Positions 1 through 64,000 of a DNA stretch of 64,000 nucleotides are shown piece by piece. Under the pieces are notes generated by a model that was given only the letters and a program-made list of their open reading frames with translations, was not told where the DNA came from and made no database searches. The stretch is from Thomasclavelia ramosa DSM 1402 (GTDB lineage: Bacteria > Bacillota_I > Bacilli_A > Erysipelotrichales > Coprobacillaceae). A program made the translations under genes and the position numbers. Location: positions 2,108,001-2,172,000 of the forward strand of contig NZ_CP036346.1 in assembly GCF_014131695.1 (NCBI RefSeq), written 5' to 3'. Within the stretch, counting starts at the first letter, position 1, and each line of letters opens with the position of its first letter.

Positions 1-1173
1 ATTCCAATCGTAATATTGATAACCGCGATTTACTACTTCTTTAGTCAATTTACTCATAATCTTATGACAGTATTTCTTAGAAACCTGATTACTACTGCCA
101 CCAGGAAAACGAATATATTTAGGCACACTTCCAATTTGACTATATACAAGATCTTCAATTTTTTTTAAATCTGAAAAATATGCTGATGACGAGTTATATA
201 TTTGATCATATTCATGAATATAAGTGTGTAATCCAATCGTATGACCTTGGTCATGAGCTTTTTTTATTAAATCATAATAATTTTCATTGGTTCCTGTTAC
301 AAAAAAAGTTGCTTTAGCATCGTAAACCGCTAAAATATCTAAAACCTTTTGGGTGTTCATCGATGGACCATCATCAAATGTTAAATATACTACCTTCTCA
401 TCACTAGGCTCAAAACTTCCTATTGTCTTATTTTCAACAACGCTAACAATACATGTTTCTTTTGTCATATTCCCAGAACGATCTTTAGCAAAATATACAA
501 TTTGATAATCACCTACTTTAGAAATGTCCAAATTAGAACTATCAATTGTTAAAGTTGGATTATCATCTTGATTGTCTTTAACACTGACACTTGATAGAAG
601 ATCAATATCACTATCTTTTAAAACACTTAAATTACGAATTCCTAATATTTCTGGCGGAGTCGTATCTTTAGGTAACACATGCACGAGTGTTTTTTTGGTT
701 ACACAGTTACTGTTAGCCCGACATATCGATACTTCAACTTCGTAATCCCCTACATGATCAAATTGATAATCTTTTTTGAATTTAACTGTTGTCCGAGAAT
801 TATCATAAATATCTTTTACTACATCCCGAGCAGTTATCTTCATTCCAAGATCAACAGTAACTTCCTGTACTTCAACATTTGGCTTTAAAGTATCCTGAAG
901 TTCAATCGTAATCGTAGTTTTGATGTTATTATAAATATACGTAATCGGATATTTACCGACTTTACTAAAATCAATCTTACTAGTATCTACATTAACGTCA
1001 CTAATTGAGCCGCCAATAACTTTTTGAATATTAGCCTGAGGATCGAATTTATTAGATATTTCAATGACAGGATGATAGTTGTATAAAACGATTTGATTAG
1101 TTGGTTTAATTGATAATATTATCAAGGTAATAACTAGAACTAAAATAATTAGAAGTAGTTTATACTTTTTCAC
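1..1173 (-). CDS. Polysaccharide deacetylase (NodB/PdaA-like), membrane-anchored, 3' end cut by window edge
   Basis: Open for 391 codons from a GTG at 1173 preceded by GAGGGG; no stop is reached at base 1, so the C-terminus is missing. An N-terminal membrane segment (about residues 4-20) is followed by two beta-rich Ig-like stretches, then a NodB domain from about residue 255. NodB motifs seen in order are TFDDGP, HTYIH, RFPGGSS and, at the very edge, DW. The fold family removes acetyl groups from peptidoglycan or other amino-sugar polymers at the cell surface, with the Asp and two His binding the metal. The last catalytic motif (LxH) would lie beyond the window. It is monocistronic-looking and follows a strong terminator. 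Substrate (MurNAc, GlcNAc or capsule) cannot be decided from sequence. Confidence 0.88.
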   Translation of the reverse strand, partial: MKKYKLLLIILVLVITLIILSIKPTNQIVLYNYHPVIEISNKFDPQANIQKVIGGSISDVNVDTSKIDFSKVGKYPITYIYNNIKTTITIELQDTLKPNVEVQEVTVDLGMKITARDVVKDIYDNSRTTVKFKKDYQFDHVGDYEVEVSICRANSNCVTKKTLVHVLPKDTTPPEILGIRNLSVLKDSDIDLLSSVSVKDNQDDNPTLTIDSSNLDISKVGDYQIVYFAKDRSGNMTKETCIVSVVENKTIGSFEPSDEKVVYLTFDDGPSMNTQKVLDILAVYDAKATFFVTGTNENYYDLIKKAHDQGHTIGLHTYIHEYDQIYNSSSAYFSDLKKIEDLVYSQIGSVPKYIRFPGGSSNQVSKKYCHKIMSKLTKEVVNRGYQYYDWN

Positions 1174-1232
1174 TTTGATCCCCTCATCAAACCATATTCA
1201 CCCTTATAAAAAAAAGAACTGCTCCGTGAGGA

Positions 1233-1305
1233 TAAACAAAAAAATCTTAGTATCGTGGTACATCCCTCGTCAAGCAGACACGGGATGTACCATTTATCTA
1301 AGATT
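1233..1305 (-). terminator. Terminator after the HPrK/PEPCK-like gene
   Basis: A long imperfect stem: AAATCTTAG and GGTACATCCC pair with GGGATGTACC and CTAAGATTT around a 15-nt loop, followed on the minus strand by a run of six T. It starts immediately after the stop codon. Confidence 0.85.
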
Positions 1306-3059
1306 TATTCTTCTTCTAATTGTTTTAATTCATCTTCACCAGTAATATATTTAAGAATTGCCGTAGCTGCTTCTTGAGGACCTTTATGTTCGTTTCCTTT
1401 AATTCCTAAACGTGTTCTTAATTGTCCTACTTTAACCCCTTGTTTAAACATTCTATTGAAATAATCAACTAAAATAACTTCAGTTTGTTCTTCACGTTGT
1501 ACTGGTCCAAATGGATTAGCAAAATAGCTGCCTACTAAACCGTATTCAGTAGTAGTTCCTTTAGCCATACGATTTCCTGCTCTAAATACATCTAAAGCAC
1601 TATTTACATCATCAAAGAAACTTAATGATTCGCCACCCTCTTCATAGTTATTTGCATATAGGAAGAAGTCAACATCATGATGCGCAACAACATCTTTATA
1701 ATCAGTGATTGGTATTACGATTCGCGCATTTACTTTATCTGGATTCATAAAAACAGAACGGTCTAATTCTTTAAAACTATACCCTGCATCTAAATCATCA
1801 AGTCGTACAAATGCTCCAATTTCTGTACCAGAAGTTTTAACTTTACCTTCTTCGTCTAATAATAGAACACCCATATCATCATATACAGTTACTAAATCAC
1901 GGATATAAGCTGCTCCAAATACTTTAATTTGTTCAATTGTTTCTGATTTACCAGCGCCACTGTCACCCATAACTACTATATTTTTAACTTCACCAGAATG
2001 TAACGTAATTTTAACCATCGCTCCATGGATAGGTAATTGACGTTGATTGATCTTACGAACATTGTGTAAAGTTAACATCATTTTTTTCATATAACCAAAG
2101 TAATCAAAATCATCACTTGCTGATAATAATGCTACCATCATATCATTTTCATCATCTTGATAGAAACTTTGATTCATCTTACCATCTTCATAACCGTATA
2201 CATAGATGATATCTGGTTTACGATTACGATATTCTTCTTCACTTGCTAATTCAAATAAGTTACATAAAGCAACCCCTTGAGCCATAAATGCTACATTGAA
2301 ATATACAAATGCTAATAAATCTCCAACTTTAGCTGGATAACAGAACCATTGTTCAGAATCAAATTTCAAATCTTCGATTGGATTATGTTTTGTTTCTGGG
2401 AATACCCCATCACGTTTATTCCGCTTAGAATAAGTAATGAATGGTGGATGAATAATTACGGTTTCAATAAATGGAATATCATCTAAATTACGATATTCAT
2501 AAGGTAAGAATGAACGCATATTTGTTACTCTTAAACCTGCATTAACCCCCGCAGTAATTTGACGGTATACATGATGACGATATCCCAAAGCTGTTTCTTC
2601 AATAGTACGGTATACTGATAAAACTAATTCTTCAAACTTAGCTTGAGCATCTCCGAACTGAACATTTTGATATCCTCTACTTGTATTTTCATTATATACA
2701 ACACTATAACGTTGTAATTTTCTCCAGAAAAGATATACTTCCTCAATTACTTTTACAAATTCATCACGATCTCTAAAATATCCTGATAAATGTGGATATG
2801 AAGATAGAACTTCTTCAACAGACATCACTAATAACAATTTAAAAATTGTTCTTAAATCACTAACAATTTCCACACTCTCACTTTTTACTTCTCTTAAATA
2901 AGTATAAGTAGTATTTTCTTTTCTTTTTCCTTCGTGAACGAATCCTTTTAAAACTCGTGCAAAAGATTCACTTTCGATTAATTGACAACGAGATTGGCAA
3001 TATTCTTCAGAAAAGTTTAAGATCGCGTTCCCGCGAGTAATTTTAAATTTATAACTCAT
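1305..3059 (-). CDS. HPrK/PEPCK-superfamily P-loop kinase-like protein
   Basis: 584 residues with good RBS (AAAGGGTGG). A kinase-type P-loop, GDSGAGKSE, lies at residues 365-373, preceded by an IHG motif about 20 residues earlier. This His-Gly/P-loop arrangement is that of HPr kinase/phosphorylase and is shared by PEP carboxykinase, which has the same fold. An acidic VYDDMG motif and a GTEIGAFVRLDDL stretch follow, as in the nucleotide/metal part of that superfamily. The first 340 residues are not recognised. It is too long and too divergent for canonical HprK (about 310 aa), and its P-loop differs from the GLSGTGKT of ATP-PEPCK. The stand-alone gene has its own terminator. The reaction is unknown; a protein or small-molecule kinase, or a carboxykinase-like enzyme, are all possible. 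Confidence 0.6.
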   Translation of the reverse strand: MSYKFKITRGNAILNFSEEYCQSRCQLIESESFARVLKGFVHEGKRKENTTYTYLREVKSESVEIVSDLRTIFKLLLVMSVEEVLSSYPHLSGYFRDRDEFVKVIEEVYLFWRKLQRYSVVYNENTSRGYQNVQFGDAQAKFEELVLSVYRTIEETALGYRHHVYRQITAGVNAGLRVTNMRSFLPYEYRNLDDIPFIETVIIHPPFITYSKRNKRDGVFPETKHNPIEDLKFDSEQWFCYPAKVGDLLAFVYFNVAFMAQGVALCNLFELASEEEYRNRKPDIIYVYGYEDGKMNQSFYQDDENDMMVALLSASDDFDYFGYMKKMMLTLHNVRKINQRQLPIHGAMVKITLHSGEVKNIVVMGDSGAGKSETIEQIKVFGAAYIRDLVTVYDDMGVLLLDEEGKVKTSGTEIGAFVRLDDLDAGYSFKELDRSVFMNPDKVNARIVIPITDYKDVVAHHDVDFFLYANNYEEGGESLSFFDDVNSALDVFRAGNRMAKGTTTEYGLVGSYFANPFGPVQREEQTEVILVDYFNRMFKQGVKVGQLRTRLGIKGNEHKGPQEAATAILKYITGEDELKQLEEE

Positions 3060-3174
3060 TTTACCACCCTTTCTTTCTTCAACAAGCTACTTCCCCCACT
3101 TATTGATTTTTGTCATTTTAACACAAAAGGCACATTGTATACAATACTTATTATAAAAAAAGTTAATTTTCTTT

Positions 3175-3201
3175 CTAAAATAAAAAAGGTCGTTAAGACC
3201 T
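3175..3201 (-). terminator. Terminator after first signal peptidase gene
   Basis: Hairpin AGGTC-TTAAC-GACCT at 3187-3201, followed on the minus strand by a T-rich tract. Confidence 0.85.
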
Positions 3202-3208
3202 AATTAAT

Positions 3209-3724
3209 TTAAAAGAAAGGAACTGTAAAGAAAACTTTGCCAATCACATCTTCATCAAAATCAAAATAACCTAATCGTCGTGAATCAAGACTATTATTAC
3301 GATTATCGCCCATAACAAAAACTTTACCTTCAGGGATATCGATCGACATATCTTCATTATTAGTCATAACCCCATTAATGTAGTCTTCTTCTAGTAATTT
3401 ACCATTTAAATAAACTTGATTATCTTTAATATCAATATGATCGCCACCAATTCCAATTACACGTTTAATAATATAAGTTTCCTTTTTAGCAGCATCAACA
3501 TAATCAACAACAATAATATCATTACGTTTTGGTTCTTTATTTTTATAAAATACCTTATCAACTAAAACAATGTTACCCTCATGATAAGTTGGTATCATCG
3601 ACGTTCCATAAACCCTAGATATTTGAACAAAATATAATATACCATATGTAACTATTAAAGTAATTACAATAACCTTTAAGTATTCCAATAAAATACTCTT
3701 TTTGCTTTGTATAGCCTCTTCCAT
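3209..3724 (-). CDS. lepB: Type I signal peptidase (distal copy)
   Basis: 171 residues, starting at the ATG that follows AGGTGAT (upstream in-frame codons carry no RBS). One N-terminal membrane segment (about 17-35) leads into the S26 catalytic domain on the outer face. The Ser-Lys dyad is Ser42 in TSMIPT and Lys87 in IIKRVIG, and the GDNRNNSLDSR box is intact. The enzyme cleaves signal peptides from secreted preproteins. It is the second of two tandem copies behind sigF, about 75 percent alike by eye. A terminator separates it from the first copy, so it probably has its own promoter in 3725-3800. Both copies look functional. Confidence 0.93.
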   Translation of the reverse strand: MEEAIQSKKSILLEYLKVIVITLIVTYGILYFVQISRVYGTSMIPTYHEGNIVLVDKVFYKNKEPKRNDIIVVDYVDAAKKETYIIKRVIGIGGDHIDIKDNQVYLNGKLLEEDYINGVMTNNEDMSIDIPEGKVFVMGDNRNNSLDSRRLGYFDFDEDVIGKVFFTVPFF

Positions 3725-3800
3725 TTTATCACCTGAAGTCATTATAACACTTTTTGTTGTTCAATCAAGTAACTATGTTATTTTACGATAATTTAATTTT

Positions 3801-3840
3801 AAAAAAAAAGTAAGTTTAGCTATTTTGCTAAAACTTACTT
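3801..3840 (-). terminator. Terminator of the spoIIA-sigF-signal peptidase transcript
   Basis: Stem AAGTAAGTTTTAGC / GCTAAACTTACTT with a 6-nt loop, flanked on the minus strand by nine T. It lies between the two signal peptidase genes and would also work in the other direction. Confidence 0.85.
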
Positions 3841-3856
3841 TTAAATAATAATTTTA

Positions 3857-4372
3857 TTAAGAGAACGGAACCGTAAAGAAAACCTTACCAACTACATCTT
3901 CTTTGAAATCAAAATAACCCAAACGCCGCGAATCAAGACTATTATTACGATTATCGCCCATAACAAAAACTTTACCTTCAGGAATATTGATCGACATATC
4001 CTCATTATTAGCCATAACCCCATTGACATAGTTTTCATCAAGTTTTTTGCCATTTAGATATACTATATTATCTTTAATTTCAACATGATCTCCACCAATA
4101 GCTATAACTCGTTTGATAATATGCTTCTCTTTTTGATTTGCATCTTTATAATCAACAATTACGATATCATTTCGCTGAGGACTACTATTTTTATACAATA
4201 CCTTGTCTACCAAAACAATGTTTCCCTCTTTAAATGTAGGGACCATTGAAGTCATTTGAACTCTTGATATTTGAATAAAATACAATACTCCATATGTAAT
4301 CACTAAAGTGAGCACAATTACTTTTAAATATTCTAATAAAATACTTTTTTTACTTTGTGTAGCCTCTTTCAT
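3857..4372 (-). CDS. lepB: Type I signal peptidase (proximal copy, next to sigF)
   Basis: 171 residues from the ATG after AGGTGATAAAA; an upstream GTG at 4381 overlaps that RBS and is unlikely to be used. It has one N-terminal membrane helix, then the S26 domain with Ser42 (TSMVPT), Lys87 (IIKRVIA) and the GDNRNNSLDSR box. It begins 30 bases after the sigF stop on the same strand with no terminator between, so it is probably the last gene of the spoIIAA-spoIIAB-sigF transcript. That position is unusual and suggests sporulation-linked expression. The paralogue at 3209-3724 keeps every catalytic residue, so the pair arose by tandem duplication without decay. Confidence 0.93.
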   Translation of the reverse strand: MKEATQSKKSILLEYLKVIVLTLVITYGVLYFIQISRVQMTSMVPTFKEGNIVLVDKVLYKNSSPQRNDIVIVDYKDANQKEKHIIKRVIAIGGDHVEIKDNIVYLNGKKLDENYVNGVMANNEDMSINIPEGKVFVMGDNRNNSLDSRRLGYFDFKEDVVGKVFFTVPFS

Positions 4373-4402
4373 TTTTATCACCTATGAACATCATAACATT
4401 TA

Positions 4403-5125
4403 TTACTGTTCATTTAAATGACTACGTAATTTTGCAATAATTTTCTTTTCTAATCTTGATACTTGAACTTGGGAAATATTTAAACGCTGAGCGACTCGCT
4501 CTTGATTAAAATCAAGCTGATAACGCATATAAAGAATTAACTTCTCTTTTTCATCAAGTTTATCAATTTCCATCTCTAATGCAATTTTTTCAAACCACAT
4601 CTTATTATGTTTATTTTCAATTCGTTCCTCCATTGAAATAGAAGAACCGTCCTTTTCATAAATTGGTTCACTTAATGAGGTTGGATAATAAGATGAGTCA
4701 ATTGCCTCAACAACATCTTGAACATCAACATCTAAATAAGCTGCAATTTGTTCAACTGTTGGATCTTGACCGGTTTGATTAGTTAGTAATTCACGAGCTT
4801 TATTTATTTTTAAATTAAGTTCTTTTAAAGAGCGACTCACTTTAATTGTCCCATCATCTCTAAAATAACGTTTGATTTCACCCATGATGATTGGTACTGC
4901 ATATGTAGAGAATTGTACCCCATAGTTAGTATCAAAGTTATTAACAGCTTTCATCAAACCAATACATCCAATTTGAAAAAGATCTTCTTTATCATAATAA
5001 TTATTTTTGAAACGATGGACTATTGACCAAACTAGTCCAAGATTTTGACTGACAACTAATTCTTTAGCACGATCATCCCCGCGATGTGCTTGTTCAATCA
5101 GTTCAATAGTATTACTTTTAGCCAA
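4403..5125 (-). CDS. sigF: RNA polymerase forespore sigma factor F
   Basis: 240 residues, a sigma-70 family protein with region 2 (GLVWSIVHRF, DLFQIGCIGLMKAV, FSTYAVPIIMGEIKRYFRD), region 3 and a region 4 helix-turn-helix near the C-terminus (QERVAQRLNISQVQVSRLE). It is the third gene of the classical spoIIAA-spoIIAB-sigF operon and directs early forespore transcription after release from SpoIIAB. The start is a TTG inside the last codons of spoIIAB with no clear Shine-Dalgarno, so translation is probably coupled to spoIIAB. It is slightly shorter than the B. subtilis protein (255 aa), the difference being at the N-terminus. Confidence 0.95.
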   Translation of the reverse strand: MAKSNTIELIEQAHRGDDRAKELVVSQNLGLVWSIVHRFKNNYYDKEDLFQIGCIGLMKAVNNFDTNYGVQFSTYAVPIIMGEIKRYFRDDGTIKVSRSLKELNLKINKARELLTNQTGQDPTVEQIAAYLDVDVQDVVEAIDSSYYPTSLSEPIYEKDGSSISMEERIENKHNKMWFEKIALEMEIDKLDEKEKLILYMRYQLDFNQERVAQRLNISQVQVSRLEKKIIAKLRSHLNEQ

Positions 5126-5552
5126 GGTTAGAGTCTTTCAATTGTTTCTTAATAGTTAGTTTAGTTCCTAAATCCGGTGTTGAATGTATTTCTAAATTAT
5201 CGCAAAGGGCTTCTATAATGGTTAACCCCATCCCCGCATGTTCTAATTCTTTTAATGAGGTATACATAGGTATTTTTGCTTCATCAATATCTTCAATTCC
5301 TTTTCCATAATCTTGGATAATGATTTTAATTTGACGATTGTCTTCTATTGTTACTTTAATAATTACCTTACATTCAGGATTATTTTGATAACCATGGATA
5401 ATGGCATTACTAACCCCTTCACTAATGATTGTTTTTATTTCAACTAATTCATCGATTGTAGGATTTAATGAGGTAATAAATGATGCAACGCTAGTTCGCG
5501 CAAAGGGCTCATTTTCAATTCTAGCGTTAAAACTTAACTCCATCTGGTTCAT
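5118..5552 (-). CDS. spoIIAB: Anti-sigma F factor, serine kinase
   Basis: 144 residues with a GHKL/HATPase fold: N box EGVSNAIIHGYQ, G1 box DYGKGI, and the lid/G2 region HAGMGLTIIE. It binds sigma F and holds it inactive, and phosphorylates SpoIIAA. The ATG overlaps the spoIIAA stop (TAATG) behind GAGGAGG, and the 3' end overlaps sigF by 8 bases, giving tight translational coupling that would keep the anti-sigma in balance with its partners. Confidence 0.95.
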   Translation of the reverse strand: MNQMELSFNARIENEPFARTSVASFITSLNPTIDELVEIKTIISEGVSNAIIHGYQNNPECKVIIKVTIEDNRQIKIIIQDYGKGIEDIDEAKIPMYTSLKELEHAGMGLTIIEALCDNLEIHSTPDLGTKLTIKKQLKDSNLG

Positions 5553-5875
5553 TATCCTTTTACCTCCTCTACATATTCCATCAAATCAAACATTCCTGAT
5601 AATTCAAAAACTTTATAAGATGTTTTTGATAAATTTGCTAAATATAATTGGCGATCATCTAATTTCAATTGATTATAACGTCCTAAAACTAATCCAATGC
5701 CTGAACTATCAATAAAATTAGTATGTAAAAAATCAAAATAGACAGGTCCATTGCCCTTATCTAAAATACTATTTAGTAAGCTGCGATATTTAACAACATT
5801 ACTGCAGCTAAGTTCGCCATAAAAATAGACGATAACTTTATCATCTAATATCTTGTATTCAATCTTATTTTCCAT
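5552..5875 (-). CDS. spoIIAA: Anti-anti-sigma F factor
   Basis: 107-residue STAS-domain protein. The phosphoacceptor motif DSSG falls at residues 56-59, placing Ser58 at the same number as the known phosphorylated serine of B. subtilis SpoIIAA. Unphosphorylated SpoIIAA releases sigma F from SpoIIAB. It has a strong RBS (GAGGAG) and is the first gene of the operon; a perfect Spo0A box lies 54 bases upstream. Confidence 0.95.
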   Translation of the reverse strand: MENKIEYKILDDKVIVYFYGELSCSNVVKYRSLLNSILDKGNGPVYFDFLHTNFIDSSGIGLVLGRYNQLKLDDRQLYLANLSKTSYKVFELSGMFDLMEYVEEVKG

Positions 5876-5928
5876 TATTTCATCTCCTCGTTTGTATCTT
5901 ACATCTTTTAAAATAATGATGAAATGGT

Positions 5929-5935
5929 TTCGACA
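5929..5935 (-). promoter_or_regulatory. Spo0A box upstream of spoIIAA
   Basis: Minus-strand TGTCGAA (within TTTTGTCGAAA) matches the Spo0A recognition heptamer TGNCGAA exactly. It lies upstream of spoIIAA, the operon that Spo0A~P activates in Bacillus. I could not identify a convincing sigma H -35/-10 pair next to it. Confidence 0.6.
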
Positions 5936-5960
5936 AAACTAGAAGAAAGCATACAAAAAA

Positions 5961-5989
5961 AGTAGTCATAAACAAATTTCATAACTACT
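5961..5989 (-). terminator. Terminator-like hairpin in the spoIIAA/dacF divergent region
   Basis: Inverted repeat AGTAGT(T/C)AT.. with arms at 5961-5972 and 5977-5989. On the minus strand it is followed by seven T, as in an intrinsic terminator, yet it points at spoIIAA from upstream. It may insulate the operon from antisense transcripts of dacF or act as an attenuator if transcription starts upstream of it. Confidence 0.5.
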
Positions 5990-6041
5990 AGATGTATTTT
6001 TATCAAACTTGGACATATTAATTAGGGAGGCGATAAAATTG

Positions 6042-7181
6042 ATGAAAAAATTACTAATAACCCTACTGGTAGTATGCTTACTACCAATCTCTAGAGTTCA
6101 AGCATTGGACAATGATGTTACTCCTAATGCAAAGTCTGCAATCTTGATTGAGGCAAATTCACGGCAAATTCTCTACGATAAAAATGCTGAAGAAAAGCTT
6201 TATCCTGCTTCAACAACTAAGATCATGACAATGATTTTAATGTTTGAGGCCCTACGAAATAAAAAAATATCATTTGATGATGAAATTACTACTTCAAAAT
6301 ATGCAGCTAGTATGGGCGGAAGTCAAGTTTACTTGGAAGTTGGTGAAAGTTTATCTTTAAAAGATATGTTTAAATCAATTGCTATCGCTAGTGCTAATGA
6401 TGCTAGTGTGGCAGTAGCTGAACATATTGCTGGAAGTATTAATAAGTTTGTAGAGATGATGAATGATAAGGCTAAAAAATTAGGTTTAAAGAATACTCAT
6501 TTTAAAAATGCAACCGGTCTACATGATCCCGATCACTACACTTGTGCTCATGATTTAGCAATAATGGCTGCCTATCTAATTGAAATCGGCGGTGAAGACT
6601 TATTTGCTGTAACGTCATTGTATGATAGTTATATTCGTGAAGATACGAAACAAAGCTTTTGGCTAGTCAATACTAATAAATTGTTAAAGTTATATAATGG
6701 TGTTGATGGTCTAAAAACTGGATATACAAAAGAAGCTGGTTATTGCTTAGTTACCACTGCACAGCGTGATGGTCAAAGAATTATTGGTGTCCTAATGAAA
6801 GAAACAGCTCCAAAAACAAGAAATGAAGAAATGTGTAGTTTACTGGATTATGGTTTTAATAATTATAAGCAAGTTACCATTTTTAAAAAAGATACTTTAA
6901 TTGAACAGCATCTAGTTGATAAAATGGATAACCTGACTATTGATGTCAAATGTAAGAAAGATATAGTATATACTAAAGCAAAAAGCGCTGATGCTAAAGT
7001 TTCTACTAAAGTAAACTATAAAGAAAATTTCTTACCGGTTAAACAAGGTGATGTTATTGGCACATTAGATGTCATTGTTGATGGCAAAACAATTGCTACC
7101 TATGATGTTTATAGTGACACTAATGCTTCTAAATCAACATATCTATCAAAAACAATTAAAACATTAAAATATTTATTTTAA
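6042..7181 (+). CDS. dacF: D-alanyl-D-alanine carboxypeptidase, DacF type
   Basis: 379 residues from the ATG (a TTG at 6039 is an equally plausible start; GGGAGG lies at 6025-6030). Signal peptide at 1-21. The penicillin-binding motifs are all present: SxxK at Ser57-Lys60 (STTK), SAN at 117-119 and KTG at 225-227. The C-terminal beta domain ends in a basic amphipathic tail that would anchor it to the membrane. It trims the terminal D-Ala from peptidoglycan stem peptides. In Bacillus dacF lies directly upstream of and co-oriented with spoIIAA; here it is adjacent but inverted, so the sporulation assignment rests on neighbourhood and family. Confidence 0.85.
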   Translation: MKKLLITLLVVCLLPISRVQALDNDVTPNAKSAILIEANSRQILYDKNAEEKLYPASTTKIMTMILMFEALRNKKISFDDEITTSKYAASMGGSQVYLEVGESLSLKDMFKSIAIASANDASVAVAEHIAGSINKFVEMMNDKAKKLGLKNTHFKNATGLHDPDHYTCAHDLAIMAAYLIEIGGEDLFAVTSLYDSYIREDTKQSFWLVNTNKLLKLYNGVDGLKTGYTKEAGYCLVTTAQRDGQRIIGVLMKETAPKTRNEEMCSLLDYGFNNYKQVTIFKKDTLIEQHLVDKMDNLTIDVKCKKDIVYTKAKSADAKVSTKVNYKENFLPVKQGDVIGTLDVIVDGKTIATYDVYSDTNASKSTYLSKTIKTLKYLF

Positions 7182-7206
7182 AACGGATTAAAATCCGTTT
7201 TTTATA
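7181..7206 (+). terminator. Terminator of dacF
   Basis: AAACGGAT / ATCCGTTT stem with a 4-nt loop, followed by TTTTT; the stop codon is next to the stem. Confidence 0.85.
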
Positions 7207-7234
7207 TACACAAAAACAGGCCTTAGCCCATTTC

Positions 7235-7732
7235 TTAAAAATCTCTTAATTTATCTAAACCGTGATATGCTTTAGGAATTTTTAATACTGTACAATATTT
7301 TTCATCTATACAAATTTCATCATCATCCATATAAGCAATAAAACTACGTTTAACAATTTCCCCGTTAATAACATAATAATTAAAAAATGATTTAACTTTT
7401 TTTATTTTTCTAATGTAATAATCACTATATGTATATTCATCGAAATTTCTTAATGATCTAAAAAAACTTGTTTTTTGACGATAAATCAATTTACCTGCTT
7501 TTTCTTTGATAAAAGACTGACTTATTTTATTAATTTGATACAACATCATTATAACTACAATAATTATAAATATAAATATTCCTCTTATTTTTATTGACGC
7601 AATTACCAAGATGCTTAAGCCAAACAATTCTGGAATAATGAAATACCGAAGATACTTTATTATTGAAAATTTGTATAATAAATCTAATTTAGACATATCA
7701 CTCCAATTATCCATATTCTTTACCAATGACAT
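7235..7732 (-). CDS. Hypothetical membrane protein
   Basis: 165 residues from the ATG after AAGGAGTG (a GTG three codons earlier lies inside that RBS). Two adjacent hydrophobic helices (about residues 27-47 and 49-66) are followed by a basic soluble domain rich in Tyr, Phe and Lys, so both ends should be cytoplasmic. No family is recognised. The overall shape, a short N-terminus with a TM pair and a YcxB-like C-terminal domain, is common in small Firmicutes proteins of unknown role. It stands alone between dacF (convergent) and the 7889-7979 inverted repeat. Confidence 0.6.
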   Translation of the reverse strand: MSLVKNMDNWSDMSKLDLLYKFSIIKYLRYFIIPELFGLSILVIASIKIRGIFIFIIIVVIMMLYQINKISQSFIKEKAGKLIYRQKTSFFRSLRNFDEYTYSDYYIRKIKKVKSFFNYYVINGEIVKRSFIAYMDDDEICIDEKYCTVLKIPKAYHGLDKLRDF

Positions 7733-7888
7733 TGTTATCACTCCTTATTTTTATTCCATTATATCTTTATCAAAGAGGATTAAAAGTCACTTTTAGTAAA
7801 GTTGATATTAAGTTTTTATATGATTTATAATTTAATTATTTTAGTATTATACTTATAAATATATCCATAAGTTCAATAATAAAATAAT

Positions 7889-7979
7889 ATTCCCCACTAT
7901 TTTGATCCCTCCTTTCGTAAACAATGTTTTATTTACATTGTCTACTTTAGAGGGATCATATCATTTTTTAGTGGGGAAT
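7889..7979 (-). repeat. Complex 91-bp inverted repeat between 7.7-kb orphan and MBG remnant
   Basis: Outer arms ATTCCCCACTA (7889-7899) and TAGTGGGGAAT (7969-7979) are perfect complements; middle arms GATCCCTC (7904-7911) and GAGGGATC (7950-7957) are perfect; an inner hairpin ACAATG/CATTGT lies at 7921-7941. It ends 12 bases from the MBG-gene stop, so it could be that gene's terminator, but it lacks a clean U tract directly after the stem and has three nested stems. It may instead be a MITE-like or structured-RNA element. Confidence 0.6.
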
Positions 7980-7991
7980 TTCATATAATAG

Positions 7992-9347
7992 CTATTTATT
8001 TAAACTATGTATTTTTCTTAAAATAATTAACAATAGTAAGGCACTAATTCCTGCCAATGCTATCAAAGTATTTAAATCTACGTTATCACCGGTTGGGGTT
8101 CCCTTATCTACAGGTTTAACAGGTAGGGCGGTTTTAGCGTTGACCGTTAAAGTACCAGTAACAATTTCTAAATTATAATTATTGGCCCCTTCGACTTTAC
8201 CATTGATTACATATTTTCCTGCTTTTTCACCTGGTTCTCTAGTTAACTCAACAGTAAATATATCTCCATTAACCAATCCTATAATATTATAAGTAAATTC
8301 TGGATCAATTTCTCCTTCAACCTTCATTTTATCATCGATTATTAGCTGCACTTTTTTACTAGCTATAGTATATGTACCATCCGTAAATGTTACATCATAG
8401 TTTTCATTACTTGCATCACCAGTAATCTTATATTCACCTACATCATTTCCCGATTCACGTTCTAAAGTGATTCCTAAATCCGCCAATGTATCACCATAAG
8501 CTAAAGTACTATCCACTGCTAGTGAAAATGTTAATACTTTTTCATCATCACCATATGTCGTATTAATGTTATCAATATTAATATTTATAGCTTTAGGTGT
8601 AATTGTATGCTTTCCTTTTACAACTACTACTTCTTTGTAGTTTTTAGCTACATCTTCATTGATAATTGCCTTTATTTTATGATTCCCTACATTTTCATTG
8701 TTATCTGTAACACAAACAATCGATGATACTAATGTATCAATATCGCGTGCTACTACACCCTCTAAAGAATATGAATATTTGTATTCTTCACCATAATTAT
8801 TATTTATATCATTAACAGTTACAATTGCTTTATCAGCCTTTTTAATAACTAAAGAAGCTACTTTCGGTATTGCCGCATAATGTGTATCATCACCACTATA
8901 TGACGCTACAACACGATATCGACCAGCTGCAGTTGGGGGGATAGTACTATTATAACTATTATCAACACCTTTATATACTAATTTAGCATCAATAAAAGCG
9001 TTACCCGATTTATCATAAACTTTTCCAATTAATGATTTTGATGTACCATCATATGTTTCCACATTTAAATAATTATCAAACTTAATTTGTACTGTTTCTT
9101 TTCTAATTGTATATACACGAGTAATTGGTTTTACTGCATAATTACTCCCTAAAGTATATACTGTTTCAGTATATACACCTGGTTCTAAAATTGGTTTTGT
9201 ATTAGTGTGATACTTACCATCACTAGAAAAACCTGTATATAGTGTTCTAACTTGAATCCCATCAACAACAGTACCTTCTTTATTGTACAATTTACCACCA
9301 AAATTGAAATTGTATCTATCACTGTATACTATGCTGCCTTTAATCTC
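7992..9347 (-). pseudogene. MBG-domain cell-surface protein, 5' end missing
   Basis: The reading frame is open from just after a TAA at 9348-9350 to 7992, but there is no ATG with an RBS and no signal peptide; the first residues (YSDRYNFNFGGKLYN) are already mid-domain. About 450 residues hold one region resembling Ig-like 3 and then several MBG-type beta domains of 70-80 residues marked by ITPKAINI, YGDD, GTYTI and GTLTV motifs. The C-terminus has PTGDN, a membrane helix and RKIHSLNK, a sortase-type sorting signal. The gene is therefore the tail of a larger wall-anchored adhesin, cut off where it meets the CapD fragment. A TTG at 9290 could start a product without a secretion signal. Confidence 0.8.
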
Positions 9348-9793
9348 TTACTTTTTCCAAGGAGCGTCGCTCTTTATAATTATCACTGCCCTTTTCTGTT
9401 CGATATAATCTAGTCATTCGATAAATCAATCTTGTTATCCCTAAAAACATGGTAATCAATAAAAAATATATAAAATAGCAACTTAGCGGTAAACTTTTAT
9501 CGGCCATTTCAAATAAAAAAAACATTAGCAATACTATCAATTACTGCAGCGCTAAGAATATTTTTAAGCTCATTAATTGAAGCAAATTGCCATAAACTAC
9601 GGTAAAGTTTAAAAAGATAAAAAATCACCAACGAGATAAAAATCTCCAGTCCCATTAAATTCTTTAATATATTAAAATAATAGCTTGGAATCTCTCCATT
9701 AAACCTAAGAAATAGCGCTAAAAAACTTGCTAGAATAATGCAAATTAAATCAATTAAAATTAAAATAATTCTTCTTACACTAAACTTTCTCAT
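9340..9793 (-). pseudogene. CapD/EpsC-type polysaccharide dehydratase, N-terminal fragment with frameshift
   Basis: The start at 9793 has a strong RBS (AAGGAGGGG). The first 94 codons give membrane helices and the LYRSLWQFASINELKNI motif that is also in the intact paralogue at 11046-12995 (HSLWQFASIIELKNI). An eight-T run (9515-9522 on the complementary strand) is one base too long; skipping one T rejoins the downstream frame, which continues with LSCYFIYFLL and RSLEKV, again matching the paralogue. The match stops at the SLEKV position, just before the Rossmann domain, where MBG-protein sequence begins. It is dead by frameshift and by loss of all catalytic domains. Confidence 0.85.
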
Positions 9794-9802
9794 TGCCCCT
9801 CC

Positions 9803-10528
9803 TTAATAATAGTAATAATTATTGTATTTATCCTTTTCAACTTCTACTTGACTTAATACTGTTCCAAGGATATTGACATTATTCTTTTGTAAGATTTCGA
9901 TTGAAGCCTTAGCATCTTTACGACCAGTTAGTTGTGATGAGCAAACAAAAACCGTTCCATCAACCACATTACCAATCGGAATAGCATCACTAACTAACAT
10001 AACTGGTGGACAATCAATAACTATAAAATCATACAGCTTCATCAGCTCATTAATAAACTCTTCAAAGATATCACTACTAATTAACTCACTAGGATTTGGT
10101 ACCTTGATGCCAGCAGTTAGTACTGATAACTTTCCCTCAAATGATTCATCTTCAATAAATTGAAAATATTTTGAACTAATTTTTTTAGTTTCACCATATT
10201 CGATCAAAGCGTTAGTTAATCCTCGTAAGTTCGATAGTTTTAAATAATGATGTTGGATCGGTCTTCTTAAATCAGCATCAATCAATAAGACATTTGCATA
10301 TTTCGTTGCATATATCATCGCTAAGTTTAAAGCCGTAGTGCTCTTTCCTTCATTACTAATTGAAGATGTGATATTAATTGCTTTAACATTTTTTCCTACT
10401 GCTGAATATTCAATATTAGTCCTAATGTTACGATATACTTCTTGATAATCAACATGATTATTTTTGTTACTTTTATCAATAATTTTATGTGTACTTTTTA
10501 CGGCCTTTTTTCTCTTTCTTCCTAACAT
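9803..10528 (-). CDS. CpsD/CapB-type bacterial tyrosine kinase (second copy)
   Basis: 241 residues from the ATG after AAAGGAGAG (the longer frame to 10555 lacks an RBS). A cytoplasmic P-loop ATPase: Walker A SNEGKST, Walker A' LLIDADLRR, Walker B FIVIDCPP, and a C-terminal tyrosine cluster (YNNYYYY) for autophosphorylation. Such BY-kinases pair with a CpsC-type membrane adaptor to control polysaccharide chain length and export. Its adaptor lies elsewhere: this copy sits next to the CapD pseudogene, inverted and 4.3 kb from a close relative at 14848-15573. The two are patchily identical in DNA (see findings). The first 35 residues are basic and differ between copies. Confidence 0.88.
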   Translation of the reverse strand: MLGRKRKKAVKSTHKIIDKSNKNNHVDYQEVYRNIRTNIEYSAVGKNVKAINITSSISNEGKSTTALNLAMIYATKYANVLLIDADLRRPIQHHYLKLSNLRGLTNALIEYGETKKISSKYFQFIEDESFEGKLSVLTAGIKVPNPSELISSDIFEEFINELMKLYDFIVIDCPPVMLVSDAIPIGNVVDGTVFVCSSQLTGRKDAKASIEILQKNNVNILGTVLSQVEVEKDKYNNYYYY

Positions 10529-11045
10529 TTTCTCTCTCCTTTGAAAACTATTCACCAGTCATCATACAGCTTTAATAAATTGGCAGTTCTACCAGCTGTT
10601 AAACATATGACCAGGGAAGTAAATTAGACTATCACAAAATAATTTTGATTTATTTTACAGAGACAAGATGTGTTGTTTCTATATTTTCTAGTACTATTCA
10701 TGAAAATCTAATTATATATATTTATCACTAGAACAAATAAACTATCATACTTGGTATTTTAAACATTCAACTAATCTGTGATAATAACATAAGCCAAAAA
10801 ATATCACAGCAATTCATACTAAGTATTATTTTATTTTCTAGAACTGCCCTAACAAAAAAAAGCTCTGGGCATCATTGCCTAGAGCTTTGCTAATACATAT
10901 CATTTTACATCTATCAAATCTAGAATATATCGATATAGATATATTCATTCAATCATTCATCTATATACAAATACTAGCCGTATTAGCATATTACAAATTA
11001 CTTATAGTAACGCGACATAGCGACGATTACCACGATTAATCATTT
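10529..11045. other. 517-bp gene-free stretch between CpsD copy and CapD gene
   Basis: Contains the leader and presumed promoter of the CpsD copy (10529-10850) and a terminator for the 11046-12995 gene. No open frame longer than about 25 codons with an RBS was seen, and no RNA family was recognised. Confidence 0.6.
10852..10887 (-). terminator. Terminator downstream of the CapD-type gene
   Basis: Minus-strand AAAGCTCT.GGC / GCC.AGAGCTTT stem with a 6-nt loop and one mismatch, followed by TTTTTTTT. It lies about 160 bases past the stop of the 11046-12995 gene. Confidence 0.8.
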
Positions 11046-12995
11046 TTAAATATTTACAGTTTTACTAACTTGAACTTGTTCATTAACTTGAACATGTGAA
11101 TCTTTCTTTATTTCTGGTGTCTTTCTTCTCTTTGGAGTAATACCATATTGGTAAGTTGGCACAAGTTCCTTAATCAATGAACGAATATCATCTGTTTCTC
11201 CATATGCAGCTTCTTTTAAATTTATTAATCTTTCAACAAATGTATCCTCATTCATCTCAATCGGTTTTCCAATGTGAATCATATGATTAGGAGTATCTTG
11301 AAGCCCCTCCTCTTCCATAAGTAATTCTTCATATAACTTTTCTCCTGGTCTTAATCCAGTATACTCGATTTTTATATCAACATCCGGTTCATAACCAGAT
11401 AATTTAATTAAATTTTTTGCCATATCAGCTATTCTTACTGGCTCACCCATATCTAAAATAAAAATTTCACCACCCTTAGCATAGGCACCTGCTTGAAGAA
11501 CTAACGATACTGCTTCAGGGATTGTCATAAAATAACGAATTATATCAGGATGAGTTACTGTTACAGGTCCACCTTCTTTAATTTGTCTTTTAAATATTGG
11601 AATTACCGAGCCATTCGAACCTAGAACATTGCCAAATCTTACAGCAACGTATTCAGTTTGTGATCTTTTATTGTAAGTTTGAACAATCATTTCACATAAC
11701 CTTTTTGTAGCACCCATCACATTAGTTGGATTGACTGCTTTATCAGTCGAAATCAAAATAAATTTTTGTGCATTATATTTATCTGCAGCTCGAGCAACAT
11801 TTAATGTTCCAAAAACATTATTTTTTATTGCCTCATTCGGCGAATCTTCCATCAAAGGAACGTGTTTATGTGCAGCCGCATGATAAACAATATCAGGATG
11901 ATAAATCTCAAATAATTTATTGACCTTGACTTCATTTCTTACAGAAGCAATTAAAGTCTCTAAATTAAGTTCTGGATAATTATGCTTTAATTCTAATTGA
12001 ATATCATAAGCATTATTTTCATAAATATCTACAATTATTAATTGTTTTGGTTTATTTGCAGCAATTTGACGGCATAATTCACTACCGATTGATCCGCCCC
12101 CACCTGTTACCATAACAACTTTATCGGTTACATAGCCCATAATATCAGCTAAATTAACTTTTATTGGATCACGTCCTAATAAATCTTGAATCTCAACCTC
12201 TTTTAAATCAGAAATATGAACATCTTCATTAATAAACTGATATATTCCAGGCAACTTTTTTAACTTACATTTTGTTTCTTTACATATATTAAAGATATCG
12301 ATTAAATCTCTTTTACTTGCTGAAGGCATCGCTACCATAATTTCTTCTATCTTATATTTATTTACAGCTTCAATGATCTTATCACGACCACCATATATTG
12401 AAACCCCATGAATTGTTCGATTCCATTTACTTGGCTCATCATCAATAAAACAAATAACTTCTTTATAGATACTCTTTGAACCTAAAATCTCCTTATAAAC
12501 TTTTTCCCCAGCAACTCCGGCACCAATAATCATTACTTTTTCTAAAGGTCGTTGCTCTTTTCTTCCCCTTATATTATGACGCGCCGCATATAACCTAATA
12601 AAACGATAAATAAATCGACTTCCCCCAACCATCAATACTAATAATAAAAAGTAAATAAAATAACAACTTCTTGGTAATGGATTTCCAGTCAATTCACATA
12701 TTAAGATATTTGCTATGGCACTCATAATCGACGCAAATATAATATTTTTTAGTTCAATTATCGATGCAAACTGCCATAAACTATGATATAGACGAAAAGT
12801 AATAAAGATTGCTAATCCAATTAATATCATTGAACCAATCAATATATTTACTCTATGTAGATACTGAGACTCAATAGGTCCATTGAATCTCAATAATAAA
12901 GATCCATATGCAGCAATTATAATGCTAATAACATCAAAACTAACTAAAAATATTCGTCTAATATTCAGTTGCGTCTTTTCTCCCAATCTTTTCAT
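11046..12995 (-). CDS. capD: CapD/WbpM/PglF-type nucleotide-sugar 4,6-dehydratase
   Basis: 649 residues. Four N-terminal membrane helices (about 12-130) are followed by a small CoA-binding-like Rossmann domain (MIIGAGVAGEKVYKE) and then a large SDR domain from about 290: NAD-binding TGGGGSIGSELCRQ, AAAHKHVPLME, and an extended catalytic region. The family converts UDP-GlcNAc to a 4-keto-6-deoxy sugar at the membrane, the first step towards sugars such as FucNAc, QuiNAc or bacillosamine for capsule or teichuronic polymers. It is divergent from the cpsC-B-D operon and keeps all domains. No pathway partners (aminotransferase, glycosyltransferases) are in the window, so the end product is unknown. 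Confidence 0.9.
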   Translation of the reverse strand: MKRLGEKTQLNIRRIFLVSFDVISIIIAAYGSLLLRFNGPIESQYLHRVNILIGSMILIGLAIFITFRLYHSLWQFASIIELKNIIFASIMSAIANILICELTGNPLPRSCYFIYFLLLVLMVGGSRFIYRFIRLYAARHNIRGRKEQRPLEKVMIIGAGVAGEKVYKEILGSKSIYKEVICFIDDEPSKWNRTIHGVSIYGGRDKIIEAVNKYKIEEIMVAMPSASKRDLIDIFNICKETKCKLKKLPGIYQFINEDVHISDLKEVEIQDLLGRDPIKVNLADIMGYVTDKVVMVTGGGGSIGSELCRQIAANKPKQLIIVDIYENNAYDIQLELKHNYPELNLETLIASVRNEVKVNKLFEIYHPDIVYHAAAHKHVPLMEDSPNEAIKNNVFGTLNVARAADKYNAQKFILISTDKAVNPTNVMGATKRLCEMIVQTYNKRSQTEYVAVRFGNVLGSNGSVIPIFKRQIKEGGPVTVTHPDIIRYFMTIPEAVSLVLQAGAYAKGGEIFILDMGEPVRIADMAKNLIKLSGYEPDVDIKIEYTGLRPGEKLYEELLMEEEGLQDTPNHMIHIGKPIEMNEDTFVERLINLKEAAYGETDDIRSLIKELVPTYQYGITPKRRKTPEIKKDSHVQVNEQVQVSKTVNI

Positions 12996-13384
12996 TCTGT
13001 TCTATCTCCCTTCTAGAAACTCAGAAAAGTAACTACTTATCATTTCTCGATTTTCTAAAATCATTTAACATTCTATTTTTAAGCATGATAAAAGATTCTA
13101 TCAAATATACAAGGCAATTATGATTAATTTAAGACAATAAATCAAGTGATTTTCCATATTTTCTCTATTTTATTACAATTACCGACAATATCCATCATAA
13201 ATTTAATCTTATTTTCATTCTTTTTTTTAAATTTATAAAATAACAACTCTGTCACACATTCTATTTTAACATTTTTCTACAATAAATATTAATTTTTATT
13301 GGTAATTTCTTGCATTTTATCCGCTTATAAAGGATAATACGTTTTGGAATAGTTTTATTCAATATATTAATAATGGGAGGACTT
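12996..13384. other. 389-bp divergent intergenic region between capD and cpsC
   Basis: Very AT-rich. Holds a good sigma-A-type promoter for the + strand operon (see 13310-13338) and must hold the capD promoter on the other strand, which I could not place with confidence. No small gene was seen. Confidence 0.6.
13310..13338 (+). promoter_or_regulatory. Sigma-A-type promoter for the cpsC operon
   Basis: TTGCAT at 13310-13315, a 17-bp spacer, and GATAAT at 13333-13338; the start codon is 46 bases downstream. Confidence 0.65.
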
Positions 13385-14068
13385 ATGGATAAAAATGAAT
13401 TAAATGATGAAGTTGAAATCGACTTATCACAATTATTGAAATTACTGAAAAAGAATATTCGCTTGATTATTATCTTAGCCTTAGTCGGAATAATTATTGC
13501 AGCTTCTGCAACTACCTTTCTAATAAGTAAAAAATACCAGTCACAAGGAAGTGTATTATTAAAAGCTGATGTAGTTAATGGATCATTAGACTCAACTCAA
13601 GTTAATACAAATAAAATGATGGTAAATAACTATGTTAAATTATTACAAGGTAATAACATTCAAGATCAAGTTGCTAAAAACTTAAATATTACTTCTGCCG
13701 AAGTACGCAGTTCATTAAGTATTACAAATACTACTGATACACAAATTATTGAAATTTCTTCAACAACTGTTGATCCTGGACTTTCTAAAAGAATCGTTGA
13801 TGAAACAATTAGTGTTTTTACAACTTTAATCCAAGAAAAGCTAGATGTGACAAATGTTACGATCGTTGATCAGCCTGAAGTAAATCCTAATCCGGTTTCA
13901 CCAAGCATGGTTAAAAATGTTATTATTGGGGCAGTAGCCGGTATCGTTATTAGTTTGGGGTATTTATTACTTACATACCTATTAGATACTAAAATTAAAA
14001 ACGGTGAACAAGCTGAACAATATCTAGGGGTCCCTCTATTGGGAATCGTCCCTTTCTTTGAGGAATAA
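13385..14068 (+). CDS. cpsC: CpsC/Wzz-type chain-length determinant, tyrosine-kinase adaptor
   Basis: 227 residues from the ATG four bases after GGGAGG; the upstream ATG at 13373 lies within the RBS. An N-terminal Wzz domain (DLSQLLKLLKKN, then a membrane helix at about 25-45), an extracellular coiled part, and a second helix at about 175-200 with the NPNPVSPSMVKN motif before it give the classical two-TM topology. The C-terminal tail (LLGIVPFF) reaches into the cytoplasm and would touch the kinase CpsD. First gene of a four-gene operon with cpsB and cpsD, two bases before the next gene. It sets polysaccharide length and export. Confidence 0.92.
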   Translation: MDKNELNDEVEIDLSQLLKLLKKNIRLIIILALVGIIIAASATTFLISKKYQSQGSVLLKADVVNGSLDSTQVNTNKMMVNNYVKLLQGNNIQDQVAKNLNITSAEVRSSLSITNTTDTQIIEISSTTVDPGLSKRIVDETISVFTTLIQEKLDVTNVTIVDQPEVNPNPVSPSMVKNVIIGAVAGIVISLGYLLLTYLLDTKIKNGEQAEQYLGVPLLGIVPFFEE

Positions 14069-14070
14069 CC

Positions 14071-14847
14071 ATGGCATTTATTGATATACATAGTCATTAT
14101 GCTTGGAATGTTGATGATGGTATCGAAACTCGAGAAGATGCACAGGCAGCATTAAAAAAAGCTCAAATTCAAAATATTACTAAAATTGTAGCAACTCCTC
14201 ATCTTACTCCAGGAACAACTACAGCAAAAGAGTTTGAACAAATTAAAGAACGGATTGAGGAATTAAAAAAGCTTGCCAAAGAATATCAAATTGAAATCTA
14301 TCCAGGTTGTGAAGTTATGCTTAATGGAGACTATCTAGAACTATTAGATAATCATCAATATTTAACTATTAACAATGGACCGTATTTACTTGTTGAATTT
14401 AATGTTACTCAAAAATTACCCGAAGATTATGATGATCGTCTATATGAATATGGAATAAAGCAAAAAATTGTTATCGCTCATGTAGAACGTTATTTTCATC
14501 ATAGTATTGATTTAAATCTAATTCAAGAGTGGATTGATCGTGGCTATATTATTCAAGTTAACAGCACTAGTTTATTAGGAATCCATGGTAGTATGATTCA
14601 AGAAAACGCATACCAGCTATTAGATAATGGTATGGTTCATGTAATCGCTAATGATGTTCATCGCCCTAATGGTAAACGTAGTGTTAATCTCCAAGAGACA
14701 TATGAAGTTTTAGCAAAAAAATATCAAGCTGAGGATTTAACTAGACTCATGTATGATAACCCTCTAGCCATTATCAATGGACATGCGCCTGAATTAATAA
14801 AAGTTCGTAAAATATCTAAATTACCTTGGTTTAAAAGGAGAAAATAA
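14071..14847 (+). CDS. cpsB: CpsB-type PHP-family tyrosine-protein phosphatase
   Basis: 258 residues. PHP metal ligands are visible: DIHSH at residues 5-9, VDDG at about 14-17, ATPHL near 45, the conserved E of GCE, HVERY near 140 and ANDVH near 200. It dephosphorylates the CpsD-type kinase and thereby resets the polysaccharide assembly cycle. It lies two bases after cpsC and its stop abuts the ATG of the kinase gene, so the three regulators form one tight operon. Confidence 0.92.
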   Translation: MAFIDIHSHYAWNVDDGIETREDAQAALKKAQIQNITKIVATPHLTPGTTTAKEFEQIKERIEELKKLAKEYQIEIYPGCEVMLNGDYLELLDNHQYLTINNGPYLLVEFNVTQKLPEDYDDRLYEYGIKQKIVIAHVERYFHHSIDLNLIQEWIDRGYIIQVNSTSLLGIHGSMIQENAYQLLDNGMVHVIANDVHRPNGKRSVNLQETYEVLAKKYQAEDLTRLMYDNPLAIINGHAPELIKVRKISKLPWFKRRK

Positions 14848-15573
14848 ATGTTTAAAAAGAATAAAAAACAGAGTGAAAAAGACACATATCTGATTACTTC
14901 GCCAGATAAAAAGCATGGGAAAATCGATTTTAAAGAAGTATACCGCCACATTAGAACAAACATCGAATATTCTACTGTTGGTAAAAATGTTAAAGCAATC
15001 AACGTGACATCTTCAATTCCTAGTGAATCAAAAAGTACTACATCATTAAACTTAGCGATGATATATGCAACGAAATATGCAAATGTCTTATTGATTGATG
15101 CTGATTTAAGAAAAGCTACCCAGCATCGTTATTTAAAACTATCGAACTCACGAGGATTAACTAACGCTTTGATCGAATATGGTGAAACTAAAAAAATTAG
15201 TTCAAAATGTTTCCAATTCATTGAAGATGAATCGTTTGTAGGAAAATTATCAGTTTTAACTTCTGGGGTCAAAGTACCAAACCCTAGTGAATTATTAAGT
15301 AGTCAAATCTTCGAAGACTTTATTAATGAATTAAAAGGATTATACGATTTTATTATCATTGATTGTCCTCCAATTATGTTAGTTAGTGATGCTATTCCGA
15401 TTGGTAATGTGGTTGATGGAACAATCTTTGTTTGCTCATCACAACTAACTGGTCGTAAAGATGCTAAGGCTTCAATCGAAATCTTACAAAAGAATAATGT
15501 CAATATCCTTGGAACAGTATTAACTCAAGTAGAGCAAGATGGCTCTAGCAATGGATATTACTACTATTACTAA
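14848..15573 (+). CDS. cpsD: CpsD-type bacterial tyrosine kinase with altered Walker A
   Basis: 241 residues, 85 to 90 percent like the inverted copy at 9803-10528 by eye. Walker A' LLIDADLR and Walker B IIIDCPP are intact and the C-terminus ends in a run of five tyrosines. Walker A reads PSESKSTT, where the family normally has GEGKST and the other copy has NEGKST; the glycine before the lysine is a serine here. The Lys and Ser/Thr remain, so activity may be reduced rather than lost. It is in its native operon setting behind cpsC and cpsB, with RBS AAAAGGAG inside the end of cpsB. Confidence 0.9.
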   Translation: MFKKNKKQSEKDTYLITSPDKKHGKIDFKEVYRHIRTNIEYSTVGKNVKAINVTSSIPSESKSTTSLNLAMIYATKYANVLLIDADLRKATQHRYLKLSNSRGLTNALIEYGETKKISSKCFQFIEDESFVGKLSVLTSGVKVPNPSELLSSQIFEDFINELKGLYDFIIIDCPPIMLVSDAIPIGNVVDGTIFVCSSQLTGRKDAKASIEILQKNNVNILGTVLTQVEQDGSSNGYYYYY

Positions 15574-15575
15574 CA

Positions 15576-16553
15576 ATGAAAAATAAAAAAAACAGTATTT
15601 TTCTTATTGTTGTTCCAATTCTTTGTATTTTAATAGTAGCATTATTTGCCTATGATCGTTACCAAACCAACCAGTTAGCAAAAAAATTCAAGCAAGATAA
15701 TCAAACTGTCGATACTTCTAAAAACAATAATCAAACATCGTTAGAAAACAAATTACCAACTATCTATTGCGTTGGTGATAGTACAACGATTGGAACTAGC
15801 AAAAATACCAGTTATCCCAAATATTTAGAAAATAGCATTAATACAACTATTACTACTTTTGGAGATGACTCTATTAACAGTCTTGCTTTAGCAATTAAAT
15901 TTGGCGTTAGTGAAATCTATGTTAATAACTTTACGATTCCTGCAAAAAGTGAAGAAACTACAATTACCTTATTAGATAAAAATGGTCAGGCCGTAAATGC
16001 TATTTTAACAAGTAAGACCAATATTGATAAATGTACAATCAATAACATTGAAGGTTCCATCAATTATGATACAGCTAATAATCGTTTAGTTTTCAAACGT
16101 TCAAAAGCTGGTGAAAGTAGTAAAATCAATACTTTAACTAAAATAGAAGTAACAAAACCTGAAATTAATAAGGATAACATCTTAATATTATTTACTGGTT
16201 CTTATGAAGAAAGTGTTCAAGGAAGCTTAGCTGAATATCAAAAACAAATTATTAGTGCATTTAACACTGATAAATATATTGTTGTATCATTAACTCAAGA
16301 TGATCGTGATGCTACAAATAATTTATTGAAGACAACACATGGTGATCATTATTTAGATTTTAAAAGTTATTTATTAACAAGCGGTTTAAAAGATGCAGGA
16401 ATTACAGAAACTGCTCAAGATAAAACAAATCTAGCTAATAAAAATACTCCGTCTAGTCTTTTAGATGACAAGATAAATGGAAATAGCAAATATAATGAAT
16501 TATTAGCAAAACAGCTTACTGATAAAATGACTAAATTAGGTTATCTAAAATAA
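15576..16553 (+). CDS. Secreted or membrane-anchored SGNH-hydrolase-like protein in the cps operon
   Basis: 325 residues, beginning two bases after cpsD with no visible Shine-Dalgarno, so probably coupled. One N-terminal membrane helix (about 8-26), a Gln/Asn/Lys-rich linker and then an extracellular domain with YCVGDSTTIGTS at about residues 65-75, which resembles the block I GDS of SGNH esterases. A late GDHYLDF segment could stand for the DxxH block but the match is weak. Esterases of this kind add or remove acyl groups on capsule sugars; the assignment is tentative. It ends the operon at a strong terminator. Confidence 0.6.
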   Translation: MKNKKNSIFLIVVPILCILIVALFAYDRYQTNQLAKKFKQDNQTVDTSKNNNQTSLENKLPTIYCVGDSTTIGTSKNTSYPKYLENSINTTITTFGDDSINSLALAIKFGVSEIYVNNFTIPAKSEETTITLLDKNGQAVNAILTSKTNIDKCTINNIEGSINYDTANNRLVFKRSKAGESSKINTLTKIEVTKPEINKDNILILFTGSYEESVQGSLAEYQKQIISAFNTDKYIVVSLTQDDRDATNNLLKTTHGDHYLDFKSYLLTSGLKDAGITETAQDKTNLANKNTPSSLLDDKINGNSKYNELLAKQLTDKMTKLGYLK

Positions 16554-16565
16554 ATAAACTAGTTT

Positions 16566-16602
16566 AACACTTTAATTTTTAATAAAATTAAAGTGTTTTT
16601 TT
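16566..16602 (+). terminator. Terminator of the cpsC-cpsB-cpsD operon
   Basis: AACACTTTAATTTT / AAAATTAAAGTGTT stem with a short loop, then seven T. It closes the regulators' operon without any glycosyltransferase. Confidence 0.9.
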
Positions 16603-16756
16603 ATAGTTAACAGTAATTAACTTAAAAAAAATATAAAAGATATTATTATATCATAAATAAATTGTTTTTTATATATCAAATTTTTAATATTTTTTGTATT
16701 TTTTATCATTGTCACAAAATTATCTCAAATTTAAATAACTAAATTTAACTAATTAC

Positions 16757-16785
16757 TTGTTATTATGCCAAAAAAGATATATTAT
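16757..16785 (+). promoter_or_regulatory. Candidate promoter of the sortase module
   Basis: TTGTTA at 16757-16762, a 17-bp spacer and TATTAT at 16780-16785; the start codon is about 60 bases downstream behind AAGGAGGGG. Confidence 0.55.
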
Positions 16786-16844
16786 ATATGTGTATATTTG
16801 TGTATCTTTCGCAAATATTCTAAAACTAAAAAGGAGGGGACAAG

Positions 16845-17393
16845 ATGAAGAAACTTTTAAGTTCTTTAATGGTAGCTTGCTTAATGTTTGTTGCAACTAT
16901 CTCAACTGTTGGTGCTGTTGGTTCTATCACTGCTGATGAACAAAAAATCATCGATGCTTTAGAAGCTGGTGTTACAGTTGATGGAGTTAAAGTTAATCTA
17001 AAAGCTGCTGATATTAATGCTGCTAAAAATTACTTAACTAACAATGATGTTACAGCTGCTCAAGTGACTACTATTTTGAACAACATTGAAGGAGCTAAAT
17101 CTTATATGCAAACTAATCATATTAAAGATATCGCTTCTATCAAAGGTGCTCATGCCACTGCAATTTTAGGTTTCGCTCAAGCTGCAGCTGATGTACTTGG
17201 GTTAACTATTAAAGTTGGTGCTGATGGTACTGTCACTGTTTACAAAGGTAGCGAAGTTGTTTATTCAACTACAAACGTTATCAAAAAGACTGGTTATGAT
17301 TTCACTCAAACTGCTGTAATGGCAGCTGGACTTGTAGCTGTATTATTCGGTGCAGGATATTACGCTAAGAGAAAACAACTTTTAGTTAAATAA
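16845..17393 (+). CDS. Small secreted surface protein, likely substrate of the adjacent sortase
   Basis: 182 residues with a very strong RBS (AAAGGAGGGG). Signal peptide at 1-24 (cleavage near GAVGS), an Ala/Asp/Asn-rich helical domain (about 25-130), a short beta-rich part, then IKKTG, a membrane helix at about 154-173 and a KRKQ tail. That is the shape of a cell-wall sorting signal, but the pentapeptide is not LPXTG. The gene lies three bases before a class D sortase gene and is most likely its dedicated substrate. No function beyond surface display is recognised. Confidence 0.75.
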   Translation: MKKLLSSLMVACLMFVATISTVGAVGSITADEQKIIDALEAGVTVDGVKVNLKAADINAAKNYLTNNDVTAAQVTTILNNIEGAKSYMQTNHIKDIASIKGAHATAILGFAQAAADVLGLTIKVGADGTVTVYKGSEVVYSTTNVIKKTGYDFTQTAVMAAGLVAVLFGAGYYAKRKQLLVK

Positions 17394-17395
17394 TC

Positions 17396-18064
17396 GTGCG
17401 ATTAAAACATAAGCAAAAAAAGATAATGGCACTAGTATTAGTGCCATTATCTTTTACCATTATCTGCTACCTAGTATTATTTTTAATAATTAGTCCAATT
17501 ATTGAACCAGTCATGTCTATTTACAGTCTTGTTGCTAGTGAACATGCACCAAATTTAAATGATAACAGCAACAAAGATCTATATAAAAATAAACTAGTTA
17601 GTTCTGCTACTATTAAAGCTTCAGAAGTAGTAATGCCTTCTTATGGTGACCTATTTGGTAAAATAACCATTGATTCTGTCAACAAGACAATTAACCTATA
17701 CTATGGTGATGGTAATGATCAGCTTCGTAAAGGCGCTGGATTATTCAACGGTTCATTTTTACCAGGATTTAACCGTACTTCATTAATTGCCGGTCACTCA
17801 TTGCCTTACTTTGAATGTTTAGGTGATGTCAATGTTGGAGATATTATTAAAATATCTACCCATTATGGTGATTTTGAATATAAAATAACAGATACTAAAA
17901 TTGGTAAAGCTACTGATGAATCAAATTACGATCTTGCCCAAAGCGAGAAAGAACAATTGATCTTATATACATGTTATCCATTCGAATTGATTGGTTACAA
18001 AGCTGACCGTTTATTTGTTTATGCAGATAAAATAAGTGGTCCAACGATCTTGGAGGGACAATAA
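17396..18064 (+). CDS. srtD: Class D-like sortase
   Basis: 222 residues starting at a GTG two bases after the previous stop. N-terminal membrane helix at about 11-33, then the sortase beta-barrel with His134 (AGHSLPYF), Cys193 (LYTCYPF) and Arg205 (KADRLFVYA), the complete catalytic triad. TLxTC followed by Y/W-P-F is typical of class D enzymes such as those of Bacillus and Clostridium. It attaches surface proteins to peptidoglycan or another nucleophile. It lies between its probable substrate and a four-TM partner that overlaps its 3' side. Confidence 0.88.
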   Translation: MRLKHKQKKIMALVLVPLSFTIICYLVLFLIISPIIEPVMSIYSLVASEHAPNLNDNSNKDLYKNKLVSSATIKASEVVMPSYGDLFGKITIDSVNKTINLYYGDGNDQLRKGAGLFNGSFLPGFNRTSLIAGHSLPYFECLGDVNVGDIIKISTHYGDFEYKITDTKIGKATDESNYDLAQSEKEQLILYTCYPFELIGYKADRLFVYADKISGPTILEGQ

Positions 18065-18065
18065 C

Positions 18066-18893
18066 ATGGCAAGAAAAAAATCAAGTAGTCGAACTACATT
18101 ATCGTATATTTTATCATTATTAATTGCAATCTTTCTAAGTATCTTAGTAGTTCTAACAGTAACTCGTTTTACTGTTATGTCTCCAGGTTTCTTAATTTCT
18201 AAAATGGATGGAGCTGATTTTTATAAACAATCAGTTGTATCATTAAATGAAGAGATCCAGCAAGAAACACAGTCAACAGGATTTCCTATAGAAATGTTTG
18301 AAAACTATGTTGATGAAGATACTGCTAAAACAGCAATGGAAAAATACATTAATAATGCCTTTGATGGTGGTGAAACCACTATTAACACAACTGAATTTGA
18401 AACAAAACTTACCCAGGATATAGATAACTATTTAACAACTAATAATATTATTATTAATAGTGAATCACAAGAAGCAATTAGCGTACTGAAAAGTAACTTG
18501 ATTGATTTATACAAAAGCTATTTATCATTCCCTTATCTAGCCCTTGTTATTGATGTTATAAATACATATGATGGAATCTTTTTAATTGCGGCAGCAGCTT
18601 TAGTTGTTTTAATCGGATTAGCAAGTTTCTTATTATATCGCCTATATAGTCATTATCAAGGTAGAAGACGCTATTTCTCATATGCCCTATCGGCTTCTGG
18701 TTTAATGTGTTTCGCTTTACCATTCTTTATCTATATTGGTAAATTTATTGATAAAATCAGTTTATCACCTGCATATTTCTATAATTTCTTTACAAGTACC
18801 TTAAACTCTTACATGTTGACATTTGTAATCGTTGGTTTAGTAATGATTGTTTTAGCAAATATTGTAGCGTATATAAAATTTGAACGAAAATAA
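18066..18893 (+). CDS. Sortase-linked polytopic membrane protein
   Basis: 275 residues from the ATG behind TTGGAGGG, which lies inside the last codons of the sortase gene. One N-terminal helix (about 12-35), an extracellular domain of about 125 residues rich in Glu, Thr and Asn, then three helices (about 170-195, 205-230 and 245-270) and a short basic tail. No family is recognised with confidence. Its constant partner position behind sortase and substrate suggests a role in presenting the substrate or in holding the sortase. Confidence 0.7.
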   Translation: MARKKSSSRTTLSYILSLLIAIFLSILVVLTVTRFTVMSPGFLISKMDGADFYKQSVVSLNEEIQQETQSTGFPIEMFENYVDEDTAKTAMEKYINNAFDGGETTINTTEFETKLTQDIDNYLTTNNIIINSESQEAISVLKSNLIDLYKSYLSFPYLALVIDVINTYDGIFLIAAAALVVLIGLASFLLYRLYSHYQGRRRYFSYALSASGLMCFALPFFIYIGKFIDKISLSPAYFYNFFTSTLNSYMLTFVIVGLVMIVLANIVAYIKFERK

Positions 18894-18895
18894 TG

Positions 18896-18922
18896 CGCTT
18901 GTAATTAATACAAGCGTTTTAT
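18896..18922 (+). terminator. Terminator of the sortase module
   Basis: GCGCTTGT / ACAAGCG hairpin followed by TTTTATTTT, directly after the stop codon. Confidence 0.85.
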
Positions 18923-18935
18923 TTTGCTTATAAAG

Positions 18936-18966
18936 AAAAAAGGCTCTAACTTAAATTATAGGCCTT
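18936..18966 (-). terminator. Terminator of the XRE-HAD-pdp genes
   Basis: Minus-strand AAAAGGCC...GCCTTTTTT with a 16-nt loop; convergent with the preceding terminator. Confidence 0.7.
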
Positions 18967-18973
18967 TTAACTG

Positions 18974-19294
18974 TTATGTGTAATTATCAAATATTTGTTC
19001 AGCGGTCTTAATTAAAGCTTTTGAAAAAGCCAGCTCAAATACTTCATAATCAAATGAACTTCGTGTAATTCGATTAAACAGTCGATAAAAATCATCATGA
19101 TTGCTGATAAAATAAGGAATTCCTGCATCAATACCCAAATACTCACAATACTTAAGATAATTATTGGTGTCAATGTTTCCACCTTTTTCAAATCGATAGA
19201 CAGTACTCTTACTGATTTTCAACACTTTAACAATTTCTTTTTGGGGAATCTGCTTTGTTTTTCTAATTCTTTTTAACACTTTCCCTAATGTCAA
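18974..19294 (-). CDS. XRE-family helix-turn-helix regulator
   Basis: 106 residues; the start is a TTG placed 7 bases after AGAGG. An N-terminal HTH_3 domain (residues 5-58) has the expected QKEIVKVLKISKSTVYRFEKG helix-turn-helix split over positions 18-38. The C-terminal 45 residues are acidic and helical with no known fold. It follows the HAD phosphatase by 27 bases on the same strand. What it controls cannot be told. Confidence 0.8.
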   Translation of the reverse strand: MTLGKVLKRIRKTKQIPQKEIVKVLKISKSTVYRFEKGGNIDTNNYLKYCEYLGIDAGIPYFISNHDDFYRLFNRITRSSFDYEVFELAFSKALIKTAEQIFDNYT

Positions 19295-19321
19295 GATAAA
19301 CCTCTTTTACATTACCCCAAT

Positions 19322-20161
19322 TTAAATTAAACCTAATCGCTGCAGACACTTAAAGATTCCATCATCATCAGGCTCTTCAAATGTATCATCCGCAATTGCT
19401 TTCAACTTATCAGGAGCTAAATACGATACTACTCCATAAGCTGCCTCGCTAATCATTTGAAAATCATTCATACTGTCACCAAAAGCAATCGTATCTTTCA
19501 TATCTCCACCTAGATATGCAACTGCTCGTTTCATTGCATCACCTTTAGTACAATTTTTTAAAATAATTTCACCATTAATAAAATCGTCTGTTTCCTTAGA
19601 AAAAATAACGATATTAAAAAACTCACTTAAATACTTTACACAGTCATAAAATGCCAACTTATCTTCTGCAATAAAACATACTTTTGTTACTTTCGTTTGC
19701 AAAATGTTAAATTCACTGATTGGTAAACGTACTTCTTCATTTCTACGCTCTTCTAAAAAACGTGCTAATTCAAGATTTCCTTCAAGAATATTTGCTTGCT
19801 TCTTTTCAAAAAAATCTTGGACACCTGGTGTTTGATACAAAGCATCTTTAGTTTCTAAGCTAAATAAAATTTTAGCATTAGTAAATAAAAGCATTACTTC
19901 TGATAAAACATACTGGTTAATAAAATTCTCAAAGATGTATTTACCATCAATACTAACAAAACCACCGGCTGAAGAAATTATTCCGTCAAATCCAATATCC
20001 CGTATCGATTTCATTATCGACACCGGAGCACGTCCCGTACATAAAAATGTTTTATGACCATTTGCCCGTGCTTTCTTTATTCCTTCTTCAGTATTCTTAG
20101 TTACTCGTTTACTTGGACCAATTAAAGTTCCATCAATGTCAAAAAATAAATATTTACCCAT
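19322..20161 (-). CDS. Cof-type HAD phosphatase
   Basis: 279 residues. HAD motif I FFDIDGTLIG at residues 5-14, motif II CTGRAP near 41, Lys of motif III in the NCTKGDAM stretch, and motif IV AFGDSMNDFQM near 226. The large alpha/beta cap between motifs II and III marks the IIB (Cof) subclass, which hydrolyses sugar phosphates, flavin precursors or other small phosphates; the exact substrate is unknown. Downstream of the pyrimidine nucleoside phosphorylase gene (23-base gap), so a role in phospho-sugar or nucleotide salvage is possible. Confidence 0.88.
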   Translation of the reverse strand: MGKYLFFDIDGTLIGPSKRVTKNTEEGIKKARANGHKTFLCTGRAPVSIMKSIRDIGFDGIISSAGGFVSIDGKYIFENFINQYVLSEVMLLFTNAKILFSLETKDALYQTPGVQDFFEKKQANILEGNLELARFLEERRNEEVRLPISEFNILQTKVTKVCFIAEDKLAFYDCVKYLSEFFNIVIFSKETDDFINGEIILKNCTKGDAMKRAVAYLGGDMKDTIAFGDSMNDFQMISEAAYGVVSYLAPDKLKAIADDTFEEPDDDGIFKCLQRLGLI

Positions 20162-20184
20162 CTTTATCCTCCGTTATGACTATA

Positions 20185-21486
20185 TTATACAAGGATTTCA
20201 TCAATTAGTATCGGTTTTTCAACAAAAAAATCAACAATTTTATAAGCTCCATATAATTCGTTAATTAATTCATCGCTTACTTCATTATTTGCATGGATAT
20301 AAGCTAATACTTCTCCCACCTTACATTGATCTCCAACTTTTTTATTTAAGATAATCCCTACGCTATGGTCAATAACATCATCCTTAGTCTGACGACCACC
20401 GCCTAATTTCATTGAAACTATTCCTAATGTTTTAGCTTCAAGAGTTTGAATATACCCAGCTTGCTTAGCTTTAACCTCAATAATTAGTTTAGCTTTAGTA
20501 AACAACTCAGGATTACCAATATACTCATCATTTCCATGTTGATATTTAACCATTTCTTTAAATTTATCTAATGCTTGACCAGTATCAATTACTCGCTTAA
20601 GCATTTTTAAAGCGGACTCTTCATTTTTGCATTTTTTGGCCTGTACTAACATATGACTGCCAGCTTCAAGACAAAGATTTAAAAGATCCTCAGGACCACT
20701 TCCATTTAATGTATCAATCGCCTCAATTACCTCTAAAGAATTCCCGATTGCTTTTCCTAGCGGTTGATTCATGTTTGAAATAGCTGCTCGAGTATCTTTA
20801 CCTAGATGTTGTCCAATTTCAATCATTGTTTGTGCCAAGCGCTTAGCTTCCTCTTTAGTTTGCATAAAAGCACCTTCCCCATATTTTACATCTAATAAAA
20901 TAGTATCGCTGCCAGACGCTAATTTTTTTGACATGATCGATGAAGCAATCAAAGGGATACAATCAACAGTTGCAGTTACATCACGCAGTGCATACATTTT
21001 TTGATCAGCCGGTACTAGTGTAGCACTTTGTCCAATAATCGCGATACCGATTTCATTAACTTGTTTAATAAAATCATCTTTACTTATTTGAATTTGCAAA
21101 CCCGGAATCGACTCTAATTTATCTAATGTTCCCCCTGTATGACCTAAACCACGCCCCGACATCTTAGCAACTTTAACCCCACAAGCTGCAACCATTGGTC
21201 CTAAAACTAAAGATGTTTTATCTCCAACACCACCTGTTGAATGTTTATCAACCTTTACACCTGCAATTTCACTTAGATCAATTATTTCCCCACTATGAAG
21301 CATTTCATCAGTTAAGATAGCCGTTTCATGTTTAGACAGCCCATTAAAACATATTGCCATTAAAAAAGCACTCATCTGATAATCTGGAATATTGCCATCA
21401 TTATATCCTTTAATAATAAAATGGATTTGTTCTTTTGTTAACTCATGATTATTTTTCTTTAATTCAATTAAATCAACCATTCTCAT
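20185..21486 (-). CDS. pdp: Pyrimidine-nucleoside phosphorylase
   Basis: 433 residues from the ATG of MRMVDL, the usual start in the family, behind GGAGG. The phosphate-binding signature KHSTGGVGDKTS near residue 80 and the SGRGLGHTGGTLDKLES block near 110 are intact, with the glycine-rich C-terminal domain (GGGRQTKDD). It splits uridine, thymidine or deoxyuridine to base and (deoxy)ribose-1-phosphate. It heads a minus-strand run with a HAD phosphatase and an XRE regulator. A longer frame to 21525 has no RBS. Confidence 0.94.
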   Translation of the reverse strand: MRMVDLIELKKNNHELTKEQIHFIIKGYNDGNIPDYQMSAFLMAICFNGLSKHETAILTDEMLHSGEIIDLSEIAGVKVDKHSTGGVGDKTSLVLGPMVAACGVKVAKMSGRGLGHTGGTLDKLESIPGLQIQISKDDFIKQVNEIGIAIIGQSATLVPADQKMYALRDVTATVDCIPLIASSIMSKKLASGSDTILLDVKYGEGAFMQTKEEAKRLAQTMIEIGQHLGKDTRAAISNMNQPLGKAIGNSLEVIEAIDTLNGSGPEDLLNLCLEAGSHMLVQAKKCKNEESALKMLKRVIDTGQALDKFKEMVKYQHGNDEYIGNPELFTKAKLIIEVKAKQAGYIQTLEAKTLGIVSMKLGGGRQTKDDVIDHSVGIILNKKVGDQCKVGEVLAYIHANNEVSDELINELYGAYKIVDFFVEKPILIDEILV

Positions 21487-21568
21487 ACTTACACAACCTC
21501 CGTAGTTATATTGTACTACAAACAAAACAAAATATTAATCTAAACAATAATAAATAAAAGACTTAGAA

Positions 21569-21829
21569 TTACTCTAAATCTTCTAAAACAACAGCTGTTC
21601 CCATTAAAACCGGTTTATTTGAATCACGCAAATCAAAGCAAACCCCCAATACAGCATTGGCACCTAATTTTTCAGCAGCTTTAGCTAAATTTTCTTGAGC
21701 TTTGACAATATATTCTTCCACTCCCATTGTTACTCGAAAAGCTCGTATAGCATCATCATAGCCGACTACTATGCCTAAGTCTTTAACTACTTTTTTATTA
21801 GGATAACTGCTTAAAGTTGAAATAATCAT
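21569..21829 (-). CDS. YbjQ/UPF0145-like protein
   Basis: 86 residues from the ATG after AAAGGAGG; the longer frame overlapping fmt has no RBS. A compact alpha/beta pattern, with KDLGIVVGYDD, a long helix and LGANAVLGVCFD, matches the YbjQ_1 (UPF0145) family, a small pentameric fold of unknown role. It is about 20 residues shorter than most members, at the N-terminus. It follows fmt by 70 bases. Confidence 0.7.
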   Translation of the reverse strand: MIISTLSSYPNKKVVKDLGIVVGYDDAIRAFRVTMGVEEYIVKAQENLAKAAEKLGANAVLGVCFDLRDSNKPVLMGTAVVLEDLE

Positions 21830-21899
21830 TTCTATTTCCTCCTTTGTATCTTCTCTAATTATATCTTTTAATTTATAAAAAAAGCAACCATTAGGCTGC

Positions 21900-22853
21900 T
21901 TATTCGAATTTACTATCAACTTCAAAAATATTATTTCCATTCAAATAATCTTTAACTAACATTCGCTTCTTTCCAGCTAGCTGTAATTCTGTAATTAAAT
22001 ATATTCCTTCACCAGTTTTAACCCCAATTGCATCTTTAAAGATCTTAACGATTGTTCCATTTTCTTGATGAGCGTGGTGCTTAAGGGCATTTTCACATAC
22101 ATGAATTTTACCGGCCCAGATCTTTACAACTTTACCTTGATAAGTGGTATAAGCACCTGGCCATGGATTCATTCCACGTACTTGATTATATACTCGAAGA
22201 GCACTCTTACTAAAATCTATTTTTTCTTGTTCATGACTAATTGTTGGTGAATATGTAACTAAACTTTCATCTTGGGCAATTGACTCATTTGTACCAGCAA
22301 GTACGCTCGGTAAGGTTTCTAGTAACAACTCTGCTCCAGCAATACTCAAACGCTCATATAATTCTCCCGTTGTTTCCTCTGCTCCAATTGGCACTTCGAC
22401 TTGAGAAATAATATTTCCAGCATCCATTTTTTTGACCATATACATGATCGTTACCCCTGTAACTTCTTCACCCTCCATGATTGCATAATGTACTGGCGCG
22501 CCACCACGATATTTAGGTAATAATGAAGCATGAACATTGATACAACCTATTTTAGGAGCATTTAAAACTGCTTCTGGAACAATTTGTCCATAAGCTGCAG
22601 TAATAATTAAATCCGGCTCTAAGGCTATGATTTCCTGATATTCTTCCTTAATTTTTAAAGGCTGATAAACTGGTATCCCAGAAGCCAAAGCAACTTCTTT
22701 AACTTCAGGCATTGTTAACACCTTTTTACGACCAACAAAACGATCGGGCTGAGTTACTACAGCAACAACATTATAATTATTTTCCAACAATTTTTCTAAA
22801 ACCTGTTTAGAAAAACTTGCTGTTCCCATAAATATTATTTTTGCATCTTTCAT
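21900..22853 (-). CDS. fmt: Methionyl-tRNA formyltransferase
   Basis: 317 residues from the ATG of MKDAKIIFMGT (the usual N-terminus; in-frame upstream starts would overlap the RBS zone). Rossmann-like formyltransferase domain with the 10-formyl-THF site (HASLLPKYRGGAP near 110), the DAGNII loop and a C-terminal OB domain (WPGAYTTY, then KIWAGKIH). It formylates initiator Met-tRNA. In Bacillus it is linked to def, priA and rsmB; here it follows the YqxA-like gene by 22 bases at the end of the gpr-spoIIP group. Confidence 0.95.
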   Translation of the reverse strand: MKDAKIIFMGTASFSKQVLEKLLENNYNVVAVVTQPDRFVGRKKVLTMPEVKEVALASGIPVYQPLKIKEEYQEIIALEPDLIITAAYGQIVPEAVLNAPKIGCINVHASLLPKYRGGAPVHYAIMEGEEVTGVTIMYMVKKMDAGNIISQVEVPIGAEETTGELYERLSIAGAELLLETLPSVLAGTNESIAQDESLVTYSPTISHEQEKIDFSKSALRVYNQVRGMNPWPGAYTTYQGKVVKIWAGKIHVCENALKHHAHQENGTIVKIFKDAIGVKTGEGIYLITELQLAGKKRMLVKDYLNGNNIFEVDSKFE

Positions 22854-22875
22854 AATATACACCATCACTTTCTTA

Positions 22876-23160
22876 CTATAAAAGTGTACTAATAATATTG
22901 GAAATAATCAATACTAATGTTTCAATAACTTTAATACAAACTTCACTAATCTGTTTAACTACTAATGATAATGTATTTTCTTCATTATCATTAGTAGTTC
23001 CATAATCGGTAGTAATTGGTTTTTGTTCTTTAACATCCTCTTCAAACTGAGTAATATTCTTGTCAAATACAGCTTTTTGGATTCCGTAGTCTCCAAATAA
23101 ACCATTAATCATAAATAACAATAATCCAACTAAACAAAGATCAATTAAAAAATTTTTCAT
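22876..23160 (-). CDS. Small membrane protein coupled to spoIIP (YqxA-like by position)
   Basis: 94 residues; its ATG overlaps the spoIIP stop (ATGA), so translation is coupled. N-terminal hydrophobic helix at about 6-21, an acidic Asn/Glu/Thr-rich middle and a hydrophobic C-terminal helix (about 66-92). In B. subtilis gpr-spoIIP is followed by the small membrane-protein gene yqxA; this gene holds the same place and shape, but I see no shared motif that proves homology. It probably acts with SpoIIP at the engulfing septum. Confidence 0.55.
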   Translation of the reverse strand: MKNFLIDLCLVGLLLFMINGLFGDYGIQKAVFDKNITQFEEDVKEQKPITTDYGTTNDNEENTLSLVVKQISEVCIKVIETLVLIISNIISTLL

Positions 23161-23906
23161 CCTAAATATTCTCCAATCGCTTTAGCAATAATTTCTACTG
23201 TCGCTTGAACTTCTTCTTTAGTATTACTTTGAGCGCCAACCTCTATTAGAACCATATTGTCACTAATTCCTTGATTATAGTGAGATTTTTTCACATAAAC
23301 ACCACGGCTGATTTTTGGAACTGTTGCATTAGCTAAATCTGACAGTTTTTGTGAAAGCTGATTAACCGCATCAAATTTACCACTGCTTTTACCTACAACA
23401 AACATGATTTTAGCATATGATTTTCCATCATGGCTAATGGTTGACAGCTCTTTAGAAATCGAATCGCGATGAAAATCAATAATTAAGTCATAACCACCAC
23501 TAAGCTTTAAACTCTCTTCAAGATACATTTTAGATACCGTATATGATTTATTATAAGCTATTTTATGAACCGCTTTATAGCCTTCAAAATCATTTCCTTC
23601 AACATCGCACTGGTATCCTTTATTATTTAAACAATCTTTTAAATAATTAGCTCCTTCTACGACATTAAAACCATCATATTCTTCACCCTGGTGAGTATTA
23701 TAAATATGAATCTTTTTATCTTTCGTGGGAACAAAACTAGTGTTGGTTGGATTGGTTGCCACTGGAGTAGTTGGATTATTTTGTTCATTATTAATTGCAT
23801 TAATAACTTGGGCATTTGATCCGCTTACTTTAGTTGGAAGATAAACAATTAAACCTACAATAACCGCCAATTTCAATAAAATTAAAAACGTATTTTTAAG
23901 TCTCAT
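23157..23906 (-). CDS. spoIIP: Stage II sporulation protein P (SpoIIP)
   Basis: 249 residues from the ATG after AGGTGATGCAG. One N-terminal membrane helix (about 7-25), an Asn/Thr/Pro-rich linker and then a SpoIIP catalytic domain: HIYNTHQGEEYDG near residue 65, LIIDFHRDS near 140 and the closing IEVGAQSNT near 222. SpoIIP is a peptidoglycan amidase/endopeptidase that, with SpoIID and SpoIIM, thins septal wall during engulfment. gpr precedes it in the same direction (52 bases), as in Bacillus. The domain is shorter than the B. subtilis form (401 aa), mostly by a reduced linker. Confidence 0.93.
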   Translation of the reverse strand: MRLKNTFLILLKLAVIVGLIVYLPTKVSGSNAQVINAINNEQNNPTTPVATNPTNTSFVPTKDKKIHIYNTHQGEEYDGFNVVEGANYLKDCLNNKGYQCDVEGNDFEGYKAVHKIAYNKSYTVSKMYLEESLKLSGGYDLIIDFHRDSISKELSTISHDGKSYAKIMFVVGKSSGKFDAVNQLSQKLSDLANATVPKISRGVYVKKSHYNQGISDNMVLIEVGAQSNTKEEVQATVEIIAKAIGEYLG

Positions 23907-23958
23907 CTGCATCACCTACTATACTATACAATACAATAGTATGCATGAATTGTAGGAT

Positions 23959-24918
23959 TTAGTACCTTAACGCATTAATACTTTTACTTATTATTTTTGA
24001 CATAATTTCACACTGTTCATCAATTTGCTTATCACTTAATACAAAATTACAATCAATCGGATTCAATATTTCATTAAATAACAGCTCTAATTCACTATCA
24101 TCCAATTTTCCTAATTGTCCTAACATCATTTCTTTTTGCTGTTCATTTAAGCTCCCATGATAACGTTCACGCTTTCCTACTTTTAATTTACTTATTGGAT
24201 TTAAACTATCACCAAAGTAATCTAGCGTATAATTTAAGACATCACTTACTAAACTGCTTGCATAAATAACAGTTGGTATACCAATTGCAATTACCTTAGC
24301 ACCCACAGTCTCCTCGTTGATTGCCTGACGATAATTACCTATCCCACTACCAGGATTTATCCCTACATCGTTAATTTGGATTACATGAGCTAATTTATGA
24401 TAATTTTTAGCACAGAGGGCATCTACAACGATTACAAGATCAATATCCTCTTTATCCACTAACGCTTTTACAATCGCTCCAGTTTCCATCCCTGTTTGCA
24501 CCATCACCCCAGGAGCAATACCTAAAATATCATAATAGTGATTAATTAATTTGTCTTCATCATCAAGAAAATGAGTAATCCGCACATCCCTTAAAGTTCG
24601 TGGGCCAATCGCATCATTAGTTAAATATTGATTACCTAACCCTACCATCAAAATCTTAGGATAATCAATCTTATCAATTAATGGCTTTAAATTATTTACA
24701 ACTTCCTTAATAATAGCAGTTTGTTCCAAATAGTCTTTAAAACTTATTTCGATATAAGTTCCAATCCCCTGATTAATACTTTGATGAGCCTGAAGGATCG
24801 AAACTTTTTCAACCTTAACACCATCATTAACATACTCTTCCTTTTGATAATGCTTACCAACTTCTAGTTGCTCTAGCGATTCGGTTGCTAAATCACTACG
24901 TATATTACTAAAATTCAT
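23959..24918 (-). CDS. gpr: Spore germination protease GPR
   Basis: 319 residues starting at the ATG after AGGTGATAGG. The start NFSNIRSDLATES resembles the family's propeptide and cleavage region; MVGLGN, AIGPRT, GIAPGV, TGMETG and LVIVVDALCA are the characteristic aspartic-protease-like motifs of GPR. The enzyme degrades SASP proteins early in germination. It is made as a zymogen in the forespore. It is divergent from rpsT and followed by spoIIP, the classical order. Confidence 0.95.
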   Translation of the reverse strand: MNFSNIRSDLATESLEQLEVGKHYQKEEYVNDGVKVEKVSILQAHQSINQGIGTYIEISFKDYLEQTAIIKEVVNNLKPLIDKIDYPKILMVGLGNQYLTNDAIGPRTLRDVRITHFLDDEDKLINHYYDILGIAPGVMVQTGMETGAIVKALVDKEDIDLVIVVDALCAKNYHKLAHVIQINDVGINPGSGIGNYRQAINEETVGAKVIAIGIPTVIYASSLVSDVLNYTLDYFGDSLNPISKLKVGKRERYHGSLNEQQKEMMLGQLGKLDDSELELLFNEILNPIDCNFVLSDKQIDEQCEIMSKIISKSINALRY

Positions 24919-25000
24919 CCTATCACCTATTATAAATATCACCAATTATGGAAATTTAATACATATTTGTCCAATAATATCGTATCAATTCAAAAAAAAG

Positions 25001-25029
25001 TTGCATTTATTGGATTATTTTTATATAAT
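25001..25029 (+). promoter_or_regulatory. Sigma-A promoter of rpsT
   Basis: TTGCAT at 25001-25006, a 17-bp spacer and a perfect TATAAT at 25024-25029. Confidence 0.8.
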
Positions 25030-25062
25030 GTAAAAGCAAGAAATGAAGCGAGGTGAAAGATC

Positions 25063-25323
25063 ATGGCAAATATGAAACAACAAATTAAACGGTATAAAAA
25101 TGATAACCAAAAAAGAGCAAAAAATACTTCATATAAATCAGCATTAAAAACTGCAATCAAAAAAGTATTAGCTGAAGTTGAAGCTGGAAATAAAGATGAA
25201 GCAGTAAAAGCTTATAACGAAGTAGCTTCTAAATTAGATGCTTCTGTAGTTAAAGGAATTCATCATAGAAACTATGCTAGCAGACAAAAATCTAGATTAG
25301 CTAAATTAGTAAACTCTATCTAA
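25063..25323 (+). CDS. rpsT: 30S ribosomal protein S20
   Basis: 86 residues, basic, with the family's MANxKQQIKR start, TSYKSALKT, and a KGIHHRNYASRQKSRL tail. It binds 16S rRNA in the small subunit. Good RBS (GAGGTGAAAG) 8 bases before the ATG and its own promoter. It is divergent from gpr, as in Bacillus. Confidence 0.96.
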   Translation: MANMKQQIKRYKNDNQKRAKNTSYKSALKTAIKKVLAEVEAGNKDEAVKAYNEVASKLDASVVKGIHHRNYASRQKSRLAKLVNSI

Positions 25324-25356
25324 TGATAGGGTTTTTATTTTAAAGGAGAAAATTGT

Positions 25357-27132
25357 ATGGAGAGAAAAGATATTGATATTAAAGATACATGGGACTTAAG
25401 TACTATCTATAATAGCCATGAAGCTTTCTATCAGGATTTAGAAAAAACTAAATCTTTAATTAATGATCTAATTACTTTCAAAGGTAAAATTTGTAATAGT
25501 ATTGATAGCTTTTATAATTTTTTAACAACAAAAGATACGGTTGAACGATTAATGAATAAATTATATTGCTATGCTCATTTAAATTGTGATGTCGAACCAA
25601 AAAATCAGGAATATCAAACTATGATGGCCACTATAATGGGAGTTTTAGAAGCTTCGTCAGTACAAATATCATTTGTCGATAATGAAATCATTGAGGCTAA
25701 AGATAAAGTACTGGAATATTTAAAAGATCCAAAATTAGAAAAATATACTTACAAGATTAATTCATTATTATCATATGAAGCACATATTCTGCCCAAAGAA
25801 CAAGAAGAATTATTAGCTAAAGTGGAAAGTATTGCTGATACTTCTAGTCAAGTATTCAATGCTCTTCGTCTTGAATATGAAGATGTTGAAGAAGATGGAA
25901 AGTTGAAAACATTAAATAATGCTACTTTAAACCAATTCCTAAAGAATAAAGATGAAAAAGTACGTAAACAAGCATATACTAATTTCTTTAAAGAGTATCA
26001 GCGCTATGAAAATGTCTTTGCTCAAACATTGGCCGGGGTAATGAAAAAGGATGCTTTTTATGCCGATGTACGTAAATTCAATAGTGCTCTTGAAGCTAGC
26101 GTTTTTGATGATGATGTTCCTAGTGAATTATTTTTTAAAGTTTTAGAAAGTGCAAACGTCAAATATCGACACTTATTTCATCGCTATAACCGACTAAAAA
26201 AAGAGCTTCTAAAGAAAGATGTTATTTATAATTATGATTTAAATATTCCACTAGTATCTTCAATCAACAAAAAGTATACGATTGATCAGTGTTTTGAAAT
26301 TATTAATGAATGTCTTAGACCATTTGGTCAAGATTATTTGGACATTATTAATAAAGCTCGAAATGAACGCTGGATTGATTATTATCCTACACCAGGTAAA
26401 CGAATTGGTGCTTATTCTAGTGGCAGTTATGACACTAATCCTTTTATCTTAATGAATTTTATTGGTGACTATAATTCTCTTTCTACTATGATCCATGAAC
26501 TTGGTCATAGTGTTCATAGTTATTTATCTAATCATCATCAAGATGCAGTTAACGCTAATTATCGTATTTTTGTTGCTGAAGTTGCTTCAACTGTTAATGA
26601 AACGTTACTGATTAATTATATGATCAAAAATGCTAAAAATGATCAAGAAAAAGCATACTTTATTTATGAACAATTAGAAAACTGTGTTGGTTTGATTTTT
26701 AGACAGCCAATGTTTGCTGATTTTGAATATAAATTGCACACGATGGCAGAAAATAATGAACCATTATCATCAAAAGTTATTACTGATCTATATGCACGAC
26801 TTAACCAAGAATATTATGGAAAAGATGTAACTATGGATGAACTAGTTGGCTGGTCATGTTATTATGTACCACATTTCTATTATGATTATTATGTATATAA
26901 ATATACGTTAGGTATGACCGTTGCCTTAGCCATAGTTAATCGTATTTTAAAAGGTAATCAGCAGCAAGTAACTGACTACTTAAATTTCTTGAAATCTGGA
27001 GGCAGCAAAGCACCTGTTGAGCTTTTAAAACAAGCGGGTGTTGATCCTTTAGATGATCAAATTTATGAAGATGCATTTAAATATTTTGAAGAACTATTAA
27101 ATCAATTTGAAACAATTAAAAAAAATGCTTAG
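25357..27132 (+). CDS. pepF: Oligoendopeptidase F
   Basis: 591 residues, the length of the M3 family PepF. The zinc motif HELGH is at residues 380-384 with the third ligand Glu in the following VAEVAST helix about 28 residues later. An N-terminal helical half (KDTWDLSTIY near residue 10 is a family signature) leads into the closed cleft. It hydrolyses 7 to 17-residue peptides in the cytoplasm. It starts 33 bases after rpsT behind AAAGGAG and ends inside a shared bidirectional terminator. Confidence 0.94.
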   Translation: MERKDIDIKDTWDLSTIYNSHEAFYQDLEKTKSLINDLITFKGKICNSIDSFYNFLTTKDTVERLMNKLYCYAHLNCDVEPKNQEYQTMMATIMGVLEASSVQISFVDNEIIEAKDKVLEYLKDPKLEKYTYKINSLLSYEAHILPKEQEELLAKVESIADTSSQVFNALRLEYEDVEEDGKLKTLNNATLNQFLKNKDEKVRKQAYTNFFKEYQRYENVFAQTLAGVMKKDAFYADVRKFNSALEASVFDDDVPSELFFKVLESANVKYRHLFHRYNRLKKELLKKDVIYNYDLNIPLVSSINKKYTIDQCFEIINECLRPFGQDYLDIINKARNERWIDYYPTPGKRIGAYSSGSYDTNPFILMNFIGDYNSLSTMIHELGHSVHSYLSNHHQDAVNANYRIFVAEVASTVNETLLINYMIKNAKNDQEKAYFIYEQLENCVGLIFRQPMFADFEYKLHTMAENNEPLSSKVITDLYARLNQEYYGKDVTMDELVGWSCYYVPHFYYDYYVYKYTLGMTVALAIVNRILKGNQQQVTDYLNFLKSGGSKAPVELLKQAGVDPLDDQIYEDAFKYFEELLNQFETIKKNA

Positions 27133-27162
27133 AGAATCAATTATGATTCTTTAAGCATTTTT
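27121..27162. terminator. Bidirectional terminator between pepF and permease
   Basis: AAAAATGCTTA..AATCA / TGATT..TAAGCATTTTT hairpin. Both stop codons lie in its arms, and T runs exist on both strands. Confidence 0.9.
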
Positions 27163-28570
27163 ACTTTTTTGCTTCTTTCTTTTTCGGAAGCACCAAACTT
27201 AATAACAAAGATACAACAAATACACCTGCAACAGCATTACCATTAAATATATCTCCCACTACTGGTGGAAAAGCTGCAAAAAAATTACCCGAAGTTTGAG
27301 TTAATCCTACCCCAATACAAAAAGCTAATGAAACAATGATCATTGTGCGCTCATCAAACTCATTTTCTTTAAGCATTTTGATTCCTTCATACATGATTGA
27401 ACCAAACATCATCACTGTACATCCACCTAAAACTGCTTGTGGTAAGGAATTAAAGAATGCTCCTAACGGTGGAAATAGGGATGCTAAAATTAAAATCAAT
27501 GCCCCTACTAAAATGGTAAAACGATTAATAACTTTTGTCATCGTAACTAATCCCACATTTTGGCTGAAAGATGTTAAAGGAATACAACCAAAACACCCTG
27601 AAATTGCGCTAGAAAGGCCATCAACAGCAAGTGAACCTTGTAGTTCCTCCATCTTAATATCACGTTCTAAAGCACCGGTACACACTGCTGTAGTCGCTCC
27701 TGTTGTTTCTGCAGCAGATACCAAAAATACGATTGCAATAGTGAAGAATGCTCCTAAATCAAAAACTGGTGTATGACTCGTAAAAAAAACTAACTTGGGA
27801 ATACTAAAAAAACCTACTTCTTGTATTGTTTTTGTTATTCCTGAAAAATCCACCATCGGAGCAATATTTGCGACCGTAAAAATAACAGATAGTAAATATC
27901 CAAAAATAAGTCCCACTAAAATATTTAAATTTTTATAAACACCTTTCAGTAAATAACGTGATACTAAACAGACAACTAAAGTGAATGTACCAACTAATAA
28001 ATGATACCATGACCCAAAATCAGCGGCACCATTTCCACCGCCCCATGAATCCATTCCAACTGATAAAAGTGAAAGTCCAATTGCAATTACTACACAAGCT
28101 GATACAACTGGAGTTAAAAAACGTTTCCAGTATTTTGCACTCAATCCGACAATTCCCTCAAAGATCCCACCTAAGATGACCGCTCCGATCATCCCTTCAT
28201 ATCCTAAGTCTGGGTTCGTACAAATTACTAATAAACTTCCTAAAAAAGTGAAACTAACACCCATAACAACAGGTAATTTCGAACCAATCTTCCAAACTGG
28301 ATAAAGTTGCATGCAGGTTCCAATCCCAGCTACAAACATTGCACATTGCAGCAATTGCGTGATCTCAGCTGAAGTTAAATGTTCTCCTGTTCCTCTTACA
28401 AGTGCTGCACCACATACAATCAATACAGGTGCTAAATTCGAAACAAACATCGCTAAAACATGCTGCAACCCAAAAGGAATTGCTTTTTTTAAAGGAACTC
28501 TTCCATTTAGCTTGTAAATATTTTCTGTACTTACAGATGTAACCTTTTCTTCTTTACTATTTTCCATCAT
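27161..28570 (-). CDS. pbuX: NCS2-family xanthine/uracil permease
   Basis: 469 residues with about 12-14 membrane helices. The region SAAETTGATTAVCTG and the TSFSQNVGLV motif are the substrate-site signatures of the NCS2 family, and GVSFTFLGSL near 105 matches the nucleobase-binding helix 3. It imports xanthine or uracil with protons. RBS AGGGGTC. A purine riboswitch was looked for in the 200-base leader but the conserved core is not there. Substrate preference between xanthine and uric acid/uracil is undecided. Confidence 0.88.
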   Translation of the reverse strand: MMENSKEEKVTSVSTENIYKLNGRVPLKKAIPFGLQHVLAMFVSNLAPVLIVCGAALVRGTGEHLTSAEITQLLQCAMFVAGIGTCMQLYPVWKIGSKLPVVMGVSFTFLGSLLVICTNPDLGYEGMIGAVILGGIFEGIVGLSAKYWKRFLTPVVSACVVIAIGLSLLSVGMDSWGGGNGAADFGSWYHLLVGTFTLVVCLVSRYLLKGVYKNLNILVGLIFGYLLSVIFTVANIAPMVDFSGITKTIQEVGFFSIPKLVFFTSHTPVFDLGAFFTIAIVFLVSAAETTGATTAVCTGALERDIKMEELQGSLAVDGLSSAISGCFGCIPLTSFSQNVGLVTMTKVINRFTILVGALILILASLFPPLGAFFNSLPQAVLGGCTVMMFGSIMYEGIKMLKENEFDERTMIIVSLAFCIGVGLTQTSGNFFAAFPPVVGDIFNGNAVAGVFVVSLLLSLVLPKKKEAKK

Positions 28571-28776
28571 AATGACCCCTATTTTCTTTTATCTTCTTGA
28601 AGTTATAACTGCTATCTATCCAAACAATAATAACTATAAAAAACGATAGAATTTTACCATAAAAATAGACAAATATCTACTCCTTAGTAAGCCTTTTCTT
28701 TAATAAAGCCATATAATAGAACATTTATTTTTATTAATAAGGAAGGATATGTTATAATTCTAACGAGGTGAAATTC

Positions 28777-29832
28777 ATGAAGAGAAATGAAACAAGAACT
28801 ATCAAAGTGGGAAACCTTACTATTGGTGGTAATAACGAAGTAATTATCCAGTCAATGACAAATACTAAAACTAAAAACATTGAAGCAACTGTGAAACAAA
28901 TAAATGCTCTAGCTGCAACTGGCTGTCAATTAGTGCGACTTGCAGTTTTAAATAATGATGACGCTCTAGCTATTAAAGAAATAAAAAAACATGTTAGTAT
29001 TCCGCTAGTCGCTGATATTCATTTTGATTATCGTTTAGCATTACAGGCAATTGAATCAGGAATTGATAAAATTAGAATCAACCCTGGTAATATCGGTTCT
29101 CCAGAAAAGGTTGAAATGGTTGTAAATGCCTGTAAGAAACATCACGTTCCAATTCGAATCGGAGTCAATAGTGGTTCTTTAGAAAAAGATATTTTAGCTA
29201 AATATGGCAAACCTACTGCTGAGGGAATGATTGAAAGTGCGAAAAAGCATGTTGAAATATTAGAAAGCCTAGGTTTCTATGATATCTGTATTTCTTTAAA
29301 ATCATCAAACACCTTACTTACGATTGCTGCATATCGACTAGCAAGTGAAACTTTTGATTACCCTTTACATATTGGTGTTACAGAAGCCGGTACAAAGCTT
29401 GGTGGAACAATTAAATCTAGTTTAGGGATTGGCACGATTCTATATCAAGGAATTGGTAATACAATTCGAGTTTCTTTAAGCGATAGTCCCTTAGAAGAAA
29501 TCAAAGTAGCAAAAATACTTTTGAAAGAATTAGAGCTAATTGATAATGTCCCAACTCTTGTTTCTTGTCCAACCTGTGGAAGAATTCAGTATGATCTGAT
29601 TCCCGTAGCCCAAGAAATTGAAGATTTTTTAAATACCATCAACGCTAATATTACCGTAGCTATTATGGGTTGTGCTGTAAATGGTCCCGGTGAAGCTAAA
29701 CATGCTGATATCGGAATCGCTGGTGGTTTTAAAGAAGGTCTTCTGATCAAAAAAGGTGAGATCATTCGCAAGGTAAAACAAGAAGATATGGTTGAAGAAT
29801 TAAAAAAAGAAATTTTATTAATGATTAAGTAG
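28777..29832 (+). CDS. ispG: 4-hydroxy-3-methylbut-2-en-1-yl diphosphate synthase
   Basis: 351 residues from the ATG after CGAGGTG. The motif [13 protein letters not shown] at the N-terminal TIM barrel, the [12 protein letters not shown] turn, and the C-terminal 4Fe-4S ligands CPTCGR (near 265) and [10 protein letters not shown] (near 298) are intact. It makes HMBPP in the non-mevalonate isoprenoid pathway; ispH for the next step is at 33038-33949 in this window. The stop is inside the stem of the terminator. Confidence 0.96.
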
Positions 29833-29852
29833 TACATTTTAGTACTACTTTT
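29827..29852 (+). terminator. Terminator of ispG
   Basis: AGTAGTAC / GTACTACT hairpin followed by TTTTTT; the stem includes the stop codon. Confidence 0.88.
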
Positions 29853-29888
29853 TTACTTTATGCATATAATTGAAAAAAAGGAGGAAAC

Positions 29889-30161
29889 ATGATGAGTAAC
29901 ACTAGTTACAATGAATTATTTAATTTAGATTTTAAGATGTTTAAGAAGCTTGTATATGAGCAGGATATTGATATTGACGAAGAGCAATTATTACTAATTT
30001 ATAATTTAATTCAAAATAATCGCTATGCACTGATCGATAGCCATTATAATGAAGTTCTCTACAATTATATAAGTGAAAAGACAAGTATCTCTACTTGCCT
30101 TAAAATTAAAAGTTTTTTATCCAATTGTCCCCATTACTTTAATCTAGGATTAAAAGTTTGA
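29889..30161 (+). CDS. YqfT-like small protein (DUF2624)
   Basis: 90 residues behind AAGGAGG. An all-helical acidic protein ([17 protein letters not shown], then a second helix). In B. subtilis, yqfT stands next to nfo (yqfS), cshB (yqfR) and yqfQ, and this gene is next to nfo, cshB and a YqfQ-like gene. It is on the opposite strand to nfo here and their 3' ends overlap by 28 bases. The family's role is unknown. Identification is by neighbourhood plus size and helix pattern. Confidence 0.6.
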
Positions 30162-30994
30162 GTTCTAAACATCTCAATTTCTTCCTTATATGGAGCAATT
30201 TTTTCAATATATGGTGTTTCTAAAATCTTAGGAACACTTTTTAATTTATCATGATGAACGATCATATTCAATGTATCAAATCCAATATGACCATATCCAA
30301 TATTTTCATGACGATCTTTACTTGCTCCACACTCATTTTTAGAATCATTTACATGAACAACCAATAACCGTTCCAAACCAATTTTTTGATCAAATTCTGT
30401 TAAAATATCATCAAACTTAGTTAAATCAAATCCAGCATCATGAAGATGACAAGTATCCATGCAGACCCCTAAACATTCATTATTATCAACATTTTCAATA
30501 ATATATTGCAATTCATCGAAAGTTCGACCACATTCACTTCCTTTACCAGCCATTGTCTCTAAAGCAATTTTAACATTACCACAATCTTTTGTTGCCTCAT
30601 TCAATCCTTCAACGATTCTTTCCAAACCAATCTGACTCCCAGCTCCTACATGGGCACCTGGATGTAAAACTAATCGTGTTGCTCCTATCGCTTTACAACG
30701 TTCTATTTCTTGCTTTAAAAAGCTGACTGCTAATTCAAAAGTCTCAGGTTTTGTTGTATTAGCTAGATTGATAATATACGGTGCATGCACAACAACATTA
30801 TCAATTTCAATTCCATTTTCTTTCATTAATTCTTTTGCTTCTTCAATGCGTAATTGATCAATAGGCTTACGGGCAGTATTTTGGGGAGCTCCAGTGTAAA
30901 ACATGAAAGTATTAGCCCCGTATGATAATGCCTCTTTGACTGAACCTAATAACATCTCTTTTCCTGACATTGAAACATGACTACCAATAATCAT
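30134..30994 (-). CDS. nfo: Endonuclease IV (AP endonuclease)
   Basis: 286 residues, a TIM barrel with the metal residues in GSHVSM near 4, [10 protein letters not shown] near 68, LHPGAH near 110, [10 protein letters not shown] near 147, [11 protein letters not shown] near 180 and [20 protein letters not shown] near 215. It repairs abasic sites and oxidised ends. The ATG overlaps the stop of cshB (one base), so it is co-translated with the helicase. In spore formers Nfo also protects outgrowing spores. Confidence 0.95.
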
Positions 30995-32364
30995 TAATTC
31001 TCTTCTCCATTCCTCTTAGCCGCTTGAGCTGCACGAGCTCTTTCTTTCTTTTGTCGGCGAATATCATTTTGAATCATTGCTCGTTTTTGTTTACGAACAA
31101 CTTGCTCAACTTCTCTTTTACGTTTCTTTTTATAACCAGGTTTTACCTTTTTTGGTTTACGAATAATACTTTGAACTTTCTTTTCTAATTCGGTTTGTTG
31201 TTTAGGACGTTTATTTCTTTTTAAACGATCACCCAAATCAACAAATTGACCATTTTTAATCGTCATATTTTTAAAAAGAATTCCTTTACGTTCAAGAACT
31301 TTTAAATTTGCTTCATCGGTTGTATCATACATGCTGTAACATATTCCAGTATAATTTCCACGGCCGCAACGACCACTACGATGAATATAAAAATCCGGTT
31401 CTTTAGGAAATTCCATATTAATAACATGCGATACTCCATCAATATCAATTCCACGAGCCGCAATATCCGTTGCAACAATAAATTGATATTCATTGTTTTG
31501 AATTCGCCGCATCATTTGCTTACGTTCACGAGGTTCTAGATCACCATGAATCTCTCCCACTTTAAATCCGTCTTCTCGTAATTTTTTAGTCGTACTGGCA
31601 ACATCACTACGAGTATTAGCAAAAATAATACATACATAAGGATCAATCGACTCAATAATCTTTTTTAATACCTCATAACGGTTTTTATGCTTAGTTGCAA
31701 TTAGAATATGTTCCACATTTTCAGTAGTTACTTTATCATCATCAATCTCTACTAATACTGGTGATTTCATATATTTTTTTAAAAACGGTCTTAACATCTG
31801 CGGAATCGTTGCAGAAAAGACCATCATCCTTAAATCATCACGCATCTTCCCGGCTACAGCATCAATATCTTCCAAATATCCAAATTCAAGCGTCATATCA
31901 GCTTCATCAACAATAAAAGTTGAAGCAGTTGTAATTTTTAAAGCTTGTTCATCTAAAGATAAATCTTTAATTCTTCCCGGTGTCCCAATAACAACATGTG
32001 GTTGAACTGCTAGTTTATTAACGGTCTTTTGACGATCATTTCCTCCAACGATCAAAGATACTTTGATCTCACTATTATATTTAGTAAATAATTTAGCATT
32101 GTTATAGATTTGGGTTGCTAATTCCCGTGTCGGGGCTGTAATTACAGCTTGAACACTATTATTCTTAGGATCGATGCGATCCATTACCGGTAACAAAAAG
32201 GCATGAGTTTTTCCTGTACCTGTTTGTGAAATACCAATAATATCACTATTTTTATACACTAAAGGAATTACTTGTTCTTGAATTGAAGTTGGTTTTTGAA
32301 AACCTAATTCTTCAATTGTTTGTAAACAAAATTCCTGCATTTTAAATTTTGTAAATGTACTCAT
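30994..32364 (-). CDS. cshB: DEAD-box RNA helicase, CshB type
   Basis: 456 residues. Motifs in order: Q motif, ISQTGTGKT (I), PTREL (Ia), GTPGRI (Ib), VDEAD (II), FSATI (III), then IIFANTRSD (IV), [11 protein letters not shown] (V) and HRSGRCGR (VI). A Lys/Arg-rich tail follows from about residue 385 with RNA-binding look, longer than in minimal helicases. It unwinds RNA in ribosome assembly or decay. RBS AAAGGAG. Followed by nfo with overlap. Confidence 0.93.
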
Positions 32365-32668
32365 TTTGTACTCCTTTCTTTGATAAATTCAACTAATTTT
32401 AACATAACCAAAATAAAAAGCAAATAAAATAAACCTATTCTTTAAATAGATTTAGTATGTTCTATTCTAAGTCCTCAAAGTTAGTTTTAAAGACCTAAAT
32501 CCCACTTAAAAACAAATAAAATAGTTAAACAACAATAGTTTACCCAAACAATTTTTATCTAGCTATTGCCCTTTGCAAAAATAACCTCTAACTCCAAGCA
32601 AAATAACAAGTATTCAATATCACAATTATTAATTATTTGCATACATTATTAATAAAGGAGGGATAAAA
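32365..32668. other. 304-bp divergent intergenic region between cshB and the YqfQ-like gene
   Basis: AT-rich, no other gene. A CATACATT at 32640-32647 just before the RBS of the YqfQ-like gene resembles the -10 of sigma E promoters (CATACAHT), with no clear -35. Otherwise nothing recognisable. Confidence 0.45.
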
Positions 32669-33022
32669 ATGAACCCATTCTATGATGAAAATTTTTACTA
32701 CAATAATTTCAATCCCCAAATGAATCCCATGAATCAAGGGTTTCCTGTTAATAGAAAACTAAAAACCCGCGCCAATTTACAAAAAACATTACATTATGCC
32801 TCTAAAACTGTTTATACCATTAATCAAGTAATTCCTCTAGTCTATCAAATCCGCCCTATTATCAACAATACTAAAAATGCTTTTAGAGTCATTCAAGCAG
32901 TTAATCATATTAACGATATTGACTTTGATGAGGTTGAACAAAATATTACTCCTATCGATCAAGAGAAAAAAGAAACAAAAGAAGAATCAGATGACGTAAA
33001 GTTTGAAAATATGGTACAATAA
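32669..33022 (+). CDS. YqfQ-like (VrrA-type) protein
   Basis: 117 residues with strong RBS AAAGGAGGG. The N-terminus is Asn/Pro/Met-rich and low in complexity, the middle is a helix (YTINQVIPLVYQIRPIINN) and the end is acidic. In B. subtilis, YqfQ has the same Asn/Pro-rich head and helix and lies by ispH and cshB, exactly as here. Members are spore-coat associated. Its gene is followed 15 bases later by ispH, so they form one transcript. Confidence 0.6.
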   Translation: MNPFYDENFYYNNFNPQMNPMNQGFPVNRKLKTRANLQKTLHYASKTVYTINQVIPLVYQIRPIINNTKNAFRVIQAVNHINDIDFDEVEQNITPIDQEKKETKEESDDVKFENMVQ

Positions 33023-33037
33023 CCACGAGGTGATTTA

Positions 33038-33949
33038 ATGAAAGTATATCCAATTACACCCAGAGGATATTGTAAAGGGGTTGTTCGTGCAATCGAATTA
33101 GCTAAAAAACAAGCCCATCAAGATGATGTTTATATTCTAGGCATGATTGTCCATAACCAATATATTGTTGATGCTTTAAATAATTTAGGTGTCAAAACGA
33201 TTGATAAAAAAGGTGCTTCGCGTGAAGAATTATTAGATCAGGTTTCCCAGGGAACGGTTATCATTACTGCTCATGGAGCTAGTCATAATGTTATAAAAAA
33301 GGCTCATTCAAAAAATATTCAAGTAATCAATGCTACTTGCCCCGATGTTATTAAGACTCATGACTTAATTAAAAATTATTTAAATCAAGGGATTGAAATT
33401 CTTTATATTGGCAAAGCTGGTCATCCGGAATCAGAGGGAGCATTATCAATTGATCCTGCTCATATCCATCTGATTGAAAATAAAACCGATTTTGAAAATC
33501 TTGATCCTAATTTAAACTATGTCATTACAAATCAAACGACAATGTCTTTATATGATGTTTATGATTTATGTGAATATGCTAAAACAAAACTAAATAATTT
33601 AATTGTTGCTAAAGAAACATGTCAAGCAACAACTGTACGTCAAGAAGCTATTGCAAAAATTAATGATGAAGTTGATGTCATTTTTATCGTTGGTGATCCT
33701 CATTCGAACAATACTAAAAAATTAGCTAGTATCGCACATGAAAAAGCTAATAAGGACACTTATATGATTGAAAGTGTTAATGATATTGATATATCTATGT
33801 TAAAGGAAAAACATGCTGCAGCTGTTAGCTCAGGGGCATCTACACCAACATACTTGACAAATCAAGTAATTGAATATTTACGTCAATTTGATTATCAAAA
33901 TGTTTCTACTCATCCTAAACCTAAAATTGATTTAGCTAAAATTATTTAA
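33038..33949 (+). CDS. ispH: 4-hydroxy-3-methylbut-2-enyl diphosphate reductase
   Basis: 303 residues. Three iron-sulfur cysteines: GYCKGVV near residue 12, ATCPDV near 106 and KETCQATT near 202. The family's HGAS and SSGASTP motifs are present. It reduces HMBPP to IPP and DMAPP, the last step after IspG. RBS CGAGGTG. It follows the YqfQ-like gene closely and ends in a bidirectional terminator. Confidence 0.95.
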   Translation: MKVYPITPRGYCKGVVRAIELAKKQAHQDDVYILGMIVHNQYIVDALNNLGVKTIDKKGASREELLDQVSQGTVIITAHGASHNVIKKAHSKNIQVINATCPDVIKTHDLIKNYLNQGIEILYIGKAGHPESEGALSIDPAHIHLIENKTDFENLDPNLNYVITNQTTMSLYDVYDLCEYAKTKLNNLIVAKETCQATTVRQEAIAKINDEVDVIFIVGDPHSNNTKKLASIAHEKANKDTYMIESVNDIDISMLKEKHAAAVSSGASTPTYLTNQVIEYLRQFDYQNVSTHPKPKIDLAKII

Positions 33950-33982
33950 AAAGCTTAATTTTCTCTCGAAAATTAAGCTTTT
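33949..33982. terminator. Bidirectional terminator between ispH and MATE gene
   Basis: AAAAGCTTAATTTTC / GAAAATTAAGCTTTT perfect stem with a TCTC loop. Confidence 0.92.
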
Positions 33983-35318
33983 ATTCATCTGGCAGCCAAT
34001 TAACTCTTCGATAATAAATTAACAATCCAATTGCACAAATTGCCCAAGTAACAGGCCATCCTGCAAAAACAAAAGCTAGATTATGCGTTAATGGAACGGT
34101 AATCATTAAATAGATTTGTCTTAAAATAACAAAACTTCCTACCATAAAATACATTGGTACTTTAGAAAGCCCTGCTCCACGCAATGTACCGTTAAGAATT
34201 TGAACAATCGGTAAAATAATATAGCATGGTGCAAAAACATTGATCATTGTCACCCCTGCAGCAATTACGGCTTTATCATTAGTGAAGATTCCAACTAACT
34301 CACTACCAAATAATCCCATTGTAATCGAACCAGCTAAGATTACAATTGAACACATTAACCAGGCTGCTTTTACTCCTTGACGGACACGTTGATATTGTTT
34401 TGCCCCCATATTTTGACCCACAAAAGTTGTGATTGCCATATTAAAACTTTGCAACGGTAATTGCAAAAATCCATCAATTCTGATCGTTGATGAATATCCA
34501 GCCATTGCTGCAGTTCCAAAACTGTTAATATACGATTGTACTATAACATTTGAAAAAGATGTTAAACTTTGCTGAAATGCTGCAGGAAAGCCTACTTGTA
34601 CGATTTTTCTAACAATATGTTTGTCAAATGAAATCTCATTAATTTGCACTCGATAATCTTCTTTTGTGTGAATCAACTGGTACATTACCATTACCGCACT
34701 AATTGCCTGAGCAATTACTGTTGCGATTCCAACTCCAGCGATTCCCCAATTAAAACTACAAACAAATAAAAAATCTAAAGCGATGTTAACAACACTGGCA
34801 ACGATCAAATAAATTAAAGGTCGTTTTGAATCACCGATTGCTCTTAAAATTCCTGAACCCATATTATAAACAAGGCCAAAAGAAATACCACAAAAATAAA
34901 TCATCAAATACATCGATGAATGAGGTAAAACTTCTTGTGGTACTCCAATAGCCTTTAAAAGCGGTTGGGTACACAATAGCCCTACAACCGTAAAAACAAC
35001 ACATAAAACTCCTGTAAGAGCCAGTGATGAATGGACAGCACGCTGCATTTTTTCAATCCGTCGTGCCCCAAAATATTGGGAAATTACAACTCCAGCCCCC
35101 GTTGCCAGTCCCATAAAAAAGCCTACAAGCATATTAATTACTGGGGTAGAAGCTCCTACAGCAGCTAATGCATTACTGTTAACATAGTTGCCAACTACAT
35201 AAGAATCGACTGTGTTGTATAATTGCTGAAATAAATTACCAATCAATAATGGAATTGAAAACCATAAAATTGATTTATAAATACTCCCCTTAATTAAATC
35301 CGTACTTTGATCTGCCAT
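33981..35318 (-). CDS. MATE-family multidrug/metabolite efflux transporter
   Basis: 445 residues from the ATG after GAGGGAGA; the longer frame to 35339 overlaps that RBS. Twelve membrane helices in two homologous halves. The motif LFQQLYNTVDSYVVGNYV near 35 and a matching GFPAAFQQSLTSFSNVIVQS near 245 are typical. It exports drugs or metabolites in exchange for Na+ or H+. No regulator is close by, so the substrate is open. Confidence 0.9.
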   Translation of the reverse strand: MADQSTDLIKGSIYKSILWFSIPLLIGNLFQQLYNTVDSYVVGNYVNSNALAAVGASTPVINMLVGFFMGLATGAGVVISQYFGARRIEKMQRAVHSSLALTGVLCVVFTVVGLLCTQPLLKAIGVPQEVLPHSSMYLMIYFCGISFGLVYNMGSGILRAIGDSKRPLIYLIVASVVNIALDFLFVCSFNWGIAGVGIATVIAQAISAVMVMYQLIHTKEDYRVQINEISFDKHIVRKIVQVGFPAAFQQSLTSFSNVIVQSYINSFGTAAMAGYSSTIRIDGFLQLPLQSFNMAITTFVGQNMGAKQYQRVRQGVKAAWLMCSIVILAGSITMGLFGSELVGIFTNDKAVIAAGVTMINVFAPCYIILPIVQILNGTLRGAGLSKVPMYFMVGSFVILRQIYLMITVPLTHNLAFVFAGWPVTWAICAIGLLIYYRRVNWLPDE

Positions 35319-35459
35319 AAATCTCCCTCGCTTTAACATGAAAATGATACACCTTATTAACCAGCATTACAAGAATTGCTTAAACAATTCTTGTTCAAAA
35401 TATGAAAATCAATTATATCTAAATATCACGATGTTATAATTTATACATGGAGAAATTAT

Positions 35460-36310
35460 ATGGAAAAAAAGATTATATTTTTTGATGTTGATGGCACACT
35501 CGTAAGTGATACCGGCGGGATTGAACATGTACCTGAATCTGCCAAAAGAGCAATTGCTTTAACTAGAGCTAAAGGAAATTTAGTATACTTATGTACTGGG
35601 CGCAGCAAGGCTGAAATCTATGATTTCATTCTTGAATGTGGAATTGACGGAGTAATTGGAGCTGGCGGTGGCTATATTGAAATAGGAAATCAAATGCTCT
35701 ATCATAAAAAAGTGACAAATAAAGCAGTTAATCATATGGTTGACTATTTTGATACTAATAATTTTGATTACTATGTTGAAAGTAATGGCGGTTTATTTGC
35801 AAGCAAAAATCTAGTTAAAAGACTTGAAAGAATTATATATGGTGATTATGAAAATGATCCTCAGGCCAAAGCTCGCTATGAAAAAAAGACAGCCATTTTA
35901 TTAACGCTCTAATTGAAGGTCAAGAGATGCGTCGTGATGACATTAATAAAGCCTGCTTTTTAGAAAATCCGAATATTCCATTTAATAATATTATTAAAGA
36001 ATTTGATCGAGAATTCAATGTAATCCATTGTACTGTTCCTGCTTTTGGTGATAACAGTGGCGAATTATCAGTCCCAAACATCCACAAAGCTAATGCTATT
36101 GAAACATTAATCAACTACCTAGGAATTGAACGTAAAAATACTTATGCATTTGGTGATGGAATGAATGACAAAGAAATGCTTGAATATGTTAATATTGGAA
36201 TCGCCGTCGGCAATGCTAAAGAAGGTTTAAAAGCAGTTGCTGATGAAATAACTGACAATATAGATAATAACGGTATTTACAATTCTATGAAAAAGCATAA
36301 TTTGATTTAA
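35460..36310 (+). pseudogene. Cof-type HAD phosphatase split by a one-base deletion in a poly-A run
   Basis: The first frame (35460-35912) has motif I FFDVDGTLV and motif II CTGRSKAE; the second frame (from 35885 to 36310) continues without loss through an alpha/beta cap end (HFINALIEGQEMRRDD) and motif IV AFGDGMNDKEML. Between them, seven A (35881-35887) would need to be eight for one open frame (GAA AAA AAA GAC). All residues on both sides are otherwise conserved, so this is a recent frameshift, a slippage site or a sequence error. The RBS is weak. It is a relative of the intact HAD at 19322-20161. Confidence 0.85.
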
Positions 36311-36356
36311 ACATATAATTGAAATATAATATTATTAATTAAGACTGTATTGCCGT

Positions 36357-36391
36357 AAAGGAATCGAATCATTGGGTTCCTTTCTTTTTTT
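36357..36391 (+). terminator. Terminator of the HAD pseudogene
   Basis: AAAGGAA....TTCCTTT stem with an 11-14 nt loop, followed by CTTTTTTT. Confidence 0.75.
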
Positions 36392-36644
36392 ATAGTTGAT
36401 TGATTTTTAGAACATAAAACTATTTTTATTAAATAAAATAAGAGTAAAATTTGAACATATTGTACAAATTTCTAATTCATATAATCGATATCATCACTTA
36501 AGTGCCTAACTAGGTTCCCTAAGACCATATCCTAATAAAATTATCCTCAATATCAATATTTTAAACAGTTATTTTAATACAACTAAAAACACACATCCCA
36601 TTATATGCTTACATCAATAGCTCCAATTATGTTGTAGCATAAAA

Positions 36645-36683
36645 GTCAAAAACCAAGATACCTACTTTATGTAAATATCTTGG
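36645..36683 (-). terminator. Terminator of the dnaG-rpoD-trmK-nif3 operon
   Basis: Minus-strand CCAAGATA / TATCTTGG stem at 36653-36683 with a 15-nt loop, then TTTTTGACTTTT. Confidence 0.75.
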
Positions 36684-36729
36684 CTATAATTACTTACATT
36701 CAACTTTATGACATGCATCAAAATACTTT

Positions 36730-37482
36730 TTAATAATATGAATAATAATCCTGACTATTCGCTTCTTTTACAGTAATCCCAAGATTACTCAATAAACTAG
36801 CAAGTCGCTTTTCCATAATTACTTCAAGATGATGAGGAACATCGATTAAGACAATATCATGATCCAATGCATATTTAGCATGACGATGTTTACTATCACC
36901 CGTTATATATGCATCCACTCGACCAGCTAGCTGTTCAAGATCATCGGCCCCACTACCACCACAAATAGCAATTGTTTTAATCTCTACTTCTTTACCAGCA
37001 AGACGTACTGGTACATTAAAAGTATCTTTAACTTTCTTAACTAACTCGCTAGTCATACAAGGCTGATTTAAAAGTGCCATTTTCCCCACTTGAAATTCAT
37101 CATAACAGCTAACATCATGAACACCTAAAGCATTAATAAGCCAATCATTCATCGAAATACCATCTTTGCCTCGATCAAGACAAGTATGTAGGCTATAAAC
37201 AAGAATATTGTTTTTTATTGCCATTTCAATAAACTTTCCATGATGATTATGGAAATCAAGATTCATTATTTCTTCTAGCAAAAATGGATGGTGTGTAACT
37301 AACATTTGACAATTTTGATCAATTGCCTTTTGAAGACTTTCTATATCAGCATTTAATGCAACCATTATACTTGTTACTTGTTGATTACAGTCACCTACTT
37401 GAATTCCACATTTATCCCACGACATTTGTAAGTTAAGTGGAAAGATTGATTCCAAATAATTAATTATTTTAACGGCATTCAT
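36730..37482 (-). CDS. Nif3/YqfO-family metal-binding protein, short form
   Basis: 250 residues from the ATG after GAGGTG. NIF3 motifs: WDKCGIQVGD near 25, VTHHPFLLEE near 65, YSLHTCLDRG near 95 and DVPHHLEV near the C-terminus, with metal ligands His, His, Asp and Glu. B. subtilis YqfO is 373 aa because of an inserted PII/CutA-like domain; this one lacks that insert and resembles the E. coli YbgI length. It overlaps trmK by 14 bases at its start. Role unclear in all species; linked to GTP cyclohydrolase-like folds. Confidence 0.9.
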   Translation of the reverse strand: MNAVKIINYLESIFPLNLQMSWDKCGIQVGDCNQQVTSIMVALNADIESLQKAIDQNCQMLVTHHPFLLEEIMNLDFHNHHGKFIEMAIKNNILVYSLHTCLDRGKDGISMNDWLINALGVHDVSCYDEFQVGKMALLNQPCMTSELVKKVKDTFNVPVRLAGKEVEIKTIAICGGSGADDLEQLAGRVDAYITGDSKHRHAKYALDHDIVLIDVPHHLEVIMEKRLASLLSNLGITVKEANSQDYYSYY

Positions 37483-38161
37483 GGAGCACCTCTTCAATCA
37501 TTTTCATTTTATCAGCAATTTCATGATAACGCGGATGATCATGTGGTAATGTATTTTGAATCTTTTCATAAACTTGATACTGTTTTTGCCATTTTTCTTT
37601 AAACAATGGAGTTTGATTGTTGATTAAAATTGGTCCAAACTCTTCATCCTTACGATTATATGTAATTGCTTTATTCTGTCTCGCTGTAACTACCATCACC
37701 TCATATATATGCCCAGCATCCTTAACCATCTGTTCATCAATGATGATCCAATCATTAGCAAATAAATATTTACGTAAATGATCATTATTGGCATTAGCTT
37801 GTAAAAACATCAGTTTAACATTTCTTAAATACTCACGATGCTCTTCAAGAATCTCACTAATTAAATAAGATCCCATTCCAGCAATACTGATCATATCCAC
37901 TTCACGATCAAGAATTGGGTTCAGCCCGTTTCCCAATAGTGCAAAAACTTTATCTTCTAATCCATATTGTTTGATTGTCTCTTTTGCGGAATCTAATGGT
38001 CCCTGTGCTACATCACAAGCGTAAGCACAAGTTATAATCTTATTTTTAACTAAGTAGCATGGCAAATAGCCATGATCACTTCCAATATCTGCTAAAACAC
38101 TTCCTTGTTTATATTTACTAATTACATCAGCAATTAGCTGTAATCTTTTTGATAGTTTCAT
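37469..38161 (-). CDS. trmK: tRNA (adenine(22)-N1)-methyltransferase
   Basis: 230 residues. SAM motif I VLADIGSDHGYLPCYLV near residue 22, then SIAGMGSYLISEIL near 92, both typical of TrmK. It methylates A22 of tRNAs with that base. Starts one base after rpoD ends; the ATG lies directly behind the rpoD stop. Followed by nif3, the same pair as yqfN-yqfO in Bacillus. Confidence 0.93.
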   Translation of the reverse strand: MKLSKRLQLIADVISKYKQGSVLADIGSDHGYLPCYLVKNKIITCAYACDVAQGPLDSAKETIKQYGLEDKVFALLGNGLNPILDREVDMISIAGMGSYLISEILEEHREYLRNVKLMFLQANANNDHLRKYLFANDWIIIDEQMVKDAGHIYEVMVVTARQNKAITYNRKDEEFGPILINNQTPLFKEKWQKQYQVYEKIQNTLPHDHPRYHEIADKMKMIEEVLHECR

Positions 38162-38162
38162 T

Positions 38163-39416
38163 TTAACGATCTAAGAAGTCTTTTAATCTTTTTGAACGTG
38201 AAGGATGTTTTAATTTACGAAGTGCCTTAGCTTCGATTTGACGAATTCTTTCCCGGGTTACACTAAATTCTTTCCCTACTTCTTCAAGCGTTCTAGTTCT
38301 TCCATCATCTAAACCAAATCTTAAGCGTAATACTTTTTCTTCACGATCAGTTAATTCTAATAAGACTTCATTCAATTCATCTTTTAGAAGTTCATTAGCA
38401 GCATAATCATCTGGCGACATTGCACCTTCATCTTCGATAAAATCTCCTAAATGAGAATCATCTTCTTCACCTATTGGTGTTTCCAAAGATACTGGTTCTA
38501 AAGAAATTTTTTGTATTTCACGAACTTTTTCTGGTGTCATTCCATCCATTTTTTCAGCAATTTCTTCGGCACTAGGCTCACGCCCTAATTCTTGAATCAA
38601 TTGACGCTGAATTCTTGTCAATTTATTAATTGTTTCTACCATATGTACAGGAATACGAATTGTTCTAGCTTGGTCAGCAATAGCTCTTGTAATAGCTTGA
38701 CGAATCCACCATGTTGCATAAGTTGAAAATTTAAATCCCTTAGTATAATCAAATTTCTCGACTGCTTTGATTAAACCCATGTTACCTTCTTGAATCAAAT
38801 CTAAAAATAACATTCCTCTTCCAACATATCTTTTAGCAATCGATACAACTAAACGTAAGTTAGCAGCAGCGAGTTCCTTTTTTGCATCTTCATCTCCTTC
38901 TAAAATCTTTTTAGCAAGGTCTATCTCCTCATCATGAGTAAGCAGTTCAACGCGTCCAATCTCTTTTAAATACATTTTAACTGGATCATTGATCTTGACA
39001 TTACTTCCTAATTGATTTTGATCTAATTCCGCATCAGCATCAGCAACTTGATACATATGAATCGTATCACCTGTCATCATATCGAAATCACCAGCAAAAT
39101 CTAAATCTGGAGTATCACCATCTAATCCTAAATCATCATCTAGTCCTAAATCATCATCTAATTCAGCAGGTACACCAGCTAATAATACTTCGTCTTCTAC
39201 ATCTAAATCATCTAATCCATCATCAGAAATAACAATATCATTATTTCCAATAAATTCTAATAGTTCCTCTGCAAGATCATCATTTAAATCATATGTAGAT
39301 AAATAATTATCAATTTGATCTTGTGTTAATACACCATCTTCTTTTTTAGCATCATTTAAAACAATTTGCTTTAAATCATCAAATGATACTGCAGTTACAT
39401 TTTTCTTTTTTTTCAT
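38163..39416 (-). CDS. rpoD: Primary sigma factor RpoD (sigma A)
   Basis: 417 residues. Region 1.1 is followed by an acidic low-complexity insert (repeats of DDLGLD, about 75-95), then region 1.2 ([16 protein letters not shown]), region 2 ([13 protein letters not shown]), region 3 and region 4 ([20 protein letters not shown]-like). Directs housekeeping transcription. Second gene of dnaG-rpoD, the same order as in Bacillus. RBS for it lies in the 3 bases between the two genes and the end of dnaG. Confidence 0.97.
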
Positions 39417-39419
39417 ATA

Positions 39420-41174
39420 TTACTCCTTGTCTTTTAATGCTATGATTTCTTTTAATATTTGCGCCTTTTGTTTAGGATCAAAAGTATCTGCCAATGCTTT
39501 TGTTAATTCTTCTTTTTTTACCATTACAGTTTTTTCTTTAATTGTTTCAATATAATCATCAATGGCTTTAGTATCTTTTAACTTAGGTAATCCTAATTGC
39601 GATATCTCAATTATATTTTGAACCAAGTTTTCATCTTCAATACTACTGATTAAATCAGCAACCTCTAATACAACTTCTTGACGATAATAATCAATAATAT
39701 AAGAAGCAATGATTCGATAAATATCATTAAACATAAAACCTGCTTTTGCCTCATACATCATTGCGACATTTTTATCATTCATCATATAGTATAATAAATC
39801 ACGTTCCGCTCTTATATATTTATCCAATAATCGCTGATTTTGAAATTTTGGTATTTTAGGTGGCTCTGCTGTCTCAATTCTTACAGCTGTATTTTGATTA
39901 ATTAACTGGTCAATAATGTTTCTTGAAAAACCTGATTTTTTTTCTAATTGCTGGATATAATGATCTTGATCAATAATATCATCTAATCTACTGATTTCTC
40001 TGGCAATTGTTTCTAAATAAGATTTACGATCTTCATAATTATCCATGTTTGTCATTTCATAATAATAATTCATCTTAAAATCTAATGAAGATAATGGTCT
40101 TTTTATTACAGCGTTTAATTCTTCTATACCACGCTTATCCAAAATTTCATCAGGATCCAAATTATCTGGTAAATCAACTACCTTAACGATGAAACCAGCA
40201 CTCAATAATATATCAATGCTTTTAATTGTAGCATTTCTCCCAGCCTGATCACCATCTAAACATAAATATACGGTTTTACTTAAACGTTTTAATAAATTTA
40301 AATGCCCATGTGTCAAGGCGGTTCCCATAATTGCTACTGCATTTTTTATTCCAGCCTTGTATAATGCAATAACATCCATAAATCCTTCAGTAATAATGAT
40401 ATAACCCGCTTGTCGTGCTTCTTCGCCAACGCGGTGATAATTATATAAAGTATCACCCTTAATAAAAATTGATGACTCGGGCGAATTCATATACTTAGAT
40501 TCATTTTGGCTTTGTTTATAGATTCGACCGCTAAACCCAACGACACGACCACTAGCATCATGTAGTGGAAACATGATCCTGTCTGTAAAACGATCATATC
40601 CATTTGAAGCTTCAATAATCAAACCAGACTCAAACATTGAAACCTTATTAAAATTCATTTTTTCAAACGCCTTTAATAGTACATGATTATTAGGGGCGTA
40701 TCCAATTTCAAAGGTTTCAATAATTTCATCCGTAATTTTACGATTATTTAAATATTCTTTAGCTTGAATCGCTAACTTAGTATTCAAGTAATGATTATAA
40801 ATTTTATTGGCTTCATCATGCATACGATACAGTGGTTCTAACTTTTGATCGACCGGCTTAACTCGACTCTCTAAATTATATTTACTTATATCAACGTTAC
40901 CAATATTAGCAACCATCTTGACGGCTTCAATATATGGTATTTTCAAATAATCCTTTAAAAAAGTAAAAACATTTCCCCCATGATGACAGACAAAACACAT
41001 AAATATTTGTCGTTCTGGTGAAATTGACATCGATGGATGGCTGTCATCATGGAAAGGACATATCGCTACATAATTACGGCCTTTTTTTTCTAAGGGAAGA
41101 TACGTGCCAATGACATCAACAATATCAACACTTTGCCTAATTTCATTAATTTTCTCTGATGATAGTCTCGGCAT
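39420..41174 (-). CDS. dnaG: DNA primase
   Basis: 584 residues. N-terminal zinc ribbon CPFHDDSHPS with CFVCH, a TOPRIM domain with ITEGFMD near 262 and DGDQAG near 310, and a C-terminal helicase-binding domain with low similarity. It lays RNA primers in replication. 3 bases before rpoD and 15 bases after glyQS, so transcribed from the glyQS promoter or its own. RBS AAGGAGG. Confidence 0.96.
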   Translation of the reverse strand: MPRLSSEKINEIRQSVDIVDVIGTYLPLEKKGRNYVAICPFHDDSHPSMSISPERQIFMCFVCHHGGNVFTFLKDYLKIPYIEAVKMVANIGNVDISKYNLESRVKPVDQKLEPLYRMHDEANKIYNHYLNTKLAIQAKEYLNNRKITDEIIETFEIGYAPNNHVLLKAFEKMNFNKVSMFESGLIIEASNGYDRFTDRIMFPLHDASGRVVGFSGRIYKQSQNESKYMNSPESSIFIKGDTLYNYHRVGEEARQAGYIIITEGFMDVIALYKAGIKNAVAIMGTALTHGHLNLLKRLSKTVYLCLDGDQAGRNATIKSIDILLSAGFIVKVVDLPDNLDPDEILDKRGIEELNAVIKRPLSSLDFKMNYYYEMTNMDNYEDRKSYLETIAREISRLDDIIDQDHYIQQLEKKSGFSRNIIDQLINQNTAVRIETAEPPKIPKFQNQRLLDKYIRAERDLLYYMMNDKNVAMMYEAKAGFMFNDIYRIIASYIIDYYRQEVVLEVADLISSIEDENLVQNIIEISQLGLPKLKDTKAIDDYIETIKEKTVMVKKEELTKALADTFDPKQKAQILKEIIALKDKE

Positions 41175-41189
41175 TAATGTTCCTCCTTA

Positions 41190-42563
41190 TTAGAATGTGA
41201 TCTTTTTACTAATATAATCAACTAATTGATTAATTGGTAAACGAATTTGTTCCATTGTGTCACGGTCACGTACAGTTACTGTCTCGTCTTCCATTGTATC
41301 AAAATCAACAGTTACACAGTAAGGTGTTCCAATTGCATCTTGACGTCGATAACGTTTTCCAATTTGTCCAGCAACATCATATTCACAATTAAAATATTTT
41401 GCTAACTGACCATAAATTTCAGTTGCTTTATCACTTTGTTTTTTGGTTAATGGCAAGATAGCAACTTTAAACGGTGCCACACTTGGATGTAATTTCATTA
41501 CAACTCTAGTTTCACCATCTTCTAAAATTTCTTCCTCATAACTATCACAAAGTACTGATAAGAAAAGACGATCAGCACCTACCGAAGGTTCAATAACATA
41601 AGGAATATATTTTTCATTAGTTGTTGGATCTAAATATTCTAAAGATTTTTTAGAATGATTTTGATGTTGGGTTAAATCGTAATTAGTTCGATCAGCAATT
41701 CCCCATAATTCACCCCAACCAAATGGGAAATTATATTCAACATCACAAGTGGCTTTAGAATAGAAGGAAAGTTCCTCTTTTTCATGATCTCTAAATCTTA
41801 AATTTTCTTCTTTTAATCCTAAATCAAATAAAAACTTTTGACAATATGATTTCCAATAATCAAACCACTCTAAATCAGTATCTGGTTTACAGAAAAATTC
41901 TAATTCCATTTGTTCAAATTCACGCATTCTAAAAATGAAGTTTCCTGGTGTAATTTCATTTCTAAAAGCTTTCCCGATTTGACCAATTCCAAATGGCACT
42001 TTTTTACGTGATGTTCTTTGAATGTTTTTAAAGTTAACAAAGATACCTTGAGCTGTTTCTGGTCTTAAATAAACCACATCTTTTGCATCTTCGACTACAC
42101 CCATTTGAGTTTCGAACATTAATTTGAATTGTCTTACATCAGTGAAGTTGCTTTTCCCACAATTAGGACAAACAATATTGTGATCCTTGATATATTTTAC
42201 TGTCTCTTCACTAGACCATCCTTCACTATGAACACTCGGATCATAAGCTTCGATTAATTTATCCGCACGATGACGGGTCTTACATTCCTTACAATCAATC
42301 AAAGGGTCAGAGAATCCACCAACATGTCCACTCGCTTCCCATACCCGCGGATTCATAAAAATAGCTGAATCTAATCCTACATTATATGGTGATTCTTGAA
42401 TAAAACGTTTCCACCACAATTGTTTAATATTGTTTTTCATTTCAACACCTAAAGGACCATAATCCCATGTGTTTGCTAAGCCATCATAGATTTCAGAACC
42501 CTGATATACAAATCCTGAAGTTTTTGCATGACTTACTAATTTATCCATATCTTTGCTTGCCAT
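41190..42563 (-). CDS. glyQS: Glycyl-tRNA synthetase, single-chain (alpha2) form
   Basis: 457 residues, class II. Motif 1 near 45-60, motif 2 [14 protein letters not shown] near 200, motif 3 [10 protein letters not shown] near 350, and zinc-like CKECKTRH / CPNCGKSN near 95-150. C-terminal anticodon-binding domain. This is the alpha2 type (archaeal/eukaryal-like, also in some Firmicutes and Mollicutes), in place of the GlyQ-GlyS tetramer of Bacillus; yet it holds the recO-glyS-dnaG-rpoD slot. No T-box is found in the leader. RBS AAGGAG. Confidence 0.94.
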
Positions 42564-42610
42564 AATTTACTCCTTATATTCATGTTATTTTAGATATATA
42601 AACAATGAAT

Positions 42611-42630
42611 GACTTGAACACAGTCAAGTC
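42611..42630 (-). promoter_or_regulatory. Hairpin in the glyQS leader
   Basis: GACTTGA-CTGTGT-TCAAGTC, a 7-bp perfect stem about 50 bases before the ATG. Too short for a T-box and without a T run; role unknown. Confidence 0.35.
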
Positions 42631-42680
42631 AAATAAAGGCAATAATTTGTTTAATATCTATTTTTTCGTGCACATATAAA

Positions 42681-42722
42681 ATACCCTTATAGTAGTTATT
42701 TGTCAACCAACTATAAGGGTAT
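42681..42722 (-). terminator. Terminator of the ygiQ-hydrolase pair
   Basis: ATACCCTTATAGT / ACTATAAGGGTAT stem with a 16-nt loop followed by TTTTATAT; it includes the hydrolase stop codon. Confidence 0.88.
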
Positions 42723-43636
42723 CAAACAAAGGTTCGCTGATTCAACCAATCAAGTACATCTTTATACACTTCAAGACGCTGTTGATCGTGTAATAAATCA
42801 TGATGACTACGATCATAGAGCGATAAAGTAATATCTTTAACTCCTTGATGACTAAGCGCTTCATATAACCATTTAGGCCCTACGCCAAATTTGCCAAAAG
42901 GATCCTTAGCACCAGAAATTATCAAAACTGATAAATATTCAGGTATTTTTTTTATGTTTTGGATAGTAGAAACTTTTTTTATTAAGCCAAACACTTCTTC
43001 ATAAGCGTTATTAGTATATGTAAAATCAGTAAACGGATCTTGCTGGTACTGTTCTAACTCTCGAGCATCACCAGTAACATAAGTTGCATTTTTAGTACGA
43101 GAAATTAATTGATTGATAACATTTTTACGAACCGTTTTGGAACGATGCATATGTCCTTTAAGCATTGCATCCCCCTTAATAATTAGTTTTCCAATCAATG
43201 CAAAATGAGGTTTGCCACAGGTTCCCATTAATATAGCACCTTGGATAAAGTCCCCATATTGTGCCATATATTGTCGTAATACTAATGAACCAAGTTGATT
43301 GCCAATCATAAAATATGGTAAATCTGGATACCGAGATGCCATAATATTTCGCAAGCGATGCATATCTTCAACTAATGTCTTTGTTGCATCACCAATCCCA
43401 AAATAACCCTGCTCATAATTATATAATGAAGTCCCATGACCCGGAAAATCACTAACAACGACAACAAAACCATCGTGAGCTAAATATTCAGCAAACCGTT
43501 CATAGCGCCCTGAATGCTCTCCCATTGCATGATGAATCTGGATAATAGCCTTATAGCGAATCATTACAGTCGGTAAATATATATCAAAATTGACATGTGT
43601 TGCCGTTGCTGATGTAAATTTTTCACTATATTTCAT
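42722..43636 (-). CDS. Alpha/beta hydrolase, monoglyceride-lipase/lysophospholipase type
   Basis: 304 residues. The oxyanion strand HHAMGEHSGRYERFAEYL near 35 and DFPGHGTS near 62 are typical of Hydrolase_4/PldB. The nucleophile region reads YFMIGNQLGSLV near 115, where the elbow is GNQLGS in place of GxSxG; the usual Ser is Gln. A late His is present (SHHDLLHD near 277). The missing serine suggests an inactive or altered member. Starts two bases after ygiQ. Confidence 0.85.
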   Translation of the reverse strand: MKYSEKFTSATATHVNFDIYLPTVMIRYKAIIQIHHAMGEHSGRYERFAEYLAHDGFVVVVSDFPGHGTSLYNYEQGYFGIGDATKTLVEDMHRLRNIMASRYPDLPYFMIGNQLGSLVLRQYMAQYGDFIQGAILMGTCGKPHFALIGKLIIKGDAMLKGHMHRSKTVRKNVINQLISRTKNATYVTGDARELEQYQQDPFTDFTYTNNAYEEVFGLIKKVSTIQNIKKIPEYLSVLIISGAKDPFGKFGVGPKWLYEALSHQGVKDITLSLYDRSHHDLLHDQQRLEVYKDVLDWLNQRTFV

Positions 43637-43638
43637 AG

Positions 43639-45483
43639 CTAATTTCTCCTTTTCTTTTGATAGTTATTTTTAGCCTGATAAGAGCGCTGATTATTATTGC
43701 GACGAGGTCGAATTAAACAATTCTTCCCAAACCCAATTAAATCTTTTCGGTTTGCCTGCACTAAAGCTTCATACACTAAATCATAATTCTTTGGATTACG
43801 ATATTGTATCAATGCCCTTTGCATTGCTTTCTCTTTTGCCGTCTTTGGAACGTATACTTCAGACATATCACGAGGATCTAAACCAGTATAATACATTGTC
43901 GTAGATAAAGTTCCAGGAGTCGGATAAAAATCTTGAACCTGTTCTGGCTGATGATGAATATCCCGTAAATATTCTGCTAATTCAATCGCATCATCAAGTG
44001 TACACCCAGGATGTGATGACATTAGATACGGAACTAAAAATTGTTTTTTGTTGTATTCTTCATTTAATTGATAATATTTATCAACAAATTTCTCATATAG
44101 TCCTCTCCGAGGTTTTCCCATCTTATCTAATACCTGATCACTAATATGTTCCGGAGCTACTTTTAACTGACCACTAATATGATTTTGAACTAACTCCTTA
44201 AAAAAAGTATCATCTTTATCATACATTAGATAATCATATCTAATTCCTGAACGAACAAAAACCTTTTTTACGTTTGGTAATACTCTTAGTTTCCTCAATA
44301 ATTCTAAATAATCCTGATGACTTACTTCTAGATTATTACAAGCTTTAGGCCATAAACACTGTTTAGTCGGACATGCACCATGTTTATTTTGCTTCGAACA
44401 AGCAGGCCCTCTAAAGTTTGCAGTAGGTCCTCCAACATCATGAATATATCCTTTAAATTCAGGATCCCAAACCATTTTGCTAGCTTCACTAATAATTGAT
44501 TCATGCGAACGCGCTTGAACAATTCTTCCCTGATGAAAAGCCAATGCACAAAAGTTACAAGAACCAAAGCATCCTCGATTACTAATTAAAGAAAACTTAA
44601 CCTCATCAATTGCAGGAACATGCTGCTTATAACTAGGATGACTATCACGGTTATAATCATATGAATAAGCACGATCAAACTCTCTTTGCTTCAACGGACG
44701 ATTAGGCCTATTTTGAACAACATACCATCCTTGATACGGTTCTACTAAAGTTTTTGCATTAAAATGATCAGTATTTAAATACTGAATATGAAAAGATTTT
44801 GCATAAGCTTTTTTATTATTACAAATTTCCTCATAGCTTGGCAACATAACTGGCTCGTGAGCATCATCGAGATTTTTCGTTTTAAAAACAGTTCCATCTA
44901 AATAAGTTAAATATTTTATTTCCAAGCCGTTATCAAGTGCTTCAGCTACTTCAATAATGCTATTTTCACCCATTCCATACAATAATAAATCTGCATTAGC
45001 ATCAATAATTATCGATTTACGTACTTTGTTGTCCCAATAATCATAATGTCCTAAACGTCTTAAACTAGCCTCAATCCCACCAATAATAATATTAGCATCT
45101 TTATAAGCTTGGCGTGCCATTTGACTATACACGATTACAGCGCGATCTGGTCTTTTAAAGCCTTCACTTCCGGGTGTATATAAATCTTTATGACGACGTT
45201 TTTTAGCTACTGTATAATGATTAACCATTGAGTCAATATTTCCTGATGAAATCAAAAAACCTAATCGTGGTTTGCCAAATTGTCTAAATTCTTCAACATT
45301 ATGCCAATCCGGCTGTGCTAAAAAACATACTTTAAACCCGTGACTCTCTAAAGTTCGGCAAATTATTGCTGCACCAAATGAAGGATGATCAACATAAGCA
45401 TCCCCACATATATATACAAAATCTGGTTGTTGCCAACCCCTTGCTTCCATTTCTTCTCGATTTATTGGTAAAAATTCACTCAT
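43639..45483 (-). CDS. YgiQ-family radical SAM protein
   Basis: 614 residues from the second ATG (AGAGGA lies six bases before it). N-terminal cobalamin-binding-like domain (YICGDAYVDHPSFG near 26), then a radical SAM domain with CFGSCNFCAL (CxxxCxxC) near 303. A C-terminal basic, Asn/Arg-rich tail. The reaction is unknown. In many Firmicutes it is a single-copy gene; here it stands between recO and glyQS, not a Bacillus neighbour. Coupled to a hydrolase downstream. Confidence 0.9.
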   Translation of the reverse strand: MSEFLPINREEMEARGWQQPDFVYICGDAYVDHPSFGAAIICRTLESHGFKVCFLAQPDWHNVEEFRQFGKPRLGFLISSGNIDSMVNHYTVAKKRRHKDLYTPGSEGFKRPDRAVIVYSQMARQAYKDANIIIGGIEASLRRLGHYDYWDNKVRKSIIIDANADLLLYGMGENSIIEVAEALDNGLEIKYLTYLDGTVFKTKNLDDAHEPVMLPSYEEICNNKKAYAKSFHIQYLNTDHFNAKTLVEPYQGWYVVQNRPNRPLKQREFDRAYSYDYNRDSHPSYKQHVPAIDEVKFSLISNRGCFGSCNFCALAFHQGRIVQARSHESIISEASKMVWDPEFKGYIHDVGGPTANFRGPACSKQNKHGACPTKQCLWPKACNNLEVSHQDYLELLRKLRVLPNVKKVFVRSGIRYDYLMYDKDDTFFKELVQNHISGQLKVAPEHISDQVLDKMGKPRRGLYEKFVDKYYQLNEEYNKKQFLVPYLMSSHPGCTLDDAIELAEYLRDIHHQPEQVQDFYPTPGTLSTTMYYTGLDPRDMSEVYVPKTAKEKAMQRALIQYRNPKNYDLVYEALVQANRKDLIGFGKNCLIRPRRNNNQRSYQAKNNYQKKRRN

Positions 45484-45540
45484 GATCATTCCTCTTTCTT
45501 TATTTACATATTATATACACAATTTTACAAAAAATAAATA

Positions 45541-45573
45541 AAATCGACAAAAGTTGATAAAGTTTTGTCGATT
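45541..45573 (-). terminator. Terminator of the ybeY-cdd-era-recO run
   Basis: AATCGACAAAA / TTTTGTCGATT stem, 10-nt loop, followed by TTATTTATTTTTTG. Confidence 0.88.
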
Positions 45574-45577
45574 ATTT

Positions 45578-46324
45578 CTATAGATTATTGAATTGACGAA
45601 TAAACTTACGACTTTGAAACGTAATCCCCGTAAATTCATCAATATAAGCCTCCATAATAGGCATCAATTCATCGATTATATTTTCTTCTAGATGAAGCAT
45701 ATCAATATTTTCTAATTGCCATTTATTAATATAGCGAAAACCTTTTAAAACATCAACTGTTAATTTTTGATCATACATTCCAATACATTCTTGACAGACA
45801 AATCCACCACTATGAATTGAAACTCCAGAAATATGATCAAGGCGCCCACAACTGACACATTGATCAACTTCTAAACTTGAACCTGTTTTTTCCATAATAA
45901 AGGCATTAAATAATAAATAGACCAATTTAGGATTATATCCGGTCTGTAATGAACGTAATGCTAATAACAGCGTATTATATATAGTCTCATCAGGATCATT
46001 ATCCTTAGTAAATTTATAAACAAACTCACAAAAATAACTTGCATAAGCTTCTAATTCAATATCCTCTTTAATATAGCGAAAATATTCAACTGGAGCGCCT
46101 TTGATCAAATTTGATAAACCACTTCTAGGAATAAAAGTAAATTCTGACAAAGTGATAGTTTGACAAGAAGGGGCATTTTTACTTTTTAACTTCTTTACCC
46201 CTTTCGCTATTAATGCCAATTTGCCATAATCATGAGTATAGATCCATAGCAGCATATCATTTTCTTTATAAGGCTTATTTTTTAAAACTAGTCCAGTAAT
46301 ATTTTCTTCACCATTAATAATCAT
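45578..46324 (-). CDS. recO: DNA repair protein RecO
   Basis: 248 residues from the ATG of MIINGEEN; the upstream in-frame TTG lies in the end of era with no RBS. OB-fold N-terminal domain (GLVLKNKPYKENDMLL), and a four-cysteine zinc site CVSCGR...CQEC near 140-165. RecO loads RecA on SSB-coated DNA with RecR. It overlaps era by 11 bases, the usual era-recO pairing. Confidence 0.94.
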   Translation of the reverse strand: MIINGEENITGLVLKNKPYKENDMLLWIYTHDYGKLALIAKGVKKLKSKNAPSCQTITLSEFTFIPRSGLSNLIKGAPVEYFRYIKEDIELEAYASYFCEFVYKFTKDNDPDETIYNTLLLALRSLQTGYNPKLVYLLFNAFIMEKTGSSLEVDQCVSCGRLDHISGVSIHSGGFVCQECIGMYDQKLTVDVLKGFRYINKWQLENIDMLHLEENIIDELMPIMEAYIDEFTGITFQSRKFIRQFNNL

Positions 46325-47204
46325 CTTCGTTATATCCAAATTCTTTTAAATATTTTTGTTTGTTGCGCCAATTATTTTCAACCTTAACAAACAACTCTAA
46401 ATGAACTGGTACTTGTAAAAAACGTTTCATCTCGCGTTGAGCATTCTGGCGAATCTTTTTGATCATCGTCCCTTGTTTACCTACAATAATTCCCTTCTGA
46501 CTTTTACGATCACAAACAATTGTTGCAATAATTTCTACACCCGCTTCATCTTCCAGCATTCTTTCTATCACAATTGCAACACTATGTGGTACTTCTTCTT
46601 TAGTAAAATAAAGAATTTTTTCACGAATAAATTCAGCCATTACAAAACGCTCTGGGTGATCTGTTAAATGATCTTGAGGATAATACATATTCCCTTCTGG
46701 CAAATATGCTTTTACCGTTTTAAGTAATAAATCAATATTATCATTAGTAGTTGCACTAATTGGAATAATTTCTTTAAAATCAAATAATTCCTGCCACTCC
46801 TGTAATTTTTTAATCAGCTCTTCTTTTGAAACAGTATCAATTTTACTTAATACTAAAAACACCGGCCCATCGGCTTCCTTTAAGCGCTCAATAATAAATT
46901 TATCTCCACGTCCAATTTTTTCATTAGCCGGTGCTAAAAATAAAACTAGGTCAACGCCAAAAATGCTATTTAAAGCGGTTGTATTCATAAATGTTCCCAA
47001 ACGATCTTGCGGTTTATGAATACCTGGTGTATCCATAAAAATTATTTGGGCTTCATCATCGGTATGAATTCCTTGAATTGTATTTCTAGTTGTTTGAGCA
47101 ACATCAGACATGATAGCTAATTTTGTCTCTAAAATACTATTTAATAGTGTCGATTTTCCAACATTAGGACGACCAACGATACTTACAAATCCTGATTTGA
47201 ACAT
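46314..47204 (-). CDS. era: GTPase Era
   Basis: 296 residues. G1 GRPNVGKST near 10, G2 Thr in TTRNTIQGI, G3 DTPGIHKP near 58, G4 SKID near 120, G5 SATTND, and a KH domain with GKQGTMIKKI near 245. It assists 16S rRNA maturation and 30S assembly. It overlaps cdd by 22 bases, and the recO start by 11. Confidence 0.97.
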   Translation of the reverse strand: MFKSGFVSIVGRPNVGKSTLLNSILETKLAIMSDVAQTTRNTIQGIHTDDEAQIIFMDTPGIHKPQDRLGTFMNTTALNSIFGVDLVLFLAPANEKIGRGDKFIIERLKEADGPVFLVLSKIDTVSKEELIKKLQEWQELFDFKEIIPISATTNDNIDLLLKTVKAYLPEGNMYYPQDHLTDHPERFVMAEFIREKILYFTKEEVPHSVAIVIERMLEDEAGVEIIATIVCDRKSQKGIIVGKQGTMIKKIRQNAQREMKRFLQVPVHLELFVKVENNWRNKQKYLKEFGYNEDDY

Positions 47205-47599
47205 GTTAAACTTTCTCCTATAAATGCCCGCGGCAATAATTCTTTCATTGTTGTTATTTCATAACTTTCACGATTAGCCAAAATCACTGGACAATCTTGT
47301 GGTAATAGTTCCATCAATACTTGGCGACATGCTCCACATGGTGAAACAATCTCATCACTACCTGCCACAATTGCCAGCTGTTTGATATCAGCTTTACCAT
47401 AGCCATTGCTATACGCACCATAAACAGCATTACGTTCTGCGCACATAGTTGAACCAAACGCTGCATTTTCAATATTAGTCCCTAAAAAGTAATTTCCATC
47501 TCTCATCTCAATACATGCCCCTACTTTGAATTTTGAGTATGGACTATAAGAATTTTTCGCTGCTTCAAAAGCCTTTTCAATTATTGTTTTTACATCCAT
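47183..47599 (-). CDS. cdd: Cytidine deaminase
   Basis: 138 residues starting at the ATG of MDVKTII; an upstream frame to 47617 lacks a RBS. Zinc site: CAERNA near 53-58 with CGACRQ near 87-92. Deaminates (deoxy)cytidine to (deoxy)uridine, which the pyrimidine nucleoside phosphorylase of this window can then split. Lies between ybeY and era as in many Firmicutes. Confidence 0.96.
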   Translation of the reverse strand: MDVKTIIEKAFEAAKNSYSPYSKFKVGACIEMRDGNYFLGTNIENAAFGSTMCAERNAVYGAYSNGYGKADIKQLAIVAGSDEIVSPCGACRQVLMELLPQDCPVILANRESYEITTMKELLPRAFIGESLTCSNQDL

Positions 47600-47676
47600 A
47601 AAACCACTTCTACTCAACTTAAATCATGATATTGAGTATTTATCCTTTCTAAGTCTATAAATTAGCAATAAACTAC

Positions 47677-48138
47677 TTATCGTCTTGTGATATTTAAAGC
47701 ATCTAAAATTGATTTTTGCATTGCAATCATCTGTATTTCGTCTTCTTCTATCATGTGATCAAACCCTAAAAGATGTAATAATCCATGGGTAAATAAAAAA
47801 CACATTTCACGCTTTAAATCATGACCATATTCTTCAGCTTGGACTTTAGCATGATCAACAGAAATAAAAATATCTCCGATACTTCTTGGCATCCCTGGGA
47901 CATAAAACTGCTCATTATCTTCTAATGCAAAACTAATTACATCTGTGGCCCGATCTATTTTACGATATTCTTTATTTATTTCGTGAATTTTAGAATCATC
48001 TACCAAGATGCATGATAATTCTAAATCTTCTTCAATTCCCAATTGTTTTGCAGCTTCATTGATTATTGAACGATAATCATCAGTATAATCTTCATTAAAA
48101 CCAGCTGCTTCATTTATCAATGCAAAATCGATTTCCAT
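47677..48138 (-). CDS. ybeY: Endoribonuclease YbeY, rRNA maturation factor
   Basis: 153 residues. Zinc motif HGLLHLLGFDH near 115-125 is perfect, as is ISFALEDN near 80. It processes rRNA ends and joins ribosome quality control. Behind GAGGTAATTG. Preceded by the C39 exporter gene with only 13 bases between; phoH, which normally lies upstream of ybeY, is absent. Confidence 0.96.
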   Translation of the reverse strand: MEIDFALINEAAGFNEDYTDDYRSIINEAAKQLGIEEDLELSCILVDDSKIHEINKEYRKIDRATDVISFALEDNEQFYVPGMPRSIGDIFISVDHAKVQAEEYGHDLKREMCFLFTHGLLHLLGFDHMIEEDEIQMIAMQKSILDALNITRR

Positions 48139-48151
48139 ACAATTACCTCAT

Positions 48152-50194
48152 TTACTTATATATTTTTCCATCTCTAATTATAGCACAGTCAAATAATTCA
48201 TTCACTAATTTTGTTTGATGCGCTACGATTATCATAATCGTATTTGGCAAATTATCATGTATGTAGCTTATAATTTTCTTAGCTTTATAATCATCTATAT
48301 TGCACAATGCTTCATCCAAAATAAGAACTTCTGGTTTTTTTATGATAGCTCTGATAAGCATTACTATCTGGGCTTGACCTGACGATAAAGGCTGACCATC
48401 TGTTTCAATAATCAAATCAAGACGGTCAAGATAGTAATTTAACCCAAATATCTTTAACAATTTTTCCATCAGTTCCTCCTCTTTACTATTCAAAATCAAG
48501 TTAAATCGCAATGATTCATGATAAAAAACAGGTTTTCGATCTAAATAAATAATCTTTCGATACAAAGAATTAGTATCAATATTCATTAAATCGATCCCAT
48601 TAATATAAATATGCCCCTTTAATAACTCATCATACTTCATCAGTAATTTAAGTAAGGTTGATTTTCCCACCCCAGTATCACCTTTTAACCATAATGAACG
48701 TTCAATCTGAAGATCCAAATGTTGAAGAATCGGCTTACTATAACCGTAACTATAGCTAATATGATCAAAACTAATCTTACTGATTCGCCCCCTTATTTTT
48801 TGCTTTTTTTCACTTCTATTAGGAATAATCTCTTTATAACGCTCATATAAAATTAAAATTTCATCTTTCTTAATAATAAAAGCAATAACATTAAACATTG
48901 GTTCAATCATATACGATACCAGCATATAGAAAAAGATAATATCACCAACACTAATACTTCCTTTTTTATAATGAAAACTAGCCAATAATACAACGCCAAA
49001 AGATAATAATTGAATTAATGTTTCACTAATAAAATTCAACTTATTTAATTCACTGTCCCGTTGATAAAGGCTATAATTATATTCCTCAAATAAATAATTA
49101 AGCTTTTCTTTAATAAATTTTTTCAAAAAAAACTGATGGCTATTATAAATATTTTTCAAATACTCAAGATGTCCTTGATTCATTATTTCTTGGTTTACAA
49201 CAATTTGTTTATTTAAACCATTAACTATTTTAAGCCATTTAATTGTAACGATAGTAATAATACTTAAAAAAGCTATTACAACCAAAGCTAAATTCATTGA
49301 AAATAGTATTAAGGCACTTAACAAACCAATAATTAAAATTAAATCAACAAATAGGGCCATATAAAAATGAATAAAAAAATCACTTAGCTGAAACAAATTT
49401 TGAACTTTTGTAAGAAGAACTCCTTCTTGATTTCGATAATAATAACTAAAGGGAAGATACAGCATATTTACGACACTTTTATTTACATATTCTTGATTTA
49501 AATATCGCTGAATTTCTATTTCCAATTGTTTCCTTTGAAAATTGATCATGATTCTAATCCCACTTATTATCATAAAAACACCTGTAAAAATTAAAATCAT
49601 AATATAATTCATCCCATTGATTTGATCTACTAACCCTTGGAAATAATATGATCCTAAAACACTACAGCAAGAAATCAAAATAGCTTTAGCAACAAGTCTG
49701 ATAATATAACAGTAATTATTTTTTAAATGAAGTATTATGAAACTAATAAAACTTTGTTCCTGATGTCGACTAGAAACTCTGTATCTTCCAACATGATGAA
49801 TGCAGATACAAATTCCTGTATAATCTTTTTCAATCGACTCTTTTGTTCTTTTGGTTAACCCATGGGCAGGATCACCAATTAATAAGTATTTTTTTGTTGC
49901 CCGATATAACACCACATAATGTGTTAGTTCACCATTTAAAAGATGAATTATACAAGGTGATTTTGTCTCCTTTAGTAATGTATTTAAATCACTTTGATAA
50001 GCTTTAGCATCTAAATGATACGATTCAAAACATTTGATTATTCCATAAACACTAATTCCCTCATTAGTCACTTTACAACGTTCTTTGATTTCTTTGATTT
50101 CAATATCTAAATGATAATATTTTAAAATCATTTTAATGCAGTATGCTCCACAACTATAATTATTATCTTGTTTGTATATTGGGTATTTAAACAT
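48152..50194 (-). CDS. Peptidase-containing ABC exporter (C39 type)
   Basis: 680 residues. N-terminal C39 papain-like domain: Gln9, Cys15 (SCGAYC), His92 and Asp108 (GDPAHG) form the catalytic set. Then a six-helix ABC membrane domain (about 160-445) and an ATPase: Walker A GDTGVGKST near 508, signature LSSGQAQ near 607, Walker B VLILDEA. Such PCATs cut a double-glycine leader from a peptide and export it. No double-glycine precursor was found in the window. The gene follows a BTAD regulator and stands 13 bases before ybeY. Its RBS lies in a hairpin (50204-50233). Confidence 0.92.
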   Translation of the reverse strand: MFKYPIYKQDNNYSCGAYCIKMILKYYHLDIEIKEIKERCKVTNEGISVYGIIKCFESYHLDAKAYQSDLNTLLKETKSPCIIHLLNGELTHYVVLYRATKKYLLIGDPAHGLTKRTKESIEKDYTGICICIHHVGRYRVSSRHQEQSFISFIILHLKNNYCYIIRLVAKAILISCCSVLGSYYFQGLVDQINGMNYIMILIFTGVFMIISGIRIMINFQRKQLEIEIQRYLNQEYVNKSVVNMLYLPFSYYYRNQEGVLLTKVQNLFQLSDFFIHFYMALFVDLILIIGLLSALILFSMNLALVVIAFLSIITIVTIKWLKIVNGLNKQIVVNQEIMNQGHLEYLKNIYNSHQFFLKKFIKEKLNYLFEEYNYSLYQRDSELNKLNFISETLIQLLSFGVVLLASFHYKKGSISVGDIIFFYMLVSYMIEPMFNVIAFIIKKDEILILYERYKEIIPNRSEKKQKIRGRISKISFDHISYSYGYSKPILQHLDLQIERSLWLKGDTGVGKSTLLKLLMKYDELLKGHIYINGIDLMNIDTNSLYRKIIYLDRKPVFYHESLRFNLILNSKEEELMEKLLKIFGLNYYLDRLDLIIETDGQPLSSGQAQIVMLIRAIIKKPEVLILDEALCNIDDYKAKKIISYIHDNLPNTIMIIVAHQTKLVNELFDCAIIRDGKIYK

Positions 50195-50203
50195 AATAAA
50201 AAA

Positions 50204-50233
50204 CCTCCTATTATCATTTACTAACTAAGGAGG
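50204..50233 (-). promoter_or_regulatory. Hairpin that overlaps the RBS of the C39 exporter
   Basis: Minus-strand CCTCCT at 50228-50233 is complementary to AGGAGG at 50204-50209, which is the exporter's Shine-Dalgarno, with an 18-nt loop; TTTTTTATT follows. It can act as a terminator after the regulator gene and as an RBS lock for the exporter. Confidence 0.6.
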
Positions 50234-50248
50234 AAAATTACTTCTTTT

Positions 50249-51472
50249 TTATTGAAGTTTTAAGATATCTTCATCATCTATATGCATTTTTGCTACTGCA
50301 ATCGCTGCATAACTATAATCTATACTAACTCGTTCATATTTATCCTGGGCTAAAAAATCCTTCTTAATGCGATTAATCGCTTTTACTACTCCATTTTCAT
50401 CACAATCAAGCAAAATCAAAAATTGTTTCATACTATATTTACAAACAATATCACCTAATCTTAATGAATTTAAAATAACTTTTTCTAAAATATTGGATGT
50501 TTCTTCTAAAACAAGATTATAAATTTCTAAATTATTTTTAATATAATTTTTAGGTGTAATAGTCAATACTGCTAACGTCTTTTTAGTTCTATTACGAATT
50601 GATTTTCGTGCTTCCAAACGATATGACTTTTTAAAAAAATCATAATCGCAACTATATGCACCTCTCGTCTTTGTTTCAATCAAGTCATCTTGAATAGAAA
50701 AAATATTTCTTTCTTCAGCATTATTGACATTATAATTTAAATAATACTTCATTTTCCTAATCGTTGCATTTCCCAAATCATCTTTTAAAGCGGAAGTGAC
50801 TTTATTATAGTGTTCTTTAGCTAAAGTTATCTTATCTTGTTTAACTAATGCAAGAACTAAAATAGCATTAATGTTCTCATCAAGATAATTATCAGCTAAA
50901 TTTTTCATACAAATTTCTTCAATAATTCCATACTCTTCCTTTTTTAAATAAAATTCAATCAAGAATCGTGATACATTTAAAAATTGTGAGTTCAAAAAAC
51001 CTCTAATAATCGATAACTTTTCCACATTTTCTATCATTGGCAAAAATTCACCACTATATCGATAATAAGCTTTCATATAATATTTAGCTCTTATTTCCTC
51101 ATCATGAATCTCATTTCGTCCTAAACGATGATACAAGGTAAAGTCATCTACATCAAAAATCATCTCTATTTCAGGATTCCAATAATATGTTCCTTGTGAA
51201 GATAAAATATAATCATACTCACCTAAATTATTTTTTAAAATGGTTCTCAAACGATAAATCAAAGCCTTTAACGCATTAGCTGGATTATTTGATTCACCTG
51301 AAGCAAACATTAATTCTTGTAAATCATTAGAACTTAATTTACGACGATGATGATAAATAATATAAGCTAATAATTTAGCCAACTTGGGTGAATTAATTAT
51401 ATTAAAATCTAGCCAATGATCTTCATCCAATTTAATCACATAGGCATTAAAAAAATCAACCTTAAGTTTCAC
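50249..51472 (-). CDS. BTAD-domain transcriptional regulator with degenerate GGDEF-like C-terminus
   Basis: 407 residues from a GTG nine bases after GGGGG. Winged-helix OmpR-type domain (about 1-95; ALKALIYRLRTILKNN), a BTAD helical repeat domain (about 100-240) as in SARP activators, and a C-terminal domain from about 280 (TLAVLTITPKN; LRLGDIVCKYSMKQFLILL) whose spacing follows GGDEF-type domains, with the GGDEF catalytic motif replaced by SMKQF. So it is likely a DNA-binding activator with a sensory end. Same strand and 54 bases ahead of the C39 exporter, its probable target. Confidence 0.75.
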   Translation of the reverse strand: MKLKVDFFNAYVIKLDEDHWLDFNIINSPKLAKLLAYIIYHHRRKLSSNDLQELMFASGESNNPANALKALIYRLRTILKNNLGEYDYILSSQGTYYWNPEIEMIFDVDDFTLYHRLGRNEIHDEEIRAKYYMKAYYRYSGEFLPMIENVEKLSIIRGFLNSQFLNVSRFLIEFYLKKEEYGIIEEICMKNLADNYLDENINAILVLALVKQDKITLAKEHYNKVTSALKDDLGNATIRKMKYYLNYNVNNAEERNIFSIQDDLIETKTRGAYSCDYDFFKKSYRLEARKSIRNRTKKTLAVLTITPKNYIKNNLEIYNLVLEETSNILEKVILNSLRLGDIVCKYSMKQFLILLDCDENGVVKAINRIKKDFLAQDKYERVSIDYSYAAIAVAKMHIDDEDILKLQ

Positions 51473-51582
51473 TAAATCACCCCCACTAATAATATTATAA
51501 TTAATAATTTCTAAAATTATCAAAATTAACATAAATAACATAATTTTATTATTTATTTTTTAACCCGCAAACTCTTCTTAAC

Positions 51583-51611
51583 ATTATAACAATCACCCTA
51601 ATATATGTCCA
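51583..51611 (-). promoter_or_regulatory. Promoter of the BTAD regulator
   Basis: Minus-strand TGGACA at 51606-51611, 17-bp spacer, perfect TATAAT at 51583-51588; the GTG start is about 110 bases downstream. Confidence 0.7.
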
Positions 51612-51649
51612 TTAAATTAAACTATGTTTCTTAGTAATAATTAAATGTA

Positions 51650-51676
51650 AAAAGCAATCCAATTAAGAATTGCTTT
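51650..51676 (-). terminator. Terminator of the MucBP-repeat protein gene
   Basis: Minus-strand AAAGCAAT / ATTGCTTT stem around a 10-nt loop, followed by TTACATTT. Confidence 0.75.
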
Positions 51677-51703
51677 TACTAAGGATAGGAATGATCAAAT
51701 TAT

Positions 51704-53527
51704 TTATGCCTGTTGAGCCTTTTTCTTTTTGATTACAAAAGCAATGATTCCAGCGATTATTGCAACAGTTGCAAAACCTCCACCGATTACATAAGCAGTA
51801 TTATTACTAGTTGACTTATCACCCTTTGCCAATGGTGTTTCATTTTCATCAACTACTTCAGTTTGTGGTTCCTCATATGGAACGATTTGTCCATCTTGAT
51901 CTACTGTTGTAACTGTTCCATCTGGATTAGTAATCATTGGATTACCAGTTCCACCATCGATTGTAAAATTAGTTCCTCCTGGAGTAGTAGCAGCCAAATC
52001 CGTCCCAGTTTCACCAGGAATAAATTCTATTTCATTTTGTGTATCATTAACATCACGATAAACCATTACATAGTTTCTTCTTGTTGAATAAAAATCATGT
52101 GAATAACTAGTTGCTTGTCCGCTCATTAATACATACGTTGTTCCATTAGCCTCATATTGTGCAGGAACTTCAATATTTAGTTCTTGACCAACATTGGCTT
52201 CTAATTTAGTTGTGTATAATGTATCTTCTCCTACATATGTGTTTGAAACATTCATATATGTTACAGATACTTCATATTTATCAACTTCTAAACCTTTTTC
52301 ATTAAAATAAACATTGTATTCTGTAGTTTCCTCACCAAATTTATGAGTAATTGTACTTTCTTGATTTGGACTTAAAACATAAGTCTTACCATCAATTTCA
52401 ACAGTTGTGTCAACTTCAATTGTTTTTGTTTTTCCAGGATCAATTGTATATTGATGAATTTGTAAATCTTCTCCAGTTGCTAAATCAACATAATTTACTT
52501 GAATTGGTTGTGGTGTATTTTCATCAGTAATAACTTGTTTATATTCTACTTGGTATGTTTTTGTTGCATCACCAAAAGTATGAGTGATTTTAGCTCCATC
52601 AACTACCTCGTATTGTTTTCCACCCTTCATAAATGTTTTAGATGGTGTATGATCAACAGTCTTATCTTTTTCTACTAACAATTTTTTCGTTAAAATTGCA
52701 CTACCAGTAGCCTTATCTACATATTGAATATAGATATTATATGGCTTACTAGCTACATCATCTTGAACTTGATAGCGAACAATTGATCTCATTTGACCTT
52801 GTGCATAAGTTTGACTTACTGTTGCTTTTTGCCCAGCAATTCTTTTATAAGTTCTACCATTGATTGTTGAAACGAACGTTTCTGGTGTATTAACAGAACC
52901 ACCATTAGCTTCTGTTACTTGATAAGAAAGTATCTTATGCTCAACACCATCTTGATCAATCAAAGCAACTGTACTAGTATATGGTGTTTGTGCTCTTTTT
53001 GTATACTTAAAATCAATTGAACGTGTTCCATAAGGAACAGATATATAGTTATTACCATTAATATCATAAACACTGCTTCCAAGTGTGATCGTACTTGGTG
53101 CAGTATAGGTTCCATTATTGTTATAAGTACAAGTTACTGTTTTAGCACTCATTAATTCTGTCCCATCAACTGTACTAAATGTTACATTAATATAGTATTG
53201 ATTTAAACTAGCAATTTCTTGAACGGCCGCAGCATCTTGTGCTAATACTGTCAAATGTGAACTACCATTTACAGCAGGTACTTCAATTCGCTTAGTTTCA
53301 CCTCTTGCAATACTAACACCGTTAGTCTCACCTGTTCCAGTTGCCTCCCATGCAAATGTAGTTGCTTCTCCATTGTTTTTTACTGTGAAAACTCTAGTAT
53401 CAGGATTGTTAGAAACAGCTGTCCCTAACATTAAATTTGAAGCAGCTTCAGCATTGATCATCACTCCTGTAACTGGCATAACAATCATCGCTAGAACCAC
53501 TAATAATCTGAATAATTTCTTTTTCAT
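51704..53527 (-). CDS. MucBP-repeat cell-wall protein with non-canonical sorting signal
   Basis: 607 residues, RBS AAGGGGGAA. Signal peptide at 1-28 (AEAAS). A first beta domain, then five repeats of about 70-75 residues with the MucBP pattern (VxYVDxATGxxL; GxxYxxxxGqxxTxxHxFG...; YxVxY). A Gly/Thr/Asp-rich spacer comes near 500-560. The C-terminus has PLAKGD, a membrane helix (about 580-600) and KKKKAQQA: a sortase anchor in which LPXTG is replaced. It would bind mucin glycans outside the cell. It lies between the giant adhesin gene and the BTAD regulator, each with own terminator. Confidence 0.85.
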   Translation of the reverse strand: MKKKLFRLLVVLAMIVMPVTGVMINAEAASNLMLGTAVSNNPDTRVFTVKNNGEATTFAWEATGTGETNGVSIARGETKRIEVPAVNGSSHLTVLAQDAAAVQEIASLNQYYINVTFSTVDGTELMSAKTVTCTYNNNGTYTAPSTITLGSSVYDINGNNYISVPYGTRSIDFKYTKRAQTPYTSTVALIDQDGVEHKILSYQVTEANGGSVNTPETFVSTINGRTYKRIAGQKATVSQTYAQGQMRSIVRYQVQDDVASKPYNIYIQYVDKATGSAILTKKLLVEKDKTVDHTPSKTFMKGGKQYEVVDGAKITHTFGDATKTYQVEYKQVITDENTPQPIQVNYVDLATGEDLQIHQYTIDPGKTKTIEVDTTVEIDGKTYVLSPNQESTITHKFGEETTEYNVYFNEKGLEVDKYEVSVTYMNVSNTYVGEDTLYTTKLEANVGQELNIEVPAQYEANGTTYVLMSGQATSYSHDFYSTRRNYVMVYRDVNDTQNEIEFIPGETGTDLAATTPGGTNFTIDGGTGNPMITNPDGTVTTVDQDGQIVPYEEPQTEVVDENETPLAKGDKSTSNNTAYVIGGGFATVAIIAGIIAFVIKKKKAQQA

Positions 53528-53657
53528 AGGTCATTCCCCCTTTAAATCTTTCAATCCATTTCCTTTTTACACACTTATAATAGCATTCGAGTATCACACT
53601 CTTATCACAAAAAACAATAAAATTAGCAAATAGTCAAAAAACTTTAATTTATCATAC

Positions 53658-53685
53658 AAAGAGGCAGGTTTTAATCTGCCTCTTT
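53658..53685 (-). terminator. Terminator of the giant adhesin gene
   Basis: AAAGAGGCAG / CTGCCTCTTT perfect stem with an 8-nt loop, just past the stop. Confidence 0.88.
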
Positions 53686-53694
53686 ATAAATTAG

Positions 53695-56600
53695 CTAGAT
53701 TTTCTCAGCTTTTTTAGCTTTTCTTTTTTTATTTGATACAAAGTATACTGCTCCTAAAGCCAATATTGAACTAAATCCTAAGACAACATATCCATTTATA
53801 TCAGAACTATCACCAGTTGCAGTGCTGCCTGTTTTAGTTAATTTTGTATCTGTTGGGTCATATACTCCACAATCCCATGTCATATCATATCCATCTTGAT
53901 CTAAATAGAATGAACGGGTATAATACCAAACTCCATCTTCGCTATAAATACCATCACTATCTTCAGCACTATCTTCACCTTGAGTAGACAATGTAACTTT
54001 GTATTTTGATGGAATTTCAAATTTAACTCGATAATATCCTTCTGATAGCTCATTGAAAATATAATATCCTTGGCTATTTGTATAAGTTGTACCTACTTCT
54101 TGCCAATCATTTTCATCAGCAATATTACCTGTTAAATTAGTTTCTAAAATAACTTTAATACCTTCAATACCTGTTCCATTTTCATCTTGAATGCCATTGA
54201 CATTTGTATCATACCAAACATAATCACCCACAGAACCTTTTGATTGAACGATTCCAGCATCCCATGTTAAATCTACTGTATTATATGCTAAATCAATAGT
54301 TTGAGTTGGGAAACCAAGTCCTGGTACATATTCATTTAAAGCATTAGAATCTAGTTCTGGATCATCCCCAGCATATGGAACTGTCAATTTTGTAGTAAGT
54401 GGTAAATCAAAGATTACACGATATTCAATACCAGTATAAGTTGAACCCTTTAAGTTATCAAAACGATATCTACCATCTTGATCAGTTATTGTATTTGCAA
54501 TTGATGTCCATACTTCTTCACCTTTTTGTCTAGCAAACAAATATACTGGTACATCCGGCATCACGATATCTGTTTCATCTTGAAGACCATCAGCATTAAC
54601 ATCTTTGAAAACATAGTCTCCTAAACTGCTATACAATCTTGCACCACCATCAACATTATCAACTCTTGTATTGACAGGAATATTAATAACTCCTGTATAT
54701 CCCGACATCCTATTCTCATTAGTCTCAATATGATAAGCCACATCACTATCAAGCGTATCATCATCACCAACATCTGCTTCAATAACCTTATATCCTTCAG
54801 GATATGTGAATTTAACAACATATGTTCCAGAATCTAAATAATCAAATAAATAGCTTCCATCTTCACCAACTACAGTAGATGCGACTAATTCTGTTGGGAT
54901 ATTATTTTCAATTCCAAATTCTTCATCAACCCGATATAATTCAACAATCGTACCAGGTAATTTGATATCAACATCTTTACCATCACTATCTTGATAATTT
55001 TGAATATCAGAATAATCACGATCTTCAAATGCAACACCAGATATTGCACTATAAACTGTTAACCCAGCATCAATTGTCATATCACTTGTATGATAAGCTA
55101 AATCAATTACTTCACTACGAGCAATTAAAGTATTCTTATTTTCATCAGTAATAGTTGGATTAGAATCAATTGCACTATCTGTTGTTCCACCATTTTTAGT
55201 AAAGTAGAAACGTTCCGCGTGTCCACCACCCATTGTTGGTTTAACACCACGAATATCAAATTCAACAACATAACTTCCATCTTCTAAATCAGTAAATAAA
55301 TAGTAACCATTTTCATCAGTTCTAGTAGTTTTTTCTGGAGTACCACTAACCTCACCATTAGTTACTGTATAAAGATTTACAATCACATCTTTTACACCAG
55401 TTTCTTCTGGATCTTGAATACCATTTTTATTTTCATCAAACCAGACAAAATCTCCTAGAGATCCTAATGCAACGTATCCTGCATCTAATGTTAAATTAGT
55501 TTCTCCTACTAAGCTGCCATCAGCTTGTTTAGTTGCGGTCAAAGTAAATAATTCTGTCTTACAATAATCATCCTTATTAAGATCATTTCCAATATTAGAA
55601 TCAGCTTCAATTTGTGGTTTTCCATCAACATCTTGAGCGTATCTTTGAGTTGGCTCATATTTATATAAAGACTCATCTTCTGGAATAGCAAATTCAACTT
55701 GATACTGATAATACTTGTTACCAACATAATCATTTGGATTAGTTGATGATGAATCCGTCTTACCATCTTTTAAAACATTACAATCTTGATTTGTAAATTC
55801 ATATTTACCACTGGCATCAGTCAAAGTTGTTTCTGAATCTAATTCTTTAGTTACTTTTCCTTCATTTTGATTAATCGTTGTAACAAATTTATGCAATGTT
55901 ACATTTAAACCTTGAACCGGTAAATCATTGCTATCTTGTAAACCATCACGGTTCATATCATAGAATGCATAATCACCGATTGTTCCTTTAGGTAATGCAA
56001 TTTCAGCTTTAACTTCAAGATTTTCAACAATATCACTGTCATTTACAGTATCTAGACCAGTACGTTTAACTGCAACTAAAGCAGAGTTAGACATTAACTT
56101 ACCAGATACTTTCTCTAAATCTGAAGTACTGTACTCAGGAGCAGACATGTTGACATGCAATTCAATTGACTGATTAGGTTCTAATGGCGCATTAGAGAAA
56201 TCAAATTCAACAGCAATAGCACTAACTAGTCTTAAATCAATATCATTTGATGCTTCTATCCATTGATGAGCGCCGCTTGTCCAATCATCATCATCCATAT
56301 TACCATATACAATTGGCAATTCTTCTGAAGCAGTTTTACTTGTACGGGCATCTTGTTTCCATTCATCCCATTTAGTATCTTCACTTTCACCAACACAATA
56401 GTAGACTTTATAAGAAACACCTGGTGTTAAACAATCTACATAATTTAAAATTGGTGATTTATCAAGATTTGTAACCCTTGCAGTATAGTTATCATTTGTA
56501 CGATTAACTAACGAGTCACCTTCAAATGGTAAAATATCTACAACACGCGCCTTACTAACAGCACGATCTGATTTTTCACCATTTTTAAATACAATCTTAT

Positions 56601-59600
56601 AATCCAAATCTTCGCCAGGAGCTGTTTTAGCAATCTGATTATTATTTAAATAATCATCATCATAAATACCTTTAACTTGTTTATAGATTGATAAATAATT
56701 TTGTTCATTGATTTTAATGATTCCGTTACTATTTGGATACTTTAATCCATCACCGGTTTCATCTGGTTTATTAGTAATTTCATCTAGCACACTGTCAGCA
56801 ACAAGTGTATTGTAACTAGAACCTGTAGCGGATTCGACAGTAAAACTATTTCCATAAGGATTTTCAGCTGACAAAGCAATAATTTTTCCACTAGTAAAGT
56901 ATGCTGGTGCCCATAATGTTGTGCTAGTATCATTAATTGAACTAGTTCCTTTATAACTAATCTGTATCTTCATTCCAGGTTTAAATTTAAAATCTTCACC
57001 TAAATCAATTGTTATCTTCTTAGTTTTTGATGTCGTTTCAACTAATTGATTATTTTCAACAACACGAGCAGGAACATCATTAGTATAAGTAACAGTATAT
57101 TCATCTGGTTCTAATGCTTTACCTGAGGTATCTCCATCATGTTCAAATACTATTACTTGGAACCTAGTTTGTAAATCTCCTATACTATAACTATTATTAT
57201 TTAGTGACATACCGATAGGTAAATCAAAACTAATAATTGGTTGTTCAATAATTTCATTTTCCTTAGTTGATTCATTTTTAACAGTAATTACACTTTCAAT
57301 AGTTTCACCTGGCTTATAAGTTTTATCCTTCTCACCAGAAACAATTCCTAGTGAAACTCGAGGAGTTACTGATTCTTTTAAAGGATAATATAGATTTACT
57401 ATATCTGAAACTTTTGTATACTGCGCATTTTGATCATTACCTTCATTATCTTTAAGTGTATAGTTATATGTTACACTTGTTTGGTTTGAAACTCTTCTAA
57501 CTTCATGAACAGTCGCATCTGAAGGACGTTTATTAAATGTCACATTCACATCAATTCCTGTAGCATTAAAATTCTCTGCAATTAAGTCCTTGCTAACAAC
57601 ATTTGTATATACTACTTTGATTTTTAATGCATTTAAACCTTCTAAACTAATTCCTTGACTATTCGTTGAGACATCAGCAACTAAACTATTATTAGTCATC
57701 CATTCATCACTACCAGCTGTTTGATAGTATACTCGAGCTTGAATCTTATTACCATTTTTATCAGTTGCACTATGAACTGTTACAGTATTAACTACATAAG
57801 GTGCATCTGGCATATATTCAACCGAATTACCATTAGCATCATAATAATACATTTTAATTAAACTATCTTCCACTTCAACACTTCTTACTGGTACATCATT
57901 TTTAGCTTGAGCATATTCTCTCAATAAGAATGTTTCTGTATCCGCAGCATCTAATAATGGTGTTTCAACAGTCTTTGCAGTTAATAAAGTGTTATTATCA
58001 CCATCAATATACTTTATGATCTTACCATCAATATCCATAATATCAGATTGCTTTTTATTCTTAAATTCAAGATAGTTTTTACTCTGTTCTGATAAAATAA
58101 CTGTTTCATCTTGGACTGGATATACTTTTACAGATTGTTCGATGTCATGATACTTGTCATCAAGAGTATAACCATCAGGCGCTTTAATTTCTGTAACTAC
58201 ATAAGTTGTACCTTCTTTATTAGCTGGCAGTAATTCTGTTTTAGCTATTCCATCTTCATTTGTAGTAATAATAATTGGTACAAAACCACTATCGTTAGGA
58301 TTAGTTATTTTAAATACTGCCCCTGCTAAGTTTTCATTAGCATCACTTGTCTTTTTAACAACTATTTTACCCATATTAGAATGGTTGATTATTTTACCAT
58401 CTGTATTTGGTAAGTATTCTTTTACTGTACTTTGTCCTGATTCAACAGTAACAGGATACACAATAGTATCAAGTTCAAAACCGTCTAAAGTCGCAACTTC
58501 TTTTACATAATAATTTCCAGCAGGAACATCAGTCCATATAATTTTACCATCTTTACCAGTAGTTTTTACTGTTTGAACTAAGTCACCAGATTCTTGGTAC
58601 AATCCAAATTCAACACCTTCTAAGACTTTATTTCCCACATTTGAATAGTTACTGCGATCATCATATTTAGTAATAACCACTTTACCAAGGGCTTGATTAA
58701 CCACTGTATTTGCATCTTTAGAAGTAACTGTTGTCACTTTGCCGGCTTCAATCGTAAATTCAATTGGCTGCATAATCTCGAAATTGTCTGGCGCAGTGAT
58801 TTCTACTAACTGATATTTACCAGTTTCAATTACCGAAGATTCAAATTTACCATCTGTATTTTCTATCGTAAATGAATCCAAATAATTCTCATAATCTCCA
58901 TCTGTATTCTTTTTCATCAATTGGAAAGTAGCTCCACTTAAACCTTTTCCTTCAGGATCAGTTTTAGTAAATGTAAACTTACCAGCTGTTGTCGTATTAA
59001 TAATAGGACCATGATTTTGAGCATCATCTGTTTTTCCAGCTTCGGTATAAACAATATTTTGTTCTCCTTCAGTTACCTCAACAGCATATACATCATTCAT
59101 AACTGTTTCATCATAACCATCAGGAACCTTCGTTTCAACAAATAAATATTTTCCTTTTTCTAAATTATCAAAGATGACAATTCCTAAAGTATCACTATTT
59201 TTTACTATTCCATTAACCTTTTCATCATCTTGCAGTTTACTATCACCATTTACATCTTTATATAAAGTAAATTCAGCTCCAGCTAATGGGAAACGTGTAG
59301 TCTTACTATCATTTGCTCCATAAATAGACCATTCTGATATCTTTTCGATTTTAATACTTCCTAAAGGTTCATTTTCAACTTCAATAGTTGTTACTTCTCC
59401 ATTAGTTTTGGTTGTAACTTTAATTCGATTAGAATCTTTGATTACATAACCATTTGGTGATATATCTTCTTGTAAATAATAAGTAGTGTTCGGGCGTAAA
59501 TTATCAAAAACAATTCCTTTATCTTTTTGATACGTTGCAGTAGCAACTAAATTCCCATCCGTTTGAGCATCATATAAACTAAATGTTGTACCGTCTAACT

Positions 59601-62600
59601 TATCAATTTCTTTTCCAGTATGACTATCTTTTTTAATTACTTTAAGTGATTGTTTCATCATATTAGTAATTTCAATTTTTCCATCAGTACCAGTAACTTT
59701 TAGAGCCTCTACTGTGTAAGGACCATAAAGAGTATCATTTAAGAAATAATCGTTATTAGTAGATTTTTCTTTTAGTGTATATTCCCCAGCCGGTAATAAT
59801 TTTGTTCTAGCAACACCATTTTTATTTGTTTTAATTGTATCGACTAAGATTCCGGATTCATTAAACACTTCAAAAACAACATCAGCTAATTTCTTTGTTT
59901 TATCATAATGATCAACTTTCGTAATTTCTAATTTGCCATAAGATGAAGTATTACTGATAACATTATCGGCTTTACCTGATTCATTACCATTTTCGTCAAC
60001 TTTGACAATCTCTTTTGTAATATCTCCAGGTGTAATGGTAAACTTACCAAGATATGCATAATCCGCAAAACCATTATTTTTATTTGTAGTACCTACAGTA
60101 GTTTCTTGTAAGATATAATCACCTGCTTCTAACCACTTTTTACTAGTAACATCAGTTCCATTAACTTTGAACTGAAGCTTACCATTAGATTGTGATACTG
60201 CTGTTCCAACTAAATTAGTAGACGATAAATCTAGGGTACCGTCAGCTAATTTAACTGATTTATATACATTAAAGTTTACTCCACTTAAAGCAACCGGATT
60301 AGTTAGACCATTAGCATCTAGATAGGTTCCTTGTTTTGTTAATTCAACACTACCCTTTGGTACATTTGTTACAACCAATGGCTTCTTGACAGCATCTGAA
60401 ACCGTAGTATAAACGCTACCATCTAAACCAGTAACTTTATCTGCTTCGATTGTAAATTCACGTGGTGTTGGATTCAATACATACCCATCAGTGCTAATCA
60501 AACTTTCAACCAGCACATAATTTCCAGGTTTCAAATAGTCTGTCAATACAGCATTTTGATTACCATTTGTCGTGATAGTTGAAATTGGTGTATCTTTACT
60601 ATAATCATGTCCAGCCTCGTCATTTTTAGCATAAATATTGAATGTCGCTTTTATATAAGTATTTGAATTAGTACTAGACACCTTATTCAATGCTAATTTA
60701 CCATAATTACTAGTATTAACAATCACATTAGAAGCATCTGCTTGATCTGAATAGAGATCCGTATTATCGGTATCAAAACCTAAATTAACTAAATATTTAG
60801 TAGTATCTGGTGCAACGACATGCTCTGGTAATGAAGTTATATCTTCTTCAACTACATATAATCCAGCTGGAGAAGGAGCTGTCATAAAGCTGCCTGTTTT
60901 CCCTGAAGAAATAGTACCAGTTGTATAAGTTACTTCTTCTCCCGTTTTAATATACCACTTATCACCTATTTTAAATGCATCAGCAACGCTTTCATTCGAT
61001 TCTACAACTGGATATACTTTGAAATTAATTCCTGTTAATGCTGATTGTTCACCTGCAAATTTTAAAACTTTACTAACCCAGATCTGACGATATTTATAAT
61101 TTATAAATGTAACCGTTTCATTAGTATCAGCATCCTTTAAAAAATACACCTTACCATTGACTTCAACAGTCACTTTACGAATATCTGTGTTTTTATTATA
61201 GCCAGCTGGCTGTTTTAATTCAGTAACATAATAAGTTTGAGTAGAATCAATATTTTCAAACTTGAAGTACTTATCAGTAGATACAGCTGTACTTACCAAA
61301 TCATATTCTGCCCATTTTTCTGAATCAGCAATTACCTCATCTATTTCAGTTTGACTTAACTTATTCAATCTATCTGCACCAGTTTCAGTACTAAACAATC
61401 CCATGGTAGCACCAGCAAGTAATTTTTCTGCCTCATCGTATTTATAACCGATTGGATTAGTCAATAAATAGTTCTGTACTTCGATTTCGCTAATATGTTG
61501 TGCTTTGATTTCACCAACATACCACCATTCGTGGATTATTCCATAATAGTCTGGAGCTCTTACTTCTTGTAATACTACTTCTTTACCTGGATCAAGGAAA
61601 ACTGAATAACCAACCCCAGGATCTTTTGAGGATTTACCATTTGCATCATATAAAACAGCTGTTCCCGAAATAATCTTTGTTGAAATCCCACTATCACTTA
61701 CAGTATATTTTTTACCATCATTAGCAGTAATTGTTTGGCTTCCATTGCTATCAACGTAATAAATTTTAAACTCTGCTCCATCTAATAGAACTGTCTTATC
61801 TTCATTTGTTTTAGTTAATTTTATTTTTCCTTTTTTAGGTGTGTTTTCAAATGTAACATGCGTTGTTTTACCAGCCTCAAGTTCAACTACTTTTGGTGGT
61901 TGTTGTTCATAATCATTTTGCTGCTCAGCAGTTAAATTTTCTTCAACAATATAGAATCCCGGCTCTAATCCTGAAACCGTCTTCTCTACAACATCACTTT
62001 CAATCGTTGCTAAAGCATTACCATCTTTAACATACCATTTATCATCTTTACTAATTGCGCCATCTTCATCTGATGATACTTCTTTTGCTTTATAGACACT
62101 AAATTTTATTCCTGCTAGCGGTTCACTAACATCTTTATTATCCTTATCTAACCATTTAGCTGTTTTAACTAAACCAAGGCTGCTGTATGGCACATTTTCA
62201 ATTGGATTTTCAACATAAACTTTATTTGTTTTACCTTCAACAATCTCAAATTCATGTGGAGTTGGATCAATTGTATAGTTTCCAACCACAGCTTTTTCAA
62301 TTAATACATATTTCCCCGGTGCTAAGAATTCACTAGTAACCACATTACCATCAGCTTTTGTCGTAAGTACATACACTGGATCACCAGTATAATTTCCTGT
62401 TTCATTCCATTTATAAACATTAAATGTCGCTGCTACTCCAGTATCACTGTCAACTGAGCTGACCTTTTTAACTGCCACCTTACCTTTGATCAAACGGTTG
62501 ACTACATCAACATTTGATACTAATTTATCATCAGTATTTGAGCCAGGCTTTACAGTTACGACCTTTGCATTACCACCTTCAACTTCAAATTCTGATTTAA

Positions 62601-64000
62601 CATTTTTTTCAACAACCCAATATTCTCCAGCATCTACTATTTTTGAAGTAGCGATACCATCATTATTAGTTGTAACTGTTAAAAGCGTCTTATTAGTATC
62701 AGCAATTTTACGGTCCTCATCAATATTCGTACTTAACTTAGGAAAATATTCAAACGTTATATTTCCCGCTGGTTTAGCGATAGTTTCATCAATATTAAAT
62801 GAAGTCTTTGTAATTGTAAACTTACCTTTAGGAACATTTGCAACAATCTCTTTGCTCTCATAAACTAATGAATTATTTGTATCATTAACTTGTGGTGCGG
62901 TAAATGAATATTCAGTCGTATTTAATGTATATCCATCCGGTGCTTTGGTTTCAACGTAATAATATGTTGCTCCAGGTGTTAATCCAGTAAAGATTACATA
63001 CCCTTGACCATTAGATTCAATTCCTTCATCAATTACCTTTTTATCAGCATCTAATAATTTAAATTCCGCTTTATATAAGCCAGTATTATGATCTAAAGAT
63101 GACACTTTTCTAATCATATATCCAACTAACGGATCGTTAGAAACAGTTTTACTAGTTTCTTTATTATTTTCAATCTTAAAATCAATATTTTTCGTATTAA
63201 CAGCATAGCCAGTTAACTTCGAAGTTTCCTTTAAGTAGTATTCACCAGCTTCTAAAAACTTAGTTTTAGCTTTACCATCACTATCTGTTTTAATTGTATC
63301 AACTTTAGTATCATCATCTTTACGGTAAACATCAAATGTTACATTGGCAAGTGGCTCCTTTGTTTTAGAATCTATTTTAGTCACTTCTAAATATCCTAAT
63401 GTAGTTGATTCATTCATGATCTCTTTAGTAGCTGTTTTTCCAGATTGAATTTCGACTGTAATTACATCTGTTAATTGATTATAGCCACTAGGCGCTTCAA
63501 ATTCTTTTAAATAATATGTTCCAGCAGCTAACTCAACTTTATTAGAATTTGAACTACTTGAAACCGAATTGTTAGATTCAATTACAATTGGATTACCCGC
63601 ATCATCTTTTACAAGGCTATCATCTGTAACATTTTTATTTGTATAAACATGGAATTTAGCTCCAGCTAAATTAACCGTAATAGTTGGATAATCTTTTAAT
63701 GATCCTTTTTTCAAGATTTGTAAATATCCTAATTCTTCATTTTTTACTGTAACTTCATTTAATGTTTGCGTTTTTAATTCTGTCACATAATAATTTTCAT
63801 CAAGTTTATAATGATTAGGTGCTTTAGTTTCTTGATATACATAAAAACCTTTAACTAAAGCTTTTGATTCCTCATTACCATTTAAAGTAAAACTGTCCAC
63901 ACTACTGAAATCTTCAGACTCAATAGCTATATTAGCGGTTTCTTTAGATTCAAAAGGCCCATAAACAGTAAACTCAGCACCATTTAATTTTTTTGTTTCT
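53695..64000 (-). CDS. Giant SpaA/Cna_B and SdrD_B repeat adhesin, 5' end beyond the window
   Basis: More than 3,430 codons open to the window edge; a GTG at 63900 is internal, since the frame continues upstream through another SpaA unit (KLNGAEFTVYGPF). From the edge to about 58080 there are some 17 SpaA/Cna_B units (K-x-x-K-x-D/S start; LAGA/VxFxVY; YYLKE.xAPxGY), which form Lys-Asn isopeptide bonds. A DUF11-like and beta-rich middle follows (about 58080-55990). Five SdrD_B units (GDYVWYDTNxNGIQD pattern, Ca-binding Asp/Asn) occupy 55985-53890. The end is LTKTG, TATGDS, a membrane helix and KKRKAKKAEKI, a sortase sorting signal. Probably a wall-anchored adhesin or pilus-like stalk. Confidence 0.92.
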   Translation of the reverse strand, partial: ETKKLNGAEFTVYGPFESKETANIAIESEDFSSVDSFTLNGNEESKALVKGFYVYQETKAPNHYKLDENYYVTELKTQTLNEVTVKNEELGYLQILKKGSLKDYPTITVNLAGAKFHVYTNKNVTDDSLVKDDAGNPIVIESNNSVSSSSNSNKVELAAGTYYLKEFEAPSGYNQLTDVITVEIQSGKTATKEIMNESTTLGYLEVTKIDSKTKEPLANVTFDVYRKDDDTKVDTIKTDSDGKAKTKFLEAGEYYLKETSKLTGYAVNTKNIDFKIENNKETSKTVSNDPLVGYMIRKVSSLDHNTGLYKAEFKLLDADKKVIDEGIESNGQGYVIFTGLTPGATYYYVETKAPDGYTLNTTEYSFTAPQVNDTNNSLVYESKEIVANVPKGKFTITKTSFNIDETIAKPAGNITFEYFPKLSTNIDEDRKIADTNKTLLTVTTNNDGIATSKIVDAGEYWVVEKNVKSEFEVEGGNAKVVTVKPGSNTDDKLVSNVDVVNRLIKGKVAVKKVSSVDSDTGVAATFNVYKWNETGNYTGDPVYVLTTKADGNVVTSEFLAPGKYVLIEKAVVGNYTIDPTPHEFEIVEGKTNKVYVENPIENVPYSSLGLVKTAKWLDKDNKDVSEPLAGIKFSVYKAKEVSSDEDGAISKDDKWYVKDGNALATIESDVVEKTVSGLEPGFYIVEENLTAEQQNDYEQQPPKVVELEAGKTTHVTFENTPKKGKIKLTKTNEDKTVLLDGAEFKIYYVDSNGSQTITANDGKKYTVSDSGISTKIISGTAVLYDANGKSSKDPGVGYSVFLDPGKEVVLQEVRAPDYYGIIHEWWYVGEIKAQHISEIEVQNYLLTNPIGYKYDEAEKLLAGATMGLFSTETGADRLNKLSQTEIDEVIADSEKWAEYDLVSTAVSTDKYFKFENIDSTQTYYVTELKQPAGYNKNTDIRKVTVEVNGKVYFLKDADTNETVTFINYKYRQIWVSKVLKFAGEQSALTGINFKVYPVVESNESVADAFKIGDKWYIKTGEEVTYTTGTISSGKTGSFMTAPSPAGLYVVEEDITSLPEHVVAPDTTKYLVNLGFDTDNTDLYSDQADASNVIVNTSNYGKLALNKVSSTNSNTYIKATFNIYAKNDEAGHDYSKDTPISTITTNGNQNAVLTDYLKPGNYVLVESLISTDGYVLNPTPREFTIEADKVTGLDGSVYTTVSDAVKKPLVVTNVPKGSVELTKQGTYLDANGLTNPVALSGVNFNVYKSVKLADGTLDLSSTNLVGTAVSQSNGKLQFKVNGTDVTSKKWLEAGDYILQETTVGTTNKNNGFADYAYLGKFTITPGDITKEIVKVDENGNESGKADNVISNTSSYGKLEITKVDHYDKTKKLADVVFEVFNESGILVDTIKTNKNGVARTKLLPAGEYTLKEKSTNNDYFLNDTLYGPYTVEALKVTGTDGKIEITNMMKQSLKVIKKDSHTGKEIDKLDGTTFSLYDAQTDGNLVATATYQKDKGIVFDNLRPNTTYYLQEDISPNGYVIKDSNRIKVTTKTNGEVTTIEVENEPLGSIKIEKISEWSIYGANDSKTTRFPLAGAEFTLYKDVNGDSKLQDDEKVNGIVKNSDTLGIVIFDNLEKGKYLFVETKVPDGYDETVMNDVYAVEVTEGEQNIVYTEAGKTDDAQNHGPIINTTTAGKFTFTKTDPEGKGLSGATFQLMKKNTDGDYENYLDSFTIENTDGKFESSVIETGKYQLVEITAPDNFEIMQPIEFTIEAGKVTTVTSKDANTVVNQALGKVVITKYDDRSNYSNVGNKVLEGVEFGLYQESGDLVQTVKTTGKDGKIIWTDVPAGNYYVKEVATLDGFELDTIVYPVTVESGQSTVKEYLPNTDGKIINHSNMGKIVVKKTSDANENLAGAVFKITNPNDSGFVPIIITTNEDGIAKTELLPANKEGTTYVVTEIKAPDGYTLDDKYHDIEQSVKVYPVQDETVILSEQSKNYLEFKNKKQSDIMDIDGKIIKYIDGDNNTLLTAKTVETPLLDAADTETFLLREYAQAKNDVPVRSVEVEDSLIKMYYYDANGNSVEYMPDAPYVVNTVTVHSATDKNGNKIQARVYYQTAGSDEWMTNNSLVADVSTNSQGISLEGLNALKIKVVYTNVVSKDLIAENFNATGIDVNVTFNKRPSDATVHEVRRVSNQTSVTYNYTLKDNEGNDQNAQYTKVSDIVNLYYPLKESVTPRVSLGIVSGEKDKTYKPGETIESVITVKNESTKENEIIEQPIISFDLPIGMSLNNNSYSIGDLQTRFQVIVFEHDGDTSGKALEPDEYTVTYTNDVPARVVENNQLVETTSKTKKITIDLGEDFKFKPGMKIQISYKGTSSINDTSTTLWAPAYFTSGKIIALSAENPYGNSFTVESATGSSYNTLVADSVLDEITNKPDETGDGLKYPNSNGIIKINEQNYLSIYKQVKGIYDDDYLNNNQIAKTAPGEDLDYKIVFKNGEKSDRAVSKARVVDILPFEGDSLVNRTNDNYTARVTNLDKSPILNYVDCLTPGVSYKVYYCVGESEDTKWDEWKQDARTSKTASEELPIVYGNMDDDDWTSGAHQWIEASNDIDLRLVSAIAVEFDFSNAPLEPNQSIELHVNMSAPEYSTSDLEKVSGKLMSNSALVAVKRTGLDTVNDSDIVENLEVKAEIALPKGTIGDYAFYDMNRDGLQDSNDLPVQGLNVTLHKFVTTINQNEGKVTKELDSETTLTDASGKYEFTNQDCNVLKDGKTDSSSTNPNDYVGNKYYQYQVEFAIPEDESLYKYEPTQRYAQDVDGKPQIEADSNIGNDLNKDDYCKTELFTLTATKQADGSLVGETNLTLDAGYVALGSLGDFVWFDENKNGIQDPEETGVKDVIVNLYTVTNGEVSGTPEKTTRTDENGYYLFTDLEDGSYVVEFDIRGVKPTMGGGHAERFYFTKNGGTTDSAIDSNPTITDENKNTLIARSEVIDLAYHTSDMTIDAGLTVYSAISGVAFEDRDYSDIQNYQDSDGKDVDIKLPGTIVELYRVDEEFGIENNIPTELVASTVVGEDGSYLFDYLDSGTYVVKFTYPEGYKVIEADVGDDDTLDSDVAYHIETNENRMSGYTGVINIPVNTRVDNVDGGARLYSSLGDYVFKDVNADGLQDETDIVMPDVPVYLFARQKGEEVWTSIANTITDQDGRYRFDNLKGSTYTGIEYRVIFDLPLTTKLTVPYAGDDPELDSNALNEYVPGLGFPTQTIDLAYNTVDLTWDAGIVQSKGSVGDYVWYDTNVNGIQDENGTGIEGIKVILETNLTGNIADENDWQEVGTTYTNSQGYYIFNELSEGYYRVKFEIPSKYKVTLSTQGEDSAEDSDGIYSEDGVWYYTRSFYLDQDGYDMTWDCGVYDPTDTKLTKTGSTATGDSSDINGYVVLGFSSILALGAVYFVSNKKRKAKKAEKI

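Follow-up and report, generated by a model that had tools for sequence, protein, structure and literature searches.

A conserved three-gene sortase unit of Thomasclavelia and its relatives with a terminator-like hairpin inside the sortase gene

Results

A probable three-gene surface-display locus in Thomasclavelia ramosa

The window, by which we mean the whole 64,000-nucleotide stretch analysed, comes from the closed 3.25 Mb genome of T. ramosa DSM 1402, whose genus also holds T. cocleata and T. saccharogumia. At positions 16757-18917 lies a putative surface-display triad that consists of a small secreted substrate, a sortase and a four-TM membrane protein, the last referred to here as gene 3. 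The features of the locus, with the evidence for each, are the following.

16566..16604, + strand: A/U-rich hairpin with a T7 run at the end of the upstream polysaccharide operon, read from the sequence (too few G-C pairs for the terminator scan to list)
16757..16785, + strand: sigma-A-type promoter TTGTTA-N17-TATTAT, from the promoter scan
16833..16839, + strand: strong Shine-Dalgarno sequence of the substrate gene, GGAGGGG, from the sequence
16845..17393, + strand: substrate, 182 aa, signal peptide at about residues 1-24; homologues in 14/14 triads
17280..17294, + strand: sorting motif IKKTG, substrate residues 146-150, followed by a hydrophobic helix and an AKRK tail
17396..18064, + strand: sortase, 222 aa, GTG start, N-terminal TM anchor, without a good RBS; from profiles and alignment
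17795-17797, 17972-17974 and 18008-18010, + strand: sortase active-site codons H134, C193 and R205, from the alignment
17418..17455, + strand: terminator-like hairpin inside the sortase ORF, with a 17 bp stem, a loop of 4 nt and a U-run at the end, sortase codons 8-20
18052..18057, + strand: Shine-Dalgarno sequence of gene 3, GGAGGG, within the 3' end of the sortase gene, from the sequence
18066..18893, + strand: gene 3, 275 aa, four TM helices, from hydrophobicity and an AlphaFold model
18895..18917, + strand: terminator closing the unit, readable on the minus strand too, from the terminator scan

In the other five Thomasclavelia genomes a block matching the promoter, TTGT[TC]A / ATATTAT, also precedes the substrate gene. 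An earlier note on this DNA had described a promoter, a 182-aa secreted protein, a sortase, a polytopic protein and an end terminator, and all were found where claimed. Its picture of an operon bounded by terminators holds for the outer hairpins; the further terminator-like hairpin within the sortase ORF had been missed.

In Thomasclavelia the triad comes after wzz, cpsB, cpsD and a gene for a 325-aa protein. The neighbours differ in other lineages, so that conservation is limited to the triad itself. The triad borders surface-polysaccharide genes in several lineages (L114:8076-13614, L116:6860-12000, L036:3-1163 and window 11046-16553), among them flippases, glycosyltransferases, sialic-acid-type enzymes and wzz/cps regulators. 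The 325-aa protein that ends the wzz-cpsB-cpsD operon (window 15576-16553) is conserved, has one TM segment and a GDSTT motif, and looks by eye like an SGNH hydrolase; no family reached its cut-off. In three lineages small membrane proteins that by eye are VanZ-like occur close to the triad, and they also adjoin a decayed copy in G218 (L036:3490-3735, L115:7072-7605, L116:3900-4367, L085:12284-12847).

Distribution and co-inheritance of the triad

Profile searches with all three proteins recovered the triad, with identical gene order and strand, in 14 genomes representing six lineages: six Thomasclavelia; Longibaculum muris (G028), G456, G449 and G471 from its own order; and, at the level of the class, G379, G104, G285 and G218. 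Among the 148 genomes of the order, the set of ten that carry the substrate coincides with the set showing a strong gene 3 match, and these ten also give the top ten sortase matches. A search of genome contigs with gene 3 retrieved only Thomasclavelia, its close relatives and Longibaculum, the profiles reaching wider; the survey covered genomes outside the Clostridia (GTDB Bacillota_A), and the triad may range wider than reported here. A scan of viral contigs with the substrate gave no match.

The three protein trees are congruent (r 0.88-0.90 between proteins). Longibaculum groups with G456 in all three, and for substrate and sortase G379 adjoins the G104 group. The triad is absent from 3/9 genus members and is therefore dispensable. 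Fourteen of the 15 intact gene 3 members are adjacent to a sortase, the single exception being an intact homologue in G027 (hhalign probability 97), so gene 3 is not strictly sortase-bound. The earlier note had itself proposed a neighbourhood survey as a check and had counted gene 3 occurring mainly without sortase against its reading; the survey bears the conserved triad out, and the only solo intact copy is that of G027. That homologue (L010:1513-2358) sits between an acetolactate-synthase-like gene and another metabolic gene. The decayed copy in G218 noted above is a second copy, and in the draft assembly of VE202-01, one of the ten genomes of the order, the substrate (L034:4220-4848) lies in two frames, split at about codon 50, through either an assembly error or a true frameshift.

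A proline-free sorting signal in the substrate

The substrate combines a strong Shine-Dalgarno sequence (AAAGGAGGGG) with a signal peptide, the motif I146-KKTG-150, a hydrophobic helix and the tail AKRKQLLVK. It passes the NCBIfam LPXTG_anchor model (TIGR01167) at 18.0 bits against a cut-off of 15.9, having the signal peptide, T-G motif, helix and basic tail of that family without the leucine-proline part of LPXTG. The non-LPXTG signal read in the earlier note (IKKTG, helix, KRK) is thus present, and it is general: all 14 substrates carry [LIV]xxTG, none with proline at position 2. The motifs observed are IKKTG, IKRTG, LKRTG, LERTG, LENTG, VKNTG, LVQTG, LGNTG, LNDTG and LESTG, followed by a helix in 14/14 and by a basic tail in nearly all.

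The host genome encodes two sortases and about 30 proteins with anchor matches over the cut-off. The other host anchors that were read mostly have xKTGD endings (SVKTGD, SPKTGD, AAKTGD and similar). The signal of the triad substrate is distinct from most of these, which fits a dedicated enzyme; the second host sortase would presumably serve the other anchors. On these features the substrate is probably attached to the cell wall by the adjacent sortase. Its structural model is poor (pLDDT 59) and gives no function, and comparison of this model with PDB structures yielded no convincing match.

The sortase is a divergent relative of class D

The sortase is a clear member of Pfam PF04203 (60.4 bits, cut-off 26.6). 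The catalytic His134, Cys193 and Arg205 reported as intact in the earlier note are so, and are invariant in the 11 aligned sortases. The assignment to class D in the same note stands only in part. Class D is the best-scoring sortase class for all 11 members, the window sortase remaining below the curated cut-offs of the models NF033746 (102.8 versus 165 bits) and NF058671 (110.8 versus 140 bits). Sequence and alignment give it an N-terminal TM anchor and no C-terminal TM helix, as in class D. The LPxTA or LPxTG substrate signal of class D, with its proline, is not what the triad substrates carry. The enzyme is best described as a putative divergent branch next to class D.

Class C sortases carry a C-terminal TM helix. 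Polymerization of the substrate as a pilin is highly improbable: substrate and sortase do share an operon, and related plasmid sortases adjoin SpaA-type pilin-like genes, but the triad has a single small helical substrate, with pilin fold and second subunit absent, and its sortase lacks the class C helix.

Kinship with class D also raises the question of sporulation. The best-known class D members act on sporulation proteins (PMC4498605) and relatives of Thomasclavelia are spore formers (PMC10868615), so the triad might be a sporulation-stage sortase system like B. anthracis BasI/SrtC. We regard this as very unlikely, given that the conserved promoter is of sigma-A type, that no sporulation-type promoter was noticed, and that substrate family and sorting motif differ. 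The model for processed acidic surface proteins, TIGR04383, did not match the window substrate and matched weakly in 3/13 of its relatives (best E 0.011).

Two other gene arrangements were seen. Behind other class D-like sortases of the order lies a membrane protein of another kind, which has one or two TM segments and a helical domain outside the membrane and may be related to gene 3 in shortened form (L088:4345-5729, L089:4380-5596, L091:1165-2225, L093:4916-6999, L094:4590-6016). The other arrangement is a second type of substrate-sortase pair, in which a repeat protein of ice-binding-like type, with LPNTA or LPDTG at its end, accompanies a sortase (L090:5276-6776, L092:3592-5107), with neither an internal hairpin nor gene 3.

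Gene 3 encodes a four-TM protein with an extracellular helical cap

The likely start of gene 3 is the ATG at 18066, preceded by TTGGAGGGAC. Hydrophobic segments lie at residues 15-33, 171-189, 207-225 and 250-268 of the 275-aa product, and in the AlphaFold model (pLDDT 71) short helices form a cap that follows TM1 and precedes TM2-4, the extracellular helical domain of about 130 residues occupying the TM1-TM2 interval. Searches of Pfam, NCBIfam and PHROGs gave only sub-threshold matches to unrelated proteins and a search of BFVD gave none; the earlier description of a polytopic protein with an extracellular domain and no recognised family is borne out, no Pfam or NCBIfam cut-off being reached.

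The best four structural matches of the model are entries of Lit, the lipoprotein intramolecular transacylase (7B0O-7B0R; VIA Z 10.6 over 184-189 residues, rmsd 3.7-3.9), although helical models often reach such Z values by chance; the Foldseek probability is 0.51. Lit has four TM helices with an extracellular cap and uses the catalytic residues His85 and His153 (PMC8275575). The model of gene 3 suggests a similar topology with a larger cap. Its product in the window has one His, located in a cytoplasmic loop, and no His is invariant among the homologues. PF07314 (Lit) matched none of the gene 3 homologues, and comparison of the gene 3 profile with 17 Lit proteins gave an hhalign probability of 8.8 over 27 columns. 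With both catalytic histidines and profile similarity absent, we rejected gene 3 as a member of the Lit family; it may possibly share the Lit fold.

Gene 3 could also be read as a Lit-like lipid- or substrate-modifying enzyme near the membrane, or as a separate function carried along; the four top matches, the similar topology of the model and the solo homologue in G027 speak for such readings. They are unlikely: counterparts of His85 and His153 are missing, the profile comparison gives a low probability, helical models commonly reach a Z of about 10, and almost every intact member lies beside a sortase. The co-inheritance makes a membrane partner of the sortase, putatively the assembly factor suggested in the earlier note, a plausible role of gene 3. 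One might speculate, by analogy, that a pocket at the membrane surface accommodates the C-terminal helix of the substrate or a lipid.

A terminator-like hairpin within the first codons of the sortase gene

Among the new features of the unit, the hairpin inside the sortase gene is the best supported. Its 17-bp stem at 17418-17455, which the terminator scan listed on the minus strand, lies over the membrane-anchor codons. A hairpin with a U-run occurs in 14/14 triads, always within the first 20-25 sortase codons and starting 1-55 nt (mostly 13-28) past the substrate stop codon. The hairpin sequences differ: AATGGCACTA forms the stems in Thomasclavelia, GGGATTAC those in the G104 group and GCAACTATTA that in G379. 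At least four U follow the stem in all triads, and up to seven in G104/G218.

A coding-only test compared folding energies after sortase codons 1-30 had been redrawn with synonymous codons of the same gene. Folding energy served as the score because an ungapped stem score misses the bulged hairpins of Longibaculum and G449. In each of the triads the real hairpin was better than at least 97% of its synonymous alternatives; combining one representative per lineage, six in all, gave p = 8e-9. A folding energy of -14 kcal/mol was reached by 11 of 278 background ORFs, nine of them triad sortases; a comparable hairpin was absent from six control sortases of the same order. With a stable stem, a U-run and conservation beyond coding need, the element has the sequence hallmarks of an intrinsic terminator or attenuator and is predicted to be one.

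We consider it fairly unlikely that the hairpin instead serves to stabilise or process the substrate mRNA, or that it is a palindrome in the DNA recognised by a regulator. The substrate mRNA would also gain stability from such a structure at its 3' end, and some triads show only T4 after the stem; yet each stem does end in the run of U expected of intrinsic terminators, and Rfam gave no match. A single DNA-binding protein is hard to reconcile with stems whose sequences are largely different across the six lineages.

The RBSs point in the same direction as a partial terminator. In the window the substrate has the best RBS of the three genes and gene 3 a good one, and the sortase, whose GTG starts 2 nt past the substrate stop, has no good RBS. 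The earlier expectation that the substrate should be abundant gains indirect support from these RBSs and the internal hairpin. On the best reading, partial termination and weak sortase translation would together keep the substrate above the enzyme.

Discussion

We find it reasonably probable that the triad is a dedicated, co-inherited surface-display unit in which RNA sets the ratio of substrate to enzyme and gene 3 is a membrane partner of the sortase. In the following scheme we infer that the substrate is linked to the wall, how efficiently transcripts terminate, that ribosomes gate read-through, and what gene 3 does. One vegetative sigma-A-type promoter would yield a small helical secreted protein with a mature form of about 13 kDa, and the adjacent sortase would cut its C-terminal [LIV]xxTG signal and transfer it to the cell wall. 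The strong RBS would drive the substrate, and the hairpin in the first sortase codons would halt most transcripts right after it. In Thomasclavelia the sortase is probably translated by re-initiation from the substrate stop codon, and the re-initiating ribosome would melt the hairpin, allowing read-through into the sortase and gene 3. In G104/G285/G218 the sortase starts 15-18 nt downstream of the substrate stop and a purine-rich stretch may serve as RBS, so re-initiation is less needed there. Gene 3, whose helical cap faces outwards, would most likely act together with the sortase, for instance by keeping the substrate in place or offering it to the enzyme. A bolder version, rather doubtful and offered tentatively, sees gene 3 as the founding member of a new family of membrane partners on which a proline-independent sortase branch depends, with the ribosome-melted terminator tying enzyme and partner to translation of the substrate.

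Dedicated sortase-substrate pairs are already known. What is new is the undescribed membrane partner that accompanies the pair in six lineages, the proline-free sorting motif, and a terminator-like element conserved in the start region of a protein-coding gene. As a display unit of three genes the triad is real and conserved, and it is apparently undescribed: a literature search, with few subscription papers within reach, found no published account of it. Such a system opens the questions of whether a sortase needs a membrane cofactor, how a proline-free signal is read, and how a substrate/enzyme ratio is hard-wired.

Among known systems, the class D sortases SrtC of B. anthracis, with BasI/BasH, and SrtD of C. 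perfringens (CPE_RS01475, with CPE_RS01465) (PMC4498605) are nearest in profile and share the Cys/His/Arg active site, and in C. perfringens the substrate gene is likewise within the sortase operon (PMC4498605). Their signals are LPNTA or LPQTGS (PMC4498605), in contrast to the proline-free IKKTG. The triad differs further in its sub-cut-off scores, vegetative-type promoter, four-TM partner and hairpin within the sortase ORF.

A terminator melted by a translating ribosome is described for the pil1 sortase pilus operon of Streptococcus gallolyticus (PMC3894217), where the switch is a leader peptide that precedes every structural gene (PMC3894217), whereas the triad hairpin lies after the substrate, within the sortase gene, and would fix a ratio. 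On Bacillus and Planococcus plasmids, too, class D sortases follow their substrates, with a strong hairpin between the two genes in 2/3 systems. The logic is thus not unique, and the triad differs by the intra-ORF position of its hairpin; in the plasmid systems the hairpin is intergenic, the substrates are large and of the SpaA or MucBP kind, and the annotation shows no four-TM partner next to them. The two strong plasmid hairpins separate the large substrate from its class D sortase and lie upstream of 4037 in L167 and upstream of 4010 in L169, these being a Bacillus velezensis and a Planococcus plasmid.
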